From assembly GCF_003611035.1 (NCBI RefSeq), contig NZ_CP030033.1:620001-684000 (forward strand): 64,000 nt of DNA, given 5' to 3'. This document shows positions 1 through 64,000 of the stretch, piece after piece. The notes under the pieces were generated by a model that was not told the DNA's origin, searched no databases, and saw nothing but the letters and a program-made list of their open reading frames with translations. The DNA comes from Cryobacterium soli (GTDB lineage Bacteria > Actinomycetota > Actinomycetes > Actinomycetales > Microbacteriaceae). Within the stretch, counting starts at the first letter, position 1, and every line of letters begins with the position of its first letter. A program made the translations under genes and the position numbers.

Positions 1-429
1 CCCTGCACTGATCAGGGCGAGCCGGGCGCTGAAGGCCAGGTGGTCCACGATCACCTGATCGGGCTGCACCTCGGCCACGATGCGCTGCACTTCGCGGGCC
101 ACGGCCACCGGGTTCCAGAGCAGGTCGCTGCTGCGCGCCTCGGCCTGGAACCGGAGGGTTTCCACCAGGCCCACCCTGGTGGCGTCGAAGAAACCGCGCA
201 GGGCGTCATCCTCGCCGGTGGGCTGGTCTTCGGCACGGATAGTGCCGGGGTTGGACCCCCGACCCAGCTGCAGGTTCACCCGTTCAAAGCCGAAGTCCGC
301 CACGATGCCGGCCGTGGCCGGCCCGCTGGCGACCACAACGCGTTCGCCGTTTGTGCGCCAGGCTGTGCCGAGGGTCGCGAGCGGGAAGAGGTGCGAGGCA
401 TAGTCGGGGCTGATGATCAGGAGGGTCAT
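1..429 (-). CDS. UDP-glycosyltransferase (GT1/MGT-like), N-terminal part only
   Basis: Reading from the ATG at 429 towards position 1 gives 143 codons without a stop; the gene runs off the window. The protein opens with MTLLIISPDYASHLFPLATL, the usual start of GT-B enzymes of the GT1/macrolide-glycosyltransferase type, where a strand is followed by a His-containing acceptor-side loop. A later segment (VQPDQVIVDHLAFSARLAL, about residues 120-140) fits the next Rossmann strand. The start codon overlaps the stop of the upstream glycosyltransferase as ATGA (426-429), so the two are almost certainly co-translated. Acceptor and sugar donor cannot be read from this fragment. Confidence 0.7.
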   Translation of the reverse strand, partial: MTLLIISPDYASHLFPLATLGTAWRTNGERVVVASGPATAGIVADFGFERVNLQLGRGSNPGTIRAEDQPTGEDDALRGFFDATRVGLVETLRFQAEARSSDLLWNPVAVAREVQRIVAEVQPDQVIVDHLAFSARLALISAG

Positions 430-2645
430 GAGGCGCTCAATGCCCAGTCGAGGGCCTGCTGCGCTTCGGCGACCGAATGGTAGACCTCCGCAAGGGTGCC
501 GGCCATGGCCTGGATGGCGAAGGTTCCGGCGACCATGTCGGCGGCGCGCTGGGCGAATTCCTCGCCGAACGGGCCCGCTGCCAGATCGAGTGCCTGGGTG
601 ATGCCGTCGGAGAGCTCGGCGGCGTCGGCGGTGTTCACCAGGATGCCTGTGGTGCCGTCTTCCACGTAGGTGGCCGGTCCGCCCGCATCAGGCGCCACGA
701 CGGTCAGTCCCGTCGCCATCGCCTCGAGCAGGGCTATGCCGAATTCCTCCTTCATACTCGCGCACACGTAGACGCCGTTCGGCGCGGCCAATCCGGGCCT
801 GCCGTACCGGGCGGCGGCCAGCCAGCGGGCCACAGCGTCGTTGGCCCGGTGTCCGGCGAGCAGCAGACCGTGGTCGGCGGCGGCGTCCAGGGGCACCGCG
901 GTACCGATCAGCTCCAGCTGTCCGCGTTCATCGAACGACGGGTTCTCGAGGTCGCCGCCCACGATCAGCAGGTTGCACCGCTCACGCAGGGCCGCGTCGT
1001 CGGCCCAGGCGTGCACGAGAGTGGCCATTCCCTTCACTCGGTGCAGCCGGCCCACGGTGACGGCGAGCGGCAGCTGCCGCCGGTGCTCTGGCAGGGTGGC
1101 CAGTAGCGCGTCGAGGTCGGCGAAGTCGGCCGGGTCGGCCGCGACCGCGGCGGACACCGACCGCTCGATCACGGTCAGGTCGATGCCCTCCGCGACCACG
1201 GAGTGCCGCTCGGGATGCGCGGTGATGTCAATGCCCACGAGTTCGCGCATGTCGCGCTCCAGTTCGGGGCGCGGGAAGAGCACGGTGTGCGCGGCGTCGG
1301 CCGCGATCCGCTGCACCAGCCGGGCCCGGAACCAGAAGTGTTCGACCTCGTCGACGGCGCCGAAGTTGGCGCGGGTGAGCGAGCCCGCGGCATCCATCGC
1401 GTTGATCACGCTGTGCGGGTCCGGGGCGACCGTGAAGACCACCGGGATCTCCAGCTCGCGGGCGACGGAGGAGGCCGCGAGGGTACCCACGTCGGCCATC
1501 CGGAGGTGCAGCACGTCAACGCTGCCGGCGGCGCGCAGAATCCGGCGGATGCCGCGCTGCACGGCCACCCGTCGCGGCCAGGCATCGGCCGAGGAGATGG
1601 GCGCCCCGAGGAAGGGGACGGTCGCGAAGGCGTGCCCGGAGAGCGTCGAGCTCACCTCGGGCAGGCAGGCCAGGGCGTCGGCGGGGCCGCCGCGCGACAG
1701 GGTGAGGACGCGGTCGACGCTGGTGCCGGGCCGGTCGGGGTCGAGCCGTGCCGAGTCGAGCGGGTGAGCATCGAACTGGCCGGCCGGGGAGTAGGCCGCG
1801 CCGCCGCCGGCCACGAGGGCGTCGCCCAGGCGCACCAGCAGGGTGGCGATTCCGCCGTTGTCGCCCGAACCGACCTGGCTGAGTTCACGGTCGATGTCGG
1901 CGTGCAGGAACAGCTGGGCCACGGTCTGCCCGCTGCTCCACGGCGCGCGCGGGTAGGCGGGAACGGTGAGGTCCAGCAAGGCGAGGCGGGCCACGTCGGC
2001 GAGGTCGTCGTCGCCGCGGGCGAGGTCGGTCACCACGGCGACGTTGGCGTCGGTGGCCGGGAAGTCGCCGAGGGCGGCGACGGCCGCGGCCCGGGGGTCG
2101 AGGGCCTCGGCGGGGTCGGCCGCGATACGGCGCAGCATCCGCTGCGGGATGCGGCCGCCGATGAGGCCGATCGTCTCGACGAGACGGGCGCGGGCGGCCG
2201 GCTCGGCCACGCCGAGCATGGCGCCCTCGGCGGCCAGGGCCACGTGCTCGGGCGCGGAGGCCGCCCACTGCTCGAGGGTGCGCTGGGCGATCATGCCGGA
2301 GAAGCCGCCGGCCACCACCATGCGGAACAGCCCCGCGATGGCGTCGAAGCGCGGCAGCCGGGTGCCGAATGCCCAGGCGGCGTGCTCGCGCAGGAACGCC
2401 GAGTCGTGCTCGAGCAGCGAGACGAGCACATCGTCGGCGGACTCGTCGAACACCTGGGCCAGGGCATGCACGGCCGCGATGGCGGTGAGCTGGTCGGCCG
2501 GGTCGAGGGCGGCCTGGGCGAGCAGCCGCACGGCACGGTTACCGCCGTCGCGGGACGCGGCGATGGTGAGGTCGTCTGCAGAGCGGATACCGGCCAGGAT
2601 GCTGCCTGCCTGTCGTATCGAATCCAGCGTCGTGTGAGTTCCCAC
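426..2645 (-). CDS. HEAT-repeat/GT4 glycosyltransferase fusion
   Basis: 739 residues. Residues about 1-230 are Ala/Leu-rich paired helices resembling HEAT/armadillo repeats (for example 83-97 and 186-194). From about 240 a GT-B enzyme begins: a donor-side GDNGGIATLLVRLGDAL at 261-277, then a C-terminal GT4 (Glycos_transf_1) domain with VGRLHRVKG at 531-539 and the EX7E signature KEEFGIALLEAMATG at 632-646 (E633, E641). The family transfers a sugar from an activated nucleotide donor; donor and acceptor are unknown here. No signal peptide or membrane segment is seen, so it is probably cytosolic. The fusion of a helical repeat scaffold to GT4 is unusual and could bind an acceptor or partner. It is coupled to the GT1-like gene downstream by an ATGA overlap. 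Confidence 0.8.
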   Translation of the reverse strand: MGTHTTLDSIRQAGSILAGIRSADDLTIAASRDGGNRAVRLLAQAALDPADQLTAIAAVHALAQVFDESADDVLVSLLEHDSAFLREHAAWAFGTRLPRFDAIAGLFRMVVAGGFSGMIAQRTLEQWAASAPEHVALAAEGAMLGVAEPAARARLVETIGLIGGRIPQRMLRRIAADPAEALDPRAAAVAALGDFPATDANVAVVTDLARGDDDLADVARLALLDLTVPAYPRAPWSSGQTVAQLFLHADIDRELSQVGSGDNGGIATLLVRLGDALVAGGGAAYSPAGQFDAHPLDSARLDPDRPGTSVDRVLTLSRGGPADALACLPEVSSTLSGHAFATVPFLGAPISSADAWPRRVAVQRGIRRILRAAGSVDVLHLRMADVGTLAASSVARELEIPVVFTVAPDPHSVINAMDAAGSLTRANFGAVDEVEHFWFRARLVQRIAADAAHTVLFPRPELERDMRELVGIDITAHPERHSVVAEGIDLTVIERSVSAAVAADPADFADLDALLATLPEHRRQLPLAVTVGRLHRVKGMATLVHAWADDAALRERCNLLIVGGDLENPSFDERGQLELIGTAVPLDAAADHGLLLAGHRANDAVARWLAAARYGRPGLAAPNGVYVCASMKEEFGIALLEAMATGLTVVAPDAGGPATYVEDGTTGILVNTADAAELSDGITQALDLAAGPFGEEFAQRAADMVAGTFAIQAMAGTLAEVYHSVAEAQQALDWALSAS

Positions 2646-2974
2646 GGTGTCTCCCTCTCGGCGGCGGTCCGCCCATCATGGGGCGCAGCAGAGCCCGCGC
2701 CGGTTGTGAGGCACCGGGGTGGCAACATTGCCCTCCGTGGTGACCCGTCGTTTCTCACATCATCGATCATGTCGATCGAGTGATACGTCTTGTGTTCGGA
2801 GCCGTCCCGACAAGAGTCTGCCCCGGAGCGATATTCTGCCACGTTGCCCGGGTCTGCGAGCGGTCGTTTCCATTTGATCAGGGCATTGGCAGGTTGCTCG
2901 CTCGGGACGGGGAATGCAGCCGGGGAATGCGGCCGGTAGGACGGCCGGCACACGGCCGCCAGCTCAGCCGGGAA
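2646..2974. other. intergenic stretch without a convincing gene
   Basis: 329 bases between two minus-strand genes. Reading frames here are only extensions or shadows of the neighbours and lack a ribosome site. It should hold the promoter of the HEAT-glycosyltransferase gene and the 3' end of the SDR transcript; I could not pick out a convincing -10/-35 pair or a terminator. Confidence 0.5.
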
Positions 2975-3865
2975 TCAGAAGACGATCCCGGCCGACGCCG
3001 TCAGGCCGCCGTCCACCGCGAGGGTCGTTCCCGTCACGTACGACGCCGCCGGCGAGAGCAGGAAGGCGATGACCGACGCGACCTCGCGGGCATCCGCGAG
3101 CCGGCAGAGCGGGATACGCCGCGAAAAATCCCGGCCGAAGATCTGGTCGGACAGGTTCTCGTCGCCGAGGTCCGCCCGCACCAGGCCAGAGGCCACATTG
3201 TTGATCCGGATGTCGCGGGCGGCATAGGTCAACGCCGACGACCGCACGAGGTCGATCATCGCGATTTTCGAAGCGTGATAGGCCCAGTTTCCCGGATCCG
3301 CGAGCAACCCGGCCACGGAGGCCGTCGCGACGATGCTGCGGTGTCCGTCGAGCGAGAACCCCTCGACGGCCGCCTGGATGCCCAGGGCGATGCTGTTGAG
3401 GTTGCGGGCCAGCAGATGCTCACCCTCGGCGATGGAACCGGGCATCTGCAGCGTGCGGGAGCTTCCGATGTCGGCCAGAAGCACGGCTGCATCGAGCCGA
3501 CCGAAGGTCTCGATGGTGTGGGACACGGCGAGGCGAGCGTCGCGCTCGGTACCCATGTCTCCCACCGACACGACGTGCCGATCGCCCAGGAGCGCAGTCT
3601 CCTTGGTATCGACTCCGGCCACGGCGTAGCCGTTCTCCAGCAGCCGGGCGACCACGGCGCGACCGATGATCGAGCCGGCTCCGGTGACGAGGGCCACCGG
3701 AGCCGGGGGCGTGGATTCCTCGTCAGTCGCGCTGACCGTACCCGGTGACGTGACGCGTGCGGCCTGGGCGACCGGTCCGGCCGAGGTCGCAGTCTGTGTC
3801 TCTGTCGGGGACTCCGCCTGGGTCTGGATCTGGGCCTGGGCCTGGGCCTCGCTGTCGATTGTCAT
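2975..3865 (-). CDS. short-chain dehydrogenase/reductase with Gln/Thr-rich N-terminal extension
   Basis: 296 residues. A Rossmann SDR domain begins at about 56. Ser183, Tyr196 and Lys200 (AYHASK) form the usual catalytic set, with Asn155 in helix 4, and VTGTTLAVDGG at 277-287 is typical of classical SDRs. Two signatures are off: the cofactor loop reads TGAGSIIG (61-68), with Ile in place of the second glycine of TGxxxGxG, and the NNAG position reads LADIG. Residues 5-50 are low complexity (Gln, Ala, Thr, Pro), encoded by a six-base repeat around 3820-3855. The start is supported by AGAAGG a few bases upstream, so the odd N-terminus is probably real. Substrate unknown. Confidence 0.8.
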   Translation of the reverse strand: MTIDSEAQAQAQIQTQAESPTETQTATSAGPVAQAARVTSPGTVSATDEESTPPAPVALVTGAGSIIGRAVVARLLENGYAVAGVDTKETALLGDRHVVSVGDMGTERDARLAVSHTIETFGRLDAAVLLADIGSSRTLQMPGSIAEGEHLLARNLNSIALGIQAAVEGFSLDGHRSIVATASVAGLLADPGNWAYHASKIAMIDLVRSSALTYAARDIRINNVASGLVRADLGDENLSDQIFGRDFSRRIPLCRLADAREVASVIAFLLSPAASYVTGTTLAVDGGLTASAGIVF

Positions 3866-4023
3866 GTGTACCTTCTAACGGGGCTGCTTGCTACTCAGCG
3901 CACCCCACAGAAAATGCTACGCCGCACCGGCTGGGAGTGGGGTCCGTTGACGCAGATAGTGAGCGGCTCTGGCACAACGGTTCTGTCGCGGAAACTCGAC
4001 GTGCGAGGTTCGGCCCCGCCGGG

Positions 4024-5400
4024 TCAGTGAGTGAAGCCGGGCTGGTGTTCCTCAACGGGCATCGGCCCGTCCAGCCGGTCGAGGTACGCGGTCTCTTCGC
4101 TGATCGCAGTCAGCAGCCGCGACGCGAGGTCGAGGCTCAACCCGTTCCGCACCACGATGCGCTGCACGATGCGGTCCGAGAGGTCGTCGGGCATCGGGTA
4201 CGCGGGCACCAGCCAGCCGCGCGCGCGCAACCGGTCGGACAGATGGAAGAGGTTCCACTTGTCGGTGTGTCCCTCGGCCAACCGCCACGCGAACACCGGG
4301 ATGTCGGAACCATCGCTCACCAGGGTGAACGCACCGTGCTCCGCGATGCCCTTGGCGAGGTACATCGCCACGTCCTGGGAGGCCTGTTGCACCAGCCGGT
4401 AGCCCTCGAAGCCGAGTCGCAGGAACAGGTAGTACTGCAGCAGCACCTGGGCCCCGGGCCGCGAGAAGTTGAGCGCGAGGGTCGGCATGTCGCCGCCCAG
4501 GTAGCTCACCCGGAAGATCAGGTCCTCCGGCAGCAGGTCCGGGCTGCGCCAGACCACCCAGCCCAAACCCGGGTAGACCAGGCCGTATTTGTGCGCCGAG
4601 GTGCTGATCGAGTGCACCCGCTCCAACCGGAAGTCCCACACCAGGTCCGGCTGCAGGAACGGGGCGATCATGCCGCCGGATGCCGCATCCACGTGGATGG
4701 GCACGTCCAGTCCAGTGCGCGCCTGGATCTCGTCGAGGGCCGCGGCGATCTCCTGTACCGGCTCGTAGATGCCCGTGTAAGTCACCCCCATGATCGCGAC
4801 GACCCCGATGGTGTTCTCGTCGACGTAGTCGGCCAGGTCGTGGCCGTCCAGGCACGGATGCGCGTCCGTCACCGGTACCAGGCGCATCTCGACGTCCCAG
4901 TAGTTGCAGAACTTCTCCCAGCAGACCTGCACGGCACTGCTCATCACCAGGTTGGGTTTCTCCGTGGAGAGCCCGGCGGCGCGGCGGGCCTGCTGCCAGC
5001 GCCGTTTGAAAGCCAGCCCGCCAAGCATGCAGGCCTCGGACGACCCGATCGTGGAGGTACCGATGGTGGTGCGCGGTTCGGGCGCGTGCCAGAGGTCGGC
5101 GATGATGTGCCAGCAGTAGTCCTCGATGGCCGCCGTCTGCGGGTACTCGTCCTTGTCGATCATGTTCTTGTCGAAGGACTCGCTGTATAGCCGTCTGGCC
5201 TGGTCGTCCATCCAGGTGCTCACGAAGGTGGCCAGGTTGAGTCTCGAGATGCCGTCGAGTTTGATCTCGTCGTGGATGATCTGGAAGGCCGTGTCCGGCC
5301 CCATCATGGTGTCGCCGAGCGTGTACCGCGGGGCGAGAGTGGCCTCCCCCGGCCGGGCGAACAGTGGGTTGACCTCGAGGAACTCCGGATTCGTCGACAT
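4024..5400 (-). CDS. gadB: glutamate decarboxylase
   Basis: 458 residues, close to E. coli GadA/GadB (466). It is a PLP-dependent group II decarboxylase that converts glutamate to GABA, consuming a proton. Visible signatures are TSTIGSSEACMLGGL (115-129), HVDAASGG (236-243) with the PLP-binding Asp, and the Schiff-base lysine K271 in SISTSAHKYG. The protein ends in Thr-His, similar to the C-terminal His tail that closes the active site in E. coli GadB. No Glu/GABA antiporter or gadW/X-type regulator lies nearby, so a link to acid resistance is inference from the family. It diverges from the SOS cassette starting at 5534. Confidence 0.93.
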   Translation of the reverse strand: MSTNPEFLEVNPLFARPGEATLAPRYTLGDTMMGPDTAFQIIHDEIKLDGISRLNLATFVSTWMDDQARRLYSESFDKNMIDKDEYPQTAAIEDYCWHIIADLWHAPEPRTTIGTSTIGSSEACMLGGLAFKRRWQQARRAAGLSTEKPNLVMSSAVQVCWEKFCNYWDVEMRLVPVTDAHPCLDGHDLADYVDENTIGVVAIMGVTYTGIYEPVQEIAAALDEIQARTGLDVPIHVDAASGGMIAPFLQPDLVWDFRLERVHSISTSAHKYGLVYPGLGWVVWRSPDLLPEDLIFRVSYLGGDMPTLALNFSRPGAQVLLQYYLFLRLGFEGYRLVQQASQDVAMYLAKGIAEHGAFTLVSDGSDIPVFAWRLAEGHTDKWNLFHLSDRLRARGWLVPAYPMPDDLSDRIVQRIVVRNGLSLDLASRLLTAISEETAYLDRLDGPMPVEEHQPGFTH

Positions 5401-5533
5401 GCAAGCCAGAGTGCCCCCACCCCGCCGCCCGGTCTACCCCGAACCGTCAACTTCACCGGACCGGCCTGCACGATCCGGCTGGGCCGGCCAGGCCCGCTGG
5501 CGTGTGTCGGAGGAGTGACGTACACTCCGATTG

Positions 5534-5549
5534 TCGAACATTTGTTCGA
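5534..5549 (+). promoter_or_regulatory. LexA (SOS) box, perfect palindrome
   Basis: TCGAACATTTGTTCGA is a perfect inverted repeat with a four-base spacer and matches the actinobacterial/Bacillus-type SOS box TCGAAC-N4-GTTCGA. It ends 23 bases before the ATG of the DUF6504-like gene that precedes dnaE2, so LexA bound here would block that operon until DNA damage. Confidence 0.93.
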
Positions 5550-5572
5550 GATTCCAGTTTCGAAAGGCTGCC

Positions 5573-5845
5573 ATGCCCCAGATCATCGACACCGCGGTGC
5601 AGGTTGAACTCTCCGCAGACGGCGACCCCCTGGCCTTCGTCTGGGACCGGTTCGAACACACCATCATCGGCCAGCCGCAGGCGGTCTTCACCCGCACTCG
5701 CTGGTGGGAGGACGCGGGCACCCCCACCCGGATCGACACCGAACTCTGGCGGGTGGATGCCGCGCGCGGCGGCGAGGAGCAGCACCGCTACGATCTGCGC
5801 CACGACGCCGACGGCACCTGGGTGCTCTCGCTCGACTGGGGGTGA
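5573..5845 (+). CDS. DUF6504-like SOS-associated small protein
   Basis: 90 residues from the ATG at 5573, preceded by GAAAGG; an upstream ATG at 5531 would run through the LexA box and is unlikely. The layout DGDPLAFVWDR, a WW pair near the middle (TRWWED), ELWRVDA and a C-terminal DLRHDADGTWVLSLDW resembles the small DUF6504 proteins that sit between imuB and dnaE2 in many actinobacteria. Their biochemical role is unknown to me. The stop is 7 bases from the dnaE2 start, so the two form one SOS operon. A more divergent relative lies at 34973-35254, also behind a LexA-type box. Confidence 0.75.
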   Translation: MPQIIDTAVQVELSADGDPLAFVWDRFEHTIIGQPQAVFTRTRWWEDAGTPTRIDTELWRVDAARGGEEQHRYDLRHDADGTWVLSLDWG

Positions 5846-5852
5846 GGCTCCG

Positions 5853-8800
5853 ATGAGTTTCCCGCACCTGCACGTGGCCAGCGCGTACTCCACCCACTAC
5901 GGGGTGACCCTGCCAGAGGCCCTCGCCGGCCAGGCCGCCGCGGACGGCGCGACCTTCCTCGCCGTCACCGACCGTGACGGCCTCTACGGAGCGGTGAAGC
6001 ATGTGCGCGCCTGCGTCGCAGCGGGCATCAGCCCGGGCCTCGGCGCCGAGCTCGCGGTGCACCACGACGACGACCTCGGTTCGCTCGGCCGGGTCGTGGT
6101 GCTCGCGCACGGCGGCACCGGGCGCGGCTACGCCGCCCTGTGCCGCGCGGTGTCCAGCGCCCACGAGACCTCGGCGCTGCTGGCGGGCCGGCCGCCGAGC
6201 ATCTCCCGGCGCCGGCTCGCCGAGCTGGCCGGTTTGAACTCGCTGACGGTGCTGCTCGGCCCGCTGTCGGACGTGGGCCTCGCGGTGGAGCGCCGCGACA
6301 CCCCGCAAGCCAGGGCCGGCCTGGCCGACTGGGTGCGCGAGATGCCGCCGGGGTCGCTGGTCCTCGAGGTGGTCTGCCACCTCGCCGAGCCGGGCACCCC
6401 CGGCAGCGTCGCACCCGCCACCCGCATGCTCGCCCTGGCGGAGTACGCCCAGTTGCCCGCGGTGCTGAGCAACGCCGTGCGCTACGGCACGCCCGACGAG
6501 GCGGTCACCGCCGACCTCGCCGACGCCGCCCGGCACCTCACGCCGCTGGCCCAGCTCGGCGGATCGCTGGGCACCGAGCTGCAGGTGAACGGGCAGGCCT
6601 GGCTCAAACCTGCCGCGGCCATGCGGCAGGTGGCCCGGATGGTGGTCGACGCCGGCCAGCACAGCGACGGGGCCCTGGCCCGGCTGTTGCGGGACACCCA
6701 CGACCTGGCCGAGCGCTGCGTGCTCGACCCGGTCGCCGACATCGGCCTCGGCCGCCCCCGGATGCCCGAGGCGAGCGTCATTGGCATCACCGGCGACCCG
6801 CTCACCGAACTCTGGTCGCGCGCCCGCAGCGGCATCGACGAACGGTACGCCGATGCGGGCCGTCCGGCCCTCGGCGCCGCCCACCACAGGCTGGCCCACG
6901 AGATGGCCACCGTCGAGAGCCTCGGCTTCGCCAGCTACTTCCTCACCGTGGCCAAGGTGGCCGACATCGTCCGCGGAATGGGAATCCGCATCCAGGCCCG
7001 CGGTTCCGGGGTGGGCTCGGTGCTCAACTACGCCCTGCACACGTCCTCGGTCGAGCCCATCGGCAACGGCCTGCTCTGGGAGCGCTTCCTCTCCCCCGAA
7101 CGCCAGACCCTGCCCGATATCGACCTCGATGTGGAATCGTCCCGGCGGCACGACATCTACCGCACCATCTTCCAGACCTTCGGCGGCTCCCGGGTGTCGC
7201 TCATGTCGATGACCAATGCCTACCGGGGCCGCGGGGCCGTGCGCGACGCCGGGCTGGCGCTCGGTATGCCCGACACCCAGGTCGCCACGATCGCCAAGCA
7301 GATGTGGCGCTTCAACGCCCGGGACTTCCGCGCGGCGCTGGCCGAGAAACCCGAACTCGAGGAGCTCGCCGCCGAGGTGCGCGAGTCGGCCCAGCTTGAC
7401 CTCCTCGTCGACCTCACCGCCCGGCTCGACCGGCTGCCGCGGCACATCTCGGTGCATCCATGCGGGGTGATCCTCTCCGACGCCTCCCTGCTCGACCGCA
7501 CCCCGGTGCAGGCGTCGGGCATGGGACTGCCGATGTCGCAGTTCGACAAGCACGACATGGACCCGATGGGCCTGATCAAGCTCGACATCCTCGGGGTGCG
7601 CATGCAATCGGCGATGGCGCACGCCGTCGAGGAGCACCACCGCCTCACCGGCGAGCACATCGACCTCGACCGCGTGCCGCTGGACGACCCGGCCACCTTC
7701 GAACTCATCCGCTCCACGCGCACGCTGGGCATCTTCCAGATCGAGTCGCCCGGCCAGATGGAGCTGGTGGGGAAGCTGCAACCCGAGGAGTTCAACGACC
7801 TCACCGTCGAGATCTCCCTGTTCCGGCCCGGCCCGATGAAGAACAACATGCCGCTGAAATACCTGCAGGCCCGGCACGGCGAGGTTGCCCCCGACTACAT
7901 CCATCCCCGCTTCGAAGCCATTCTGCGGGAGACCAAGGGCGTCGTCATCTTCCACGAACAGGTGATGCGCCTCTTCCACGAACTCACCGACTGCGGCCTC
8001 GGTCACGCCGACGTGCTGCGCCGGCATCTCGGCCGGCCCGAACAGTTGCCCGTCATCGAGGCCTATGTGCGCGAACGTGCCCTCGCGCGCGGATTCGACG
8101 CCTTGACCATCGACCGGGTCTGGACCGTTCTGGCGGGCTTCGGCAGCTTCGGCTTCGCCAAGGCCCACGGGGCCGCGTTCGCACTGCCCACCTATCAGTC
8201 GGCCTGGTTGAAGACCCACCATCCGGCCGCCTTCCTCGCCGGCCTGCTCACCCACGATCCCGGGATGTGGCCCAAAGACCTGCTTGTGGCCGAGGCCCGG
8301 GTGCTCGGCGTGCCGGTGCTCGGCCTCGACGTGCAGCGCAGCGCCCTGGACTACCGTGTGGAATCCGTCGGCTCGGCTCAGGGAATCCGGATGCCGCTGC
8401 CCGAGCTGAGCGGTTCAAGCGAGGCCGAGCGCGCCCGCATCGTGCGGCATCAGCCCTTCACCTCGCTGCAGGACTTCCGCGACCGGGTGCGCCCGCGCCG
8501 GCGCACGTTTGAGGCCCTGGCCCGCATCGGCGCGCTCGACAGCTTCATCGACCACGACCGTGCCCGACGGCACGAACTACTCGCGCACATCCAGTCGCTG
8601 CGGGGAACGGCCATCACGATCGCCGACGACCAGCTCGCCTTCGAGGTGCCGCTGCCCGTTCTCGACTACGAGGGCGCGCGGTTCGACGCTGTCACGTCCC
8701 TGCAATTGCGCGGACGCACCCAGAGCGACCTCGAACTGCTCGACACCGGGCTCGCCGTGGCCGACCACCGGATGCGCAAGTTCTACCCCTTGTTCGCCGA

Positions 8801-9323
8801 GCTCGGGGTCACGCCGGCCTCGGCGCTGGCCACGTTGCCCGGCGGTACCGACGTGCTGCTCGCGGGCGTGCGCCGGGCCACGAACACCCCGCCCATGCGG
8901 GGCGGCCGCCGGGTGGTCTTCGTGAGCCTGGACGACGGGACCGGACCGGTCGCCAACGTCGTGTTCTTCCACGACGCGCAGGAGCTCATCGGCGCCGGGG
9001 TCTTCCAGACCGAGCTGATGCTCGTGCGCGGCCGCACCCGGCGCTCGGGGGCCCGTGGCGTCTCGGTGACCGGCGAAGGCATGTGGGATCTGGTCACGGT
9101 GGCCAAGAACAAGGCCAGGGAACGCGCCAGGGCAGCCAAGGAGGCGCGGACGGGCACTCTGCCCGGCGGAGTGCCAGACCCCGTTCTCGACCCCGCCATC
9201 GCTGGAGGGGCCGCCGGCACAGCGGCCGACCCTGACGCGGCCCAGGCCGGTCAACCCCGGCCGGGTCCGTCGCGTACGGCCGGGATCGCCCCGTTCGACC
9301 TGTGGTCGACGCGGAGCGCCTAG
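5853..9323 (+). CDS. dnaE2: error-prone DNA polymerase III alpha subunit
   Basis: 1156 residues from the ATG at 5853. DnaE2 is the C-family polymerase that carries out damage-induced mutagenic synthesis, normally with ImuA' and ImuB. An N-terminal PHP domain starts at MSFPHLHVASAYSTHYG; the palm has LPDIDLDVESSRR near residue 420, a form of the PDIDxD catalytic motif; GSFGFAKAHGAAFALPTYQS is the conserved fingers segment; an OB-type region follows (residues about 990-1070). The last about 60 residues are a Pro/Ala/Gly-rich tail. The gene shares the SOS operon with the small upstream gene. No imuA' or imuB gene is in this window, which differs from the common imuA'-imuB-dnaE2 cluster. Confidence 0.93.
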   Translation: MSFPHLHVASAYSTHYGVTLPEALAGQAAADGATFLAVTDRDGLYGAVKHVRACVAAGISPGLGAELAVHHDDDLGSLGRVVVLAHGGTGRGYAALCRAVSSAHETSALLAGRPPSISRRRLAELAGLNSLTVLLGPLSDVGLAVERRDTPQARAGLADWVREMPPGSLVLEVVCHLAEPGTPGSVAPATRMLALAEYAQLPAVLSNAVRYGTPDEAVTADLADAARHLTPLAQLGGSLGTELQVNGQAWLKPAAAMRQVARMVVDAGQHSDGALARLLRDTHDLAERCVLDPVADIGLGRPRMPEASVIGITGDPLTELWSRARSGIDERYADAGRPALGAAHHRLAHEMATVESLGFASYFLTVAKVADIVRGMGIRIQARGSGVGSVLNYALHTSSVEPIGNGLLWERFLSPERQTLPDIDLDVESSRRHDIYRTIFQTFGGSRVSLMSMTNAYRGRGAVRDAGLALGMPDTQVATIAKQMWRFNARDFRAALAEKPELEELAAEVRESAQLDLLVDLTARLDRLPRHISVHPCGVILSDASLLDRTPVQASGMGLPMSQFDKHDMDPMGLIKLDILGVRMQSAMAHAVEEHHRLTGEHIDLDRVPLDDPATFELIRSTRTLGIFQIESPGQMELVGKLQPEEFNDLTVEISLFRPGPMKNNMPLKYLQARHGEVAPDYIHPRFEAILRETKGVVIFHEQVMRLFHELTDCGLGHADVLRRHLGRPEQLPVIEAYVRERALARGFDALTIDRVWTVLAGFGSFGFAKAHGAAFALPTYQSAWLKTHHPAAFLAGLLTHDPGMWPKDLLVAEARVLGVPVLGLDVQRSALDYRVESVGSAQGIRMPLPELSGSSEAERARIVRHQPFTSLQDFRDRVRPRRRTFEALARIGALDSFIDHDRARRHELLAHIQSLRGTAITIADDQLAFEVPLPVLDYEGARFDAVTSLQLRGRTQSDLELLDTGLAVADHRMRKFYPLFAELGVTPASALATLPGGTDVLLAGVRRATNTPPMRGGRRVVFVSLDDGTGPVANVVFFHDAQELIGAGVFQTELMLVRGRTRRSGARGVSVTGEGMWDLVTVAKNKARERARAAKEARTGTLPGGVPDPVLDPAIAGGAAGTAADPDAAQAGQPRPGPSRTAGIAPFDLWSTRSA

Positions 9324-9391
9324 CGGCCGGCCCGCGCAGACGCTGTGGCTGGAGCCGCACGTGCCTCCCGGCTCACCTTCCTGGCCGTGCC

Positions 9392-11806
9392 CTAGCCGGG
9401 CGGCGCGGGCTCCGGAGCGGGAGCCTGGGGAGCGGGCGGATCCGGGGCCGGCGGCTCCGGAGCGGGAGGTTCCGGGGCAGGCTGCTCCGGCGCCGGCTCC
9501 GGTGTCACCGGTGCCGGCGGTTCGGGAGAGACCGGGGCGGGCGCCTCGGGGGTGACGGGGTCGGGTGCGGGCGGATCCGGCGTGACCGGGTCAGGATCGA
9601 CGGGCCCGGTGCCGTCGTCGTCGGCGTCATCTGGGGGGTCCTGCACGACGGGCACCCCGGGGAACAGGTCTCCGCCATACTTCGCGTTCGCCACCGACAT
9701 CACGTCCGGCCACATCCGGTGCCGCGCCGTGGCTGCGGGCCCGCTCGCGAACCGGATCGCCCGCTGATTGGCCTCACCCGTCACGGTGACGACGCCCACC
9801 ACTGTGGCGACCTTGCTGCTCGCACCGCTCATCCAGGTGTTCTTCGCGTTGTCGGTCGTGCCCGTCTTTCCGAACATCGGCACGCGCGGCGTCGTGGCCG
9901 AGTTCGACTGCACCGCCGTGCCTTCCGTCATCACCCGGCTCAAGGCCGAGATCATCTGGGTCGCCGTGCCCGGGGTCACCGACGTGGAGCACTTCGGTTG
10001 CGGAATGGGAACTTCGGCGCCGTCCGACCCGACCATCCGGTCGATCACGAGCGGACTGCAGGTGACCCCCTGATTGGCGATTCCGGCGAAGGCCACGGCC
10101 ATGGTCAGCGGCGCGATCTCGTTGGTGCCGATCACCGACGCGGCGCTTTGGCTCAGCGGCTCGCCATCGGCCCGGTGCACCCCGAAGGCCTCGGCCATCT
10201 TGCGGATGCCGCACAGGTCGAGGCGTTTGGCCATGCCGATGAATCCAGTGTTGATCGAGCCGATGGTGGACTCGAGCGCGCTGTAGTTGCCGCCGGACTC
10301 ATCGGCGTCGTTCTTGGGGCTCCAGCCCTCCGCGTCGTAGTTCTGCGGACCGAGGCAGCTGTCGGTGAAGGTACCCCAGCGCGACTTGGGAGCGGAGTCG
10401 ACCCTTTCGCTCAGCGAGTGGCCGGTGTTCAGCCACTCGGCCAGGGTGAAGACCTTGTAGGTCGACCCAGGTTGGAACCCGCTGGAGCCGCCGGCGTCGA
10501 AATCTGTGTTGTAGTTCACGCTGGTCCAGTTGTTCCCCGTGGCCAGCACCTCGGGGTCCTGGCTGTAGTCCTTGTTCTGGGCCATCGCGAGTACCCGGCC
10601 CGTTCCCACCTGCACGCTCGAGATGACGCTGCCCACGTCCCAGCCCGCCACCGACTTGGGCACGTTCTCGTTCAGGGTACTGACCGCCGCGTTCTGCAGG
10701 TCGAGGTCGAGCGTCGTGTAGACGTCGAAGCCACCGCGACGGATGTTGGTGATCCGGGCATCCGCGTCGTCACCGAACACCGGGTCGTTCGCCAGCACGT
10801 AGATCACGTAGTCACAGAAGTAGGCGTTGGCCAGAGCGGTCTGACAGCCGGTGCTGGGCTCGTGGATCTTCGGCTCGATCGGCGCCGCGACGGCCTCGTC
10901 ATACGCTGCCTGGGTGATCTTCTGATACTTGAGCATCGCGCCGAGGATGTAGTCGCGCCGTTGCCGGTTGTCGCTGTAGCCGTTGGCGGCCCCGTTGGTC
11001 TCGCTCTCGGGCTTGTCCAGGCGGAACTTGTCCGGATTGTTCACAATCGCCACGAGGCTGGCCGCCTGGGAGAGGGAGAGGGTCGCCGCCGTAGCGCTGT
11101 AGTAGTAGTCAGCCGCCGCCTCGATGCCGTACACCCGGCCGCCGAAGCCCGCGATGTTCAGGTATTGCCGCAGGATGTCGTTCTTCGCGAACTTCTTCTC
11201 CACCCCGATGGCCAGGCGCATCTCCTTGAGCTTGCGTGCCACGGAGGTGACGGTGGCCGCGTCGTAGCAGCTCTGGATCTCGTCGTCGGTGGGCAGCATC
11301 TCGCACTTCTGCACCAGCACGTTCTTCACGTACTGCTGTGTGATCGACGAGCCACCCTGCACGTCTCCGTGCAGGGTCGTGGTCACCGCACCGCGCACCG
11401 TGCCCTGCAGGTCGACGCCGCCGTGTTCGTAGAACCGGGGGTCCTCACCCGCGACCGCGGCATCCTTGACGTTCTGGCCGATGTCGTCCCAGCCCACTTC
11501 GACCCGGTTCTGGTCGTACAGGGTGGCCAGCAGCACAGGGCTACCGTCGGAATTGGTGGCGTAGATGTTGCTGCGCTGGGCGAGCGGCTCGATGTCCAGG
11601 TAGTCCGGAAGCGTCTCGAACACGCCGATGGTGTTGGTCGCGGTCAAACCGGTCAGCGCCAGGACCGGGGTCAGGCCCACCGTCACCAGCAGGCCGGCCA
11701 CGGCGCTCGCGGCGAGGAGTCCCATGAATCCGCCGAGCACTCCCCCGGGCGAGCGCGGCTGGGTCACCCCGGTTCCGTTGGTTCCGTCCGTCCCATTCGA
11801 CACCAT
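9392..11806 (-). CDS. class A penicillin-binding protein (glycosyltransferase/transpeptidase)
   Basis: 804 residues from the ATG at 11806 (an upstream start at 11911 would add 35 non-hydrophobic residues ahead of the anchor). One membrane segment near residues 25-50, then a GT51 glycan polymerase with GEDPRFYEHGGVD near 120 and GGSSITQQYVKN, then a transpeptidase with SxxK (GSTYKVF, about 450), SxN (TIGSINTGF) and KTG (FGKTGTTDNAK, about 642). It polymerises lipid II and cross-links peptidoglycan outside the membrane. No PASTA domain is seen; the C-terminus is an about 80-residue Pro/Glu/Ala/Asp-rich tail, common in actinobacterial PonA-type proteins. Transcribed convergently with dnaE2. Confidence 0.92.
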   Translation of the reverse strand: MVSNGTDGTNGTGVTQPRSPGGVLGGFMGLLAASAVAGLLVTVGLTPVLALTGLTATNTIGVFETLPDYLDIEPLAQRSNIYATNSDGSPVLLATLYDQNRVEVGWDDIGQNVKDAAVAGEDPRFYEHGGVDLQGTVRGAVTTTLHGDVQGGSSITQQYVKNVLVQKCEMLPTDDEIQSCYDAATVTSVARKLKEMRLAIGVEKKFAKNDILRQYLNIAGFGGRVYGIEAAADYYYSATAATLSLSQAASLVAIVNNPDKFRLDKPESETNGAANGYSDNRQRRDYILGAMLKYQKITQAAYDEAVAAPIEPKIHEPSTGCQTALANAYFCDYVIYVLANDPVFGDDADARITNIRRGGFDVYTTLDLDLQNAAVSTLNENVPKSVAGWDVGSVISSVQVGTGRVLAMAQNKDYSQDPEVLATGNNWTSVNYNTDFDAGGSSGFQPGSTYKVFTLAEWLNTGHSLSERVDSAPKSRWGTFTDSCLGPQNYDAEGWSPKNDADESGGNYSALESTIGSINTGFIGMAKRLDLCGIRKMAEAFGVHRADGEPLSQSAASVIGTNEIAPLTMAVAFAGIANQGVTCSPLVIDRMVGSDGAEVPIPQPKCSTSVTPGTATQMISALSRVMTEGTAVQSNSATTPRVPMFGKTGTTDNAKNTWMSGASSKVATVVGVVTVTGEANQRAIRFASGPAATARHRMWPDVMSVANAKYGGDLFPGVPVVQDPPDDADDDGTGPVDPDPVTPDPPAPDPVTPEAPAPVSPEPPAPVTPEPAPEQPAPEPPAPEPPAPDPPAPQAPAPEPAPPG

Positions 11807-12075
11807 AGCCGTTCGGTCCTGCCCTTCCGCCTGCCACGGCTCACGCCGGTAGACCTGCTCGCACCGGCACACAGCTGCGTCCGGTGGACCAGCGACCACC
11901 GGTAGGTCCACTCAAAGCCGAGCCTCGTCCGGCCGCTAGGGGCTTGCCGAAGCCCCCTGAACGGGGCACCATGCGGCTCCGCACGACCGGCTGCCGACGA
12001 CGACCGTCAGGCCTCCGACACGACCGGGACGTGCCCCGGGAGTTAGAGTGGCGTGTCAGGTTCTCAGGAGGAAAA

Positions 12076-12660
12076 ATGGCCGGTCCCGCTATGCCCAATG
12101 TGCCCACAAGGCGAAACGTCAAGCTGCTCACCGACGCGATCGCGACCCTGGAGTCGGGCAGCACGGTCAGCGCGATGTTCCTGACCAAGCGGTACGGAGC
12201 CTTCACGATCGAGGGAACGGCCTTCATCTCCGCCTCGGTCAAGACCCTCACCATCGGTGGTCGCTCCATCGAGCAGAACCTCAAGCCGCACAAGTCCCTG
12301 CAGGCCCTGACCACGACGCCGTCGGCCGGCTCTCTGGTCGGTGAGCCCGAACCCGATGCGACCGGTGCAGAGGCGCCCCCCGCCGAGTCAGGTGCCGGCC
12401 CGGTCGTGCAGCACGGCGACCTCATCTCGGCTCGCTTCGCGGATCCGGCCTACGGGCAGTTCACGGTCACCGGGGTGGGCGTGGCATCCACGGTCAGCGA
12501 TGTGGTGCTCGTGGGCGGCTGGTTTGTGAGCCAGGCCGGCACGACCGCGCCCCGCCTGGTGGATCTCGAGATCCTCGCGGAGAACGGCACCCACGAGTAT
12601 CCGCTTCCGCCGCGGATCGCGAGCTGGGGCGACGACTCCGAGGGCGCAACCGAGTACTAG
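12076..12660 (+). CDS. unrecognised protein with an internally duplicated beta-rich domain
   Basis: 194 residues; start fixed by AGGAGG seven bases upstream of the ATG. I do not recognise a family. Residues 28-65 and 114-151 are two copies of one 38-residue unit: both have G..(V/I)SA.F.....YG.FT(I/V).G.......S..........GG, with 12 identical positions in a gap-free alignment. The copies are joined by an acidic/Pro/Ala linker (about 85-112) and followed by an acidic tail. No signal peptide or membrane helix, so it is probably cytosolic. The alternating hydrophobic pattern suggests small beta-barrels. It stands alone between divergent PBP and convergent cellulase genes. Confidence 0.75.
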   Translation: MAGPAMPNVPTRRNVKLLTDAIATLESGSTVSAMFLTKRYGAFTIEGTAFISASVKTLTIGGRSIEQNLKPHKSLQALTTTPSAGSLVGEPEPDATGAEAPPAESGAGPVVQHGDLISARFADPAYGQFTVTGVGVASTVSDVVLVGGWFVSQAGTTAPRLVDLEILAENGTHEYPLPPRIASWGDDSEGATEY

Positions 12661-12702
12661 GCCCGACAGCACAGTCGCACACACAGCCCGTCACACACAG
12701 CG

Positions 12703-12733
12703 CAGTCCGGCACACAGCACAGTCCGGCACACA
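12703..12733. repeat. short tandem repeat after the duplicated-domain gene
   Basis: CAGTCCGGCACACA occurs at 12703-12716 and again at 12720-12733 (period 17), within a CACACAG-rich patch (12664-12733) between two convergent genes. No strong hairpin is seen. Confidence 0.6.
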
Positions 12734-12759
12734 CCCGAAGGGTCCTTGCTACCCGGCGG

Positions 12760-14538
12760 TCACCGTTGCCTGGTCGTCACAGTGAGCGTGGGTGAGACCG
12801 GAGCGGCGCTGGCGGCCACCTGCACTCCGACGCGTGCCGTCTGGTCCGCGGGGACCGCTGCTGCCCAGTCGTAGCCGGTGCAGGTGATCGAGGTCCCGGC
12901 CGTGAGCGTGCAGGCCATGCCCCAGGCGTTGACGATGCTGGTGGCTGTGGTGTCCGGCCAGGTCACCGTCCAGCCCTTCACCCCGGTGGTACCGGTGACG
13001 AGGAATTCGGTGACGTAGCCGGCGCTCCAGGAATTCTGCAGTTGCCAGGCGACGGTGGCTCCGGCAGCGGCGGTCGGCGTGGCCGTCGGCTTCGGCGTCG
13101 GCTTCGGCGTCGGCTTCGCCGTCACGGTCGGCCTCGGCGTGGTGGTCGGCTTCGCCGTCACTGCCGGCCTCGGCGTCGCCGTGGGTTTCGGCGTCGCGGT
13201 GGGCTTCGGTGTCGTGGTCGGCTTCGGCGTCGTGGTCGGCTTCGCCGTAGCCGTAGCCGTCGCGGTCGGCGTGGGCTTCGGCGCCGGGATCGGCGTGGTG
13301 GCTGCACTCGTCAAGAGCGGCGCGAGGGCGGCGAGCTTGGCGGCCTGCGGGGTGACCCAGTCGTCGGCGACGATCCCGCCGGTGTCACCGCTGTTGGGAT
13401 TGAACGACCAGTAGGCGAAGCTCGTCTTGTTCGCGGCCAGATAGCCCACGATCGAGCTCATCCACCGTGTGTCGGAGGTGGTCTCGAGCTTGCTGCCGAA
13501 CTCCCCCACGAGCACAGGCGCGATGCCGTTCTTGCTGATGTAGCCCCAATTCGCGTCCCAGACCGAGGTGAGGTTGGCCGGGTAGGTGCTGGCGCTGAAC
13601 CACTTTTGGGCGTAGACGGATGCTGGGTAGTCGTGGGGCGAGTACACCACGCGGTTCGGCACCGTGAGGGTGACGGGCTTCGCAGCCACGCCGCTCAGGC
13701 CACCACCCCACCAGGTGGAGGTGCCGGACGCCTGGTTCTCGATTCCTTCGACCAGGATCAGCAGGTTGGGGTTCACGGCCAGCACGGCGTTGCCGGCGCG
13801 AGTCGCAGCGGCCTGCCAGTCGGTGTCGGGGTTGCCGCAGCCCCAGCAGGCCGGTCCGTGCGGCTCGTTGTGCAGGTCGACGCCGATCACGGTCGGGTCG
13901 TTCCGGTACCGGGCGGCCAGCGCCTTCCAGTCGGCGATCCAGCGTGCCTCGCTGTACTGCGCGGTGTACCAGAGTTCTGACTGCGCTCCGGAGTCGGGCC
14001 GGTGCCGGTCGAGGATGACGCTGAGTCCGGCTGCCGCGGCCTTGCTGATGACGATGTCGAGCAGCTCGTGCGGCGTCTTGTTCACCAGGTCGGGGTTTGC
14101 CGCGTAGTTGATCGAGCTCGTGGCGGATGCCGCAAGGCACTCGTTCGAGAATGGCAGCCGGAGGGTCGTGAATCCCATCGACTTGATCTGCTCCAGTCCA
14201 GACGCGAGCGAAATGGTCCAGAGACCGTGCGGGGCGCAGTTCGAGGTCTCCATGCCGAACCAGGACACGCCCTTGATCACGTAGGGAGCGCCGGAGGCGG
14301 TCAGGATGCTGCCACCAGACGTGTGCAGCCAGCCGGACGTCGCCTTGGCCGCGACCGCAGAAGTGGCCGCGGCGACGGCCGGTGAAGCTGCGCGTGGTGA
14401 AGCTGCGGATGGTGAAGCTGCGGCTGGTGAAGCTGCGGCTGGTGAAACAGAGGCAGCCGCCGTACCGGCCAGCAGTACGACGCCGAGAACCAGCGCGACC
14501 AGACCGGTTCGCGCGCGTGAGTGAAGGTTCCCGCTCAT
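12760..14538 (-). CDS. secreted GH5 endoglucanase with CBM2
   Basis: 592 residues from the ATG at 14538, preceded by GGGGGA; a start at 14619 would put 27 residues before the signal peptide. Order: signal peptide, Ala/Ser/Pro repeat, GH5 catalytic domain, Pro/Thr linker (13070-13280), CBM2. GH5 evidence includes GWLHTSGGSI at the domain start, LDRHRPDSGAQSELWYT, the acid/base in VDLHNEPHGPACWG and the nucleophile in VLVGEFGSKL. These resemble the Acidothermus cellulolyticus E1 endoglucanase. The C-terminal module (ATVAWQLQNSWSAGYVTEF and following) has the Trp spacing of CBM2. It should hydrolyse beta-1,4-glucan outside the cell. No other glycosidase is adjacent. Confidence 0.92.
   Translation of the reverse strand: MSGNLHSRARTGLVALVLGVVLLAGTAAASVSPAAASPAAASPSAASPRAASPAVAAATSAVAAKATSGWLHTSGGSILTASGAPYVIKGVSWFGMETSNCAPHGLWTISLASGLEQIKSMGFTTLRLPFSNECLAASATSSINYAANPDLVNKTPHELLDIVISKAAAAGLSVILDRHRPDSGAQSELWYTAQYSEARWIADWKALAARYRNDPTVIGVDLHNEPHGPACWGCGNPDTDWQAAATRAGNAVLAVNPNLLILVEGIENQASGTSTWWGGGLSGVAAKPVTLTVPNRVVYSPHDYPASVYAQKWFSASTYPANLTSVWDANWGYISKNGIAPVLVGEFGSKLETTSDTRWMSSIVGYLAANKTSFAYWSFNPNSGDTGGIVADDWVTPQAAKLAALAPLLTSAATTPIPAPKPTPTATATATAKPTTTPKPTTTPKPTATPKPTATPRPAVTAKPTTTPRPTVTAKPTPKPTPKPTATPTAAAGATVAWQLQNSWSAGYVTEFLVTGTTGVKGWTVTWPDTTATSIVNAWGMACTLTAGTSITCTGYDWAAAVPADQTARVGVQVAASAAPVSPTLTVTTRQR
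13070..13280. repeat. low-complexity repeat encoding the cellulase Pro/Thr linker
   Basis: Degenerate short repeats (plus-strand units such as GTCGGCTTCGGCGTC) encode PTTTPKP/PTATPKP units between the GH5 and CBM2 domains. It is a coding linker, not a CRISPR array: there are no unique spacers. Confidence 0.85.
14381..14455. repeat. 15-bp tandem repeat in the cellulase N-terminal region
   Basis: Five 15-base units (GGTGAAGCTGCGGCT and close variants) lie at 14381-14455, the last degenerate. On the minus strand they encode ASPAA-type units just after the signal peptide. The near-identity of the DNA suggests recent slippage, so the number of units may vary between strains. Confidence 0.85.
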
Positions 14539-14661
14539 GGATCCCCCAAAAATGATGCCCGAGATTGTGCTGCACAGGATCGGGGGTGTCCCCTCGCTCA
14601 GGATAGGGGCTCGTACCATCCTGCGGCAACGGCCGGCGCCAGTCGTCGAGTGAGGAAACGA

Positions 14662-14697
14662 CGAACGACCCGGCAGCCGAGGCTGCCGGGTCGTTCG
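14662..14697 (-). terminator. strong hairpin downstream of the small membrane protein gene
   Basis: A 17-base perfect inverted repeat: 14662-14678 pairs with 14681-14697 (core ACCCGGCAGCC/GGCTGCCGGGT). On the minus strand it starts 15 bases after the stop at 14712 and is followed by a short T-rich stretch, consistent with an intrinsic terminator. Confidence 0.75.
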
Positions 14698-14711
14698 GGG
14701 AACCGGGTGGG

Positions 14712-15197
14712 TTAGGCGCGCACGCCCGTGGCCACGGTCTTCTTGGGCCAGGCCGGAGCGAGGGTCAGGATTGCCCAGCCGAAGAGGCCGGACAGGAGGC
14801 CCATGCCCATCGCGAAGGCCGAGACGCCGAACGAGACGACCGAGGTGAACAGCGAAGTCCGCAGGAACGAGGCGTTCATGACCGTCGCGCGCAGCGGGTC
14901 ATCCTGCTCGAGCTCGGCGTACGTCTTGTTGTCGGCCATCGCCAGGGCGTGGTGGTTGATGATGGTCGCCTGCGCGTATGCGGAGAACGGGCCGACCACG
15001 GGTGCGCCGGCGAGGAACTCGGCGTCCTCAGAGACGGTGATGTTCTCGGCGGCGAGCTGCGAGCTCACGACGCCCCAGACGACGCCGCCGCCGACGATCA
15101 TGACGATTGCACCGAGAATTCCGGCCCAACCAATGAGCTTGACGACCTTGGTCTTGGTGGCGCTCAGGGCCGTGGCCGGAACTGTTGCTGTTGACAC
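14712..15197 (-). CDS. small membrane protein ('LigA'-named actinobacterial family)
   Basis: 161 residues from a GTG at 15197, preceded by AAAGG. Two clear hydrophobic segments: residues about 18-40 (IGWAGILGAIVMIVGGGVVWG) and about 120-150 (VVSFGVSAFAMGMGLLSGLF), with a polar loop carrying LAAENITVSEDAEFLAG and ATIINHHALAMADNKTYAEL. As I recall, databases label this actinobacterial family 'aromatic ring-opening dioxygenase LigA'. Nothing in the sequence supports a dioxygenase, so that name looks like a propagated error. The gene lies downstream of pflBA on the same strand, separated by a hairpin at 15320-15351. Function unknown. Confidence 0.7.
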   Translation of the reverse strand: MSTATVPATALSATKTKVVKLIGWAGILGAIVMIVGGGVVWGVVSSQLAAENITVSEDAEFLAGAPVVGPFSAYAQATIINHHALAMADNKTYAELEQDDPLRATVMNASFLRTSLFTSVVSFGVSAFAMGMGLLSGLFGWAILTLAPAWPKKTVATGVRA

Positions 15198-15224
15198 GAT
15201 GTTGCCTTTCGTTGTGAATCTGAA

Positions 15225-15361
15225 GATATCCACAGTCTGGCAGCAACCTGTTTTCCCAGTCAGGGTACAAAGTCCCTGGCTTCGAATTCGTAACACTATT
15301 TGTGCTGGTCACAGGCAAATCGGCTTTACGCATTTATATGCGTAAAGCCGATATCCACAGT
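15225..15361. repeat. 12-bp direct repeat flanking the membrane-protein promoter region
   Basis: GATATCCACAGT occurs at 15225-15236 and 15350-15361, 125 bases apart, on either side of the likely promoter of the 15197 gene. The second copy abuts the hairpin at 15320-15351. It could be a regulator half-site pair or leftover duplication. Confidence 0.6.
15320..15351. promoter_or_regulatory. perfect 14-bp inverted repeat between pflA and the membrane-protein gene
   Basis: TCGGCTTTACGCAT (15320-15333) pairs perfectly with ATGCGTAAAGCCGA (15338-15351) around a TTAT loop. On the minus strand it lies about 50 bases after the pflA stop and is followed by TTT, so it may be the pflBA terminator. Its AT-rich centre and position upstream of the next gene also suit an operator. 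I cannot decide between the two. Confidence 0.7.
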
Positions 15362-15401
15362 GTGTCGCGGTTGGCCGACGCGTGTCGCCGCGCGGGAGAG
15401 G

Positions 15402-16295
15402 CTAGAAGACGGTCAGTCCCCGGGCTTCGAACTGGCCGCGCACGCGGTTCAGCAGCTCGTTCTCCGGCGGGTGCACGCCGTGCAGGGGGTACGGGATGCT
15501 CAGGCGGTCCCACTTGTCCTCGCCCATCTGGTGGAAGGGCAGCACCTCGACGCGCTCCACGTTGGGCCAGGACTTGACGATGTCCACCACGGCCTCGACG
15601 TTGTCGACGGCGTCGGTGAGTCCTGGCACAAGGACGAAGCGCACCCAGACCGGGATGCCCCGCTCGGCGAGCCGGTCGCCGAAGGCGATCGTCGGCGCGA
15701 GTTCGCGGCCGGTGACGGTCTTGTAGGTGTCGGGCAGGCCCGACTTCACGTCGAGCAGAACCAGGTCGACGTTGTCGAGCAGCTCGTCCGAGGCACTCTT
15801 ACCGAGGTAGCCCGAGGTGTCCAGGGTGGTGTGCACGCCCAGGGCGTGCGCCTCCTTGAACATCCGCTTCACGAAGGCGGGCTGCATGAGCGGTTCGCCG
15901 CCGGAGATGGTGAGGCCGCCGTTGGTGGCCTTGAAGACACCCAGGTAGCGGGTCATCCGGGCGACCAGTTCGTCGATGGGCGTGACCAGCCCGTCGCGCA
16001 TCTTCCAGGTGTCAGGGTTGTGGCAGTACTGACAGCGCAGCAGGCAACCGGACAGGAACAGGGTCATGCGGGTGCCGGGGCCGTCGACGGCCGTCACCAA
16101 CTCCCAGGAGTGCACACTGGCGACGGTGCCTTCCCGGATCGCCTTCATTTCGAGGGTGTGCAGTTCGGCCTTGCGGTCGGCGTCGTTGAGGGCGCTGACA
16201 TCGTCGGAGACGGGCGCCGACAGGTCGACGTGCTCTCCGGAAAGTTCGACAACAGGACAGGCAACGCTAGGGAAGCCGAGGTTGATCGCGGTCAT
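15402..16295 (-). CDS. pflA: pyruvate formate-lyase-activating enzyme (radical SAM)
   Basis: 297 residues. The CxxxCxxC cluster site C84-C88-C91 (GCLLRCQYCHNPDTW) binds the 4Fe-4S that cleaves S-adenosylmethionine, and TISGGEPLMQ follows. The product abstracts a hydrogen from the PFL glycine, making the active glycyl radical. It has about 50 extra N-terminal residues compared with E. coli PflA (246). The start is supported by AGGACGAG upstream. It lies 46 bases downstream of pflB on the same strand, so the two are probably one operon; the enzyme is oxygen sensitive and implies anaerobic or microaerobic fermentation. Confidence 0.93.
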   Translation of the reverse strand: MTAINLGFPSVACPVVELSGEHVDLSAPVSDDVSALNDADRKAELHTLEMKAIREGTVASVHSWELVTAVDGPGTRMTLFLSGCLLRCQYCHNPDTWKMRDGLVTPIDELVARMTRYLGVFKATNGGLTISGGEPLMQPAFVKRMFKEAHALGVHTTLDTSGYLGKSASDELLDNVDLVLLDVKSGLPDTYKTVTGRELAPTIAFGDRLAERGIPVWVRFVLVPGLTDAVDNVEAVVDIVKSWPNVERVEVLPFHQMGEDKWDRLSIPYPLHGVHPPENELLNRVRGQFEARGLTVF

Positions 16296-16341
16296 GGTCT
16301 CGTCCTACCTAGCGTTGCCGGTCATGTGTTAAGGGTGTTCT

Positions 16342-18609
16342 TTAGTGCGAGTGGAACGTGCGGCTGATGACATCCATCTGCTGCTCGCGGGTGAGGCGGA
16401 CGAAGTTCACGGCGTAACCGGAAACACGGATCGTCAGCTGCGGGTAGTTCTCCGGGTGCAGCATGGCGTCTTCGAGCGTCTCTTTGTTGAGCACGTTGAC
16501 GTTCAGGTGGTAACCGGTGGCCGACGTGAACGCGTCGAGCAGGCCGACCAGGCTGGTGATCTGCTCGTCCTTGGTGTGGCCGAGGCCGCTCGGAACGACA
16601 GTGTTGGTCAGCGAGATGCCGTCCTGGGCTTCACTGTACGGAAGCTTGGCGACACTGAGTGCCGACGCGAGCATACCGTGCGTGTCGCGGCCGTTCATCG
16701 GGTTGGCACCCGGTGCGAACGGCTCACCCTTGCGGCGACCATCGGGCGTGTTGCCGGTGGCCTTGCCGTAGACCACGTTGGACGTGATCGTCAGGATCGA
16801 CTGGGTGTGGATGGCGTCGCGGTAGGTCGGGTGCTTGCGGATCATGGTCATGAAGCGTTCCATGACGTCCACCGCGATGACGTCGACGCGGTCGTCGTCG
16901 TTGCCGAAGGTGGGGAATTCGCCCTCGACGGTGTAGTCGACAACCAGGCCGGTCTCGTCGCGGACCGGGCGGACCGTGGCGTACTTGATGGCGGACAGCG
17001 AGTCGGCGACCACGCTCAGGCCGGCGATGCCGCAGGCCAGGGTGCGGATGATCTCCTTGTCGTGCAGTGCCATCTCGAGGCGCTCGTATGCGTACTTGTC
17101 GTGCATGTAGTGGATGCAGTTCAGTGCGGTGACGTAGGTCTCTGCGAGCCACTCGAGGGTCTCGAGGTAGGCCGGGAAGACGGTGTCGTAGTCGAGGATC
17201 TCGTCGGTGTTCGGCGCGGTGGCCGGGGCGATCTGCTTGCCGGACACCTCGTCCTTGCCGCCGTTGATCGAGTACAGCAGCGCCTTGACGGCGTTGACGC
17301 GGGCTCCGAAGAACTGCATCTGCTTGCCGACGCGCATCGGGGAGACGCAACATGCGATCGCGGCGTCGTCACCCATCTCGTTGCGGATGAGTTCGTCGGA
17401 CTCGTACTGGATGGCCGACGTGTCGATCGAGACCTGGGCGCAGAAGCGCTTGAAGCCCTCGGGCAGCTTGTCGCTCCAGAGCACGGTCAGGTTCGGCTCG
17501 GGTGCGGGGCCCACGTTGTACAGGGTCTGCAGGAAGCGGAACGCGGTCTTGGTGACCAGCGGGCGGCCGTCTTCACCGATGCCGGCGAGCGACTCGGTGA
17601 CCCAGGTGGGGTCGCCGGCGAAGATCTCGTCGTACTCCGGGGTACGGAGGAAGCGCACGATGCGCAGCTTGATCACGAGGTCGTCGATGAGTTCCTGGGC
17701 ACCGGACTCGGTGAGGACGCCGGCGGCGAGGTCGCGCTCGATGTACGCGTCGAGGAAGGCCGCGTTACGGCCGAACGACATAGCCGCACCGTTCTGCTCC
17801 TTGACGGCGCCGAGGTAGGCGAAGTACAGCCACTGAACGGCTTCCTTGGCGGTGGTGGCCGGCTTGGTGATGTCCGAGCCGTAGCTGGCGGCCATCTGGG
17901 CGAGCTCCTTGAGGGCCCGGATCTGCTCCGAGTTCTCCTCGCGGGCACGGATGATGTCCTCGGTCGAGGGCTCCATGTCCAGCTCGGCGCGGTCGTTCTT
18001 CTTACCGGCGACCAGGGCGTCGATGCCGTAGAGGGCCACACGACGGTAGTCGCCGATGATACGGCCGCGGCCGTAGGCATCCGGCAGGCCCGTGATCAGG
18101 TGGCTGCTGCGCGCACGACGCACGCCGGGAGGGTAGACGTCGAAGACCGCGGTGTTGTGGGTCTTGCGGTAGTCGGTGAAGATCTTTTCGAGCTCGGGCG
18201 ACACGGGGTAGCCGTAGGTCTCGAGCGAGGTGGCGACCATGCGCCAGCCGCCGAAGGGCATGATCGCGCGCTTGAGCGGCGCGTCGGTCTGGAGGCCGAC
18301 GATGACCTCGTTGTCCTTGTCGATGTAGCCGGGCTTGTGCGCGGTGATGGACGACGGCGTGGTGGCGTCGATGTCGTAGACGCCCTTCTCGCGCTCGACG
18401 GGGAACATCGCGGACAGCTTGGCCCAAATGCCTGTGGTGCGCTCGGTGGCGCCTTCGAGGAAGCTTGCGTCGCCGGTGTACGGCGTGTAGTTGCGCTGGA
18501 TGAAGTCGCGCAGGTTGATCGAGTCTTGCCACGGGCCGCTGACGAATTCAGCCGGGCCTGCTTCTGCGAGACCGCGCTGGTCGCTTCTGATGCCATCTGT
18601 AACGGTCAT
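16342..18609 (-). CDS. pflB: formate C-acetyltransferase (pyruvate formate-lyase)
   Basis: 755 residues, near E. coli PflB (760). It converts pyruvate and CoA to acetyl-CoA and formate. The catalytic cysteine pair is C420-C421 in [14 protein letters not shown], and the radical glycine is G731 in [12 protein letters not shown] near the C-terminus. The start is marked by AAGGAGAG. Followed by its activase. In a largely aerobic actinobacterial family, a complete pfl pair points to fermentative capacity. No formate channel or formate dehydrogenase is nearby. Confidence 0.95.
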
Positions 18610-18647
18610 ATGGATTGCTCTCCTTGTAGGATCGAGGCTTTCCCGCT

Positions 18648-18671
18648 GACTGGGTGTTTATCCCACCAGTC
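18648..18671. promoter_or_regulatory. inverted repeat upstream of pflB
   Basis: GACTGG (18648-18653) is mirrored by CCAGTC (18666-18671), with flanking CCCG/GGG pairing, about 40-60 bases upstream of the pflB start. Its position suits an operator controlling the pfl operon; the regulator is unknown and I see no FNR-type TTGAT-N4-ATCAA site. Confidence 0.35.
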
Positions 18672-18751
18672 GGGCCACGAGAGCAGGACCACGAGGTACC
18701 AGCTAATGCCACGGTGCCGGTGGTTCGCCCTCTGTTCTGAACACTACTCTT

Positions 18752-18784
18752 CGGTTCGGCGGCCGAACCGGGACCTTGGTCCCG
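18752..18784. terminator. paired hairpins between the sucrase-ferredoxin gene and pflB
   Basis: Two adjacent inverted repeats: CGGTTCGG/CCGAACCG (18752-18770, three-base loop) and CGGGACC/GGTCCCG (18769-18784). On the minus strand they begin about 35 bases after the stop at 18818 and would end the repeat-peptide operon, though no T-run follows. They could equally be operators for pflB. Confidence 0.4.
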
Positions 18785-18817
18785 TATTCACCTCCCATTG
18801 GGGGGTGCCTCCAGCCG

Positions 18818-19828
18818 CTATCGTGTGGACGCGCGCGCGGGCGCGATCGAGTGCAGCCGGAACTGTCGCACCGGGCGCGCCGTGGTGGCGGCACAGGTGC
18901 TGAGCAGCGGCTCGGAGAGGGTCTCGACGACCCGCACGGTGACCGGCTCGACGGCGTGAGCCGCCCGCGGTTCGTCGCCGGGCGCGGCGGTTCCGGTCGT
19001 GTGGTCGAAGGAGACGCTGTGCACCCCGGCCGACTCCGTCCACGACCGGTAGGCGAAGGCGTCCACGCGGTCGTCACCGAACTCCCGGGCCGCGAAGGCG
19101 GCAGCGGCCTGCACGACGTTCGGCAGCGAGCTGCGGCCACGGAAGCGGCTCGGTTCCACGAGTCCCCGGCGATACAGTTCGATCAGGGTGGGGGCCTCCT
19201 CCGCGCTCATCCGGCCGTAGTACAGCCCGTGCGGGAAGAGGATGAGGGTGGCCGCAAACCTGTCACCGCCCAGGTGGGAGCATTCCCAGGTGGCGTCGGG
19301 GTGGGCCAGGGCGAGCGCGGTGACAACCGGGCGGCCTCGCACGGCGCAACATTGGTCGTGGCGGGCGTGCGTGCACACGCAGATGAGCGGCTCGGTCGAC
19401 GGCTCCCCGCCGGCGCCGTCCAGCGGCACCGTGAGGAGGTCGGCTGGATCGGACACGGCGCCCCAGCGGATCTGCTCGTGCCCTGGCCGGGCATCCACCG
19501 CGGCCCAGCGCCAGCTGGCCTGGGCGCGGCGTTCGTGGGCGGTGCGGCCCGTGCGCCGGATCGCGAGCGGGCGGATGCCCGCGGCCTCGATGCGGGTGAC
19601 CAGGGCGCGGCCGAGGGCGGGGTCGAGCGGGGACTGCAGAAACGCGTGTGTGCCCCACGCCCCGTCGATCTCGACCAGGAACCAGCGTTCGCCGTACCCG
19701 GCCGTGCCGGGCAGCGGGTCGTCGCGCTCGAGGGACCGGTCGCTGCACGGCAGCCAGCCCGCGGCTGGCGACTGCTCCCCCGGCGCCGAGTCCCCCGGCC
19801 CGGCCCGGTCGTCCCCAGCCCGGCTCAC
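18818..19828 (-). CDS. sucrase/ferredoxin-like protein (thioredoxin-fold [2Fe-2S])
   Basis: 336 residues from a GTG at 19828 that overlaps the stop of the upstream oxygenase gene (GTGA, 19825-19828). It fits the sucrase/ferredoxin-like family (PF06999): SPLDPALGRALVTRIEAAG near 66-84, then the ferredoxin-like part with C150, C152, C160, C161 and C183 in CVCTHARHDQCCAVRGRPV and WECSHLGGDRFAATL. Such cysteines typically hold a [2Fe-2S] cluster in a thioredoxin fold. No signal peptide. In this operon it could supply electrons to, or remove metal or oxidant from, the JmjC-type oxygenase reaction; that role is inference. The family's physiological function is unsettled. Confidence 0.85.
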   Translation of the reverse strand: MSRAGDDRAGPGDSAPGEQSPAAGWLPCSDRSLERDDPLPGTAGYGERWFLVEIDGAWGTHAFLQSPLDPALGRALVTRIEAAGIRPLAIRRTGRTAHERRAQASWRWAAVDARPGHEQIRWGAVSDPADLLTVPLDGAGGEPSTEPLICVCTHARHDQCCAVRGRPVVTALALAHPDATWECSHLGGDRFAATLILFPHGLYYGRMSAEEAPTLIELYRRGLVEPSRFRGRSSLPNVVQAAAAFAAREFGDDRVDAFAYRSWTESAGVHSVSFDHTTGTAAPGDEPRAAHAVEPVTVRVVETLSEPLLSTCAATTARPVRQFRLHSIAPARASTR

Positions 19829-21087
19829 CGCACGACCAGGACGCCTTCGCGCACGAGGCGCCGGGCGACGACCAGGGACGAGGCCGAATCCAGCCCGGTC
19901 AGGCCGCCGGCCTGCGTGGTCTGGCCCGTGAGCACCTGCGCCAGGGCGTCGGCGGCCTCCGCGGGCAGAGTGACCCGTTTGCCCGACAGCACCAGCGACA
20001 CCGTGGTGGGACCCGAGCTCCGGCCGGGCCCGGAATCCGTCTCGAGACGGGCATCGAGCCCGCGGCGGAGGCTCACGGTGGTCGCCTCGTGCAGGGCGGC
20101 CGCCGCGGCGCTCGTCGCGAGCGGGGCGACCGGTTCCGGCCGGGCCGAGTCGCGCACCCTCGCGTGCAGGCGCCGCCCGACCGTGGCGTCGGGGCCGGGT
20201 TCGGCACGGGCGAACCGGGCCAGGTCGTCGACGGCCGCGCCGACGAGCGCGGCGACCGTCGCCGCATCCGTGAGGTCGACGCCCAACGGCAGCGCGGCGC
20301 GGAGTGACTCGTCGGCGGTCGCGGCCGCCAGCACCTCGCGGAGCACGTCGTGCCGGGTGAGGGCGGCGACCCCGATGGTCAGGTGGATGGACGTGCCGCC
20401 GAGCGCCGTCGCGGAATGGATCCAGCCGCGCGGGAGGTAGAGCACGTCCCCCGGCCGGAAAACTTCGTCGATGGCCGGCAGGTTGCGCGCCTGCGTCTCC
20501 ACCTCGCCGCGATGCCCGGACCACGGCTGGTCACGGAGCGGCCGGGAATGCACGGGCGGATGGATACGCCAGCGTTTCTCCCCCTGCACCTGGATCACGA
20601 AGACGTCGTGCACGTCGTAGTGCGGGTCGAATCCCCGTTCGGCGGCCGGGGTGATGTAGGCGTTCACCTGCACCGGATGGCCCAGGTCGGCCGCCAGGGC
20701 GCGGGCGAACTCCGCCAGCGGCGGCCAGGTGCGATGCAAGCCCTGCAGCACCAGGGTGGCCCCGGCACTGAGTTCGTCGAGGACCTTGTCGGCGCTGACC
20801 TGGTCGGCGATCTCGGCTCCCAGCCCACCGGGTGCCGTGTAGCGCGCGGGATCGAGCAGCACGCCGGCCTTGGCCATACGTGCGAACGGAGTGCGGAGGC
20901 CCCTGCGGGTGACCAGTTCATCCACCGCGTCGGCGCTGAACAGGTCGTCGAGCCCGTCGCCCAGCCCCGCGGCGCGGGTGAACAACGCCGCGCGATCCCA
21001 GTACTCGGCGGCAAAGGACTCCGGCGGCACCGGCAGCAGCCGTGCGAGCGCGGGCCGATCACTCGGCCCGCGCTGCCCGGAACCCAT
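19825..21087 (-). CDS. JmjC/cupin Fe(II)/2-oxoglutarate oxygenase (ROX-like)
   Basis: 420 residues from the ATG at 21087, which overlaps by one base the stop of the repeat-peptide gene (TGATG). The JmjC-like core has the iron triad H156-x-D158 (DPHYDVHDVFVIQVQGEKRW) and H224 (YLPRGWIHSA), with HLTIGV after it. The C-terminal part (about 360-420, VSLVLSGKRVTLPAEA and on) resembles the winged-helix end of ribosomal-oxygenase-type proteins such as YcfD/RoxA. These enzymes hydroxylate protein side chains (Arg, His, Asp/Asn) in the cytosol. Its direct coupling to a repetitive Asp/His/Asn-rich peptide suggests that peptide as substrate; this is inference. A housekeeping ribosomal hydroxylase is the alternative. 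Confidence 0.82.
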   Translation of the reverse strand: MGSGQRGPSDRPALARLLPVPPESFAAEYWDRAALFTRAAGLGDGLDDLFSADAVDELVTRRGLRTPFARMAKAGVLLDPARYTAPGGLGAEIADQVSADKVLDELSAGATLVLQGLHRTWPPLAEFARALAADLGHPVQVNAYITPAAERGFDPHYDVHDVFVIQVQGEKRWRIHPPVHSRPLRDQPWSGHRGEVETQARNLPAIDEVFRPGDVLYLPRGWIHSATALGGTSIHLTIGVAALTRHDVLREVLAAATADESLRAALPLGVDLTDAATVAALVGAAVDDLARFARAEPGPDATVGRRLHARVRDSARPEPVAPLATSAAAAALHEATTVSLRRGLDARLETDSGPGRSSGPTTVSLVLSGKRVTLPAEAADALAQVLTGQTTQAGGLTGLDSASSLVVARRLVREGVLVVR

Positions 21088-21341
21088 CAGGCGGATCCGT
21101 CGGCGCCGCCGTCGTGCCCCTCGGGGTTGGCGCCGCCGTCGGCCGTGCCCTCGCCGGAGGCGGAGCCGTCCGCGCCCCCGTCGTGTCCGGAGGGGTTGGC
21201 TCCCCCGTCTGCGGTGCCCTCGCCGGCATCGGCCGAACCGTCGGCCCCGCCGTCGTGACCCTCCGGGTTGGCTCCGCCGTCCGCGGTGCCCTCGTTCGGA
21301 TCCAGGCTCGATGTCGTGATGTCGTCGTCGTTGATGCCCAC
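21087..21341 (-). CDS. repetitive Gly/Asp/His peptide, RiPP-precursor-like
   Basis: 84 residues from a GTG at 21341; GGAGG at 21348-21352 gives ideal spacing. After a 17-residue opening (MGINDDDITTSSLDPNE) come three repeats, residues 18-41, 42-64 and 65-84, each built on GTADGGANPxGHDGGADGSA (x is E, S, E). Each repeat has one Asn-Pro, one His-Asp and three Asp. No Cys, Lys, Arg or aromatic residue is present, and the peptide is very acidic. Its stop overlaps the oxygenase start, so they are translationally coupled. A short N-terminal segment followed by tandem near-identical cores is the architecture of multi-core modified-peptide precursors. It could alternatively be a metal-binding or disordered acidic protein. 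Confidence 0.8.
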   Translation of the reverse strand: MGINDDDITTSSLDPNEGTADGGANPEGHDGGADGSADAGEGTADGGANPSGHDGGADGSASGEGTADGGANPEGHDGGADGSA

Positions 21342-21502
21342 TGCATACCTCCAAAGCCGTTGCCGGGCGCCGGCTGACGCCCACTCGCGATAGTACGTCG
21401 CCGACCGGGCCCGCGGCTAAGAAACTTCGAAGAATCCCGCGGGAGTGTTGAACCAGAACGAGATCGCCACCAGCGTGTTGCCCACCCGGAACGAGAAGAG
21501 CC
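21342..21502. promoter_or_regulatory. divergent promoter region between the repeat-peptide and flavinylated-redox operons
   Basis: 161 bases separate the repeat-peptide start (minus) from the ferric-reductase-like start (plus). On the minus strand TACTAT (21390-21395) is a fair -10 about 50 bases from the start codon, with no good -35. The palindrome TCCCGCGGGA sits near 21434. Shared space makes joint regulation possible but does not prove it. Confidence 0.45.
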
Positions 21503-22975
21503 ATGACAGTTCGCCAGCCCACTGCCGGCACCGACGCACCGACGACCGACGCACAGGATGTCGCCCGGGGAATCAGCCGGGGCGCGACCAGGGGTGCCAC
21601 GGCGCCGGTCGCCCGGGCCCGCCGGATCCGCACGCGACGCCGGCTCCGCGCCGCGGACATCCTGAGCACGGCGCTCGTCACCTCGATCGCCCTGGCCGTG
21701 GCGCTGTACCTGGCCTACGGCGGTCTGAACACCGTGACGGATGTCCCGTCGGCCGTGACCGCCCTGGGCATCGTGACCGGGCTCGTCGGCACCGACCTCA
21801 TCCTGGTCATGCTCGTGCTTGCTGCGCGCATCCCGCTGATCGACCGCACGGTCGGGCAGGACGTGGCCATGGCGCTGCACCGACGGCTGGGCAAGCCGGC
21901 CCTCTACCTGATTCTCGCCCACGGTGTGCTCCTCACGGTGGGTTACGCGCTCAGCAGCGGCGTCGACGTGATCGCCGAGACGATCTCCCTCTTCAACACC
22001 CCGGACATGGCCTTCGCCTATCTGGGCGTGGGGCTGCTCGTGGCCGTGGTGGTCTCGTCCCTCGTCGCGGTGCGCCGGCACTTCCCGTACGAGGTCTGGC
22101 ATGCCATCCACCTGCTCAGCTACGCCGCGGTGCTGGTCGCCCTCCCCCACCAGCTCAGCGCCGGCGGCGTGCTGGCCGACGGCACGGTGCAGCGCGTCTA
22201 CTGGCTGGCACTCTACGTTCTCGCCTTCGGGTCGATCGGCGCTTTCCGTTTCGTGCTTCCGGTGATCCGGTCGTACCGGCACGGGATCACGGTCTCCGGC
22301 GTCGAGACCATCGCCCCCGGTGTGGTGTCGATCCACCTGACCGGCCGTCACCTCGACCGGCTGCAGACGGCGGGCGGCCAGTACGCGATCTGGCGGTTCT
22401 GGACGGCCGGCACCTGGTGGCACGCGCACCCGATATCGTTCTCCGCGGTGCCCACGCGCACCAGCGCCCGAATCACGGTGCGGAACCTGGGCCGCGGCAG
22501 CCGCGAACTCGCCGAGGTGCCCGTGGGTACTCGGGTGTCATTCGAGGGCCCGTACGGCCTGTTCACCGATGCCGCCCGCACCTCGCCGCACCTGGCGGTC
22601 GTGGCCGCGGGGATCGGCATCACCCCCATCCGTTCGCTGCTCGAGCACTCCACTCTCAGCCGCGGCGAAGCGACGGTGCTGCTGCGCGGTACCGATGCCT
22701 CGCAGAGTTATCTGTGGAACGAGGTCGGCGCCCTGTCCCGCACCGCGGGGTCGGCCATCTACTCGATGATCGGACGCCGTCCTCGTGGGGTCGACACCTG
22801 GATGAGCGCCGAGGCGATCAGCGCCGGGGTCACCATCTCCAGCGTGTTCCCCCGGCTGACCGACTCCGACCTCTACGTCTGCGGCCCGCAGGCGTGGACC
22901 GATCTGGTGGTGCGGGACGCCAAGGCCGCCGGGCTAGCCGACCGTCAGATCCACGTGGAAAGGTTCGACTGGTGA
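21503..22975 (+). CDS. ferric-reductase-like transmembrane flavoprotein
   Basis: 490 residues, start marked by GAGAAGAG. An Arg-rich N-terminus precedes about six membrane helices (residues about 50-255) of the ferric reductase-like/heme type, with His residues in helices (ALHRRLGK, LILAHGVLL, WHAIHLLSY, LVALPHQL) that could bind two hemes. A cytosolic FAD/NAD domain follows: HAHPISFSAVP, VSFEGPYGLF, AAGIGITPIRSLL for nucleotide binding and DLYVCGPQAW near the end. It should pass electrons from NAD(P)H through FAD and heme across the membrane. Its stop overlaps the start of the FMN-binding protein (GTGA), suggesting that protein is its acceptor. Confidence 0.9.
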   Translation: MTVRQPTAGTDAPTTDAQDVARGISRGATRGATAPVARARRIRTRRRLRAADILSTALVTSIALAVALYLAYGGLNTVTDVPSAVTALGIVTGLVGTDLILVMLVLAARIPLIDRTVGQDVAMALHRRLGKPALYLILAHGVLLTVGYALSSGVDVIAETISLFNTPDMAFAYLGVGLLVAVVVSSLVAVRRHFPYEVWHAIHLLSYAAVLVALPHQLSAGGVLADGTVQRVYWLALYVLAFGSIGAFRFVLPVIRSYRHGITVSGVETIAPGVVSIHLTGRHLDRLQTAGGQYAIWRFWTAGTWWHAHPISFSAVPTRTSARITVRNLGRGSRELAEVPVGTRVSFEGPYGLFTDAARTSPHLAVVAAGIGITPIRSLLEHSTLSRGEATVLLRGTDASQSYLWNEVGALSRTAGSAIYSMIGRRPRGVDTWMSAEAISAGVTISSVFPRLTDSDLYVCGPQAWTDLVVRDAKAAGLADRQIHVERFDW

Positions 22976-23505
22976 GAAAACGCGCTGTCGCAGCAAGCAT
23001 CCTCTCCTCTGCCGCCGTCCTGGTGGTGGGCTGGCAACTCGGCGCCCCCAGCGCCGTGATGACGTCGGTTCCGTCCGCCTCTTCCGGCGTCGGCACCAGC
23101 ACCGGTCCGGGGTCACCGGCCACGGGCACATCGTCGACGGGCACATCGTCCGCGGGAACGCCGTCCGCGGGCGGCGCGTCGGCACCGGCCGCCACGGCTT
23201 CCGCCACGCCCGCGGCACCGGCCGCAGCCTCCGGCACGTTCGTGGGCACCAGCACCTCCACCCGGTTCGGATCGGTGCAGGTGCAGATCACCGTGACGGC
23301 GGGCAGCATCACCGATGTGACCGCCCTCAAACTCACGGATGCCGACGGACGGTCCGTGCAGATCAGCAACCGGGCTGCCCCGGTGCTGCGCCAGGAGGTG
23401 CTCTCGGCGCAGTCCGCCCAGGTCTCCACGGTCTCCGGCGCCACCTACACGAGCGAGGCGTATCTCACGTCGTTGCAGTCAGCTCTCGACCAGGCCGGAC
23501 TCTGA
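22972..23505 (+). CDS. exported FMN-binding domain protein (covalent flavin carrier)
   Basis: 177 residues from a GTG at 22972, overlapping the preceding stop by four bases. An N-terminal hydrophobic segment (residues 5-25, signal or anchor) leads to a Ser/Thr/Ala/Pro-rich tether (35-88) and a C-terminal FMN-binding domain with VSGATYTSEAY at 154-164. The SGAT motif is where ApbE attaches FMN by a phosphoester bond, most likely at Thr158. The acidic residue often found three positions before the motif is Ser here. The domain should hang outside the membrane and take electrons from the ferric-reductase-like partner. The next gene encodes ApbE. Confidence 0.88.
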   Translation: MRKRAVAASILSSAAVLVVGWQLGAPSAVMTSVPSASSGVGTSTGPGSPATGTSSTGTSSAGTPSAGGASAPAATASATPAAPAAASGTFVGTSTSTRFGSVQVQITVTAGSITDVTALKLTDADGRSVQISNRAAPVLRQEVLSAQSAQVSTVSGATYTSEAYLTSLQSALDQAGL

Positions 23506-23507
23506 TC

Positions 23508-24296
23508 ATGCCCACGGTGGTCTTCCCGACCATGGGAACGATGGCGAGCCTGCGCTTTCGCGATGCGCCGCCCGGCACGAACGGTGACGTCACCGACGTA
23601 CTGCAGGGCCTGCGCGATCATTTCGAGGACCTCGAACAGCGGTTCAGCCTGTACCGGGCCGATTCGGAGATCAGCCGGATCAACGACGGGTCCGAACGGC
23701 TGACCCGGGCCAGCCCATCGATGCTCGCCGCCTACGAGCTCGCCCTGCGCTGGCGGGACGACACCGGCGGAGCCTTCACCCCGCACCGTCCGGACGGTTT
23801 CCTCGACCTTTCCGGCGTGGTCAAGGCCCTGGCTATCGAGGATGCCGGCCGACTGCTGCGTGCGGCCGGCGTGCAAAATTGGCTGGTCACCGTCGGCGGG
23901 GACACTCTGTCCGACGGAACGGAGGCCCCGGCGCCCCAGGCGGAGGGGACGCAGACACCGTGGACCGCGGGCATCGTCGACCCGCTCGACCGCAGCGCCC
24001 TGCTCTGCGTCGTCCCGTTCACCGACAACTGGCGAGCGATAGCGACGTCGGGCACCTCCGAACGTGGCGAGCATGTCTGGCGCCGCCCGGAGTCCGGCGC
24101 CCTTGTGCAGGTCAGCGTCCTGGCTGCGGACATCGTCACGGCCGACGTCCTGGCCACGGCGATCCTGGCCGGCGGACCCGACACCCTCGACCGGGCGACC
24201 GAGCGCTGGAACATCGACGTGCTGACGGTCGACGCGTCCGGCGGCCTGGCGATGACGCCGCGGCTGCGGGAGCGCTACCTCAGCCCCGTGACCTGA
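23508..24296 (+). CDS. apbE: FAD:protein FMN transferase
   Basis: 262 residues; the ATG at 23508 lies 2 bases after the preceding stop. ApbE moves the FMN part of FAD onto a Thr/Ser of an SGAT motif. Recognisable are TMGTMASLRF at the start, LEQRFSLYRADSEISRIN (38-55), DGFLDLSGVVKALAIE for flavin binding, VTVGGDTLSDG, a IATSGTSERGEH segment, and a metal site in ADIVTADVLATAIL. No lipoprotein signal is visible, so it may act in the cytosol or reach its target by another route. Third gene of the flavinylation operon. Confidence 0.9.
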   Translation: MPTVVFPTMGTMASLRFRDAPPGTNGDVTDVLQGLRDHFEDLEQRFSLYRADSEISRINDGSERLTRASPSMLAAYELALRWRDDTGGAFTPHRPDGFLDLSGVVKALAIEDAGRLLRAAGVQNWLVTVGGDTLSDGTEAPAPQAEGTQTPWTAGIVDPLDRSALLCVVPFTDNWRAIATSGTSERGEHVWRRPESGALVQVSVLAADIVTADVLATAILAGGPDTLDRATERWNIDVLTVDASGGLAMTPRLRERYLSPVT

Positions 24297-24308
24297 GCCC
24301 GTCTGGAG

Positions 24309-24339
24309 CTGAGACCGCCTAGACCTGAGACCGCCTAGA
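24309..24339. repeat. tandem 15-bp duplication covering the glcD stop
   Basis: CTGAGACCGCCTAGA lies at 24309-24323 and 24325-24339. The second copy contains the minus-strand TAG stop of the oxidase gene, so the duplication supplies a second stop copy. It sits between convergent genes. Confidence 0.6.
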
Positions 24340-25723
24340 GCTTCTTGCCGGGGTTGAGGATCCCCAGGGGGTCGAAGGCCGCCTTGACGCGCAGCTGTAG
24401 GTCGCGCAGCACCGGGCCGAGCTCGTCGTCGAGGTGTGCACGCTTGAGCACGCCGATGCCGTGTTCGCCGGAGGCCGAGCCGTCCAGGGAGATGGCGAGG
24501 CTGATCACCCGGGCGAACGCGGCGTGAGCCGCCTCGATCTCGGCGGGGACGGCCGGGTCGTAGCCGATCACGGGGTGCAGATTGCCGTCGCCGATGTGAC
24601 CGCCCGTGCTGATCGGCACGTCCAGGTCCCGGGAGATCTCGGCCAGACCGGCCAGCAGGGCCGGCAGCTGGGAACGCGGCACGGTGATGTCCTCGTTCAG
24701 GCATCCCCCGCGCACGGCCTGCACGGCCGGGTGCAGCAGGCGCCGGGCGCTCATCAGCTGGTCGAGCGATTCGGCGTCGTGGGCGATGACCACGTCGTCG
24801 GCGCCCGCGGCCCGCAGCACATCGGCGTAGGCCTCGACGTCGTCGTGCGCCTGGCCGATCTGGTCGGACTGCACGAGCAGCAGGGCCCCGGCCCCGCGCG
24901 GCAGCACAGAGGCGGGGTCGAACGCGTTGATGGCCTCGATGCAGGCCCCGTCGAGGAACTCGACCACGCTGGGCCGACGGCTGCCGGCGACGATGGTGTT
25001 GGCCGCGGCCAGCGCATCCGCCACCGTGGAGAACGTCGCGGACACCCCCGACGGGCTGGCCGGCGCGGGCAACAGGCCCACCGTGATCTCGGTGATGATT
25101 CCCAGGGTGCCCTCCGACCCCACCAGCAGAGCGGTGAGGTTGTAGCCCGCCACGCCCTTGATGGTGCGTTGGCCGGTCGTCACGATCGACCCGTCGGCGA
25201 GCACCACGGTGAGCTGGCGCACGAAGTTGCCGGTGACGCCGTACTTGACGCAGAGCATGCCGCCGGCGTTGGTGGCCACATTGCCGCCGATGGTCGAGGC
25301 GCGCCAGGACCCGGGGTCGGGCGGGTAGAACAGGTCGACGGCCTCGGCGGCCCGGGCGAGCGCGATGGTGCGCACGCCCGCCTGCACGGTGGCGGTCTGG
25401 TTCGCGGCGTCGACCGAGAGGATCTTCTTGAGCCGGGTGGTGCTGAGCACGATGGCGCCCGCGATGGCGTTGGCCCCGCCGGCGAGGCCGGTCCGGGCTC
25501 CCTGCGGCACTATCGGGATGCGGTGCGCCGCGGCGATGGTGACCACTGCGGAGACCTCCTCGGTGCTGGCCGGGAAGACCACAGCGAGCGGCTCACCGCT
25601 CAGCGTGCCCTCGGACTGGTCGCGACGATTGCCCTCGGTGCGCGGACCGGTGACGATCTGGGCGCTGGAAAGCACGCTGGCGAGTTCGTCGAGGACGGGG
25701 GACGCGACGTCGGTCATGGTCAT
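24335..25723 (-). CDS. FAD-linked oxidase, glycolate/D-lactate type (GlcD-like)
   Basis: 462 residues from the ATG at 25723, chosen because AGAGG lies five bases upstream; a GTG at 25729 is also possible. The N-terminal PCMH-type FAD domain has VPQGARTGLAGGAN and DPGSWRASTIGGNVATNAGG; the C-terminal oxidase domain has STGGHIGDGNLHPVIGYD and GEHGIGVLKR. The family oxidises 2-hydroxy acids such as glycolate or D-lactate and passes electrons to quinone or a partner. GlcE and GlcF subunits are absent here, which favours a stand-alone D-lactate dehydrogenase-like enzyme. The substrate is not determined. Confidence 0.88.
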   Translation of the reverse strand: MTMTDVASPVLDELASVLSSAQIVTGPRTEGNRRDQSEGTLSGEPLAVVFPASTEEVSAVVTIAAAHRIPIVPQGARTGLAGGANAIAGAIVLSTTRLKKILSVDAANQTATVQAGVRTIALARAAEAVDLFYPPDPGSWRASTIGGNVATNAGGMLCVKYGVTGNFVRQLTVVLADGSIVTTGQRTIKGVAGYNLTALLVGSEGTLGIITEITVGLLPAPASPSGVSATFSTVADALAAANTIVAGSRRPSVVEFLDGACIEAINAFDPASVLPRGAGALLLVQSDQIGQAHDDVEAYADVLRAAGADDVVIAHDAESLDQLMSARRLLHPAVQAVRGGCLNEDITVPRSQLPALLAGLAEISRDLDVPISTGGHIGDGNLHPVIGYDPAVPAEIEAAHAAFARVISLAISLDGSASGEHGIGVLKRAHLDDELGPVLRDLQLRVKAAFDPLGILNPGKKL

Positions 25724-25960
25724 GGACACCTCTGCTGGACATGCACCCGAACGGGTGCCTCATCGACGCGGTGACTCGTCAGACCGCGTCCGGGGCCACA
25801 ATTCTATGCAGCCATATGCCTCGTGACCGGCGGTTTGACAGGTTTGCCTTCCCGTTTCTGTGTTCCTCTGCCGATTTACATATCCCACCACGGGCTGGTG
25901 CGCTAGGGGCATTGTGCGGCGTTTCGGCGTCCGCTGACGCCGGCGGTCGTCCGCGGCCGG

Positions 25961-26707
25961 TCAGATTCCCAGAAGCCCCCGAAGGGTCTGGGCGTTCCGC
26001 ACCGCATTGCCGTCGCCGTCGTTGTTGAAGTAGGCGAAGACCTCACGCCCGTCGGCCTGCCACTCGCGGATGCGCCCGGCCCACCAGTGCAGATCCGCCT
26101 CGGCATAGGACCCGGCGTAGAGGGCAGCCTGGTCGGGGCCGTGCAGACGGACATAGACGAACGGCGCCGTCGCCCTGAGCACGCAGGGCAGACCCGCGCC
26201 GCTCATCACGCAGTAGGCGGCTCCGTGCCGCTCCAGGATGCCGAACACCTCGTCGACGTGCCAGCTGTCGTGCCGGAATTCGACGGCCACCCGCATCCAC
26301 GCGGGCAGGACGCCGAGGAAGTAGTCCAGCCGGGCATCGTCGCGCTCGTGCCGGGGATCCAGCTGCACCAGGAGCACGGCCCGACGCCGACCGAGTTCGT
26401 GCCACCCTGCCTCGATGCGGCCGGCCCACAACTCGGGTTCGTAGAGCCTCTTGGCGTGGGTCAGGCCCCGGGGCGCCTTCACCGACATCAGGAATCCGTC
26501 CGGCAGTCGGCGGTTCCACCCGGCGAAGACGGCCGGGCGCGGCCACCGGTAGAAGCTCGCGTTGAGCTCGACGGTGTCGAAGGCGGCCACGTAACAGGCC
26601 AGTCGCTTCGCCGACGGCAGGCCGGCCGGGTAGAGCACGTTCTCCCAGTGGTCATAGCTCCACCCCGAAGTTCCGATATGGATCGCCGGTGTCGTCATCG
26701 ACGACAT
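25961..26707 (-). CDS. DUF72 family protein
   Basis: 248 residues from the ATG at 26707; a second ATG three codons downstream (26698) is also plausible. DUF72 proteins (YecE-like) adopt a TIM-barrel-like fold of unknown activity. Family features include IGTSGWSYDHWENVLYP at the start, VELNASFYRWP near 46-57, FLMSVKAPRGLTHAKRL, the VAVEFRHDSWH strand near 140-150, and FVYVRLHGP with FAYFNNDGDGNAVRNA near the end. Normal length, cytosolic. It stands alone, divergent from an envelope protein. Confidence 0.88.
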   Translation of the reverse strand: MSSMTTPAIHIGTSGWSYDHWENVLYPAGLPSAKRLACYVAAFDTVELNASFYRWPRPAVFAGWNRRLPDGFLMSVKAPRGLTHAKRLYEPELWAGRIEAGWHELGRRRAVLLVQLDPRHERDDARLDYFLGVLPAWMRVAVEFRHDSWHVDEVFGILERHGAAYCVMSGAGLPCVLRATAPFVYVRLHGPDQAALYAGSYAEADLHWWAGRIREWQADGREVFAYFNNDGDGNAVRNAQTLRGLLGI

Positions 26708-26911
26708 ACTGCCCTGGTCGACTGCAGGAGGGTACGGGCGGGAGCACGGAAATTTCCCCGCCCGTAACATGCTCCCGATAAACTGGCCACCGGAAACCGG
26801 CGTCCGGCCGGCCAGGCGAAGCGGGTGGGGCGAATTCCAGGGGACGAGCGGCAGGTACCAGCCGGGTCGGCGCGCGCCCAGCAGAATGGCAGTCGTGTCC
26901 GCGGCCTCCGG

Positions 26912-27772
26912 ATGCGGGGCAGCCGCCGCACCGGCATGCTGGTGGCCGCCGGAGCCCTCGTGCTGGTGCTCGTCGCCGGATTCGTCGTTCGCACAATTTC
27001 GGTGTCCGAGGCCCAGAACGCCTACGACGCCGCGGCCCTGGCCTTCAGAGCCGAGCAGTCCACGGCGGTGCGCTCCGTGACCTCCGGGGAGAGCGCCCTC
27101 GACCACGCCATCGCCCTGCTGGACGAGAGCGCGGGGAAAGTGCTCGACGAACAACCGCGCCTAGACCTCTCCGCTGCGATCGACAGCGTGAACGGGAGGT
27201 TGAGCGCCGCCGCGCAGGAACTCACGGCCGCCGAGATCGCCGCCGACGTCTCCCCGAGCCGGAGTGCCCTGTTCGAACTGGGTCCGGGTATCCGCGACGA
27301 CGCCCGGGTTCTGGCGTCCTTCGACTTCGCCGCCGCCTCGGGCGTGCGGGGCGTCGCCGACGACCTGGCTGCGCCGGTGGCCGCCGTGGTGCAGGCCATG
27401 GCCGACTGGCAGGCCGAACAAGACCGGATCCTGCGTGAGCGCTACACCAACACCGTGCACGCCACCGGGTGGACACCGGAACTCGACGAGTGCATCGGAT
27501 CGGTGGACGTGACCGCGCACTACCAGAATGTGCCCACCATCGCCGAACACTGGTCGTGTGGCGGCAAGGACTTCCCCGATGACGCGGGAACCGTGATCAC
27601 GCTCGCCGGCGTGCACGCCGGCACCTACCGGGTCGACGGAATCGTGGCCATGCTCAACGCCGACCGGGACAGCACCGCGGACATCCCGCGCGGCTACGAC
27701 CTGCTCTACCAGACCTGCCAGAACGGCTACTCGGGGACTATGTCCTTCACGGCACTCACGCGCATCACCTGA
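26912..27772 (+). CDS. unrecognised membrane-anchored or secreted protein
   Basis: 286 residues from the ATG at 26912; no strong ribosome site, and an in-frame ATG eight codons later is possible. A hydrophobic segment at about 10-28 (MLVAAGALVLVLVAGFVV) is a signal anchor. Residues about 30-190 are Ala/Glu/Asp-rich and helical, probably coiled coil. The C-terminal about 95 residues contain four cysteines (DECIGSVD, HWSCGGKDFP, LYQTCQNGY and neighbours) and look globular, perhaps disulfide-bonded outside the cell. I do not recognise a family. It sits alone, between DUF72 (divergent) and an SDR (convergent). Confidence 0.7.
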   Translation: MRGSRRTGMLVAAGALVLVLVAGFVVRTISVSEAQNAYDAAALAFRAEQSTAVRSVTSGESALDHAIALLDESAGKVLDEQPRLDLSAAIDSVNGRLSAAAQELTAAEIAADVSPSRSALFELGPGIRDDARVLASFDFAAASGVRGVADDLAAPVAAVVQAMADWQAEQDRILRERYTNTVHATGWTPELDECIGSVDVTAHYQNVPTIAEHWSCGGKDFPDDAGTVITLAGVHAGTYRVDGIVAMLNADRDSTADIPRGYDLLYQTCQNGYSGTMSFTALTRIT

Positions 27773-27884
27773 CCGGGATCAGCGCGCCCCGGCCCGAGCG
27801 CCCTGCGCGGCCACAAGAGGTACCGCAGCGGACAATTGCGCCCGGTGCGCCGGGTGCAGAAGTGGGCACCGGTACCAGTCGTGG

Positions 27885-28730
27885 CTACGAGGCGCGGTCC
27901 TGCGGCAGCAGGTCGGTGGCGACCATGTCGGCGCTACGTTCCCAGAGAGCCGTCGCGAGTCCCGCATCCGTGGCCTGACTGTTGGTGGAGTGCACCCGGC
28001 GCTTCTCGTAGTACTCGCCGGACTGCCAATCGACGCCGGCCGCCGTGCTGGCCAGCCAGATCAGGGTGTCGGCGCCCTTCTCGGGCGTGATCAGCATGCG
28101 CTTGAGGGCGGTCTGGTAGAGGAAACGCATGACACTGGTCGAGTCTGTGGAGAAACTCGTGGCGACCACGCCGGGGTGGAAGGCGGCCGTGACCAGGCCG
28201 CGCGCGTTGTAGCGCCGGTGCAGCTCGCGGGTGAAGAGGATGTTGGCGAGCTTGGCATCGCCGTAGGCCTTGTTGGGGGAATACCTGCGTTCGTTGTCGA
28301 GGTCGTCGAGGTTGATGCGGCCGAACCGGTTGGCCGTGCTCGAGGTGTTGATCACCGAGGCCCGGCTGGCAAGCAGGCGGTCCATGAGCAGCGTGGTGAG
28401 CAGGAACGGGGCCAGGTGATTGACCTGCATGGTCTTCTCGTGACCGTCGACCGTGAGCTCCCGCTCCCCCATGATGCCGCCGGCGTTGTTGGCCAGGACG
28501 TCGATGCGCGGGTACCGCTTGAGCAGATCGGATGCCAGGGTGCGTACCTCGGCGAGTCTGCTGAAGTCGGCGATGAAGTGGTCGGCTCCGAGTTCGGCCG
28601 CGATGGCCTGGGTCCGCTGCGGCGAGCGCCCCACGATGACCACCCGGTCGCCCGATCGGCTGAGCGCCCGAGCCGCCGCAGCGCCGATACCGTCGCTGGC
28701 CCCGGTGATCACAATCGTTCGTTCGCTCAT
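27885..28730 (-). CDS. short-chain dehydrogenase (retinol-dehydrogenase-like)
   Basis: 281 residues from the ATG at 28730, preceded by GGAAGAG. Classical SDR signatures are intact: TGASDGIGAAAA at the cofactor loop, LANNAGGIMGE, INTSSTANRFG with the catalytic Ser, and YGDAKLANILF with the Tyr-x-x-x-Lys pair. The inserted segment between Ser and Tyr and the FHPGVVATSFS stretch resemble the retinol-dehydrogenase/WWOX-like group. NAD(P)-dependent; substrate unknown. It diverges from the GntR regulator at 28909, which could control it. Confidence 0.88.
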   Translation of the reverse strand: MSERTIVITGASDGIGAAAARALSRSGDRVVIVGRSPQRTQAIAAELGADHFIADFSRLAEVRTLASDLLKRYPRIDVLANNAGGIMGERELTVDGHEKTMQVNHLAPFLLTTLLMDRLLASRASVINTSSTANRFGRINLDDLDNERRYSPNKAYGDAKLANILFTRELHRRYNARGLVTAAFHPGVVATSFSTDSTSVMRFLYQTALKRMLITPEKGADTLIWLASTAAGVDWQSGEYYEKRRVHSTNSQATDAGLATALWERSADMVATDLLPQDRAS

Positions 28731-28878
28731 CAGTCGCTCTTCCACTCAGGCCGGATCCGGCACGGGCCGTCTCCGGCAGATTCCCGGGGCGAGGCATCGT
28801 CGGCTCACGGTGACTGCACTCTACTGCCGCGTCGACGCACCCCGTGTGGATCACCCCCGGCACACCTGTTGAGGTTAT

Positions 28879-28892
28879 TGATGCATTTATCA
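28879..28892. promoter_or_regulatory. possible GntR operator
   Basis: TGATGCATTTATCA, arms TGAT/ATCA around an AT-rich centre, ends 16 bases before the GntR-family start at 28909 and lies between it and the divergent SDR gene. FCD-type regulators often bind AT-centred palindromes by their own genes. Short arms keep this tentative. Confidence 0.35.
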
Positions 28893-28908
28893 GCGCTACG
28901 ATGAAGGC

Positions 28909-29580
28909 ATGCAGTCTTCGACGTCCGCCCGTCCCCGCTCCAACGGGCCCTCCGCGGTCGATCGCGCGTACTCCCACGTGGCCGACGCCATCATCTCTGG
29001 CACGCTCGCGGCGAGCGCCCTCATCACCGAGGGCGACGTGGCCCACACCCTCGGGCTGAGCCGCACCCCCGTGCGCGAGGCCTTCCTCATGCTCGAGTCG
29101 GCAGGCCTGTTGCGTCTCTTCCCCAAGAAGGGCGCCGTGGTCACGGCCGTCGACGACGCGGAGACCGCAGACCTGCTCCAGGTGCGCATGCTCCTGGAGA
29201 CCAAGGCCGTGCAGTTGATCGGTGGGCGTCCCCACCAGATCGAGGCCGTCGACGCCGAGCTGCGTGCGCTCATCCAGGCCCAGACGGATGCCGCCGTGGC
29301 GGGCGACCTCCTGGCCTACGCCCGTGCAGACCACAGGTTCCACTCCCGCATCGTCGACGAGACCGGAAACCGGATCATCGACGACATCTACGCCCGCCTG
29401 GGCCCCCGGCTCGAACGGCTTGTACACCGGGTGGCGGCTCGCGACCCCGACAGCATCACGGTGCTCATCGACGAGCACACCGTGCTGGCCGATCACCTGC
29501 GCGCCGGCGACACCCTCGCCTACGACGCGGCGTTGCGCCTGCACCTGGAGACCGGGCATCGCGTGCATCGGTCGCTCTAG
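28909..29580 (+). CDS. GntR-family regulator, FCD (FadR-C) type
   Basis: 223 residues. An N-terminal winged helix (VADAIISGTLAASALITEGDVA, then LGLSRTPVREAFLMLESAGLL, residues about 24-75) is typical GntR; the rest is the all-helical FCD ligand domain (RMLLETKAVQLI, ADHRFHSRIVDETGN, LIDEHTVLADHL), which usually binds a metal and a small carboxylate through Asp/His residues (D134, H138, H180 region). It probably regulates the MFS gene downstream (79 bases) or the divergent SDR. Confidence 0.9.
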   Translation: MQSSTSARPRSNGPSAVDRAYSHVADAIISGTLAASALITEGDVAHTLGLSRTPVREAFLMLESAGLLRLFPKKGAVVTAVDDAETADLLQVRMLLETKAVQLIGGRPHQIEAVDAELRALIQAQTDAAVAGDLLAYARADHRFHSRIVDETGNRIIDDIYARLGPRLERLVHRVAARDPDSITVLIDEHTVLADHLRAGDTLAYDAALRLHLETGHRVHRSL

Positions 29581-29659
29581 CCCGGCGCCCCAGCCGCTCT
29601 CCGCGGACCACCCGTCCCTCCTGTCCTCATCTCGTCCGCCCTCCCGACCGAAAAGACCC

Positions 29660-30859
29660 ATGTCCCCCCGCACTCCCCGCGTCATCCCCCCGTGGCAGCT
29701 CGCCGCCCCCGCACTGTTCGTCATGGCCTGGGGCGGCAACCACTTCACCCCACTGCTGCACATGTACGAGACCCTCGGCCATTACTCCACCGTCACGGCG
29801 GATCTCTTCCTCGGGCTCTACGTGGTCGGCCTGGTCCCCGGCCTCCTGCTCGCGGGTGCGCTCTCGGACCGGTACGGACGCAAGCCCCTCGTGATCGCGG
29901 GCGTCGTCGCCGGCATCACGGCCAGCATCCTGCTGGGCCTGGGCTTTTCCAGCGAGGTGATCATCTGCCTTGGCCGGTTCCTCGCGGGGCTGAGCGTGGG
30001 CGTGGCCATGTCGGTGGGGACGGCCTGGCTCAAGGAACTCTCCAGCGTCCCGTTCGACCTGGTCGCCCGCCCCACGGCCGGTGCCCGGCGGCCGGCGCTC
30101 ACCCTGACGATCGGTTTCGGGCTCGGCGCCGGGGTGTCCGGAGCGCTGGCACAGTGGGGGCCGGCGCCGACGCTGCTGCCCTACGCGGTGCACATCCTGC
30201 TCAGCCTGGCGATCCTGCCCGCGCTTCTGCGCGCCCCGGAGTCCGTGCCCCGCAGCCGGGTGCACGGCTCCCTGTGGCTCGACCTGCAGGTGCCCCTGGC
30301 CGGCCACCGCCGCTTCCTCCGCGTGGTGCTGCCCACGGCGCCCTGGGTGTTCGGCGCCGCAGGCATCGCGTACGCCATGATGCCCAAGCTCGTGGAGGCG
30401 CAACTCGGCGAGCTGAACCTCGCTTTCGCCACCCTCCTGACCGTGGTGACCCTCGGCACCGGCGCCCTCGTGCAGCCGCAGGTGTCGCGCCTCAACTCGA
30501 TCACCCACGGCCGGGCGCTCCTGGCGGGGATGGGACTCATGGTGGTGGGTGTGCTCAGCGCCGTGGCCACGTCCCTCACGCTCTCCCCCGTGCTGGCCCT
30601 GGGAACCGGGATTCTGCTCGGCGCCGCCTACGGCATCACGGTGGTCGCCGGACTGGTCGAGATCCAGCGCATCTCCACCCCCACCGACCTCGCCGGCATC
30701 ACGGGCGTCTACTACAGCCTCACCTACGTGGGCTTCCTGCTGCCCGTCGCCTTCGCGAGCCTGAGCGGCTTCGTCGGATACCCGGTGATGCTCTCGCTGC
30801 TCGCTGTCGCCTGTGCCGGCTGCCTGGCGCTGACGGCCGTGGGACTGCGCCGCAGCTGA
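29660..30859 (+). CDS. MFS transporter
   Basis: 399 residues from the ATG at 29660, about 12 hydrophobic segments. The loop between helices 2 and 3 reads GALSDRYGRKPLVIAG, the classic MFS motif A. The N-terminal half has GGNHFTPLLHMYE in helix 1, suggesting charged/polar substrate contacts. It follows the GntR regulator on the same strand with a 79-base gap. Substrate is unknown; FCD-type regulators commonly pair with exporters or importers of organic acids or drugs. Confidence 0.88.
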   Translation: MSPRTPRVIPPWQLAAPALFVMAWGGNHFTPLLHMYETLGHYSTVTADLFLGLYVVGLVPGLLLAGALSDRYGRKPLVIAGVVAGITASILLGLGFSSEVIICLGRFLAGLSVGVAMSVGTAWLKELSSVPFDLVARPTAGARRPALTLTIGFGLGAGVSGALAQWGPAPTLLPYAVHILLSLAILPALLRAPESVPRSRVHGSLWLDLQVPLAGHRRFLRVVLPTAPWVFGAAGIAYAMMPKLVEAQLGELNLAFATLLTVVTLGTGALVQPQVSRLNSITHGRALLAGMGLMVVGVLSAVATSLTLSPVLALGTGILLGAAYGITVVAGLVEIQRISTPTDLAGITGVYYSLTYVGFLLPVAFASLSGFVGYPVMLSLLAVACAGCLALTAVGLRRS

Positions 30860-30912
30860 CCGGGCCGCACAGGGAACACCGCGGCGTGCGGCAGCTGACC
30901 GCGGTCGTACCG

Positions 30913-31317
30913 CTACGGCGTGCGGCCGGCCGCGCCGGCGCGCTTGTCCTTCGCCTCGCGCAGGAGCAGCAACGGCAGCAGCAGGGTCGCCAGGGCCGTG
31001 ACCAGCCACACCACCAGGGCGGCGAGGATCCAGGTCTGCCAGCCCACGATGGTCAGTCCGCCGGGGAACAGCGACGCGATCCACAAGGCCACGAACGTCG
31101 ACACGAGCCCGATCCCACCCAGGAAGGCCGGCGCGCCCCGGGCGATGACCTTCGCCAGGAACGGTGACAGTACACTCTGCGTGACGGCGAAGACCACGAC
31201 GGCGGTGATGAAGCCTCCCGGCGTGATCGTGAGGTCGGGCAACAGCAGCGACGCCACCCACAGGCCCAGTGCGGCCGAGAGCAGGAAGATCAACGCGCGC
31301 AACAGGATGCGAATCAT
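30913..31317 (-). CDS. phage-holin-4-superfamily-like small membrane protein
   Basis: 134 residues from the ATG at 31317. Four hydrophobic segments span nearly the whole protein (MIRILLRALIFLLSAALGLW; FITAVVVFAVTQSV; ILAALVVWLVTALATLLLP), ending in a Lys/Arg-rich tail. The pattern fits the PF04020 'phage holin family' of chromosomal membrane proteins. No phage genes are near, so a lysis role is unlikely; function unknown. Confidence 0.75.
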   Translation of the reverse strand: MIRILLRALIFLLSAALGLWVASLLLPDLTITPGGFITAVVVFAVTQSVLSPFLAKVIARGAPAFLGGIGLVSTFVALWIASLFPGGLTIVGWQTWILAALVVWLVTALATLLLPLLLLREAKDKRAGAAGRTP

Positions 31318-31387
31318 GCCGCGATGGTAGCGCCGGGGAGGGGCCGCGTCATCCCCCGCCGTTGTCGCAACGGCCGCGATGCACCGG

Positions 31388-31433
31388 CCGGCCCGCAACG
31401 GCCGGCCGGTCCGGGCCGGCCGTTGCGGGCCGG
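31388..31433 (-). terminator. 20-bp perfect inverted repeat after the Cthe_2159-like gene
   Basis: 31388-31407 (CCGGCCCGCAACGGCCGGCC) pairs without mismatch with 31414-31433 around a six-base loop. It begins 5 bases past the stop at 31438 on the minus strand. There is no T-tract, but stability and position fit a terminator for the 34769-31438 operon, perhaps acting from both sides. Confidence 0.7.
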
Positions 31434-31437
31434 ATGC

Positions 31438-33315
31438 TCAGCGGGGTCCGCCGGCGCCTCCGCCGCCCATCGTTCCCGTCGCGGCCACACCTGCGGTCAC
31501 GGTTGTCGCGTTCGTCGCCGTCGCATAGTCGCCGTCCGAGTAGACCCCGGCCGCGATCTCGCCGGAGGCCGTTCCGCCCACGTACACGCTGTAGGTCTCA
31601 CCGTCGGTCAGCTCGGCGGAGGAGAACACCACGGACTGGAAGTCCTTGATTGACTCGAAGGCCATCAGCACGTCACCGGAGCTGTCCACGAGCTGCACGG
31701 TGCTGCCGGCGTCCTGCACCGAATCGAGCGAGATCGCCACGAAGGTCTGGCCGGAGCCGGTTTCGGGCGATACCGCCATCCCGGCGCTTCCGGCGGCCAG
31801 CAGGGTGCCGCCGGTCATGGTGAAGGTGCCGTTCACGTCGAGCGCACCGTTGCCGTCGTTGGTGGGACCGTTCACTACGAGGGTGCCGGCACTCATGGTC
31901 GCCGAGCCGTTGGAGTCGAAGCCGTCTCCACCGGCGTCGATGACCGTGCTGCCGCCGGTGATGGTGATGGTCTCCCCGCCGTCGGAGTCCATTCCCGCGC
32001 CACCGCCGCCTTGGGCGGTCGTGGTGCTGCCGCTGGAGGCATTGAGGCCGTCGTCGCTGGCGGTGACCGAGACGGTGCCGCCCCCGATACTGATGGCCGT
32101 GCTCTCCAGTCCCTCGTACGAGGTGGTCACGGTGATGCTGCCGCCGATGACGTCGAGCGCCGTGTCGGCGTGCACCCCGTCGTCGCCCGCTGCGAGGGTG
32201 ACCTCGCCGGAGGCGATCCGCACCGTTCCATCGGAGTGCAGCGCGTCATCCGCCGCGTCGACGGAGAGGGTGCCGCCGTCGACGACCGTCACAACCCCGG
32301 ACTTGAGGCCCTTCGCCGAGACGTCGTCTGCGACCGTGGCCGTGTGGCCACCGCCGGACTGCACGGTGACCTCGGCGCCGGAGAGCACCACGTCGGTGAC
32401 GGCCTGCATGCCGTCCCCCGCAGCCGTCACGTCCACGGCGCCGCCGGTCAGCGAGATGTAGCCGCGGGTCACGTCCTCCTCGTTGTCGGACTTCAGGCCG
32501 TCGCCGCCGGCGGTGACCGTGACGGTCCCGCCGTCCACCACCAGGTAGTCCTTGCCGCGGATGCCGTCGTCCACCGCCTTCACCGTGAGGGTGCCGGCGT
32601 TGATGATCAGGCCATCCGTGCTGGTGATGCCGTCGTTGCCGTTGCCGGTCACGTCGAGCGAGCCCGCGCCCGTGATGGTCAGGTCGGCCGCGCTGTAGAG
32701 CGCAGCGTTGGCGTCGGCCTCCTCGGCGTAGCTGTCGGTGTCGGAGAGGGAGTTGCTCGAGCCGTCGGCCAGCACGATCATCGCTTCGTCGGCCTCGGAG
32801 ACGACCAGGGCGGCCCCGGTGGAGTTGCTCACCTTGACGCCGTTGAGGATCAGGCGCACGGTGCCCTCACCCACGGAGGCGACGACGATTTGCCCGTCAT
32901 CGAGGGTGCCGCTGAGTTCGTAGGTTCCGGCGGCCGTGATGGTCACGGTGCTGCCGGAGATGGTCACCGCCCCGCTGTCTTCGGAGGCGCTGTCGGTCGA
33001 GGCACTGTCGCCGTCGAGGGTGATCGACACCACGTCGGCGTCGTCCCACTCGTAGTCGGCGGCGTCGTCATGGGTCTGCTGGTTCGCGGCCAGCACCTCG
33101 GCGGCGGTGGTGGACGTGTCCACGGCGACGGCGGCCGTGGCGGAGGCGCTGGTGCTGCCGGTCGACTCGGCGGTCCCGGCGACGGCGGTGCATCCGGTCA
33201 GCAGGGCCGCGGTGACGAGGAACGGCAGCACCCGGTAGGTACAGGCCTGCACACCGTAGCGGCGGTTGCCGGGCACGGATGGCGCGGCGGGTGATTTCTT
33301 CATGGGGGTACTCAC
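31438..33315 (-). CDS. Cthe_2159-like (DUF4353) carbohydrate-binding lipoprotein
   Basis: 625 residues from a GTG at 33315; an ATG four codons in (33303) is equally possible. A lipobox LLTGC puts the lipidated Cys at 42. The body is a long chain of Gly/Asp/Thr-rich beta-helix turns (for example DGGTVTVTAGGDGLKSDNE, VDAADDALHSDGTVRIASG), typical of the Cthe_2159/PF14262 family, whose founding member binds cellulose-like and pectin-like polymers with calcium. The end is a Gly-rich GTMGGGGAGGPR. It should sit on the outer face of the membrane. It follows VTC and DUF4956 genes on the same strand. Confidence 0.88.
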   Translation of the reverse strand: MSTPMKKSPAAPSVPGNRRYGVQACTYRVLPFLVTAALLTGCTAVAGTAESTGSTSASATAAVAVDTSTTAAEVLAANQQTHDDAADYEWDDADVVSITLDGDSASTDSASEDSGAVTISGSTVTITAAGTYELSGTLDDGQIVVASVGEGTVRLILNGVKVSNSTGAALVVSEADEAMIVLADGSSNSLSDTDSYAEEADANAALYSAADLTITGAGSLDVTGNGNDGITSTDGLIINAGTLTVKAVDDGIRGKDYLVVDGGTVTVTAGGDGLKSDNEEDVTRGYISLTGGAVDVTAAGDGMQAVTDVVLSGAEVTVQSGGGHTATVADDVSAKGLKSGVVTVVDGGTLSVDAADDALHSDGTVRIASGEVTLAAGDDGVHADTALDVIGGSITVTTSYEGLESTAISIGGGTVSVTASDDGLNASSGSTTTAQGGGGAGMDSDGGETITITGGSTVIDAGGDGFDSNGSATMSAGTLVVNGPTNDGNGALDVNGTFTMTGGTLLAAGSAGMAVSPETGSGQTFVAISLDSVQDAGSTVQLVDSSGDVLMAFESIKDFQSVVFSSAELTDGETYSVYVGGTASGEIAAGVYSDGDYATATNATTVTAGVAATGTMGGGGAGGPR

Positions 33316-33378
33316 AATCGATGGGTGTCCGCGCTGGGGCGGTGGTCAGGAGGTGGGGAGTGCCGGCGCGAGGGGCGC

Positions 33379-34155
33379 CTAACGGAAGTACCGGCGCAGG
33401 ACGGGGGCCCATTTGTTGCCGGGGAGATCGGCGCGAAGAGCCGCCATGCCGGTGCCGTACTTCGAGATGCTGGCCGGCCGGTGCCCGTGCGCCCAGAGGA
33501 TCCGGTCGACCGCGGAGGCCCGCGAGCCGGACTTGGTCTCCACGATCGCCAGGTGCGGCCGGTCCAGCCGGAGCGGCTGAGCGCCGGTGGGCGTGGCGGC
33601 CCAGGACAGGCCCGTGTCGATCGTGGCCCGGCTGCTGGACTCCGGAACGAACAGGGTCGTGCGCAGGTAGCGGGTGGTGAGCGTGGGCACGAGGTCCTGC
33701 CCCTCCGCACCGCGGATCTCGGCCTCGTCCAGCACCGTGTCGGTGTATCGGCGGCCCTCTCTGGTGAGGGTGCCCCGGTCGTCGATCCCGTAGGGCAGGC
33801 GGTCCTTGACGGTCACGCCGCGGCCACCGCGGGTCTTCACCTCGAGGTAGCTCTGGGCGGAGTCGACGTAGGTGCGCGTACGGATCTTGAACCGGCGCCG
33901 ACGCGGATGCGCCGCCATCAGGAAGCTGGTGAGCTCCGGGGTATCGAAATACACCGATTCGTACGCCGACGACCGCACCCCGTCGATGTCCAGCACCCGC
34001 ACGCAGGGGTCGAGGTCGGCCAGGACACCGCCGAGCTCGCTCCGCGGCAACACGTACTTGCGGTCGACCCGGGTGAGCAGTCCCGCGCGGTCGGTTAGTT
34101 CGGCCAAGTCGATGGTGCCGAGGCCACCGAGCGGCAGGTCGAGCACGGTGCTCAT
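33379..34155 (-). CDS. VTC-domain polyphosphate polymerase-like protein
   Basis: 258 residues. The triphosphate-tunnel fold of the yeast VTC4 catalytic domain is suggested by RVDRKYVLP near 30-38, YESVYFDTPELTSF, FKIRTRTYVDSAQSYLEVKTR (rows of basic residues alternating with strands), IVETKSGSRAS and SKYGTGMAAL. Yeast VTC4 makes polyphosphate from ATP; for bacterial members paired with DUF4956 and CotH the product is not established. No signal peptide, so cytosolic. The start overlaps the DUF4956 stop as ATGA. Confidence 0.88.
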   Translation of the reverse strand: MSTVLDLPLGGLGTIDLAELTDRAGLLTRVDRKYVLPRSELGGVLADLDPCVRVLDIDGVRSSAYESVYFDTPELTSFLMAAHPRRRRFKIRTRTYVDSAQSYLEVKTRGGRGVTVKDRLPYGIDDRGTLTREGRRYTDTVLDEAEIRGAEGQDLVPTLTTRYLRTTLFVPESSSRATIDTGLSWAATPTGAQPLRLDRPHLAIVETKSGSRASAVDRILWAHGHRPASISKYGTGMAALRADLPGNKWAPVLRRYFR

Positions 34156-34769
34156 CGGTTCGTCTCCTGGAGGAGCGTGACACCGGTGCTGGGCCGCGGA
34201 GCCGGGGCGGGTGCCGAGGAACGCTGGGCTCCCACCTGGTACCGCACGTCGACGACAGTGGTGTCATTGACGAGGTCGAGACTGCGCACGTGCACGCCGT
34301 GCACCCGGGCGCCGAGCAGTCCCTCGAGATGGGCGATGAGGGCGGACTCGTCGGGCATCGCCGCGTCCAGCACCACGGTCTGCTGACGGTAGCTGCGGAA
34401 CAGCCGGGGGTTGTCGCCGAAGTAGACGACGGCCACGATGAGAGCCATCAACACGACGGTGAGCACTGAGGGCTCGGTGCTCAGGCCGGCGAGCAGCCCC
34501 ATGGCGAGGGCGGCGAAATAATAGGCCACTTCGTGCTGCTCGATCTCGCTGGAGCGCAGCCGGATGATCGAGAGCACACCGAAGAGGCCGAGGCCCAGCC
34601 CCACACCCACGGTGCTCGACGCGAGCACCTGGGCCACGGCCAGCACGCCGACGTTGACGATGAGGTACGCGACGACGAGGTCTCGACGGCGGTGACGTGG
34701 AAAATACAGCCCGAACGTGAGCAGGCTGATGAAGAGCAGATCGATCAGGATGATCGCGGCCTGCAACAT
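34152..34769 (-). CDS. DUF4956 membrane protein
   Basis: 205 residues from the ATG at 34769, chosen for its GGAGG eight bases upstream rather than the ATG at 34811. Four membrane helices fill residues 1-125; the loop IIRLRSSEIEQHEVAYYFAAL is the family's conserved stretch. A cytosolic alpha/beta domain follows and then a Pro/Ala-rich tail. DUF4956 proteins accompany VTC-domain and CotH proteins in many bacteria and probably form the membrane part of that machinery. Coupled to the VTC gene by an ATGA overlap. Confidence 0.88.
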   Translation of the reverse strand: MLQAAIILIDLLFISLLTFGLYFPRHRRRDLVVAYLIVNVGVLAVAQVLASSTVGVGLGLGLFGVLSIIRLRSSEIEQHEVAYYFAALAMGLLAGLSTEPSVLTVVLMALIVAVVYFGDNPRLFRSYRQQTVVLDAAMPDESALIAHLEGLLGARVHGVHVRSLDLVNDTTVVDVRYQVGAQRSSAPAPAPRPSTGVTLLQETNR

Positions 34770-34937
34770 GGTGTCCTCCAAATGAACTATCGGTAACGCA
34801 ACGATGTCCATCTAGCCGGAGGCGCTTATGAGCCGGCTATGCCCGGGTTATGAGCCACTGCTGAGCCGGCCCGGCCGGCCCGGACACCCCGGTCACGACA
34901 TCCGGGTCTCGTAATGTCGGCGGGTGTGCAGTAAACT

Positions 34938-34953
34938 TCGAACATATGTTCTA
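34938..34953 (+). promoter_or_regulatory. LexA (SOS) box, one mismatch from the palindrome
   Basis: TCGAACATATGTTCTA differs from TCGAAC-N4-GTTCGA at one position (T for G at the 15th base). It ends 19 bases before the ATG of the small gene at 34973, a spacing close to that of the perfect box at 5534. Confidence 0.85.
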
Positions 34954-34972
34954 CAAGTCGAGGTGATGCCCC

Positions 34973-35254
34973 ATGAGTGTGATCAATGAGACCGTTGCGG
35001 TCTGGGTGACCCCGGAGGGCTCCCCCGTGCGACTGGTTTGGCGAGCCCGCCGGTTCCGCGTGACCGACACCCCCACGCCGTTGACGGCATCGGCGTCGCT
35101 GCCCGACGAATTGCTGCATTTCCTCACCCATCCGCCCAAACCCGTGGCGGCCTGGCGGTGCCAGGGCACCGCCGATGACGGCACCTCGCTGGTCTTCGAC
35201 ATCCAGCACGACGACGGCCGGGGTCGCTGGCAGCTCTTGCGCACCTTCGACTAA
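34973..35254 (+). CDS. SOS-associated small protein, divergent DUF6504-like
   Basis: 93 residues, start preceded by GAGGTGA. It shares the frame of the DUF6504-like protein at 5573: an opening VWVTPEGSPVRLVWRARRF (compare DGDPLAFVWDRFE), a central Trp region (AAWRCQGTADDG) and a C-terminal FDIQHDDGRGRWQLLRTFD (compare YDLRHDADGTWVLSLDW). The central WW pair is lost. Alone behind a LexA-type box, it should be damage inducible. No polymerase gene follows; the next gene, 35332, has its own ribosome site 77 bases on. A distant-paralogue relationship is inferred from the motif order only. Confidence 0.72.
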   Translation: MSVINETVAVWVTPEGSPVRLVWRARRFRVTDTPTPLTASASLPDELLHFLTHPPKPVAAWRCQGTADDGTSLVFDIQHDDGRGRWQLLRTFD

Positions 35255-35331
35255 CGGGCGCGGGCGGCACCGGAGCCTCCATTCCGCCCGGCCGGATGCG
35301 GCGCTAGGCTCCCACCGACAAGGGAGGCGCC

Positions 35332-35751
35332 GTGAACGTCGAGAGCAATGACACCGGCCGCAGCAACACCGGCAGTACTGGCCTGGGCAGCGCAGGACTG
35401 GGCAGCGCAGGACACGCGGATTCCGCCGGCATCGGGCACAGCGTGCAGCCGGTGCCGCCACCGCCGCCGAACCCCCGCCAGCAGTGGGAGGCGCGCATCA
35501 CGTTCCTGCGCAGCCGGGCCGCGGTCGCCCGGGCGGAGGTGGCGGCCATCGAGGCCATGCACCGCGACCCCGACACCCTGGAGGACCTGCTGTCCAACGC
35601 CTCTCCCGAGGAGGTGGCAATGGCCGAGGCCGTGGAGCACCGGATCAGCGAGCGCGTCATCGCCGCCCGGCAGGTGGCCGACGCTGCCGAGGCGGACTAC
35701 GAACGCGCCCTGCTCGACGGCGCCGACCAGAGTACGGACGACTCGGTCTAG
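35332..35751 (+). CDS. unrecognised small coiled-coil protein
   Basis: 139 residues from a GTG with GGGAGG upstream. A Ser/Gly/Thr-rich start containing GLGSAGLGSAG (a short tandem repeat in DNA at about 35385-35410) and a Pro run (PVPPPPPNPRQQWE) lead to an Ala/Glu/Arg-rich helical part, residues about 50-130 (RITFLRSRAAVARAEVAAIE), probably coiled coil. No membrane segment. No family recognised. It may be co-transcribed with the SOS-controlled gene 77 bases upstream. Confidence 0.65.
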   Translation: MNVESNDTGRSNTGSTGLGSAGLGSAGHADSAGIGHSVQPVPPPPPNPRQQWEARITFLRSRAAVARAEVAAIEAMHRDPDTLEDLLSNASPEEVAMAEAVEHRISERVIAARQVADAAEADYERALLDGADQSTDDSV

Positions 35752-35810
35752 CATCGCGCGGCCGCGGTTCCCGGCCGCGTCACCCGCGCCGGCCGGGCCC
35801 GCTCCGCCGG

Positions 35811-38231
35811 TTAGGTCGTCACCCGGGTGAGCGTCGGCCAGGTGCCCGTCGCCGCCGCAGTCTCGGCCTCCTTGATCAGGTGCACGGTCTTCAGGAAGGA
35901 GTCCGGGTTGAGCGAGATCGAGTCGATGCCCTCCCCGACGAGGAACTGGGCGAAATCCGGGTAGTTGCTGGGCCCCTGCCCGCAGATGCCGATCTTGATG
36001 CCGGCCGCGTGCGCCTTCTCGATGGCCTCGCTGATCATCCGGGTCACGGCCTCATTGCGTTCGTCGAAGAGGGCCGCCAGGTCGCCGGAGTCCCGGTCGA
36101 CACCGAGCACCAGCTGGGTGAGGTCGTTGGAGCCGATGGAGAACCCGTCGAACCGGGTGGCGAACTGCTCGGCCAGGATCACATTGGCCGGGATCTCGCA
36201 CATCATGTAGACCTGCAGGCCGTTCTGTCCGCGCACCAGGCCGTTCTCCGCCATCACCGCGAGCACCTTGTCGGCCTCGGTCGTGGTGCGGCAGAAGGGC
36301 ACCATCACGATCACATTGCTGAAGCCGATCTGCTCGCGCACGCGCTTGAGCGCCCGGCATTCCAGCGCGAACCCCTCGGCGTACTTCGGGTCGTAGTACC
36401 GGGAGGCGCCCCGGAAGCCCAGCATCGGGTTCTCCTCGCCCTGCTCGAAGACGTCACCGCCGATCAGGTGCGCGTACTCGTTCGATTTGAAGTCGCTCAG
36501 CCGCACGATCACCGGATGCGGGTGGTACGGCGCCCCCAGCTTGGCGATGCCCAGCGCCAGAGTGTTCACGAAGTACTCGCCGAGGTCGTCGTACCCGCGG
36601 GTGAGCTCGGCGATCTGGCGCAGCACGGCCGGATCGGTCACCCGCTCCGGGTGCACGAGCGCCATGGGGTGGATCTTGATGAGGTTGTTGATGATGAACT
36701 CCATCCGCGCCAGCCCCACCCCCGCCGTGGGCAGCCGCCACCATTCGAACGCCGCGGCCGGGCTGGCGATGTTGACCATCACCTGGGTGCGGGTGATCGG
36801 CACAGCCCCCAGGTCGATCTGTTCGGTCTCCGAGGCCAGGATGCCTGCGTACACGAAGCCCTCATCACCCTCGGCGCAGGAGATCGTGATGGGCGCGTTC
36901 TCGGTGAGCACCTCGGTGGCGTTGCGGGTGCCGACCACGGCCGGCACACCGAGTTCCCGGCTGACGATGGCGGCGTGGCTCGTGGGGCCGCCGTGGTCGG
37001 TGATGATCCCGGCCGCCCGCGTCATGATGGGCACCCAGTCGGGGTCGGTCATCTCGGTCACCAGGATCGCGCCGTCCCGGAACTTCTCGATGTCGGCGGG
37101 GTCGCGGATCACGCAGGCCGTGCCGGAGGCGATGCTGTCGCCGATGGCGACGCCGGACACCAGCACGGGCCCGCTCTCGATCAGTCGGCTCACCGAGAAC
37201 CGGGTGAGGCTCTTCTGCGAGTGCACTGTCTCCGGCCGGGCCTGCACCAGGAACAGTTCACCGGTGATCCCGTCCTTGGCCCACTCCATGTCCATCGCCC
37301 GGCCGTAGTGGTCCTCCACGATGTGCGCCCAGCGGCCCAGCTGCACGATTTCGGCGTTGTCGAGCACGAAGGCTCGGCGTTCCCGCTCGGGAGTGTCGAT
37401 GACCCGGGTGCGCGCGCTGCCGCCCTCGGCGTAGGTCATCTTGCGATCCTTCCGCCCCAGGGTCTTCTCGATGATCGGTTCGCAGTCGGGTTCGGCGAGC
37501 AGCGCCTTGAAGACCAGGTACTTGTCGGGGTCCACCGCGCCCTGCACCACGGTCTCGCCCAGCCCCCAGGCGGCGCTGATCACCGCGGCGCCCGGGAAGC
37601 CGGTGTCGGTGTCGATGGAGAACATCACGCCGGATCCGGCCAGGTCGCTGCGCACCATCCGCTGCACGCCGATCGACAGCGCGACCTCGAGGTGGTCGAA
37701 GTTCTTCACCTCGCGGTAGCTGATGGCACGGTCGGTGAACAACGACGCGTAGCAACGGCGGCAGGCGTCGAGCAGGTCCCGCTCGCCGCTGACGTTGAGG
37801 AAGGTCTCCTGCTGGCCGGCGAAGCTGGCATCCGGCAGGTCTTCGGCCGTGGCGCTGCTGCGCACGGCCACGGGCAGGTTGGGCACCCCGGCCTCTGTCG
37901 ACAGCGTGCGGTAGAACACCCGGATGTCGTCGGCAATCGCCGCAGGGAACTCCCCGGCCAGGAACGCCTCACGCAACCACAGACCGGTCTGGCGCAGCGA
38001 GGATCGGCCGGAGTGATAGCGGTCGATCTGTTCGCGGATCACGCTCTCGAGCCCGTTGGCCGCGACGAAGGCACGGTACGCGTCGGCCGTCGTGGCGAAG
38101 CCGTTGGGCACCCGCACGCCGCGGGCCGCGAGCGAGCGCACCATCTCGCCCAGGGATGCGTTCTTGCCGCCGACCTGAGGAACGTCCGTCAGCCCGATGG
38201 TATTGAACCAGACAACTTCGCGACCACGCAT
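35811..38231 (-). CDS. ppsA: phosphoenolpyruvate synthase
   Basis: 806 residues (E. coli PpsA 792). It makes PEP from pyruvate and ATP, releasing AMP and phosphate, for gluconeogenesis. The N-terminal ATP-grasp-like domain opens with VGGKNASLGEMVRSL and has VAVRSSATAEDLPDASFAGQ. The phospho-carrier His is about 419 in GGPTSHAAIVSRELG. The C-terminal PEP barrel has MCEIPANV, GFSIGSNDLTQL and the catalytic Cys about 748 in GICGQGPSN. Monocistronic; pairs metabolically with pflAB around pyruvate. Confidence 0.95.
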   Translation of the reverse strand: MRGREVVWFNTIGLTDVPQVGGKNASLGEMVRSLAARGVRVPNGFATTADAYRAFVAANGLESVIREQIDRYHSGRSSLRQTGLWLREAFLAGEFPAAIADDIRVFYRTLSTEAGVPNLPVAVRSSATAEDLPDASFAGQQETFLNVSGERDLLDACRRCYASLFTDRAISYREVKNFDHLEVALSIGVQRMVRSDLAGSGVMFSIDTDTGFPGAAVISAAWGLGETVVQGAVDPDKYLVFKALLAEPDCEPIIEKTLGRKDRKMTYAEGGSARTRVIDTPERERRAFVLDNAEIVQLGRWAHIVEDHYGRAMDMEWAKDGITGELFLVQARPETVHSQKSLTRFSVSRLIESGPVLVSGVAIGDSIASGTACVIRDPADIEKFRDGAILVTEMTDPDWVPIMTRAAGIITDHGGPTSHAAIVSRELGVPAVVGTRNATEVLTENAPITISCAEGDEGFVYAGILASETEQIDLGAVPITRTQVMVNIASPAAAFEWWRLPTAGVGLARMEFIINNLIKIHPMALVHPERVTDPAVLRQIAELTRGYDDLGEYFVNTLALGIAKLGAPYHPHPVIVRLSDFKSNEYAHLIGGDVFEQGEENPMLGFRGASRYYDPKYAEGFALECRALKRVREQIGFSNVIVMVPFCRTTTEADKVLAVMAENGLVRGQNGLQVYMMCEIPANVILAEQFATRFDGFSIGSNDLTQLVLGVDRDSGDLAALFDERNEAVTRMISEAIEKAHAAGIKIGICGQGPSNYPDFAQFLVGEGIDSISLNPDSFLKTVHLIKEAETAAATGTWPTLTRVTT

Positions 38232-38354
38232 GAGTCCTCCCGCGTTCAGAGCCGGCGCCTAATTCGCCGGCAGCGGCAACCTACTGCGCTCCAGCGGCGG
38301 CGGCTAGGAGCGTGGCGGCGGGACGGGACGGGGCCCGTCGATTATCGTCGGAGG

Positions 38355-38897
38355 ATGAACTCCACGCTGCCCCCGGTGTCCCTCCGTCCCGTGCTCGACA
38401 CGGACACCGCCCAGTTACTCGAACTCAACAGCGCCGCGGTGCCGGCCGTCAACGACCTCGACGTCGACGAGCTCACGGTGCTCCTCGCAGCATGCCACAG
38501 CGCCGTCGCCGTCACGACCGACACCGAACCGGGCACCGTGCTGGGCTTCGTGATCCTCTTCGCTGCCGGCGCCGACTACGCCAGCGAGAACTACCGGTGG
38601 TTCTCCCGCCGCACCGACTCCTTCCTGTACGTCGACCGCATCATCGTGGCGCCGGATCACCGCGGCCTCGGCCTGGGCGCGCACCTCTATTCGGCCGTCT
38701 TCGACGCCGCGCGGGCCCTGGGCACCGACGTGGTGTTCTGCGAGGTCAACCTGCGCCCGGCCAACCCGGAGTCGCTGGCCTTCCACGACCGCCTGGGCTT
38801 CACCGAAATCGGCCAGCAGGCAACGAAAAATGATTCCGTGCTGGTGTCGCTGCTCAGCGCCGACGTCTCGCAGGTGCGTTCGGCACCGCCCGAGTAG
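38355..38897 (+). CDS. GNAT family N-acetyltransferase
   Basis: 180 residues from the ATG at 38355. GGAGG abuts the ATG with no spacing, so the true start could differ or the mRNA may be leaderless. GNAT signatures are VDRIIVAPDHRGLGLGAHLY (about 95-115; acetyl-CoA pyrophosphate loop) and NPESLAFHDRLGFTEIG near 138-154. The acceptor is unknown. It is followed 23 bases later by the maltokinase gene. Confidence 0.85.
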   Translation: MNSTLPPVSLRPVLDTDTAQLLELNSAAVPAVNDLDVDELTVLLAACHSAVAVTTDTEPGTVLGFVILFAAGADYASENYRWFSRRTDSFLYVDRIIVAPDHRGLGLGAHLYSAVFDAARALGTDVVFCEVNLRPANPESLAFHDRLGFTEIGQQATKNDSVLVSLLSADVSQVRSAPPE

Positions 38898-38920
38898 CCG
38901 GCCGGGATACGCTGAGCCAC

Positions 38921-40456
38921 ATGAAGCACGCCAGCGCCGGCACCGGCATCGACCTTCCTCCCGGCCTCGACGGCTGGGCGGGCCGGCAGCGCTGGTTCGC
39001 CGGCAAGGGCCACAGCCCGGTTCTGACCAGCATCGGCCAGTGGGCGCTGCCCAGCACCGAGCCGGGCGTGCGCATCCGGTGCCATCTGGTGCTCGACACC
39101 GCCAGCCGGTTCTCCACGGTGTACCAGCTGCCGCTGACGGAGCGTGCCACCCCGTTGCCCCAGACCGGGCCGAGCGGGTCCGGAGCGAACGAGTCCGCCT
39201 CTCCGGCCCTCATCGCGCGGGTCACCGGCGTCGACGGACTCCCCCGGTACGTGTACGACGCCACCCACGACCCCGCCTACGCGGCGGGGTTACTGGGCTT
39301 CGTCGTGTCCGGCGGGGCGGCTCCGGCCGTCGACCACACCGGCATGAACGCGCGGGGCGAGACGATTCGCACGCCGGCCGCCGGCGTCCTGCGCGGGCTC
39401 ACGGTGGTGGCCAGCCGGGTCCTCAGCGGGGAGCAGTCGAACACCTCGATCATCGTCGACCTCGCCGGCCCCGACGGCCGGCCCGGCCGGCCGGTGATCT
39501 GCAAGGTGTTCCGGGTCGTGGCCGACGGCCAGAACCCGGATGTGTCGGTGCAGTCCGCCCTCGCCCTTGCCGGGTCCCGGTTCGTGCCCGAGCCCATCGG
39601 AACGGTGTGGGCCGAGTGGACGGGTCCGCTCGCGGCGACCCGGAGCAGCGGCCATCTGGCCTTCGTCCAGGAGTTCCTGCCCGGGGTCGAAGACGCCTGG
39701 CGAGTCGCGCTGGGCGCCGCGGCCGTCGGCGAGGACTTCTCCGGCCCGGCGCGCGCGCTGGGGGCGGCGACGGCCGCCGTGCACCGGGATCTGGCGCGGG
39801 TGTTCCCCACCGTCGAATCCACGCCCGACGTCGTCGACCAGCTCTGCTCCTCGATGCGGGAGCGCTACCGCCTGGCCGCGCGTGAGGTGCCGGAACTTGC
39901 CCGGCACGGTGACGCCGTGGCCGGCGTTTTCGCCCGCGCCCAGGCGGTGTCCTGGCCCCGGTTGCAACGCATCCACGGCGATTACCACCTCGGTCAGGTC
40001 CTCGACGCGCCCGGGCGCGGCTGGGTGCTGATCGACTTCGAGGGCGAACCGCTCCGGCCCCTGTCCGAACGCACCCTGCCGGATATCCCGCTGCGGGACG
40101 TGGCGGGCATGCTGCGGTCGTTCTCGTATGTGGGCGCGACCATCGCCAGGCGTGATCCGGCCGCCGGTCCCGCCGCACTCGCCTGGACAGCGAGTGCCCG
40201 GGCCGCCTTCCTGCAGGGGTACCGTGAGCAGGACGGCGATTCGCTCACCGGCCAGGAACCGTTGCTGGCGGCGTTCGAGCTCGACAAGGCCATCTACGAG
40301 AGCGTCTACGAGTCCCGGAACCGGCCCTCCTGGTTGCCCATCCCGCTGCTGGCCGTCAGCCGCCTGATCAACGACGCCGCGGCGCGGGCGCTGACCCTGG
40401 AGGGCGTCCGCCTCGAACCGGACGCCCAGGGGCACCCGGCCCGCCGCACGCCCTAA
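38921..40456 (+). CDS. mak: maltokinase
   Basis: 511 residues. Mak phosphorylates maltose to maltose 1-phosphate, feeding the GlgE route to alpha-glucan. The N-terminal cap begins GWAGRQRWFAGKG, as in maltokinases. The kinase fold has VICKVFRVV (lysine of the N-lobe), RIHGDYHLGQVL (catalytic loop) and VLIDFEGEPLRPL (metal-binding Asp). It is about 50 residues longer than the Mycobacterium enzyme. The usual partners treS and glgE/glgB are not within the window. Its end overlaps the convergent aquaporin gene by four bases. Confidence 0.9.
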   Translation: MKHASAGTGIDLPPGLDGWAGRQRWFAGKGHSPVLTSIGQWALPSTEPGVRIRCHLVLDTASRFSTVYQLPLTERATPLPQTGPSGSGANESASPALIARVTGVDGLPRYVYDATHDPAYAAGLLGFVVSGGAAPAVDHTGMNARGETIRTPAAGVLRGLTVVASRVLSGEQSNTSIIVDLAGPDGRPGRPVICKVFRVVADGQNPDVSVQSALALAGSRFVPEPIGTVWAEWTGPLAATRSSGHLAFVQEFLPGVEDAWRVALGAAAVGEDFSGPARALGAATAAVHRDLARVFPTVESTPDVVDQLCSSMRERYRLAAREVPELARHGDAVAGVFARAQAVSWPRLQRIHGDYHLGQVLDAPGRGWVLIDFEGEPLRPLSERTLPDIPLRDVAGMLRSFSYVGATIARRDPAAGPAALAWTASARAAFLQGYREQDGDSLTGQEPLLAAFELDKAIYESVYESRNRPSWLPIPLLAVSRLINDAAARALTLEGVRLEPDAQGHPARRTP

Positions 40457-41244
40457 CGATCGCCGTCCGACACCTCGGTGAACAGGGCGCCCTGCGCCGC
40501 GGCCGACCCTGATGCACCGCCACCGCGGCCGCGCAGCAGGAACGCCAGTCCCACGGCGGCGACCGCGCCGGCGAGGGGGCCGGCCAGGTACACCCAGTAG
40601 TCCGTGAAGTCCCAGCCGACCAGATCGGGTCCAAAGGTGCGCGCTGGATTCATCGACGCCCCGGAGAGCGGGCTCCCCCAGAGGCCGGCGAGGACGATGT
40701 AGGCGCCGACGCCGAACGCCCCGAACAGGCCCACGTTCTGGGCGCCGGACGCCGTGCCGAGGATCACGCTCACCAAGCCGAGGGTGAGGATGGCTTCCAT
40801 CCAGAAGGCGGCCCAGGTGGAGTAGCCGCTGGCCGGGTAGTTGGACCCGGCGGTGGCCGACACCCCGATCACGGCTCTGAGCACGAGAGCGGCGAGAGCG
40901 GCTCCGGCCAGCTGCACGACGATGTAGCCCGGAACCCGCCACCACGGGAAGTCACCGCGGAGCGCGAAGGCGATGCTCACGGCGGGATTGAGGTGCGCCC
41001 CCGACACCTTGCCCATGAACAGGATGACCCCGAGCACCATCAGCCCGGGCGCGGTGACGGCCGCGCTGCGGTCGATCACGCCGGGGAACGCCTGGCCCAT
41101 CATGCCGCCACCGGCCGCCACGAGCACGAGGAGGAAGGTGCCGTAGAGCTCGGCGAAGAGCCGGCGCCACTCCTGTCGGGGATCGGAGAAGTCCTGGATG
41201 CGGGTGAGAACGGATTTCGGAACGAGTTCGGTCGTCTGGCTCAT
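40453..41244 (-). CDS. aquaporin (MIP family)
   Basis: 263 residues, six membrane helices and both half-helix motifs: AHLNPAVSIAF and ASMNPARTFGPDL. The narrow-filter context (second NPA followed by ARTFGPDLV) resembles AqpZ-type water channels more than GlpF, which usually carries NPARD with an Asp. About 45 polar residues precede helix 1 and a Gly/Ala tail follows helix 6. A water role is inferred. Confidence 0.9.
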   Translation of the reverse strand: MSQTTELVPKSVLTRIQDFSDPRQEWRRLFAELYGTFLLVLVAAGGGMMGQAFPGVIDRSAAVTAPGLMVLGVILFMGKVSGAHLNPAVSIAFALRGDFPWWRVPGYIVVQLAGAALAALVLRAVIGVSATAGSNYPASGYSTWAAFWMEAILTLGLVSVILGTASGAQNVGLFGAFGVGAYIVLAGLWGSPLSGASMNPARTFGPDLVGWDFTDYWVYLAGPLAGAVAAVGLAFLLRGRGGGASGSAAAQGALFTEVSDGDR

Positions 41245-41301
41245 CTGCTGCTCCCGTCAGCGGGCGGAGCGGACCTCCGCACGCTGGGGAACATACCCGC
41301 C

Positions 41302-41332
41302 GTGGGGCCGGGGCGCGAAGCCCCGGCCCCAC
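41302..41332 (-). terminator. GC-rich hairpin after the acyl-CoA synthetase gene
   Basis: GTGGGGCCGGGGC (41302-41314) pairs perfectly with GCCCCGGCCCCAC (41320-41332) around GCGAA. It starts 5 bases beyond the stop at 41337 on the minus strand. No T-run. Confidence 0.7.
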
Positions 41333-41336
41333 TGGA

Positions 41337-43046
41337 TCAGGACCGCTTCTTGAGCTCCGGGAACTGGTCGTCGCGCCACTCCTCGGCCAGCCGCACGTTC
41401 GCGGCCGCCGCGTCGTTCTCCCTGGCCCGCAGTTCCACCCGGCGGATCTTGCCCGAGTTGGTCTTGGGCAACTCGAAGAACTCCACCCGGCGCACCCGCA
41501 TATAGGGCGGCAACCCGTTGCGGGCGTGTCGCAGCACGGCCAGCGCCGTCTCGGCGTCCGGAGCCCATCCTGCGGCCAGGGCCACGTAGGCCTTGGCGAT
41601 GTTCAGCCGGGTGTCGTCCGGGGCGGGAACGACCGCCGCCTCCATCACGGCGGGGTGCTCGATCAGCACGCTCTCCACCTCGAACGGCGACACCTTGTAG
41701 TCCGACGACTTGAAGATGTCGTCGGTGCGGCCGATGAAGGTGAGGTAGCCGTTCTCGTCGCGGTTGGCGACGTCGCCGGTGTGGAAGTACCCGTCCCGCA
41801 GTACCTCGGCGCTGCGCGTGGTGTCGCCGTGATACCCCGACATCAGGTTGACGGCCAGCGTGGTGAGGTCCAGGCAGATCTCGCCCTCCTCGGTCAGCTC
41901 CCCCGTGATCGGGTCGACCAGGACCACGGCCACACCGGGCAGCGGCAACCCCATCGACCCTGCCTTCAGGCGCGAGCCGGGGACGTTGCCGACGATCGCG
42001 GTGGTCTCGGTCTGGCCGTAGCCGTCCCGGATGGTCAGCCCCCAGGCGCGCTGGATCTGACTGATCACCTCGGGGTTGAGCGGCTCCCCCGCCGAGAGGA
42101 TCTCGCGGAGGTTCGCCGGTTTCGCGCCCACATCCGACTGGATCAGCATCCGCCACACCGTCGGCGGCGCGCAGAAGGTGCTCACGGCGGCGCGGTGCAA
42201 CTGGCTGGCCAGAGCGGCCGGATCGAATCGCGAGTAGTTGTAGATGAACACCGTGGCCTCGGCGATCCACGGCGAGAAGAAGCAGCTCCAGGCGTGCTTG
42301 CCCCACCCCGGCGAGCTGATCGCCAGGTGCACGTCGCCGGGCCGGAGGCCCAGCCAGTACATGGTGGTGAGGTGGCCGACCGGGTACGAGGTCTGGCTGT
42401 GCACGACCATCTTGGGCTTGCTCGTGGTGCCCGAGGTGAAGTAGATCAACGAGGGGTCGTCGGAGCCGACGGGCACGTCGACCTTGCCCGTCGCTGCCCG
42501 CAGGGAGTCCGCGTAGTCGGTCCAGCCCGCGGCGGGCTCGCCGACGCAGATGCGCGAGAAGCCGCCATCGACGCCGTCGAACTTCGCGGTGTCCTCGGTG
42601 TTGGCGATGACATGCTGCACGCCGGCGCGCAGTACCCGGTCGGCCAGGTCGGTCGTGCCCAGCACCGTCGAGGTGGGCAGGATGACCGCGCCCACCTTCA
42701 TGATGGCGAGCATGGTCTCCCACAGCTCCACCTGGTTGCCGAGCATGAGCATCACGTGGTCACCCTTGCGCACCCCGTGCGTCAGGAGCCAGCTGGCGAC
42801 CTGGTCGGAGCGGGTGACCATCTCGTCGAAGCTCACCTTGAGTTCACGGCCGTCTTCTTCGACGATCCACAGGGCGGTCTTGTCGTTTCCGGTGCCGATC
42901 ACGTCGAACCAGTCGACCGCCCAGTTGAAGCTGTCGCCTACATCGGGCCAGACGAAGGCGGCGGATGCGCCCGGGTGATCGCTGCGCAGCTCGAGGAGCT
43001 GGTCGCGGGCGCGGCGGAAGTTGGTCGTGCTCGTGCGCTCAGTCAT
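41337..43046 (-). CDS. AMP-dependent acyl-CoA synthetase
   Basis: 569 residues from the ATG at 43046 (GGAGGA just upstream). ANL superfamily: P-loop-like SLIYFTSGTTSKPKMVVHS near 195-213, the adenine motif DGYGQTETT, YFHTGDVANRDENGYLTFIGR with the catalytic Asp, and the C-terminal lysine in PKTNSGKIRRVELR. It activates a carboxylic acid through an acyl-adenylate to a CoA thioester. The VSFDEMVTRSDQVASWL and overall length resemble the medium-chain ACSM/acetyl-CoA synthetase branch. No other fatty-acid gene is adjacent. Confidence 0.9.
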   Translation of the reverse strand: MTERTSTTNFRRARDQLLELRSDHPGASAAFVWPDVGDSFNWAVDWFDVIGTGNDKTALWIVEEDGRELKVSFDEMVTRSDQVASWLLTHGVRKGDHVMLMLGNQVELWETMLAIMKVGAVILPTSTVLGTTDLADRVLRAGVQHVIANTEDTAKFDGVDGGFSRICVGEPAAGWTDYADSLRAATGKVDVPVGSDDPSLIYFTSGTTSKPKMVVHSQTSYPVGHLTTMYWLGLRPGDVHLAISSPGWGKHAWSCFFSPWIAEATVFIYNYSRFDPAALASQLHRAAVSTFCAPPTVWRMLIQSDVGAKPANLREILSAGEPLNPEVISQIQRAWGLTIRDGYGQTETTAIVGNVPGSRLKAGSMGLPLPGVAVVLVDPITGELTEEGEICLDLTTLAVNLMSGYHGDTTRSAEVLRDGYFHTGDVANRDENGYLTFIGRTDDIFKSSDYKVSPFEVESVLIEHPAVMEAAVVPAPDDTRLNIAKAYVALAAGWAPDAETALAVLRHARNGLPPYMRVRRVEFFELPKTNSGKIRRVELRARENDAAAANVRLAEEWRDDQFPELKKRS

Positions 43047-43154
43047 TCCTCCATCATCCTCACCTGTGGATGCCCGCACCGGCATGAACGACCAGTCTTC
43101 CTGAGAATTCGTGCAAGAGCTTGTATTCGGGCCCAGGCGGGTGAGACTCGGGGC

Positions 43155-44201
43155 ATGGCAGTCGCAGCCCCCGTCTCCCCCATGCTCGCCCGCGCGGTCG
43201 ACACCGTGCCCGAGCCGGAGAGCGTGCCCGGGGGCCTCAGCTACGAACCCAAGTGGGACGGTTTCCGCAGCATCGTCTCCTTCGACGGCACCGTGAGCGC
43301 AATCGGCAGCCGGGGCTCCAAGATGCTCACCCGGTATTTTCCCGAGCTGACCTACGCGTTCGAGGAGATGCTGCCCGAGCCCTGCGTTCTCGACGGTGAG
43401 ATCGTGCTGCGCACGGGCGCACCCGGCGCAGAGCACCTGTCCTGGGAGCAGCTGTCCCAGCGCATCCACCCGGCCGCGAGCCGGGTACGGCGCCTCGCCG
43501 ACGAAACCCCCGCCACCTTCGTCGCCTTCGATGTGCTCGCCCGGGGATCGACGAGCCTGCTGGACACTCCGTTCGAGCAGCGTCGCGCGATTCTGGAAGA
43601 CCTGGTCGGCAGTCTGGGCGACCCGATCCATCTCACCCGCACCACCCGCGACGTGGCGCTGGCCCGCCGTTGGCTGGTCGAGTTCGAGGGCGCCGGGCTG
43701 GACGGTGTGGTCGCCAAGCCCCTCACGGCGGCGTACGCGCCGGGCAAACGGCTGATGTTCAAGGTCAAGCACCACCGCACCGCCGACGTCGTGCTGCTCG
43801 GGTACCGCCGGCACGTCAGCGGCAACGGAGTGGGGTCGCTGCTGCTCGGCCTGTACGACGCCGACGGCGAATTGCGGAATGTGGGCGGCGCATCCGCCTT
43901 CAGCGACGCCCGCCGCCTGGAGCTCGTCGACGAGCTCGACCCGCTCGTGCTGCTCGACGAGGCGGGCGCCGTGGTCACGGGCGAGACCGAGCGCAACCGT
44001 TTCTCGGCCAACAAGGACACCTCGTATGTGCGGCTGCGGCCCAGCCGGGTCCTGGAGGTGCGCTACGACCACATGGAGGGCGAACGGTTCCGGCACACCG
44101 CCCAGTTCGAGCGGTGGCGGCCCGACCGGGAGCCGCGCTCGTGCACCTTCGACCAGTTGGAGCGGCCGATCGCCTACGACCTCGGCCAGGTTCTCGACTA
44201 G
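43155..44201 (+). CDS. ligC: ATP-dependent DNA ligase, LigC type
   Basis: 348 residues (Mycobacterium LigC 358). The nucleotidyl-lysine is K33 in YEPKWDGFRS; other ligase motifs are IGSRGSKMLTRYFPEL, VLDGEIVLR, VAFDVLARG, EGLDGVV-like GAGLDGVVAKPL and FKVKHHRTADVVLLG. An OB domain follows. It seals nicks with ATP and in mycobacteria serves base-excision and back-up repair. Adjacent is topoisomerase IB on the other strand; a LigD-type polymerase domain lies at 59166. No Ku gene is seen in the window. Confidence 0.92.
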   Translation: MAVAAPVSPMLARAVDTVPEPESVPGGLSYEPKWDGFRSIVSFDGTVSAIGSRGSKMLTRYFPELTYAFEEMLPEPCVLDGEIVLRTGAPGAEHLSWEQLSQRIHPAASRVRRLADETPATFVAFDVLARGSTSLLDTPFEQRRAILEDLVGSLGDPIHLTRTTRDVALARRWLVEFEGAGLDGVVAKPLTAAYAPGKRLMFKVKHHRTADVVLLGYRRHVSGNGVGSLLLGLYDADGELRNVGGASAFSDARRLELVDELDPLVLLDEAGAVVTGETERNRFSANKDTSYVRLRPSRVLEVRYDHMEGERFRHTAQFERWRPDREPRSCTFDQLERPIAYDLGQVLD

Positions 44202-44212
44202 CCTGGGCCCGG

Positions 44213-45271
44213 TCAGTCCAGCAGCAGCCGGCGCAGCTCCGATTCGGCGGATGCGGCGCGCGCGGGATCGATCGTCCGGCCGGTGTTGTACGCGTCCACC
44301 ACGCGGGGATCCACATAACTCGACCGGGCGATCGCGGGGGTGTTGCCGAGCACCTCGGCTGCGGCGTGCATGGCCGTCGTCAGGGCGCGGCCGCGGGCCC
44401 TGGTGCCGGTTTCGACGCCCGACCGGGCCAGGCTGACCGCCGCGGCCGCCGTGCCGCGCAGTGTGCGGAAGTCCTTGGCGCTGAAGTCGCCGCCGGTGCG
44501 TTCCTTGATGAACTCGTTCACGTCGGCGGCGGACACCGTGCGCACCTCGTCGCCCTCGATCCAGGTGAGCAGCAACCGCCCGGGGTCGTCGGCGTAGTCC
44601 GGGTCCGTCGTGCCGAGCAGACGGTCTTGGTCACGCACGTAGCCGGCCACGTCGGGGTCGACCAGGGTGCTCGACCAGGCCTGCCCGCTCTTGGCCGGGA
44701 ACTCGAAGACCACGGTGTCGCCGGTCAAGAGCACATGCGAGCGCAGCAGCGTGGACAAGCCGTGGCTGCCGTTCTCCTCGGCGTACCGCTCGCTGCCGAT
44801 CCGCAGGGCACCCTGATCGAGGATGCGGAACGCGGCGGCGAGGGCCTGGTCCCGGGACTCGTCAGCCGAGGACGGGGTGCGCCGGAGGCTCCGGGTGACG
44901 TAGCCGCGCGCCGCGGGCAGCGACTGGGCCAGCTCGAGCGCGCGGGCGAACTTCACCCGGTCCTGCCGGGTGTGCCAGTCGGGGTGGTACAGGTACTGAC
45001 GGCGGCCGGCGGCATCGACGCCCGTGGCCTGGATGTGGCCGTTGGAATACGGGGCGATCCAGACATCCGTCCAGGCCGGCGGGATGGCGAGTGAGGCGAA
45101 CCGGGCGCGCAACTCGGGGTCGGTCACCGTGCGGCCGTCGGCATCCCGGTAGCTGAATCCGCGGCCGGAACGGCGCCGGGCGTAGCCCACCCCAGCTGTG
45201 TTGCTGCGCCGCAGGCGCACGAGCCGTTTCCGGCCGGAGGCGGCCTGGACGACCTGAACGTTCGACGACAT
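44213..45271 (-). CDS. DNA topoisomerase IB (poxvirus type)
   Basis: 352 residues from the ATG at 45271. Bacterial TopIB nicks one strand through a 3'-phosphotyrosine and relaxes supercoils. Features: GRGFSYRDADGRTV at the N-domain, PPAWTDVWIAPYSNGHIQATG, YLYHPDWHTRQDRVKF, RILDQGALRIGSERYAEEN, FSAKDFRTLRGTAAA with catalytic Arg, and the active tyrosine Y319 in ARSSYVDPRVVDAY. It ends 12 bases from the convergent ligC stop. Confidence 0.92.
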   Translation of the reverse strand: MSSNVQVVQAASGRKRLVRLRRSNTAGVGYARRRSGRGFSYRDADGRTVTDPELRARFASLAIPPAWTDVWIAPYSNGHIQATGVDAAGRRQYLYHPDWHTRQDRVKFARALELAQSLPAARGYVTRSLRRTPSSADESRDQALAAAFRILDQGALRIGSERYAEENGSHGLSTLLRSHVLLTGDTVVFEFPAKSGQAWSSTLVDPDVAGYVRDQDRLLGTTDPDYADDPGRLLLTWIEGDEVRTVSAADVNEFIKERTGGDFSAKDFRTLRGTAAAAVSLARSGVETGTRARGRALTTAMHAAAEVLGNTPAIARSSYVDPRVVDAYNTGRTIDPARAASAESELRRLLLD

Positions 45272-45575
45272 CGTCAGCACCCACCCACTTCTGCCGTGCC
45301 CGGTCACGACGCCCATTCAGGCTAAGCGAGGGCGGGCCTCCGGGCAACCCGGCCCCTGTCCGTGCCCTCCGACGTAACTTCCGGTCGTATTCCGGTGCCG
45401 GCCACGGGTGCTGTCTAGGGTTGCAACACCTCGACAGAATCCCCCACCCCGTGGCGTCGACACGCTCGCAGCGGCCCCCGCCGGCCGCTTCTTCGTGGTG
45501 CCCACGGCGGGCCGGGACCGGCGAGAACACGGCACCATCACCGAACAGCACGATCACCGAACAGAAGGAGACATC
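45272..45575. other. 304-base divergent intergenic region
   Basis: Lies between topoisomerase IB (minus) and the DszC-like gene (plus). It must hold promoters for both and a 5' leader for the latter. I see no small gene with a ribosome site, no riboswitch I recognise and no strong hairpin. Confidence 0.45.
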
Positions 45576-46841
45576 ATGACCCACACCGAGCAGCTCGGCG
45601 TCAGCACCGCTCCCACCGACGGCTCCTCCGCCGGCCGGTGGGCCGGCTCGCCGCACCCGTCATCGGCAGAGGAGTGGCTGGCCCGGGCCAGGGAGGTCTC
45701 GGACATCCTGATCGTCGACGCGGTCGACCGTGACCGCGCCAATCTGACGCCCCATGCCGAGGTGCGCCTCCTCAAGGACTCCGGCCTGGTGACCCTGCTC
45801 GGCCCGGTCGCTCACGGCGGCGGCGGTCAGAGCTGGGAAACCGCCTACCAGGTGATCCGGGTCGTCGCGCGTGGGGACGGTTCCATCGGCCAGTTGCTCG
45901 GTTATCACTACTTGTGGGCGTGGGCGGCCCGTCTGGTCGCCACCGACGAGCAGATCGCGGCCGTCGAGGAGCTCTACACGACGAACAGCTTTCTGTTCGG
46001 CGGTGCCGTCAATCCCCGCGACTCGGACCTGTCAGTGCGCGAGGACGGCGAGGAGCTGGTCTTCTCCGGGCACAAGTCGTTCTCCACCGGTGGCGAGGTG
46101 GCCGACCTCACCGTCCTGGAAGGGGTCCTCGACGGCACCGACACGCACATCTTCGCGATCGTGCCCACCAGCCAGCCCGGGATCGTCTTCGGCGGAGACT
46201 GGGACAATCTCGGCCAACGCCTCACCGAGTCCGGCTCGGTGGAGATCCGCCAGGTGCGGGTGCCGTGGTCCGACGCCGCCGGATTCGTCGGGAAAGTCTT
46301 CCAGCCGTTGGTCTACAACACGCTCAACGTGCCCGCCATCCAACTGGTCTTCACGAACTTCTACCTGGGCATCACCCAGGGCGCCCTCGAGACGGCGGCG
46401 GAATACACCCGCAGTTCCACCCGCGCCTGGCCGTACGGCGGAGACAACAAAGAGCGGGCGACCGACGAGTGGTACCTCCTCGAGGGCTACGGCCAGTTGC
46501 AGTCCAAGCTCTGGGCGGACGAGGCCATCGCGGACCGGGCGGGCGCCGAGATCAGCCAGGTCTTGCACGAGCCGCGGGAAGACCTCAGCCCCCGGCGCCG
46601 CGGCGAGATCGCCGTGCTCATCGCCGCGGCCAAGCTTCGCGCCATCGAGGACGGCCTGGAGACCACGAGCAAGATCTACGAGCTCACCGGGGCACGGGCC
46701 ACGGCCAACTCGGTCGGGCTGGACATCTTCTGGCGCAATCTGCGGACGCACAGTCTTCACGACCCCGCCGCCTACAAGAAGCGCGAGGTAGGGCAGTATG
46801 TGCTGCTCAACGAGGTGCCCGAACCCAGCTGGTACACCTGA
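45576..46841 (+). CDS. DszC/SfnB-like flavin-dependent monooxygenase (acyl-CoA dehydrogenase fold)
   Basis: 421 residues, start marked by AGAAGGAG. The acyl-CoA dehydrogenase fold is clear (LLKDSGLVTLLGP, GDGSIGQLLGYHY, FSGHKSFSTGGEVAD, ANSVGLDIFWRNLRTHSLHDP). The last segment, with RNxRTHSLHDPxAYK, and the absence of the catalytic Glu of true dehydrogenases fit the DszC/SfnB branch, which uses FMNH2 and oxygen on sulfur compounds such as sulfones or dibenzothiophene. A partner flavin reductase is not adjacent. Likely a sulfur-scavenging enzyme; the substrate is inference. Confidence 0.82.
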   Translation: MTHTEQLGVSTAPTDGSSAGRWAGSPHPSSAEEWLARAREVSDILIVDAVDRDRANLTPHAEVRLLKDSGLVTLLGPVAHGGGGQSWETAYQVIRVVARGDGSIGQLLGYHYLWAWAARLVATDEQIAAVEELYTTNSFLFGGAVNPRDSDLSVREDGEELVFSGHKSFSTGGEVADLTVLEGVLDGTDTHIFAIVPTSQPGIVFGGDWDNLGQRLTESGSVEIRQVRVPWSDAAGFVGKVFQPLVYNTLNVPAIQLVFTNFYLGITQGALETAAEYTRSSTRAWPYGGDNKERATDEWYLLEGYGQLQSKLWADEAIADRAGAEISQVLHEPREDLSPRRRGEIAVLIAAAKLRAIEDGLETTSKIYELTGARATANSVGLDIFWRNLRTHSLHDPAAYKKREVGQYVLLNEVPEPSWYT

Positions 46842-47057
46842 TCAGTCCTTGCGGCCACCGATGAAGTAGGCGATCGGGCCGGCATAGTTGATGGCGATCA
46901 CGGCCGCCCATACGCCCTTGGGCCCATTGACCTTCTTGGCCGGTCGATGGGCCAGGTCGCTCCAGGCCAGGCCGGCGAGGACCAGTTGCACGATGCCCCC
47001 GGCCACAACGCCGAACCGCTGGGCTCCGCTCATATCGCTCCACTTTCGCTGCGCCAT
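46842..47057 (-). CDS. small PLDc_N-type membrane protein
   Basis: 71 residues from the ATG at 47057, with GGGAGAG upstream. Two membrane helices (VVAGGIVQLVLAGLAWSDLA and WAAVIAINYAGPIAYFIGG) flank a KVNGPKGVWA loop. This is the pattern of the phospholipase D-nuclease N-terminal (PLDc_N) family of small two-helix proteins, function unknown. It abuts the convergent DszC-like gene with no gap. Confidence 0.78.
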   Translation of the reverse strand: MAQRKWSDMSGAQRFGVVAGGIVQLVLAGLAWSDLAHRPAKKVNGPKGVWAAVIAINYAGPIAYFIGGRKD

Positions 47058-47294
47058 GGTGCTCTCCCGTCGTCGTCGCGCCGGCCTCGGTTGGCGGCCC
47101 GTGCTCCTCGCATCATGCCACCGGCACGGCCGTCCGGCGAGGCACACGACGGCGCGGCAGGGACGCCGCCGTCGACGGCGACCGACGGGTGCGGAACGGT
47201 AGGAGTGTCGTCATCGGGCAGCCTCGCGTGCCGCCTAAGCTGGTTCTCCCCACCACGCGCGAACGGACGCGGGTGCCCGTGAAAGAAAGCCACC

Positions 47295-47708
47295 ATGCAC
47301 GCCGAGATCACCACGCTTCCACCACTCGTATTCGGCGAACCGGGCGAGTTCCGCGAACTCATGGTGGCTCTGGTCATGAGCGGCGCGAAGACGGGCTCGT
47401 CCAACCTGCGCGTCGCCTACGAGATGACCGGTGAGGCGCTGCCCGTCGCCGGGTCACGGTACGCCCTGGTCGATTCGGGTGACTTCAGGGTTGCCGTGAT
47501 CGAGGTTCTCGAGGTGGTCGAGACCACCGCCGCCGAGGCCACCCTGGAGCTGGCCCGGCACGAATCCCCCACCCTCGAACACTGGCGCACGGTGCACCGG
47601 GATTACTGGGAAACGCTGGTTCCCGCCATCCGGAAGCACAGGAGCGACCCCGACTGGCAGCTGACGGATGCCGAACCCGTGATCAGCAAGGTGTTCAGGG
47701 TCGTCTGA
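47295..47708 (+). CDS. ASCH-domain protein
   Basis: 137 residues, preceded by GAAAGAAAG. The ASCH beta-barrel is suggested by LVMSGAKTGSSNLRVAYEM at 26-44, PVAGSRYALVDSGDFRVAVIEVLEVVET, and the C-terminal HRDYWETLVPAI with a conserved Trp. The fold relates to PUA RNA-binding domains; bacterial members may bind RNA or hydrolyse modified nucleosides such as acetylcytidine. A specific role cannot be given. Confidence 0.82.
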   Translation: MHAEITTLPPLVFGEPGEFRELMVALVMSGAKTGSSNLRVAYEMTGEALPVAGSRYALVDSGDFRVAVIEVLEVVETTAAEATLELARHESPTLEHWRTVHRDYWETLVPAIRKHRSDPDWQLTDAEPVISKVFRVV

Positions 47709-47735
47709 TCCCGGCGGCGTCGCCGCACGAGACCT

Positions 47736-48161
47736 CTAGCCGGCCCGCCGGGACGCAGCGGCGATGCCGGCCACGACGAGCAGCAGTCCGATACCCACCA
47801 CCGCGGTGAGTAGCCAGGTGACCAGGTCGAGTTCCCCCGGTACCAGCTCGCGAGCCGCGACGAAGGCGGCCAGGGCGAGCATCAACGCGCCCCACAGCAT
47901 GGTCGAGAACAACGGGCGGCGCCGGGGCGCGGGTGCTGCCGCCGCAGGTGCCGGCGGCTGGGGCGCCGGCACGGCGTCGGTGGGCGCAGTTCCGATGGGC
48001 GACGTGCTGGTCGAAGACGTGCTGGTGGCGGACGTGCTGTACGCGGCCGTGTCTGGCTCCGTAGCCGCGGATGCGTGAGCATCCGGGTGCACGTCGGTGC
48101 TCGGTCCGCCGGTCGGGATGTCGTCGGGGGTGCTGTCGGGGGTGCTGTTGGAACTGGTCAT
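47736..48161 (-). CDS. unrecognised two-helix membrane protein with Ser/Thr/Pro-rich N-terminus
   Basis: 141 residues. Residues 1-80 are a Ser/Thr/Ala/Pro/Asp-rich low-complexity region; two membrane helices follow (FSTMLWGALMLALAAFVAAR and LVTWLLTAVVGIGLLLVVAG) with a short tail of RR. The gene begins 9 bases after the stop of the PspC-domain protein and is surely co-transcribed with it. Such small partners are common next to PspC genes in actinobacteria; a role in envelope stress is inference. Confidence 0.75.
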   Translation of the reverse strand: MTSSNSTPDSTPDDIPTGGPSTDVHPDAHASAATEPDTAAYSTSATSTSSTSTSPIGTAPTDAVPAPQPPAPAAAAPAPRRRPLFSTMLWGALMLALAAFVAARELVPGELDLVTWLLTAVVGIGLLLVVAGIAAASRRAG

Positions 48162-48170
48162 GGTCTTCTC

Positions 48171-49877
48171 CTAGCGTTCTGCCGGCTGGTTGATGGTGAC
48201 CTGGCCGAAGAGCGTCCAGACCCGGACCGTGGTCACGCCGGTTCCGGCGCCTTCCGCCACCACCTGCGAGTCGTGGAAGAGCACACCACCCCGGTCGAGG
48301 TCGTTGCTGGTGCCGTAGTCGATCCCGCCGGCGAGGCTGCTGGCCTCCACTGCTACGGTGCGGTTGTCGGGCAGCAGGAGTTCCACGTCGCCGAAGGCTG
48401 TCCAGACGTCGACCTCGCGGGATGTGCCAGACGGCGCGGTGTCGAGGTCGGTGAGGTCGATGGTGGGTGCGCCGGCGATCATCGCGAAACCCGTGGGGCT
48501 GTCGGTGCTGTATTGCCAGGTGGGATCACCGAAGGTGGCGACGTCAGTCCCGGCCGGAATGAACGCCGTCCAGGCCAGGGAGACCGACAGGACGAGGCTG
48601 AAGAAGGTCAGCCAGCCGCCCTCCTTGCCGCGGACGCCGGCGATCACGATTCCCAGGGCGATCACGGCGAGCGCGGCGGACGCACCTACCAGGAAGGCGC
48701 TGTTCGACCAGGAGCCATCGGCGACGAAGGAGGCGGCCACGGCGCCGATGCTCAGGGCGATTCCGCTGACGACGGCGATGTAGCCGGCGCCCAGGTGCTT
48801 GCGGCGGTGCGACGCCCGGTACCGGTCGGGATCGAAGGGTCGCGCGGTGTCCGCAGCACCGTAGCCGGCCGCCCCGTGGCCGGACCCGTACCCGCCGGAG
48901 CCGGACGCGGCCGCCCCGGAGGGTGCGGATCCGGACGGTGCGAATCCGGACGCTGTCGATCCGTACGGCGCAGACCCACCGGATGCCGCTGCAGCAGGGA
49001 CGCCGTGACCGGTGAGGTCATCCCAGAGCGAGGGGCCCGTCGGCGGAGTGCTCCCGGAGACGGGCGACACCGGAACCGTGGGGGCCGTGGCCGAAGCCGG
49101 CGCGGCCGGTGGCTGCGGCACGGGCGGGATGGGCGGCACGAAAGCTGCGGCGGGGCGGGCGGCGGGGTACGCGGTGGGCGCGGGGTCGGCCGGGAAAGTC
49201 TGGGCAGGCTGGGCGGGTGTTCCGGCGCCGGCGGTCGTGTCGGATGCCGCGCTCGGCTGCGGGACGCCTCCGGGCTGGGGTGCGCTGCCGGACTGCGGCG
49301 CACTGCCGTACGGCGAAGTCTGCGGGGCAGCGCTTCCGTAGCCCGTGGCGGGCCGGTTGCGCGGTGACGGCACCCGCTTGGCGATGTAGATCACCAGGAG
49401 AATGATGCCAACCGTGAGCCCGATCGCCCAGCTGGTGCGCAACAAGACCTCGAGCCATCCGGGCATTCCCCAGACTTCGGGCGGACCCTGCCACCAGATG
49501 CCCTGCATCCAGGGGACGAAGGTGAAGAACAGGAGCACCCCGACGGCGATCATGGCCGGCTCGAACACCTGACGCACGGCCTGCTCCACGAGGCTTCGCC
49601 CGGATTCGTCGGGCATCAGGGCCCAGCCGACGGCGTAGAGGAAGAAGATCGGCCCACCGAGGATCGCGATCACGACGGCGATGCCGCGCACGACCAACGG
49701 ATCGAGACCGGTGCGGGACGCGATCGCCCCGCACACGCCGGCCAGCCAGCGGTCCCGGCCGCGCACGAAGCCGAGGCCTCGCACCCAGTCGAAGAACGCG
49801 GCGCCGCCCGGCGGCGTGGGCTGGCCGGAGTTTCCGTAGGCTGAACCCGATGTGGTGGTGGACCCTGCGTCTGTCAT
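48171..49877 (-). CDS. PspC-domain membrane protein with LiaF-like C-terminal domain
   Basis: 568 residues. PspC domain at about 30-95 (RDRWLAGVCGAIASRTGLDP, VGWALMPDES), two further helices, a long Pro/Ala/Ser/Gly-rich linker (about 175-370), a second helical block (YIAVVSGIALSIGAVAASF and on) and a C-terminal beta domain with DVWTAFGDVELLLPDN and VRVWTLFGQVTINQP, the duplicated turn pattern of 'toast-rack'/LiaF-type domains. It should sense or transmit membrane stress at the membrane. Divergent from the PspC kinase gene at 49992, and both carry the same WLxGVCxxxA type motif. Confidence 0.85.
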   Translation of the reverse strand: MTDAGSTTTSGSAYGNSGQPTPPGGAAFFDWVRGLGFVRGRDRWLAGVCGAIASRTGLDPLVVRGIAVVIAILGGPIFFLYAVGWALMPDESGRSLVEQAVRQVFEPAMIAVGVLLFFTFVPWMQGIWWQGPPEVWGMPGWLEVLLRTSWAIGLTVGIILLVIYIAKRVPSPRNRPATGYGSAAPQTSPYGSAPQSGSAPQPGGVPQPSAASDTTAGAGTPAQPAQTFPADPAPTAYPAARPAAAFVPPIPPVPQPPAAPASATAPTVPVSPVSGSTPPTGPSLWDDLTGHGVPAAAASGGSAPYGSTASGFAPSGSAPSGAAASGSGGYGSGHGAAGYGAADTARPFDPDRYRASHRRKHLGAGYIAVVSGIALSIGAVAASFVADGSWSNSAFLVGASAALAVIALGIVIAGVRGKEGGWLTFFSLVLSVSLAWTAFIPAGTDVATFGDPTWQYSTDSPTGFAMIAGAPTIDLTDLDTAPSGTSREVDVWTAFGDVELLLPDNRTVAVEASSLAGGIDYGTSNDLDRGGVLFHDSQVVAEGAGTGVTTVRVWTLFGQVTINQPAER

Positions 49878-49991
49878 GGCTCCATACTCCCGCGCCCTGC
49901 ACCACGGCGGCCATGGGGGAAGACCCTGATTGCACCCTGAGCCTGCGAATCAGGGTGCGACCGGCAACTCTGGGCGTGCTTGGATGGACCT

Positions 49992-51338
49992 GTGACCACC
50001 GTGCGTCCCACCGGACCCCGCCTCAGCGGGCAGCTTGTGCGGCCACGCCTGCGCATCATCGCAGGCGTCTGCGCCGGGTTCGCCCGGCACTCCGGCCTGC
50101 CGGTCACCTACGTGCGCACCGTCGCCGTGGTTCTGGCCCTCTGCGGCGGCGCCGGGGTGCTGCTCTACGGCTGGCTGTGGGCCACCACCCCCGACGAGTC
50201 CGCGCACCCCCTGGGAGACGCGGGCCGCTCCGACCTGCCCAAGGCCGTTCTCACCCCGGCCGACGCGTCCGCCGCCGGGGCCGACGGTGAGACCGCCGCC
50301 TCCCGTCATGCACCGGTCACCGAGATCCTTCTGGGGCTGGCGCTCGTGACCACGGCGGGCGCGCTCATCGCCAACCGGTTGGGCGCCGCGTTGCCGGTGG
50401 ATGCCATCATCCCCGCGATCGTCGCCCTCGCGGGCACGGGGCTGGCCTGGCGCCAGTTCGCCGAGCTCCGCAGCGGAGCCGGGCCGCGAAGCTCCGGCAT
50501 GCTCGTGCGCGCTCTGGGGGCGCTGGTTCTGGTGGCCCTGGGCATTCTGCTGTTCTTCGTCACCAGTGAGAACCCCAACATCTGGACCGTCGTCGTTGCC
50601 GCGCTGTCGGTGCTCGTGGGGGTGGCGGTGGTCGTTGCCCCGTGGGCGGTACGCCTCATGCGCGACCTGTCCGACGAGCGTGCCCTACGAGAGCGGGAGT
50701 CCGAACGGGCCGAGATGGCCGCTCATCTGCATGATTCGGTGCTGCAGACTCTCGCGCTCATCCAGCAGAAGGCCGGACCGCACTCCGATGCCGCCCGGCT
50801 CGCCCGCGCCCAGGAACGCGATCTACGCGAGTGGCTGTTCACCGGCTCCGCGACCGGACCGGTGGATCTGGCCGCAGAACTGCGCGGTATCGCGACCACC
50901 GTTGAGCGCGACTTCGCCGTGCACGTTGATGTGGTCTCGGTCGGCAGCATCGACCGGGACGTGCCGGAGGCCCTTCTGGCAGCCGCGCGGGAGGCCATTC
51001 TCAACGCAGCCCGGCACGCCGGCGGCCGGGTGTCCGTCTACGTGGAGTCCTCGACTACCGCCATCGACGTGAGTGTCACCGACCGGGGCCCCGGTTTCGC
51101 GCTCGACCAGATCCCTGCCGACCGCATGGGGGTGCGGGAGTCGATCCTGGCCCGCATGGGACGGGCCGGCGGCACGGCCGTGGTTCAGGCTGGCCCGGGC
51201 GGCACCGGTACCGAGATCCGGCTCACCCTCCCCCTCAACGGCCAGTCCGAGTACGACCAGCCGGAGCAGGACCCGGCGGACCACGCCCTGCCCGACCGGA
51301 GCGCCCCTCACCCCGACCCCCAGGACGGCACACCATGA
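49992..51338 (+). CDS. PspC-domain sensor histidine kinase (NarL-type partner)
   Basis: 448 residues from a GTG at 49992; a TTG four codons upstream (49980) is also open. An N-terminal PspC segment (LRIIAGVCAGFARHSGLPV, LYGWLWATTPDESA) is followed by four more helices, then HisKA_3 with the phospho-His near 247 (MAAHLHDSVLQTL) and a HATPase with AAREAILNAARHAGG, DRGPGFAL and GTGTEIRLTLPL. It should phosphorylate the LuxR-type regulator encoded next, whose start overlaps this stop (ATGA). The shared PspC module suggests it senses the same signal as the 49877-48171 protein, or is gated by it. Confidence 0.9.
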   Translation: MTTVRPTGPRLSGQLVRPRLRIIAGVCAGFARHSGLPVTYVRTVAVVLALCGGAGVLLYGWLWATTPDESAHPLGDAGRSDLPKAVLTPADASAAGADGETAASRHAPVTEILLGLALVTTAGALIANRLGAALPVDAIIPAIVALAGTGLAWRQFAELRSGAGPRSSGMLVRALGALVLVALGILLFFVTSENPNIWTVVVAALSVLVGVAVVVAPWAVRLMRDLSDERALRERESERAEMAAHLHDSVLQTLALIQQKAGPHSDAARLARAQERDLREWLFTGSATGPVDLAAELRGIATTVERDFAVHVDVVSVGSIDRDVPEALLAAAREAILNAARHAGGRVSVYVESSTTAIDVSVTDRGPGFALDQIPADRMGVRESILARMGRAGGTAVVQAGPGGTGTEIRLTLPLNGQSEYDQPEQDPADHALPDRSAPHPDPQDGTP

Positions 51339-52036
51339 CCGATCAGACCACCCCGTCCGGCACGGTTCCAGGGACCGTGCCCGGCCCCGAGCTCACCGTG
51401 GTGATCGTGGATGACCACTCGATCTTCCGGTCGGGCCTGCGCTCAGAGCTCGACCCGGCGCTGCGGGTCGTCGGCGAGGCAGCGACCGTCGACGAGGCCA
51501 TCGCCGTCGTTGTGGCCACCCAGCCCCGCGTGGTGCTGCTGGACGTGCACCTGCCCGGCGGCACCGGCGGAGGCGGCGCTGAGGTCATCAGGGCCGCGGC
51601 CGCGCGGGCGCCGGCCACCGTGTTCCTGGCCCTGAGCGTGTCGGATGCGGCCGACGACGTGGTCACCGTCATCAGGGCCGGTGCCCGCGGCTACATCACC
51701 AAGAGTTCGTCGGGCGCCGAGGTCTCCGATGCAGCCCGTCGGGTGGCCGGCGGGGACGCCGTCTTCTCGCCCCGCTTGGCCGGGTTCGTGCTCGACGCTT
51801 TCGGCGCCGTTTCCGGCGAGACCGCGGCGACCAACGACGAACTCGATCGTCTCTCGGCCCGGGAGCAGGAGGTGATGCGCCTGATCGCACGCGGGTACGC
51901 CTACAAGGAGGTGGCGAGCGCGCTCTTCATCTCCCCCAAGACCGTGGAGACGCATGTGTCCGCCGTTCTGCGCAAGCTGCAGCTCTCCAGCCGGCACGAA
52001 CTGACGGCCTGGGCCACGGCCCGCAAGTTGCTCTGA
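51335..52036 (+). CDS. NarL/LuxR-family response regulator
   Basis: 233 residues. The receiver domain has acidic D26-D27 (VIVDDHSIFRSG), phospho-acceptor D70 (VVLLDVHLPGG) and the switch Lys in RGYITKSSSG. The LuxR helix-turn-helix lies at about 170-215 (LSAREQEVMRLIARGY, ISPKTVETHVSAVLRKL). Overlaps the kinase gene by four bases. Likely targets include the divergent PspC operon; inferred from location. Confidence 0.93.
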   Translation: MTDQTTPSGTVPGTVPGPELTVVIVDDHSIFRSGLRSELDPALRVVGEAATVDEAIAVVVATQPRVVLLDVHLPGGTGGGGAEVIRAAAARAPATVFLALSVSDAADDVVTVIRAGARGYITKSSSGAEVSDAARRVAGGDAVFSPRLAGFVLDAFGAVSGETAATNDELDRLSAREQEVMRLIARGYAYKEVASALFISPKTVETHVSAVLRKLQLSSRHELTAWATARKLL

Positions 52037-52074
52037 CCCGGGGTGGGCTTGCTGCCGGCGCTCAGCGGATGCTT

Positions 52075-52105
52075 GAGCGCCCCATAGGGAAGCCATAGGG
52101 CGCTC
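52075..52105. terminator. inverted repeat with internal direct repeats after the response regulator
   Basis: GAGCGCCC (52075-52082) pairs with GGGCGCTC (52098-52105); within the loop CCATAGGG occurs twice (52082-52089 and 52093-52100). It lies 39 bases past the regulator stop and 37 bases before the CotH start, so it may be a terminator or an operator for cotH, for instance a direct-repeat site for the regulator just encoded. Confidence 0.45.
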
Positions 52106-52141
52106 TGGTGGGGTGGGAATTCCCTACCGGAAGGCCCCATC

Positions 52142-53584
52142 GTGCGTCAGCCCCATCCCGCCGGCCAGTCAGGCCACTCCTCCCGAACCGCCCGATCGTC
52201 CCGTCGCTCCCGTGCAGCCGCCAAACCCATCGCCGCGGTTGTGATCGGAGTTCTCGCCATCGGCGGTCTGGCCGCCTGCGACTCCACCGGGGCGGTCACC
52301 TCCTCGTCCCTGACGGCTGAACAGGCGGCGGCGCTGGTCGGTGCTGACTTCTACGACACCAGCCTCGTGCATTCCGTCACGATCGACTATGACAAGGCCG
52401 ACTACCAGGCGATGCTCGCCGCCTACACCGCAACCGGCGACAAGGGCTGGATCTCGGCGACGGTGACCATCGACGGCACGGTGTTCGAGCAGGTCGGGCT
52501 GCGTCTGAAGGGCAACTCGAGTCTGCGCGGGATCGGGGATGCCACGGAGTCCGATGATGACACCGCGACCGGTACTGACGCCCCGGCCGACCCGAGCGAC
52601 GGATCGGTGGATACCGACTCCCCGCAGACCCTGCCCTGGCTGATCCGGCTCGACAAGTATGTCGACGGACAGTCTTACCAGGACCGCACTGAGTTCGTGG
52701 TGCGCGGCAACACCACCGAATCCTCTCTCAACGAAGCGGTGGCCCTCGAACTGATCGGGCTCAGCGGGCTGGAGACCGAGAGGTCGGCCGCGGTCCGCCT
52801 GAGCGTCAACGGCGGCGACGAGGCCCTGCGGCTGGTGATGGAGAGCATCGACGACGACCTGTGGAACACGGACACCTTCGAGAACGACGGCATCACCTAC
52901 AAGGCCGACTCCGACGGAGACTACAGTTACCGCGGCGATGACCCGGCCGACTACGTCGACGTCTTCAACCAGAAGACCGGGGAGGACGACCTCACCCCGC
53001 TGATCGCGTTCCTCGACGTCATCAACAACTCCGACGATGCCACCTTCGCCGCCGAGCTGGGCAACTACCTCGACGTGGAGTCGTTCGCGACCTATCTGGC
53101 CGTGGAAAACCTGACCGATAACTTCGACGACATCGACGGTCCTGGCAACAACTCCTACCTGCGCTACGACAGCACAACGGGCCTGATGACCGTCGTGGCG
53201 TGGGACGCCAACCTCTCGTTCGGCACCCTGAACGGCGGCGGCGCTATGCGTGGCATGGGCGAGGGTGGCCCGGACGGCGGCGACCGCGGCACCCCGCCGG
53301 ATGGCGCGACCGCGCCGGACGGAGCCGCACCGGACGCCACAGCCGGCGGCATGGGCGGCGACAACATCCTCGCCACCCGGTTCCTGGCCGACAGCAGCTT
53401 CTCGGCCCTTGTCGACACGGCGACGGCCGCGCTCACTACGAGCCTCTACGACAGCGGCGCCGCGCAGGCGGTTCTCGACCGGTGGACCGCACTGCTGGCC
53501 GGCCAGGCGGGTGACCTCATCGACAGCGACACCCTGCAGAGCGAGTCCGACGCCATCGCCAGTTACTTCACAGGCGACAAGTGA
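52142..53584 (+). CDS. CotH-family lipoprotein kinase
   Basis: 480 residues from a GTG with GGAAGG upstream. A basic N-terminus and hydrophobic stretch end in the lipobox GGLAAC (Cys46), so the protein is anchored outside. The CotH fold is shown by VGLRLKGNSSLRG, WLIRLDKYVDGQSYQDRTEF, LVMESIDDDLWN and MTVVAWDANLSFG, the last holding the presumed metal Asp. A Gly/Asp/Pro-rich insert (about 365-410) precedes the final helices. CotH proteins are atypical protein kinases in spore coats and elsewhere. Its usual partners (VTC, DUF4956, Cthe_2159) lie 17-20 kb away at 31438-34769. Confidence 0.88.
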   Translation: MRQPHPAGQSGHSSRTARSSRRSRAAAKPIAAVVIGVLAIGGLAACDSTGAVTSSSLTAEQAAALVGADFYDTSLVHSVTIDYDKADYQAMLAAYTATGDKGWISATVTIDGTVFEQVGLRLKGNSSLRGIGDATESDDDTATGTDAPADPSDGSVDTDSPQTLPWLIRLDKYVDGQSYQDRTEFVVRGNTTESSLNEAVALELIGLSGLETERSAAVRLSVNGGDEALRLVMESIDDDLWNTDTFENDGITYKADSDGDYSYRGDDPADYVDVFNQKTGEDDLTPLIAFLDVINNSDDATFAAELGNYLDVESFATYLAVENLTDNFDDIDGPGNNSYLRYDSTTGLMTVVAWDANLSFGTLNGGGAMRGMGEGGPDGGDRGTPPDGATAPDGAAPDATAGGMGGDNILATRFLADSSFSALVDTATAALTTSLYDSGAAQAVLDRWTALLAGQAGDLIDSDTLQSESDAIASYFTGDK

Positions 53585-53587
53585 CGG

Positions 53588-54322
53588 TCAGGGTGTGCCG
53601 AAGCGCTCCACGAAGGCCTTCATGATGGTGGCCGGCTCGGTCACCGTTGCGGCGGCGATGGCGGCCATCACCTCGTCGTAGGCATCCGGTTCGAAATAGC
53701 CGTTGTCGCTGTAAACCCGCAGGCGGGTGAGGATGCCGGCCTGGGTGAGCTCCGGGTGGAACTGGGTGGCGTAGACGTTCTCGCCCACCCGGAACGCCTG
53801 CACCGGGCAGTTCGCCCCCGTCGCCAGCAGCACGGCGCCGGTCGGCAGCGCCGTACAGGCCTCCTTGTGACCCACGAACGCCTCGAAATCGGCCGCCACC
53901 GTGCCGAAGAGCTGGTCGGCGCGGCCCGCCGCGGTCAGGCTCACCATGATGGGGCCGGCCGGCTCCGACCAGGTGTCGTCGACGACGCCGTCGAGGTAAC
54001 TGGTGAGCAGGCCGATGCCATAGCAGGCGCCGAGGAAGGGGAAGTCCCGGGCGACGACCTGGTCGAGCAGCCCGGCGAGTTCGCGTTCGACACGGCGCTG
54101 CACGGGAGATTTGGTGTCGTCGGGGTCGCTGGCGTTGAACGGGCTGCCGCCCACGATCACCCCGGAGTAGTCGTCGAGGGCGATGGACGGCAGAGGCGCG
54201 GCCTCCAGCCGCACTCGGTGCAGCTGGTCCGGCGTCAACCCGCCTGCGGCGAGGAAGCCGGCGTACTCGTCGTCGGCGGCCTCGTCCTCGGGCCGGGTCG
54301 CCAGCAGCAGAAAGGGCTTCAC
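53588..54322 (-). CDS. class I glutamine amidotransferase-like protein
   Basis: 244 residues. The nucleophile sits in FLGACYGIGLL (Cys about 99), with the oxyanion glycines in VIVGGSPFN and the His in YATQFHPELTQ (about 189). This is the stand-alone YfeJ/GMP-synthase-N type of GATase (type 1, DJ-1/PfpI superfamily), which hydrolyses glutamine or gamma-glutamyl bonds. No synthetase partner is adjacent. Its stop is 3 bases from the convergent CotH stop. Confidence 0.85.
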   Translation of the reverse strand: MKPFLLLATRPEDEAADDEYAGFLAAGGLTPDQLHRVRLEAAPLPSIALDDYSGVIVGGSPFNASDPDDTKSPVQRRVERELAGLLDQVVARDFPFLGACYGIGLLTSYLDGVVDDTWSEPAGPIMVSLTAAGRADQLFGTVAADFEAFVGHKEACTALPTGAVLLATGANCPVQAFRVGENVYATQFHPELTQAGILTRLRVYSDNGYFEPDAYDEVMAAIAAATVTEPATIMKAFVERFGTP

Positions 54323-54421
54323 GGGCCCATGTTACCGATCATGAGCCGCAGGCGGAGGGAGGTGACGACGGGCGCGCCCGGCGGCCGCCGTCGGCGCTCG
54401 CGCGCATCCGTGTACCTCGGA

Positions 54422-54451
54422 GGCCGCTCCCCGGTGCGCCGGGGAGCGGCC
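54422..54451 (-). terminator. GC-rich hairpin after the secreted esterase
   Basis: GGCCGCTCCCCGG (54422-54434) pairs perfectly with CCGGGGAGCGGCC (54439-54451) around TGCG. On the minus strand it begins 19 bases past the esterase stop at 54471. No T-run. Confidence 0.72.
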
Positions 54452-54470
54452 GTATCCGACGGTGGACGTG

Positions 54471-56498
54471 CTACCGATTCAGCGCCCGGCGGCGCCCCAG
54501 GACCAGCAGCGCGATCCCCGCCGCCACCAGGGCGAGCACGGCACCGATCGCGCCCGACGGGTCGACGCCCGTGGCCGCCACGACCTGGGCGCGGCTCGTC
54601 GAGGCCGCGGCCGGGGTCGATGCCGCAACGGGCGCCGGTGTGGCCGTCGACGTCGGGGGCGTGACAGCCGGCGCGGTGGTGCCGGGGGTCGGTGTGGGGG
54701 TCGGTGTGGGCTCGGTCACCGGATCCGGCCCGTTGTTCTCCACCAGTCCGGCTGCCCGCACGTGGTCGGAGTGCATGCCGAACGAGTCGGCGATGCGCGG
54801 AACCCAGCAGGCGTCGTTGTGGCGTCCCTCCGGGTACAGCGCATAGGTGTGCGCCACCCCCTTGCCGGTGAGGAGGGTGTCCAGCGACCGGGCGGCGTCA
54901 TCGAAGGCGTAATCGTCGAACTCGCAGGCGTCGAAGAAGTAGTCGTATCGCGAGAGTGCCTCGGCGGGCAGCCCCGCCACGACCGTGAGCGGGGATGCCG
55001 ACTGAGCTTGCGGTCCCCCGGGCGAGGTGACGCCCACCTGCGCGGGAGCGAGGTTCAGCGCTCCCATGTGCGAGGCCATCGAGGAGAACAGCTCGGGGTA
55101 GGCCAGCCCGAGCGAATACGCGCCGAACCCGCCCATCGAGACTCCGGACAGGCCGCGGTACTCGCGGGAGTCGAGCGTGCGGTATTGCTCGTCCACCTGC
55201 GGGATCATCTCGGTGGTGAACATGGTGCGCCAGGGTGCGCCGCCGTCATTGTCGACGTACCAGAGCGAGTCGGCGTCGGGCATGATCACGATCGATTCGG
55301 CCAGGCCCCCGGTGGTGTAGAGCTCGTCGAGCTTGGTGCCGAAGTCCCGCGGCTCCCATTCCCGGCTGCCGCCGTTGAAACCGTGCAGCAGGTAGACGAC
55401 CGGGAACTCGCGGTTGGGCTGGGTGAAGTACGACGGCGGCAGGTAGGTGATGTACTCCCGGCGCGCATCTTCGACGGCCGACTCCACGTAGTCGCGGAAG
55501 AACCGGGAGCGGTTCCCCTTCTCGGTGCGGGTCTCCCGGTCGAGCGTCAGGAACTCCTGGGTGGTCGGCTGGAAGCTGAACGGCGCGCCGTCCCGCATCC
55601 CGCTGATCGTTCGGTTGGTGTCGACGACGAGACGACCGTCGGAGCTCTCCACGACCTCCACACTGGCATCGGTCAGGGTCAGGGAGCCCGACTCGGCCAG
55701 CCACTGCCGCAACTCGCTCTCCCGCCGGGCCCGGTCACGACCGTCGTGCACGTAGTCGGCCGAGAGCGTCGCGAGGTACGCGTCGATGTCACCGGATGCG
55801 AGGGCGCCGGCCTGTGTCGCCAAGAGGTCGCCCACCCAGCTCGTGGCCTCAGGGTCGGCGAGCGGACCCGAGATGCCGAGAACCTCCTCGCGTAGTGCGT
55901 CCTTCGAGTAGAGGCCGACGGGACCGTGGTACCACCCGCCGCCGCCGGTCATGTCGTACAGGCGCACGGCGAGGGTGTTGCTGCCACCGAAGACCGGCAG
56001 GGCGGCCGGAACCGGGTAGAGCCTCTGTTCGAACCACTGGCTCTCGGCATCCGGCGGCAGCGAGCCCGACCCGTTGATCCGGGTGCCGTTGAGGTAGACC
56101 TCGTCGACGTCGTCCATGAAACCCATCGAGGCCACCAGGTTGGTGCCCGCCGCCTCGGCGGGCAGGTCGAAGGTGAGCCGGTACCAGGCGAAACCGTCGT
56201 AGTCGTCGAACTCGCGGCCGCCGCCCACCTCGGGCACTGTCACGGCCGACCAGGTTGAATCGTCGAAGGCCGGGTCGGCCCAGGCGAGTTCGTCGCCCAG
56301 CGAGAACTGCCACTGGCCGGTCAGGTCCAGGTTCACCGAGGTGCCTGACGCGGCGGCAGACGGGGTCGCCGGCGCCAGCGCCAGCAACGGTGCCGCCGCG
56401 ATCGCCAGGGCGGCAACGGACGCGATGAGCGGACGGCGGGCGTCGTGCCGCTTCGGCCGCGGAGGGGTGAGAGTGAGATCCATGCGCTCCAACTTCAT
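54471..56498 (-). CDS. secreted, wall-anchored esterase with beta-sandwich and SnoaL-like domains
   Basis: 675 residues from the ATG at 56498; the ATG at 56483 has a better GGAG upstream. Order: signal peptide (about 20-50), a galactose-binding-like beta-sandwich ([39 protein letters not shown]), a SnoaL/NTF2-like insert (about 230-330, [16 protein letters not shown]), then an esterase-D/feruloyl-esterase-like alpha/beta hydrolase with [14 protein letters not shown], the nucleophile near 458 in [12 protein letters not shown] and His near 560 in [11 protein letters not shown] Pro/Thr linker and a C-terminal sorting-type signal follow: [11 protein letters not shown], a hydrophobic helix and RRRALNR. 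VAATG resembles the LAxTG of class E sortases. Substrate unknown. Confidence 0.85.
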
Positions 56499-56522
56499 TG
56501 TTGTGCCAACTTCATTGTTGTG
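56489..56522. repeat. perfect 17-bp tandem duplication over the esterase start
   Basis: CCAACTTCATTGTTGTG occurs at 56489-56505 and 56506-56522 without mismatch. The duplicated unit contains the minus-strand ATG, so a second ATG lies at 56515; from it a six-codon frame (MKLAQQ) ends at a TGA that overlaps the ATG at 56498. It makes a miniature leader frame ahead of the esterase. Confidence 0.85.
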
Positions 56523-56726
56523 GGCGGGAACGCGTTTCTGTGCACGTTCCCAGGCGCGAGGAAAAAGCAGTTGACCAGCTCATCCCCGACTCCGACCGAC
56601 GTTACTGTGAACGTACACAGAAATCAAGCATCCGTTCGCGGCACGGGCGGGAATCTCCGCTGCTTCGGATTTCGGCACCGCGAAACAATGCCCCGGAGGC
56701 GGACTGCACCGGGTAGATTTGAGCCA

Positions 56727-57566
56727 ATGAACACTCAGCCGGAACCCAGCCTGAGCGACGCCAGCGCGATCGCCACCCCGTACGAGGACCTGCTGCGCCT
56801 GGTGCTCGAAACCGGAGCGAACAAGGCCGACCGCACCGGTACCGGAACCCTGAGCGTGTTCGGCGCGCAGCTGCGTTTCGACCTCAGTCAGGGCTTCCCG
56901 ATGATCACCACGAAACGGGTGCACTTCCCGTCGCTCGCCTACGAGCTGCTCTGGTTCCTCCGTGGCGAGAGCAACGTGGGCTGGCTGCAGGAGCACGGCG
57001 TGCGCATCTGGAACGAGTGGGCCGACGAGCAGGGCGAACTCGGACCGGTGTACGGCGTGCAGTGGCGCTCCTGGCCGACCCCGGACGGCGGCCACATCGA
57101 CCAGATCGCCCAGGTCATCGAGACCCTCAGGACCAACCCGGACTCCCGGCGCATCATCGTGTCGGCGTGGAACGTCGCCGACATCCCCGACATGGCGTTG
57201 GCTCCGTGCCATGCCCTGTTCCAGTTCTATGTCGCCGACGGCAAGCTCTCCTGCCAGCTCTATCAGCGCAGCGCCGACCTGTTCCTCGGCGTGCCGTTCA
57301 ACATCGCCAGCTACGCGTTGCTCACGCACCTCGTGGCGGCCCAGACCGGCCTCGAGGTGGGCGACTTCATCTGGACCGGTGGGGACTGCCACATCTACTC
57401 CAACCACATCGAGCAGGTCACCGAGCAACTCAGCCGCACGCCCTACCCGGCGCCGACGCTGAAGATCACCACCGAACGGGACAGCATCTTCGACTACCAG
57501 TTCGAGGATCTCGAGGTCGTGGACTACCAGCACCACCCGGCGATCAAGGCGCCCGTTGCCGTCTGA
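56727..57566 (+). CDS. thyA: thymidylate synthase
   Basis: 279 residues. ThyA methylates dUMP to dTMP using methylene-tetrahydrofolate. The catalytic Cys is C161 in [12 protein letters not shown]; other conserved pieces are [62 protein letters not shown] and GDCHIYSNH. The folA gene follows or overlaps on the same strand, as usual, since DHFR regenerates the tetrahydrofolate. Confidence 0.97.
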
Positions 57567-57585
57567 GACCGGGACGCCCGCGATA

Positions 57586-58101
57586 GTGCCGTCCGGTGAG
57601 ACGGCCGACGCCCGCATAGGCCTGATCTGGGCAGAGGCCAAGGGCGGCGTCATCGGCGACGCCGGCAGCATCCCCTGGCACCTGCCGGAAGACCTGGCAC
57701 ACTTCAAGCAGATCACGCTCGGTGGCGCCGTGATCATGGGCCGCCGCACCTGGGACTCCCTGCCCGAACGCTTCCGGCCCCTGGCCGGCCGGCGCAACAT
57801 CGTCATCACTCGGCAGCCGCAGTGGCGAGCCGAAGGAGCCACCGTCGTGCACTCGCTCACCGAGGCGCTGGCCGCCGCGGCCCCCGACCCGGTCTGGATC
57901 ATCGGCGGCGGCGACATCTACCGGCAGGCGATGCCGCTGGCCGCCCGGCTCGAGGTCACCGAGGTTGATCTCGAGGCCGGCGGTGACACCGTCGCCCCGG
58001 CCGTGGGCGCACGGTTCGTGCAGGTCGACGCGACGGAGTGGCTCACCTCGCGCACCGGCCTCCGCTACCGCTTCCTGGGCTACGCGCCGAGCGCCCCCTA
58101 A
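57586..58101 (+). CDS. folA: dihydrofolate reductase
   Basis: 171 residues from a GTG at 57586; a TTG at 57556 with AAGG upstream would add ten residues and overlap thyA by 11 bases. Both are plausible. DHFR reduces dihydrofolate with NADPH. Visible: IGLIWAEAKGGVIGDAGSIP, PWHLPEDLAHFKQIT with the catalytic acidic residue, VIMGRRTWDSLP, and WIIGGGDIYRQA for NADPH. Its end overlaps the convergent CPBP gene by four bases. Co-transcribed with thyA. Confidence 0.93.
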   Translation: MPSGETADARIGLIWAEAKGGVIGDAGSIPWHLPEDLAHFKQITLGGAVIMGRRTWDSLPERFRPLAGRRNIVITRQPQWRAEGATVVHSLTEALAAAAPDPVWIIGGGDIYRQAMPLAARLEVTEVDLEAGGDTVAPAVGARFVQVDATEWLTSRTGLRYRFLGYAPSAP

Positions 58102-59114
58102 ACGCCGGCGGGGCCGGAACCGGGCACGACCGCCGCGGGAGGGGAGATGCGCGGCCGGCGCTCCAACCGGGGCTGGATCCGGAATTGACCGGTCAGCACC
58201 AGCACGCCGATCACCACGGCCATCACGATCCAGGCCACCCAGCCCAGCGGGCCGAGCGCGGCCGGGTCTGCGGAGGTGCCGGCGGCGGCCACCAGGATCA
58301 GGAAGCCGGCGGCAGCGTTGAAGGCACCGTGGGCGAAGACCGAGGGCCAGACCGACGCGGTGCGGAGGCGCAGCCAGCCGATCAGGATGCCGTAGAACAC
58401 GCATCCACCGACCATCAGGGCCATGCCCAGCAGGTTGGGCTGCGCGAAATTGTAGCCGAGCAGGATCACCGGGCTGTGCCAGAAACCCCAGACCGCGCCG
58501 CTGATCAGCAGGGCCGGCCAGGTGCCGAGGGGGCGCAGGCTCGGCAGCAGCCAGCCGCGCCAGCCGAGTTCTTCGCCCAGGGCGAAGAAGCCGTTGAAGA
58601 TCGCCGCGACCGGGATCGTGAGCAGCTGGATCAGCACGACCATGCCAACCGGGATCGGCGACGAGGTGGGGTTGGCGGCGTCCAGGATCTGCGCGAAGCC
58701 GGAGAAGGCCACCAGGTCCAGCTGAACGAGGCCGAGAGCCGCGGCCAGGAAGACCCCCGCGACGACCAGGAGCGCGCTGCCGAAGATACCGAAGACCGTC
58801 ATCCAGATGGTGCGCTTGACGGGGCGCAGCGGCCACAGCCCGAGGTATTCGGGAATGGATGCGGGGCGGGGGCGCTGCACCATGAACACCACGAACAGGG
58901 CGGCCACGGCCGGTGTGAACATCATGACGGGCAGGAGCAGGGCCGCGAGCGGGTTCGCCAGGCCGCTGCCGTCGAGCCAAAGCGGGAGGACCACGAGCCA
59001 GGCGAGAGCGCAGGCCATCACGACGAAGACCACGACGGCCGCCCACGGAACGCGGTCCACCAGAGGGGTGGCGGCCGGGGCGGGATGCGGTTGGCTGGTG
59101 ATCGGTGCGCTCAT
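58098..59114 (-). CDS. CPBP-family intramembrane metalloprotease
   Basis: 338 residues from the ATG at 59114; a GTG-class start upstream would only add a short polar stretch. About eight membrane helices. The CAAX-protease/bacteriocin-processing signature is complete: EE-x-x-x-R in GEELGWRGWLLPSL, then WGFWHSPVILL and SVFAHGAFNAAAG with the metal histidines. Members process prenylated proteins in eukaryotes or act in bacteriocin maturation or immunity; here no peptide gene is adjacent. C-terminal tail Pro/Arg-rich. Confidence 0.88.
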   Translation of the reverse strand: MSAPITSQPHPAPAATPLVDRVPWAAVVVFVVMACALAWLVVLPLWLDGSGLANPLAALLLPVMMFTPAVAALFVVFMVQRPRPASIPEYLGLWPLRPVKRTIWMTVFGIFGSALLVVAGVFLAAALGLVQLDLVAFSGFAQILDAANPTSSPIPVGMVVLIQLLTIPVAAIFNGFFALGEELGWRGWLLPSLRPLGTWPALLISGAVWGFWHSPVILLGYNFAQPNLLGMALMVGGCVFYGILIGWLRLRTASVWPSVFAHGAFNAAAGFLILVAAAGTSADPAALGPLGWVAWIVMAVVIGVLVLTGQFRIQPRLERRPRISPPAAVVPGSGPAGV

Positions 59115-59165
59115 GGCTGCCACGTTAGCCAACCCCAGAGCGGAGGGCATCCCCCGGCAGACGGA

Positions 59166-60206
59166 CTAGGCGTCGGGCTGGCTGTCGGGGTTGTGTCGGG
59201 CCCGGCTGGGCTGCACGCGGGGCGGCTCCCCCGGCATCTTGGGATAGTCCGGTGGGAAAGGCAGCTCGCCGAGCCCGGCGTCGAGGTCGCGACGCCACCA
59301 GTCCAGCAGGATGTCGATGCGGCCGGGCTCCGCGTTCATCTTCGCCCAGGGGTCGCCGGTGGCACGCAGCCGGGCCGGCACGGTCTCGACGGTGAACGTC
59401 GTGGGGTCGGCGCCCTCCAGCTCGTCCCAGTCGATCGGGCAGGAGACGGGTGCGTGGGCGAGCGCCCGGGGGCTGTAGGCGCCGGCCATGGTGCGGTCGC
59501 GGTTGGCCTGGTTGAAGTCGACGAAGATCCGGGCTCCGCGCTCTTCCTTCCACCAATTCGTAGTCACAGTCATCGGCAAACGCCGCTCCACCTCACGAGC
59601 GGCGGCGATCACGGCGTGCCGCACCACCTGGAATTCCTCGACGGGTTCGATGGGGGCGAACACGTGCAGGCCGCGGTTGCCCGAGGTCTTCACGAACGCC
59701 GTGAGGCCGGCCTCGGCCAGCACCTGGCGCAGCTCCTGGGCCACCGGAATGGCGTCATCGAAATCGGTGCCGGGCTGCGGGTCGAGGTCGACGCGCAGCT
59801 GGTCGGGATTGTCGGTGTTCTCTGCCCGGGAAGGCCAGGGGTGGAACACCACGGTGTTCATCTGCGCGGCCCAGACAGCACCGGCGGGTTCGTCGATCAC
59901 GAGTTGCGGGTGCGTGCGCCCGCTCGGGTAGACCACCGGCACTGAACGCACGAAGTCGGGCGCCCCCTTCGGCGGGTTCTTCGAGAAGAACTGTTCACCG
60001 TCGATACCGCCCGGGAACCGTTGCAGCGACACCGGCCGGTCGCCGTTCGCGGCCACGAACGCCTCCCCCACGTCCACCAGGTACCGGGCCAGGTCCAGCT
60101 TGGTGATGCCCAGCTCGGGCCAGAGCACCCGGCTCGGGCTCGAGATGCGCAGGACTCGGTCGCCGTGGGGCCCGGCGACAGTCAGCTCCGTCGATTCGCT
60201 CGCCAT
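59166..60206 (-). CDS. LigD-type DNA polymerase/primase domain protein (NHEJ PolDom)
   Basis: 346 residues, only the polymerase module of LigD. Features: SPSRVLWPELGITKLDLARY, GGIDGEQFFSKNPP, the metal aspartates in RVDLDPQPGTDF (about 138-149), FVKTSGNRGLHVFAPI, and ANRDRTMAGAYSPRA with catalytic Asp context. The family (archaeo-eukaryotic primase fold) fills gaps at broken ends during non-homologous joining or base excision. No Ku or LigD ligase gene is in the window, though LigC is at 43155; mycobacteria have similar stand-alone PolD proteins. Confidence 0.92.
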   Translation of the reverse strand: MASESTELTVAGPHGDRVLRISSPSRVLWPELGITKLDLARYLVDVGEAFVAANGDRPVSLQRFPGGIDGEQFFSKNPPKGAPDFVRSVPVVYPSGRTHPQLVIDEPAGAVWAAQMNTVVFHPWPSRAENTDNPDQLRVDLDPQPGTDFDDAIPVAQELRQVLAEAGLTAFVKTSGNRGLHVFAPIEPVEEFQVVRHAVIAAAREVERRLPMTVTTNWWKEERGARIFVDFNQANRDRTMAGAYSPRALAHAPVSCPIDWDELEGADPTTFTVETVPARLRATGDPWAKMNAEPGRIDILLDWWRRDLDAGLGELPFPPDYPKMPGEPPRVQPSRARHNPDSQPDA

Positions 60207-60234
60207 GCCCCCAACCTAATCCCCCTCCCGCGAA

Positions 60235-60281
60235 CTGTGACCTAAGCCCCACAAACGCGCGTTTCCGGGCTTTGCTCACAG
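60235..60281. repeat. long composite hairpin between the APC transporter and LigD-type genes
   Basis: CTGTGA (60235-60240) pairs with TCACAG (60276-60281), AGCCC with GGGCT inside, and the centre is the palindrome AAACGCGCGTTT. It lies 13 bases from the transporter stop (60294) and 29 bases upstream of the LigD-type start. Terminator, operator or an intergenic repeat unit are all possible. Confidence 0.6.
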
Positions 60282-60293
60282 GTCGTGAAGGAG

Positions 60294-62279
60294 TCAGCCG
60301 CCGCCGACGTGGATGGCGGGGCGCCGGGCGGCGTCAGGTTCGATCTCCCGCAGGATCTCACGCACCACCGGCGCCGTGTCGCCCTGTCCGAGGAGCAGGT
60401 AGCGCAGCAGATGCCCCACCGGGTTGCCCTCCGACCATTCGAAGTAGGCCTGCGGACGCACCCCGGTGGCATCCCGGAGGGCGAGCAGGATCGCCGCGAT
60501 CGCGTTGGGCGCCGCCGGGCTGTGCGCGCGCAACACCCGATAGTCGCCCACCTCCACCCCGCGCACGTGCAGCACGTCGCTGAACCCCGACGGATCGACC
60601 ACCTCGATCTCGAGGAAGAGCACATCGGCGGCGCCCGGAACCGGGTTCATGCCGCGCTGCTCCAACTCCTTCTCGGCATACTCGGCCTGGTCCCCGGTCT
60701 TCCGCTTGTTGGCGACCACATCGAGGGCGCCGTCGAAGGCCAGGGAGTCGGCGATGAACTGCCGGGCCTGCTCGTCGAATTCCACGCTCTCCACGCGCAG
60801 CTCCGTCGTGCGCGACACCCTGGACACCAGCGACACCAGGATGATCCCGGCGATGAACAGCGCCGAGATCATGATGCCGTCAGGTTTCTCGATGATGTTC
60901 GCCCCGAGGGCATAGAGCAGCACCCCCGACAGCACCCCGAACCCGATGGCAGCCCGGCGCCGGCGCCTCCGCCCCGCCGAGATCGTCACGGCTACCGCGC
61001 CAGACACCATCATCACCAGGATGCCGGTGGCATACGCTCCGGCCTGGGCGTCGACGCTCGCCGTGAACCCGATGGTGATCAGAATGCTCACCCCCGTGTA
61101 CACGAGCACGACCGGCCGTACCGCCCGGCTCCATTCCGGCGCCATCCCGTAGCCGGGCAGGTACCGCGGCACGATATTGATCAGGCCGGCCATGGCGGAT
61201 GCGCCGGCGAACCAGAGGATGAAGATGCTGCTGATGTCGTAGAGATTGCCGAACCCGTTGCCGAGGTACTCGTGCGCCAGGTACGACAGCGCCCGGCCGT
61301 TCGCCGGAGCGCCGTCGTCGAAGGCGTCGGCCGGGATCAGGACCGTCGTGACGATGCTGCTGGCGATCAGGTAGACGCTCATGATGCCCGCAGCGAGGGT
61401 GAGCAGCTTGCGGGTGTTGCGCACCCGGGATGCCAGGCGTTCCTCGGCTGTCCGCCCGGTCGTGGCCACGAGCGGCATCATGCTCACCCCGGTCTCGAAG
61501 CCGGACAGCCCGAGCACCAGCAGCGGGAACGCCAGCAGCACCGGTACCAGGATGTCGCCCGGGCCGGCCCCGACGGTGGCGACGGCGGACAGCCATCCGG
61601 TCAGCGCATCCGGTTGGGTGACGACCTCGAACAGCCCCACGACGATCACGGTGCCGTTGAGCAGCAGGAACACGGCCACGAGCGGGATCGCGACGGAAAC
61701 CGCCTCCCGGAAGCCGAGCAGGAACACCCCGCCGAGCACGAGCAGGAAGAGCACGGTGACCGGCACCGCCTGGCCGTCCAGGAAGTCGGGTGCGGCAGGG
61801 TTCTCCAGGAGGTGCACCGTCGCATCCGCGGACGAGAGGGTGATCGTGATGATCCACGAGGTCGCGACGAAGCCGAGCAGCACGAGCACGAAGACCTTGC
61901 CGCGCCAGAACGGCAGCAGCCGTTCGAGCATGGCCACTGACCCCTGCCCGTTCGGGCTTTCCACGGCGACCCGGCGGTACATCGGCAGCATCCCCAGCAG
62001 GGTCAGGAGCACGATAAGTACGGTGGCCAGCGGCGAGAGCACCCCGGCGGCGACCACGGCGATGCTGGGCAGGTACGAGAGGGTGGAGAAGTAGTCCACG
62101 CCGGTCAGGCACATCACCTTCCACCATGCATGCGTCGAGACGCCCAGCTCGGAGGATTCAGGTCCCACCGGCTGCACGCGGTCGCGCATCAGCCAGGCGC
62201 CGAAGCGTCCTGATGGCGGCGGCGCGGTGAGCGGGCGGGTCACCCGCGCCGGGATTCCGGATGGGTCCGCACGGTCCAC
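60294..62279 (-). CDS. APC-family transporter with cytosolic C-terminal domain
   Basis: 661 residues from a GTG with GAGGTGAGAGG upstream. About 12 membrane helices (residues about 55-490), starting VMCLTGVDYFSTLSYLPSIA, as in the amino acid-polyamine-organocation family, with LSGFETGVSMMPLVA in the sixth helix region. A soluble C-terminal part of about 165 residues ends the protein (ELRVESVEFDEQARQFIADS and on). The layout resembles KimA-like transporters with a cytosolic domain, and the amino-acid or potassium substrate cannot be told. Monocistronic, divergent from the persulfide-type gene at 62436. Confidence 0.82.
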   Translation of the reverse strand: MDRADPSGIPARVTRPLTAPPPSGRFGAWLMRDRVQPVGPESSELGVSTHAWWKVMCLTGVDYFSTLSYLPSIAVVAAGVLSPLATVLIVLLTLLGMLPMYRRVAVESPNGQGSVAMLERLLPFWRGKVFVLVLLGFVATSWIITITLSSADATVHLLENPAAPDFLDGQAVPVTVLFLLVLGGVFLLGFREAVSVAIPLVAVFLLLNGTVIVVGLFEVVTQPDALTGWLSAVATVGAGPGDILVPVLLAFPLLVLGLSGFETGVSMMPLVATTGRTAEERLASRVRNTRKLLTLAAGIMSVYLIASSIVTTVLIPADAFDDGAPANGRALSYLAHEYLGNGFGNLYDISSIFILWFAGASAMAGLINIVPRYLPGYGMAPEWSRAVRPVVLVYTGVSILITIGFTASVDAQAGAYATGILVMMVSGAVAVTISAGRRRRRRAAIGFGVLSGVLLYALGANIIEKPDGIMISALFIAGIILVSLVSRVSRTTELRVESVEFDEQARQFIADSLAFDGALDVVANKRKTGDQAEYAEKELEQRGMNPVPGAADVLFLEIEVVDPSGFSDVLHVRGVEVGDYRVLRAHSPAAPNAIAAILLALRDATGVRPQAYFEWSEGNPVGHLLRYLLLGQGDTAPVVREILREIEPDAARRPAIHVGGG

Positions 62280-62375
62280 GACCTCTCACCTCGCCCTCGA
62301 TACCGGGTCCAAAGTCCCGGTTTATCCCCCGTAGACCGGCAGGGCTAGGTGTACTGTCACAAACAGCCCCCTTGT

Positions 62376-62391
62376 ATACCCATAGGGGTAT
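62376..62391 (+). promoter_or_regulatory. CsoR/CstR-type operator
   Basis: ATACCCATAGGGGTAT has perfect arms ATACCC/GGGTAT around ATAG. This is the pattern bound by CsoR-family repressors, including the persulfide sensor CstR. It ends 44 bases before the ATG of the CoA-disulfide reductase/rhodanese gene, suiting repression of that gene until persulfide (or copper) appears. The regulator gene is not in the window. Confidence 0.75.
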
Positions 62392-62435
62392 CCTCCCGCC
62401 GGCGAAGAGGCCGTCGGGTCCACGGAAGGCATCCC

Positions 62436-64000
62436 ATGAAGATCGTCGTCGTTGGAGGCGTCGCTGCTGGCGCGTCCGTCGCAGCCCGGGCACGTCGACT
62501 GGACGAGGCCGCCGACATCATCGTCCTCGAGCGCGGCCACCACGTGTCCTTCGCCAACTGCGGACTGCCGTATCACGTGGGCGAGGTGATCGCTGATCGC
62601 AGCCGCCTGCTGTTGCAGACTCCGGAGAGCCTGCGCGAATCCCTCGACATCGACGTGCGCATCGGCCACGAGGTCACCGGCATCGACCGCGCCACGCGCA
62701 GCATCACGATCCGCGAGGTCGATTCCGGCCGGGAATACACCGAGAGCTACGACGCTCTCGCCCTGTGCCCGGGCGCCGAGGCGCTTCGGCCCCCGCTGCC
62801 GGGTATCAACCTGGCCGGGGTGCACGTGCTCCGCCGGATCGGCGACATGGATGCCATCAAGGGCCAGTTCGATGCCGCGCTCGCCCAGGCAGCAGCCGGC
62901 GTGCGCGGCCCGGTGCGCACCGTCGTGATCGGCGCGGGCTACATCGGCCTGGAAATGGCCGAGAACCTCAAGCACCGTGGTGCACTCGTGGACGTCGTCG
63001 AGATGAGTGACCAGATTCTGCCGCCGCTCGACCACGAGCTCTCGGTGCCGGTCGAGCATCACCTGCGAAGCAGGGGCATCACCCTGCACCTGTCCACGGC
63101 GGCCGCCGCTTTCACCGCCCGGCCCGATGGGACCCTCAATGTGGAGCTGACGGACTCCACCGTGCTGACCGCCGACCTGGTCATCCTCTCTGCCGGAGTG
63201 CGCCCGAACACTGCCCTCGCTGTGGCCGCCGGACTGCAGATCGGCGACCGCGGGGGAATCACCGTCGACACCCACATGCGCACCTCCGACCCGTACATCT
63301 GGGCGGCCGGCGACTCCGTCGAGACCCCGCACACGGTGCTGCCCGGCCGGTGGCTCGCTCCACTGGCCGGACCCGCCAACCGGCAGGCTCGGGTGGCCGC
63401 CGAGAACATCTGCGGCCGCGCCACCGAGTACCACTCCACCCAGGGCACCTCGATCGTGAAGGTCTTCGACATGGTGGCCGGCGGCACCGGGGCCACCGAA
63501 CGTCAGCTCCTGGCCGCCAAGCTGCCTCATCGGGCCGTTCACGTGCACCCGTCCGGGCACGCCGGCTACTACCCCGGCACCGCGATGATGCAGCTCAAGG
63601 TGCTCTTCTCCCCCGACACCGGGCGAATCCTCGGCGCGCAGGCCGCCGGTTTCGACGGCGTGGACAAGCGCCTCGACGTACTCGCCACAGCGCTCCGCGC
63701 CGGTCAGAGTGTCTACGACCTCGAGGAGCTCGAGCTTGCCTACGCGCCGCCGTTCGGCTCCGCGAAGGACCCGGTGAATATGGCCGGTTTCGTGGCGAGC
63801 AACGTGCTGCGCGGCGATCTCACCCTCTGGTACGCCCAGGATTACCCCGACGCCACACGGGGCGCGCGCCTTGTCGACGTGCGCACCCCGGAGGAGTTCT
63901 CGATCTGGCACCTGCCGGGCGCCGAGAATGTGCCGCTGGGCAGCATCCGCGAGGCCAGTGCGAGCTGGGACCACACGGTCCCGGTGCGGCTCTATTGTGC
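62436..64000 (+). CDS. CoA-disulfide reductase-type oxidoreductase with rhodanese domain, cut by window end
   Basis: 521 codons to the window edge, no stop. N-terminal FAD motif MKIVVVGGVAAGASVAARARR, redox Cys in SFANCGLPYHVG (about 43), second nucleotide motif VVIGAGYIGLEMAENL and ILSAGVRPNTALA, WAAGDSVETPH, then the dimerisation domain of the CoA-disulfide reductase group (single Cys, no CxxC). From about 470 a rhodanese domain begins (LVDVRTPEEFSIWHLPGAENVPL); its catalytic Cys (RLYC) is the last residue in view. Such fusions reduce CoA disulfide or CoA-persulfide and handle sulfane sulfur. A CsoR/CstR-type operator lies upstream. Confidence 0.9.
   Translation, partial: MKIVVVGGVAAGASVAARARRLDEAADIIVLERGHHVSFANCGLPYHVGEVIADRSRLLLQTPESLRESLDIDVRIGHEVTGIDRATRSITIREVDSGREYTESYDALALCPGAEALRPPLPGINLAGVHVLRRIGDMDAIKGQFDAALAQAAAGVRGPVRTVVIGAGYIGLEMAENLKHRGALVDVVEMSDQILPPLDHELSVPVEHHLRSRGITLHLSTAAAAFTARPDGTLNVELTDSTVLTADLVILSAGVRPNTALAVAAGLQIGDRGGITVDTHMRTSDPYIWAAGDSVETPHTVLPGRWLAPLAGPANRQARVAAENICGRATEYHSTQGTSIVKVFDMVAGGTGATERQLLAAKLPHRAVHVHPSGHAGYYPGTAMMQLKVLFSPDTGRILGAQAAGFDGVDKRLDVLATALRAGQSVYDLEELELAYAPPFGSAKDPVNMAGFVASNVLRGDLTLWYAQDYPDATRGARLVDVRTPEEFSIWHLPGAENVPLGSIREASASWDHTVPVRLYC

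Follow-up and report, generated by a model that had tools for sequence, protein, structure and literature searches.

The window, a 64,000-nucleotide stretch of Cryobacterium soli DNA, encodes a peptide, a JmjC oxygenase and a Suc_Fer-like protein in three genes arranged head to tail on the minus strand, from 21341 down to 18818 (Table 1). We propose, with a probability of roughly 70%, that the first two of these genes form a modification system, to which the third is accessory, and that the JmjC enzyme hydroxylates Asp residues of the peptide. The pairing of peptide and oxygenase, their co-occurrence across genomes, the agreement of core type with the enzyme tree, the enzyme fold, its iron ligands and the ferredoxin subfamily are established by comparison of sequences; the pairing is an association and also fits a peptide that regulates the enzyme.

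According to the proposed mechanism, the JmjC enzyme would bind the peptide via a conserved N-terminal leader and, with Fe(II), O2 and 2-oxoglutarate, would hydroxylate one Asp of the core after another, the beta carbon being the likeliest position, to give one chain bearing many hydroxy-Asp residues. The Suc_Fer [2Fe-2S] protein may serve as redox partner, either keeping the JmjC iron ferrous or reducing a metal held by the product. The product itself might be an acidic metal-binding polypeptide that stays inside the cell or leaves it by general routes, and we would guess that a chain so dense in hydroxy-Asp binds Fe(III) or Ca. Metal binding remains a guess because no iron-type regulatory box was found, and we regard it as doubtful.

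The first-pass annotation of this DNA had described the open reading frames, their coordinates and their tight TGATG and GTGA overlaps, all of which were verified; the minus strand was absent from it. Its reading of the operon as a multi-core precursor hydroxylated by the oxygenase stands as far as the conserved pairing of peptide and JmjC is concerned. It had, however, counted Asp, Asn and His of the repeat alike as possible sites, and His and Asn turn out to be dispensable, leaving Asp as the likelier one.

Table 1. Features of the operon in the window
Feature	Coordinates	Strand	Remarks
Shine-Dalgarno-like GGAGG of the peptide gene	21348..21352	-	sequence; 6 bases before GTG
Precursor peptide gene, stop included	21087..21341	-	84 aa, GTG start
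Leader, residues 1-16, VGINDDDITTSSLDPN	21294..21341	-	motif resembling LxDDDIxT, seen again in relatives with other cores
Repeat unit 1, EGTADGGANPEGHDGGADGSA	21231..21293	-	sequence
Repeat unit 2, EGTADGGANPSGHDGGADGSA	21159..21221	-	sequence
Repeat unit 3, EGTADGGANPEGHDGGADGSA	21090..21152	-	sequence
NO66/MINA-like JmjC Fe(II)/2-oxoglutarate oxygenase gene	19825..21087	-	420 aa; TGATG overlap with peptide stop
Iron-binding motif HYD, H156-D158 of JmjC	20614..20622	-	both ligands identical in all 46 sequences
Third iron ligand H224 of JmjC	20416..20418	-	invariant in 46 sequences
Suc_Fer-like protein gene	18818..19828	-	336 aa
Thioredoxin-like [2Fe-2S] ferredoxin fold, Suc_Fer residues ~144-232			
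TWECSHLGGDRF, Suc_Fer residues 180-191	19256..19291	-	Asp189 where sampled copies from genomes without a close JmjC have His (SHxGGHRF)

Conservation of the peptide and oxygenase pair

The window peptide consists of a short leader and three near-identical units, EGTADGGANP[E/S]GHDGGADGSA, in agreement with the 84-residue, three-unit peptide annotated before. In any pair of units, 8-9 of 20 codons show synonymous changes and 0-1 a non-synonymous one. As these differences are mostly synonymous, selection acts on the protein rather than on the DNA sequence; together with the many homologues (171 at E <= 1), they rule out a simple DNA repeat or artefact. Among the 120 homologues listed, many consist of two units in about 60 residues, and comparison of the peptide with Pfam and NCBIfam models gave no match at E <= 1. 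Of 269 candidates confirmed in a scan of named genomes, the 80 best were kept; they place the peptide in Cryobacterium and other Microbacteriaceae, Mycobacterium, Mycolicibacterium, Rhodococcus, Gordonia, Williamsia, Dietzia, Cellulomonas, Actinoplanes and others. Repeat number, whose variation had been suggested as a check, ranges in these 80 loci from two to four (3 units in 73, 4 units in 4 and 2 units in 3), these being the top-scoring hits of a query that itself has 3 units.

The JmjC gene lies directly downstream of the peptide in 79 of the 80 named loci; in the remaining one (L058) the contig ends inside the peptide. In 42 of 79 loci its start and the peptide stop share 1 or 4 bases, and in 37 they do not, as judged from start codons guessed by script. 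Matched amounts of the two proteins, which the first-pass annotation had deduced from coupled translation, are thus not implied by the overlap. Pfam places the 420-residue protein in JmjC_2 (PF08007; 98.9 bits, cut-off 22). Its closest solved relatives are NO66 and MINA, with YcfD also among the matches, and it has the full-length NO66/MINA fold including the C-terminal domain. The HxD...H ligands align with those of NO66, and H156, D158 and H224, the three residues previously named for an Fe(II)/2-oxoglutarate oxygenase, are conserved in all 46 aligned relatives.

Searching with the enzyme instead of the peptide, we obtained JmjC matches in 97 of 296 genomes of the class. The 50 best (E <= 2.2e-69; two of the frames contain a stop or frame change in the assembly) are all preceded, within 150 bases, by an Asp-rich open reading frame. 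Of these peptides, 46 are of the ADGG type, two of type B (whose final 60 residues are 20% Asp or more, mostly in DxDGTDGD-like repeats) and two of type C (L122 and L126), a non-repeat label assigned after inspection, so that 48 of 50 count by the criteria applied to the control. That control, 816 other long-ORF starts in the named loci, gave 7 ADGG-type and 5 generally Asp-rich peptides; all 7 ADGG-type starts are operon positions in loci whose operon falls outside the masked range. The two type-C peptides end in DDPELxGADLxEDQxxGxGPTxEPGA and are devoid of ADGG repeats. Relatives consistently without a repeat peptide, an outcome that had been named as fatal to the original reading, were not encountered among the 50 best, although the peptides of L122 and L126 are non-repeat and Asp-rich.

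More distant relatives are less uniform. Among 20 lower-scoring JmjC loci of the class, 7 carry a type-B peptide; counting against the pairing, 8 carry a non-repeat peptide of 35-38 residues (type D) and 5 lack an Asp-rich peptide by the criteria used. In 20 matched genomes outside the class, 18 peptides are of type B, one (type E) consists of two exact copies of PTEDDENLDAPGEHSQDTGDE, and one genome lacks a peptide. The system, looked for in Microbacteriaceae as had been recommended, thus extends well past this family, inside and outside the window's class and within its phylum. In the window's own genus its distribution is patchy, with 12 of 57 genomes carrying it; besides the window's genome these are 11 genomes, and the peptide is present at the locus in every one of them. 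The JmjC was not found in a plasmid collection at E <= 1e-30. A 138-residue predicted protein joins an apparent JmjC N-terminus to two ADGG units; it lies on a contig of only 550 bases, may be an assembly artefact and was for this reason given no weight.

In the reverse direction, a peptide profile (E <= 1e-6) matches 21 of the 296 genomes, all inside the set of 50 with a close JmjC, and none of the 246 others. This result applies to the close peptide type only, as the profile missed 29 of the 50 peptide-bearing genomes, whose peptides are divergent. The peptide gene hence adjoins the JmjC gene and is conserved together with it, as precursor and modifying enzyme are in RiPPs. This conserved association makes it very likely that the JmjC enzyme acts on the peptide as a multi-site substrate. 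That it is instead an unmodified, acidic, disordered chain, able to bind cations by composition alone, with JmjC and ferredoxin performing unrelated chemistry from the same transcript, is very improbable given that peptide and JmjC recur together across many genera and that the close peptide never occurs without JmjC in the 296-genome sample.

Neighbourhood, processing and regulation

The absence of a protease or exporter next to the operon had been pointed out for the window. When open reading frames of at least 70 residues were clustered across 81 loci, with flanks of up to 6 kb (shorter in many loci), no cluster besides the three operon genes occurred in more than 13 loci, and no protease or exporter gene recurred beyond that number. 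The smaller clusters comprise 5-13 loci each, one of 6 loci resembling a transporter permease by eye; the recurring neighbours included no ribosomal gene. Because no protease or exporter was seen to accompany the operon, the product may act unprocessed or be trimmed by general proteases.

A distant JmjC branch, seen in eight loci of one family of the class (f23), is preceded by a 35-38 residue peptide resembling MDPIEVEVEDLAEVTSRDITAGGDSDGTDSSSDFI, and looks like a second peptide system of the same kind. In one of these loci a Peptidase_S9 open reading frame lies upstream of the short peptide, and similar frames were noticed by eye in others of the branch.

The alternative that survives best is a classical secreted RiPP, for which hydroxylation would be one step and the protease and exporter would be encoded elsewhere in the genome. 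The organisation into leader and core is what such a peptide would have, and the short peptides of the distant branch, with the S9 peptidase gene in the one locus tested, point the same way. As the flanks of the 81 loci yielded no correspondingly frequent gene, we consider this reading somewhat unlikely.

An iron-regulated siderophore-like peptide was rejected: matches to consensus Fur, IdeR, Zur and FurA-like boxes are not above shuffles in 47 upstream regions. The first motif found de novo in the upstream regions resembles a ribosome-binding site. A second, GATTCGTCGATC-like and located ~35-130 bases before the peptide start, exceeds shuffles in 46 regions and may be a regulator site. A riboswitch or other RNA was likewise discarded, with no Rfam match at E <= 0.5 in 18300-22000.

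Two groups of neighbouring genes in the window deserve mention. Divergent to the operon (21503-24296, plus strand), a ferric-reductase-like flavoprotein and an ApbE protein flank what appears by eye to be an FMN-binding protein; these genes resemble a flavin-based electron-transfer cluster and are absent from the recurring neighbours. Downstream (15402-18609, minus strand) lie pyruvate formate-lyase and, by eye, its probable activating enzyme. Such oxygen-sensitive chemistry beside an oxygen-dependent enzyme is probably due to chance.

Target residue, cores and leader

JmjC enzymes hydroxylate Asp, Asn, His, Arg and Lys. Only Asp among these occurs in every core; Gly and Ala are equally constant, and Asp is singled out only as a known type of JmjC site. 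We take Asp to be the hydroxylated residue, as it is the sole one of known JmjC type in all cores and as His and Asn are dispensable across relatives, and judge this assignment probable. Each of the 50 peptides retrieved through their enzyme has 8 or more Asp among its final 60 residues. In the same stretch, 12 of the 50 have no His and 32 no Asn; over the whole predicted peptide 8 are without His and 6 without both His and Asn. Arg and Lys, too, are missing from two of them (L114 and L124), and the peptide of L124 is little more than (GGAD)n.

These peptides make His or Asn as sole target unlikely, even though the nearest folds are those of NO66 and MINA, for which hydroxylation of histidine is described. 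By analogy with their action on ribosomal-protein His, the window JmjC could hydroxylate His (or Asn) in each GHDGG unit while Asp served for binding only. In accordance with this idea, 42 of the 50 peptides hold at least one His, and of the 240 units in the named loci 235 contain His and 239 contain Asn, a constancy partly due to retrieval patterns that contained these residues. With the peptides devoid of His and Asn, and with His in only 4 and Asn in only 5 of 27 type-B cores, the idea is improbable.

Mapped on a tree of 90 JmjC proteins, core type changes 6 times, compared with a minimum of 5 and a mean of 38.6 after shuffling. Core type therefore tracks the enzyme tree, as would be expected of a precursor and its enzyme; relatedness contributes in part. 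The evidence for a leader common to relatives with different cores is partial. The pattern [LIV]x[DE]x[DENQ][IMV]x[TRA], written post hoc with the sequences already seen, matches 27 of 27 type-B peptides and not the type-E peptide, shuffling predicting 0.31 of 28. By a position-specific score derived from the ADGG-type leaders (p <= 0.05 against own shuffles), only 16 of 27 type-B peptides and the type-E peptide are recognized, so that the 11 other type-B and both type-C peptides speak against one common leader. So does the outcome of a looser pattern, which detects a leader in only 32 of 46 type-A peptides.

The JmjC enzyme might also have another target altogether, such as a ribosomal protein, the Asp-rich peptide being a pseudo-substrate or regulator. 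Its NO66/MINA fold and the match to the ribosomal oxygenase YcfD agree with such a role, and the motif NPxGHDGG of the unit may be loosely similar to the NPVxHPxGGG loop of ribosomal protein L2. Against this, the close peptide is confined, in the 296-genome sample, to genomes with a close JmjC, core type follows enzyme clade, a chain with so many repeats is what a multi-site substrate would look like, and the operon is patchy where ribosomal proteins are universal. We hold a different target to be quite improbable and retain the peptide as the likely substrate.

Known systems and the ferredoxin subfamily

The window JmjC has the full-length fold and HxD...H ligands of NO66/RIOX1 and MINA53/RIOX2 (with YcfD/ROXA) in common; whereas NO66 and MINA act on ribosomal proteins, it is encoded with an Asp-rich repeat peptide. 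JmjC-type hydroxylation of side chains in a ribosomal precursor would be shared with BipG, BpmG and PbsQ (JmjC or cupin enzymes of biphenomycin-type RiPPs). These, however, modify ornithine in a short motif within a multi-enzyme cluster comprising MNIO, radical SAM, arginase and protease, while the present system has no constant enzyme other than JmjC, and its cores mostly consist of Asp repeats in tandem. Hydroxylation of Asp in ribosomal peptides is described for CanE (canucin), SmaO/SmaX (graspetide group 18) and PesHI (nitrilobacillins). CanE modifies one C-terminal Asp, PesHI Asp21 and SmaO a site near the N terminus, in contrast to the many repeated Asp and the NO66-kind enzyme considered here.

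Bacterial jumonji-type peptide modification was reportedly discussed by Iyer et al. in 2010 (NAR). In the open-access literature we found no description of the peptide, the motif or the operon; PMC2922099 describes a different system. Judged by its sequences, the system would be a RiPP-like precursor with a tailoring enzyme, set apart by the sole constant JmjC, the many sites per chain, the interchangeable cores and the occurrence both inside the window's class and beyond it in the phylum. We put forward only tentatively, at clearly less than even odds, the full formulation of an undescribed, widespread actinobacterial class in which a stand-alone NO66-like JmjC, an LxDDDIxT-like leader, poly-hydroxylated Asp-repeat cores and a co-specialised His-to-Asp ferredoxin yield a metal-binding poly-hydroxyaspartate.

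A bacterial NO66-like JmjC gains a concrete candidate peptide substrate in this way. If the full formulation is true, NO66-type ribosomal oxygenases and peptide-tailoring enzymes have a common ancestry. The operon would be a minimal means of making poly-hydroxyaspartate on the ribosome, with cores that are exchanged in nature. With a close JmjC in 50 of 296 genomes of the class and in named strains of, among others, Rhodococcus, Mycolicibacterium, Gordonia, Cellulomonas and Actinoplanes, the product could be common but so far overlooked.

The third protein of the operon matches Suc_Fer-like PF06999 (62.4 bits against a cut-off of 34.9); the closest known proteins are the Suc_Fer-like proteins and thioredoxin-like [2Fe-2S] ferredoxins, such as Apd1 and Aim32. 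Its gene is adjacent in 39 of 50 JmjC relatives and present somewhere in the genome in 47, compared with 112 of the 246 genomes without a close JmjC (p 1.9e-11, kinship ignored). An adjacent copy is absent from 16 of 80 named loci, including L058, where the contig ends. In 13 of these 16 genomes a PF06999 match was sought and none was found in any, so Suc_Fer is not strictly required. A role as redox partner is suggested only tentatively and is less likely than not.

In place of the SHxGGHRF motif of Suc_Fer-like or thioredoxin-like [2Fe-2S] ferredoxins, the operon copies have SHxGGDRF, with Asp in 64 of 64 named loci having the motif and in 34 of 35 loci of the JmjC relatives (Cys in the remaining one). 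First matches in type-B and type-E loci show Asp in 21 of 24 and Cys in one. Three of the 50 genomes in which Suc_Fer lies away from the operon also encode the Asp form. Conversely, copies were sampled from 17 genomes that do not belong to the 50, a small set made up mostly of high-scoring matches; 16 contain the motif, and every one of these reads SHxGGHRF or THxGGHRF. By these sequences, the operon protein represents the Asp form of a family that is widespread in its His form. The second His of the motif is a cluster ligand in Apd1; the window protein, with Asp189 at this position, does not have the His-x3-His ligands of the Apd1 type. A ferredoxin subfamily with an odd residue at a ligand position thus accompanies the peptide and JmjC. 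The two remaining loci of the 24 with type-B or type-E peptides (L135 and L137) contain a second, His-type Suc_Fer beside the Asp-type operon copy.
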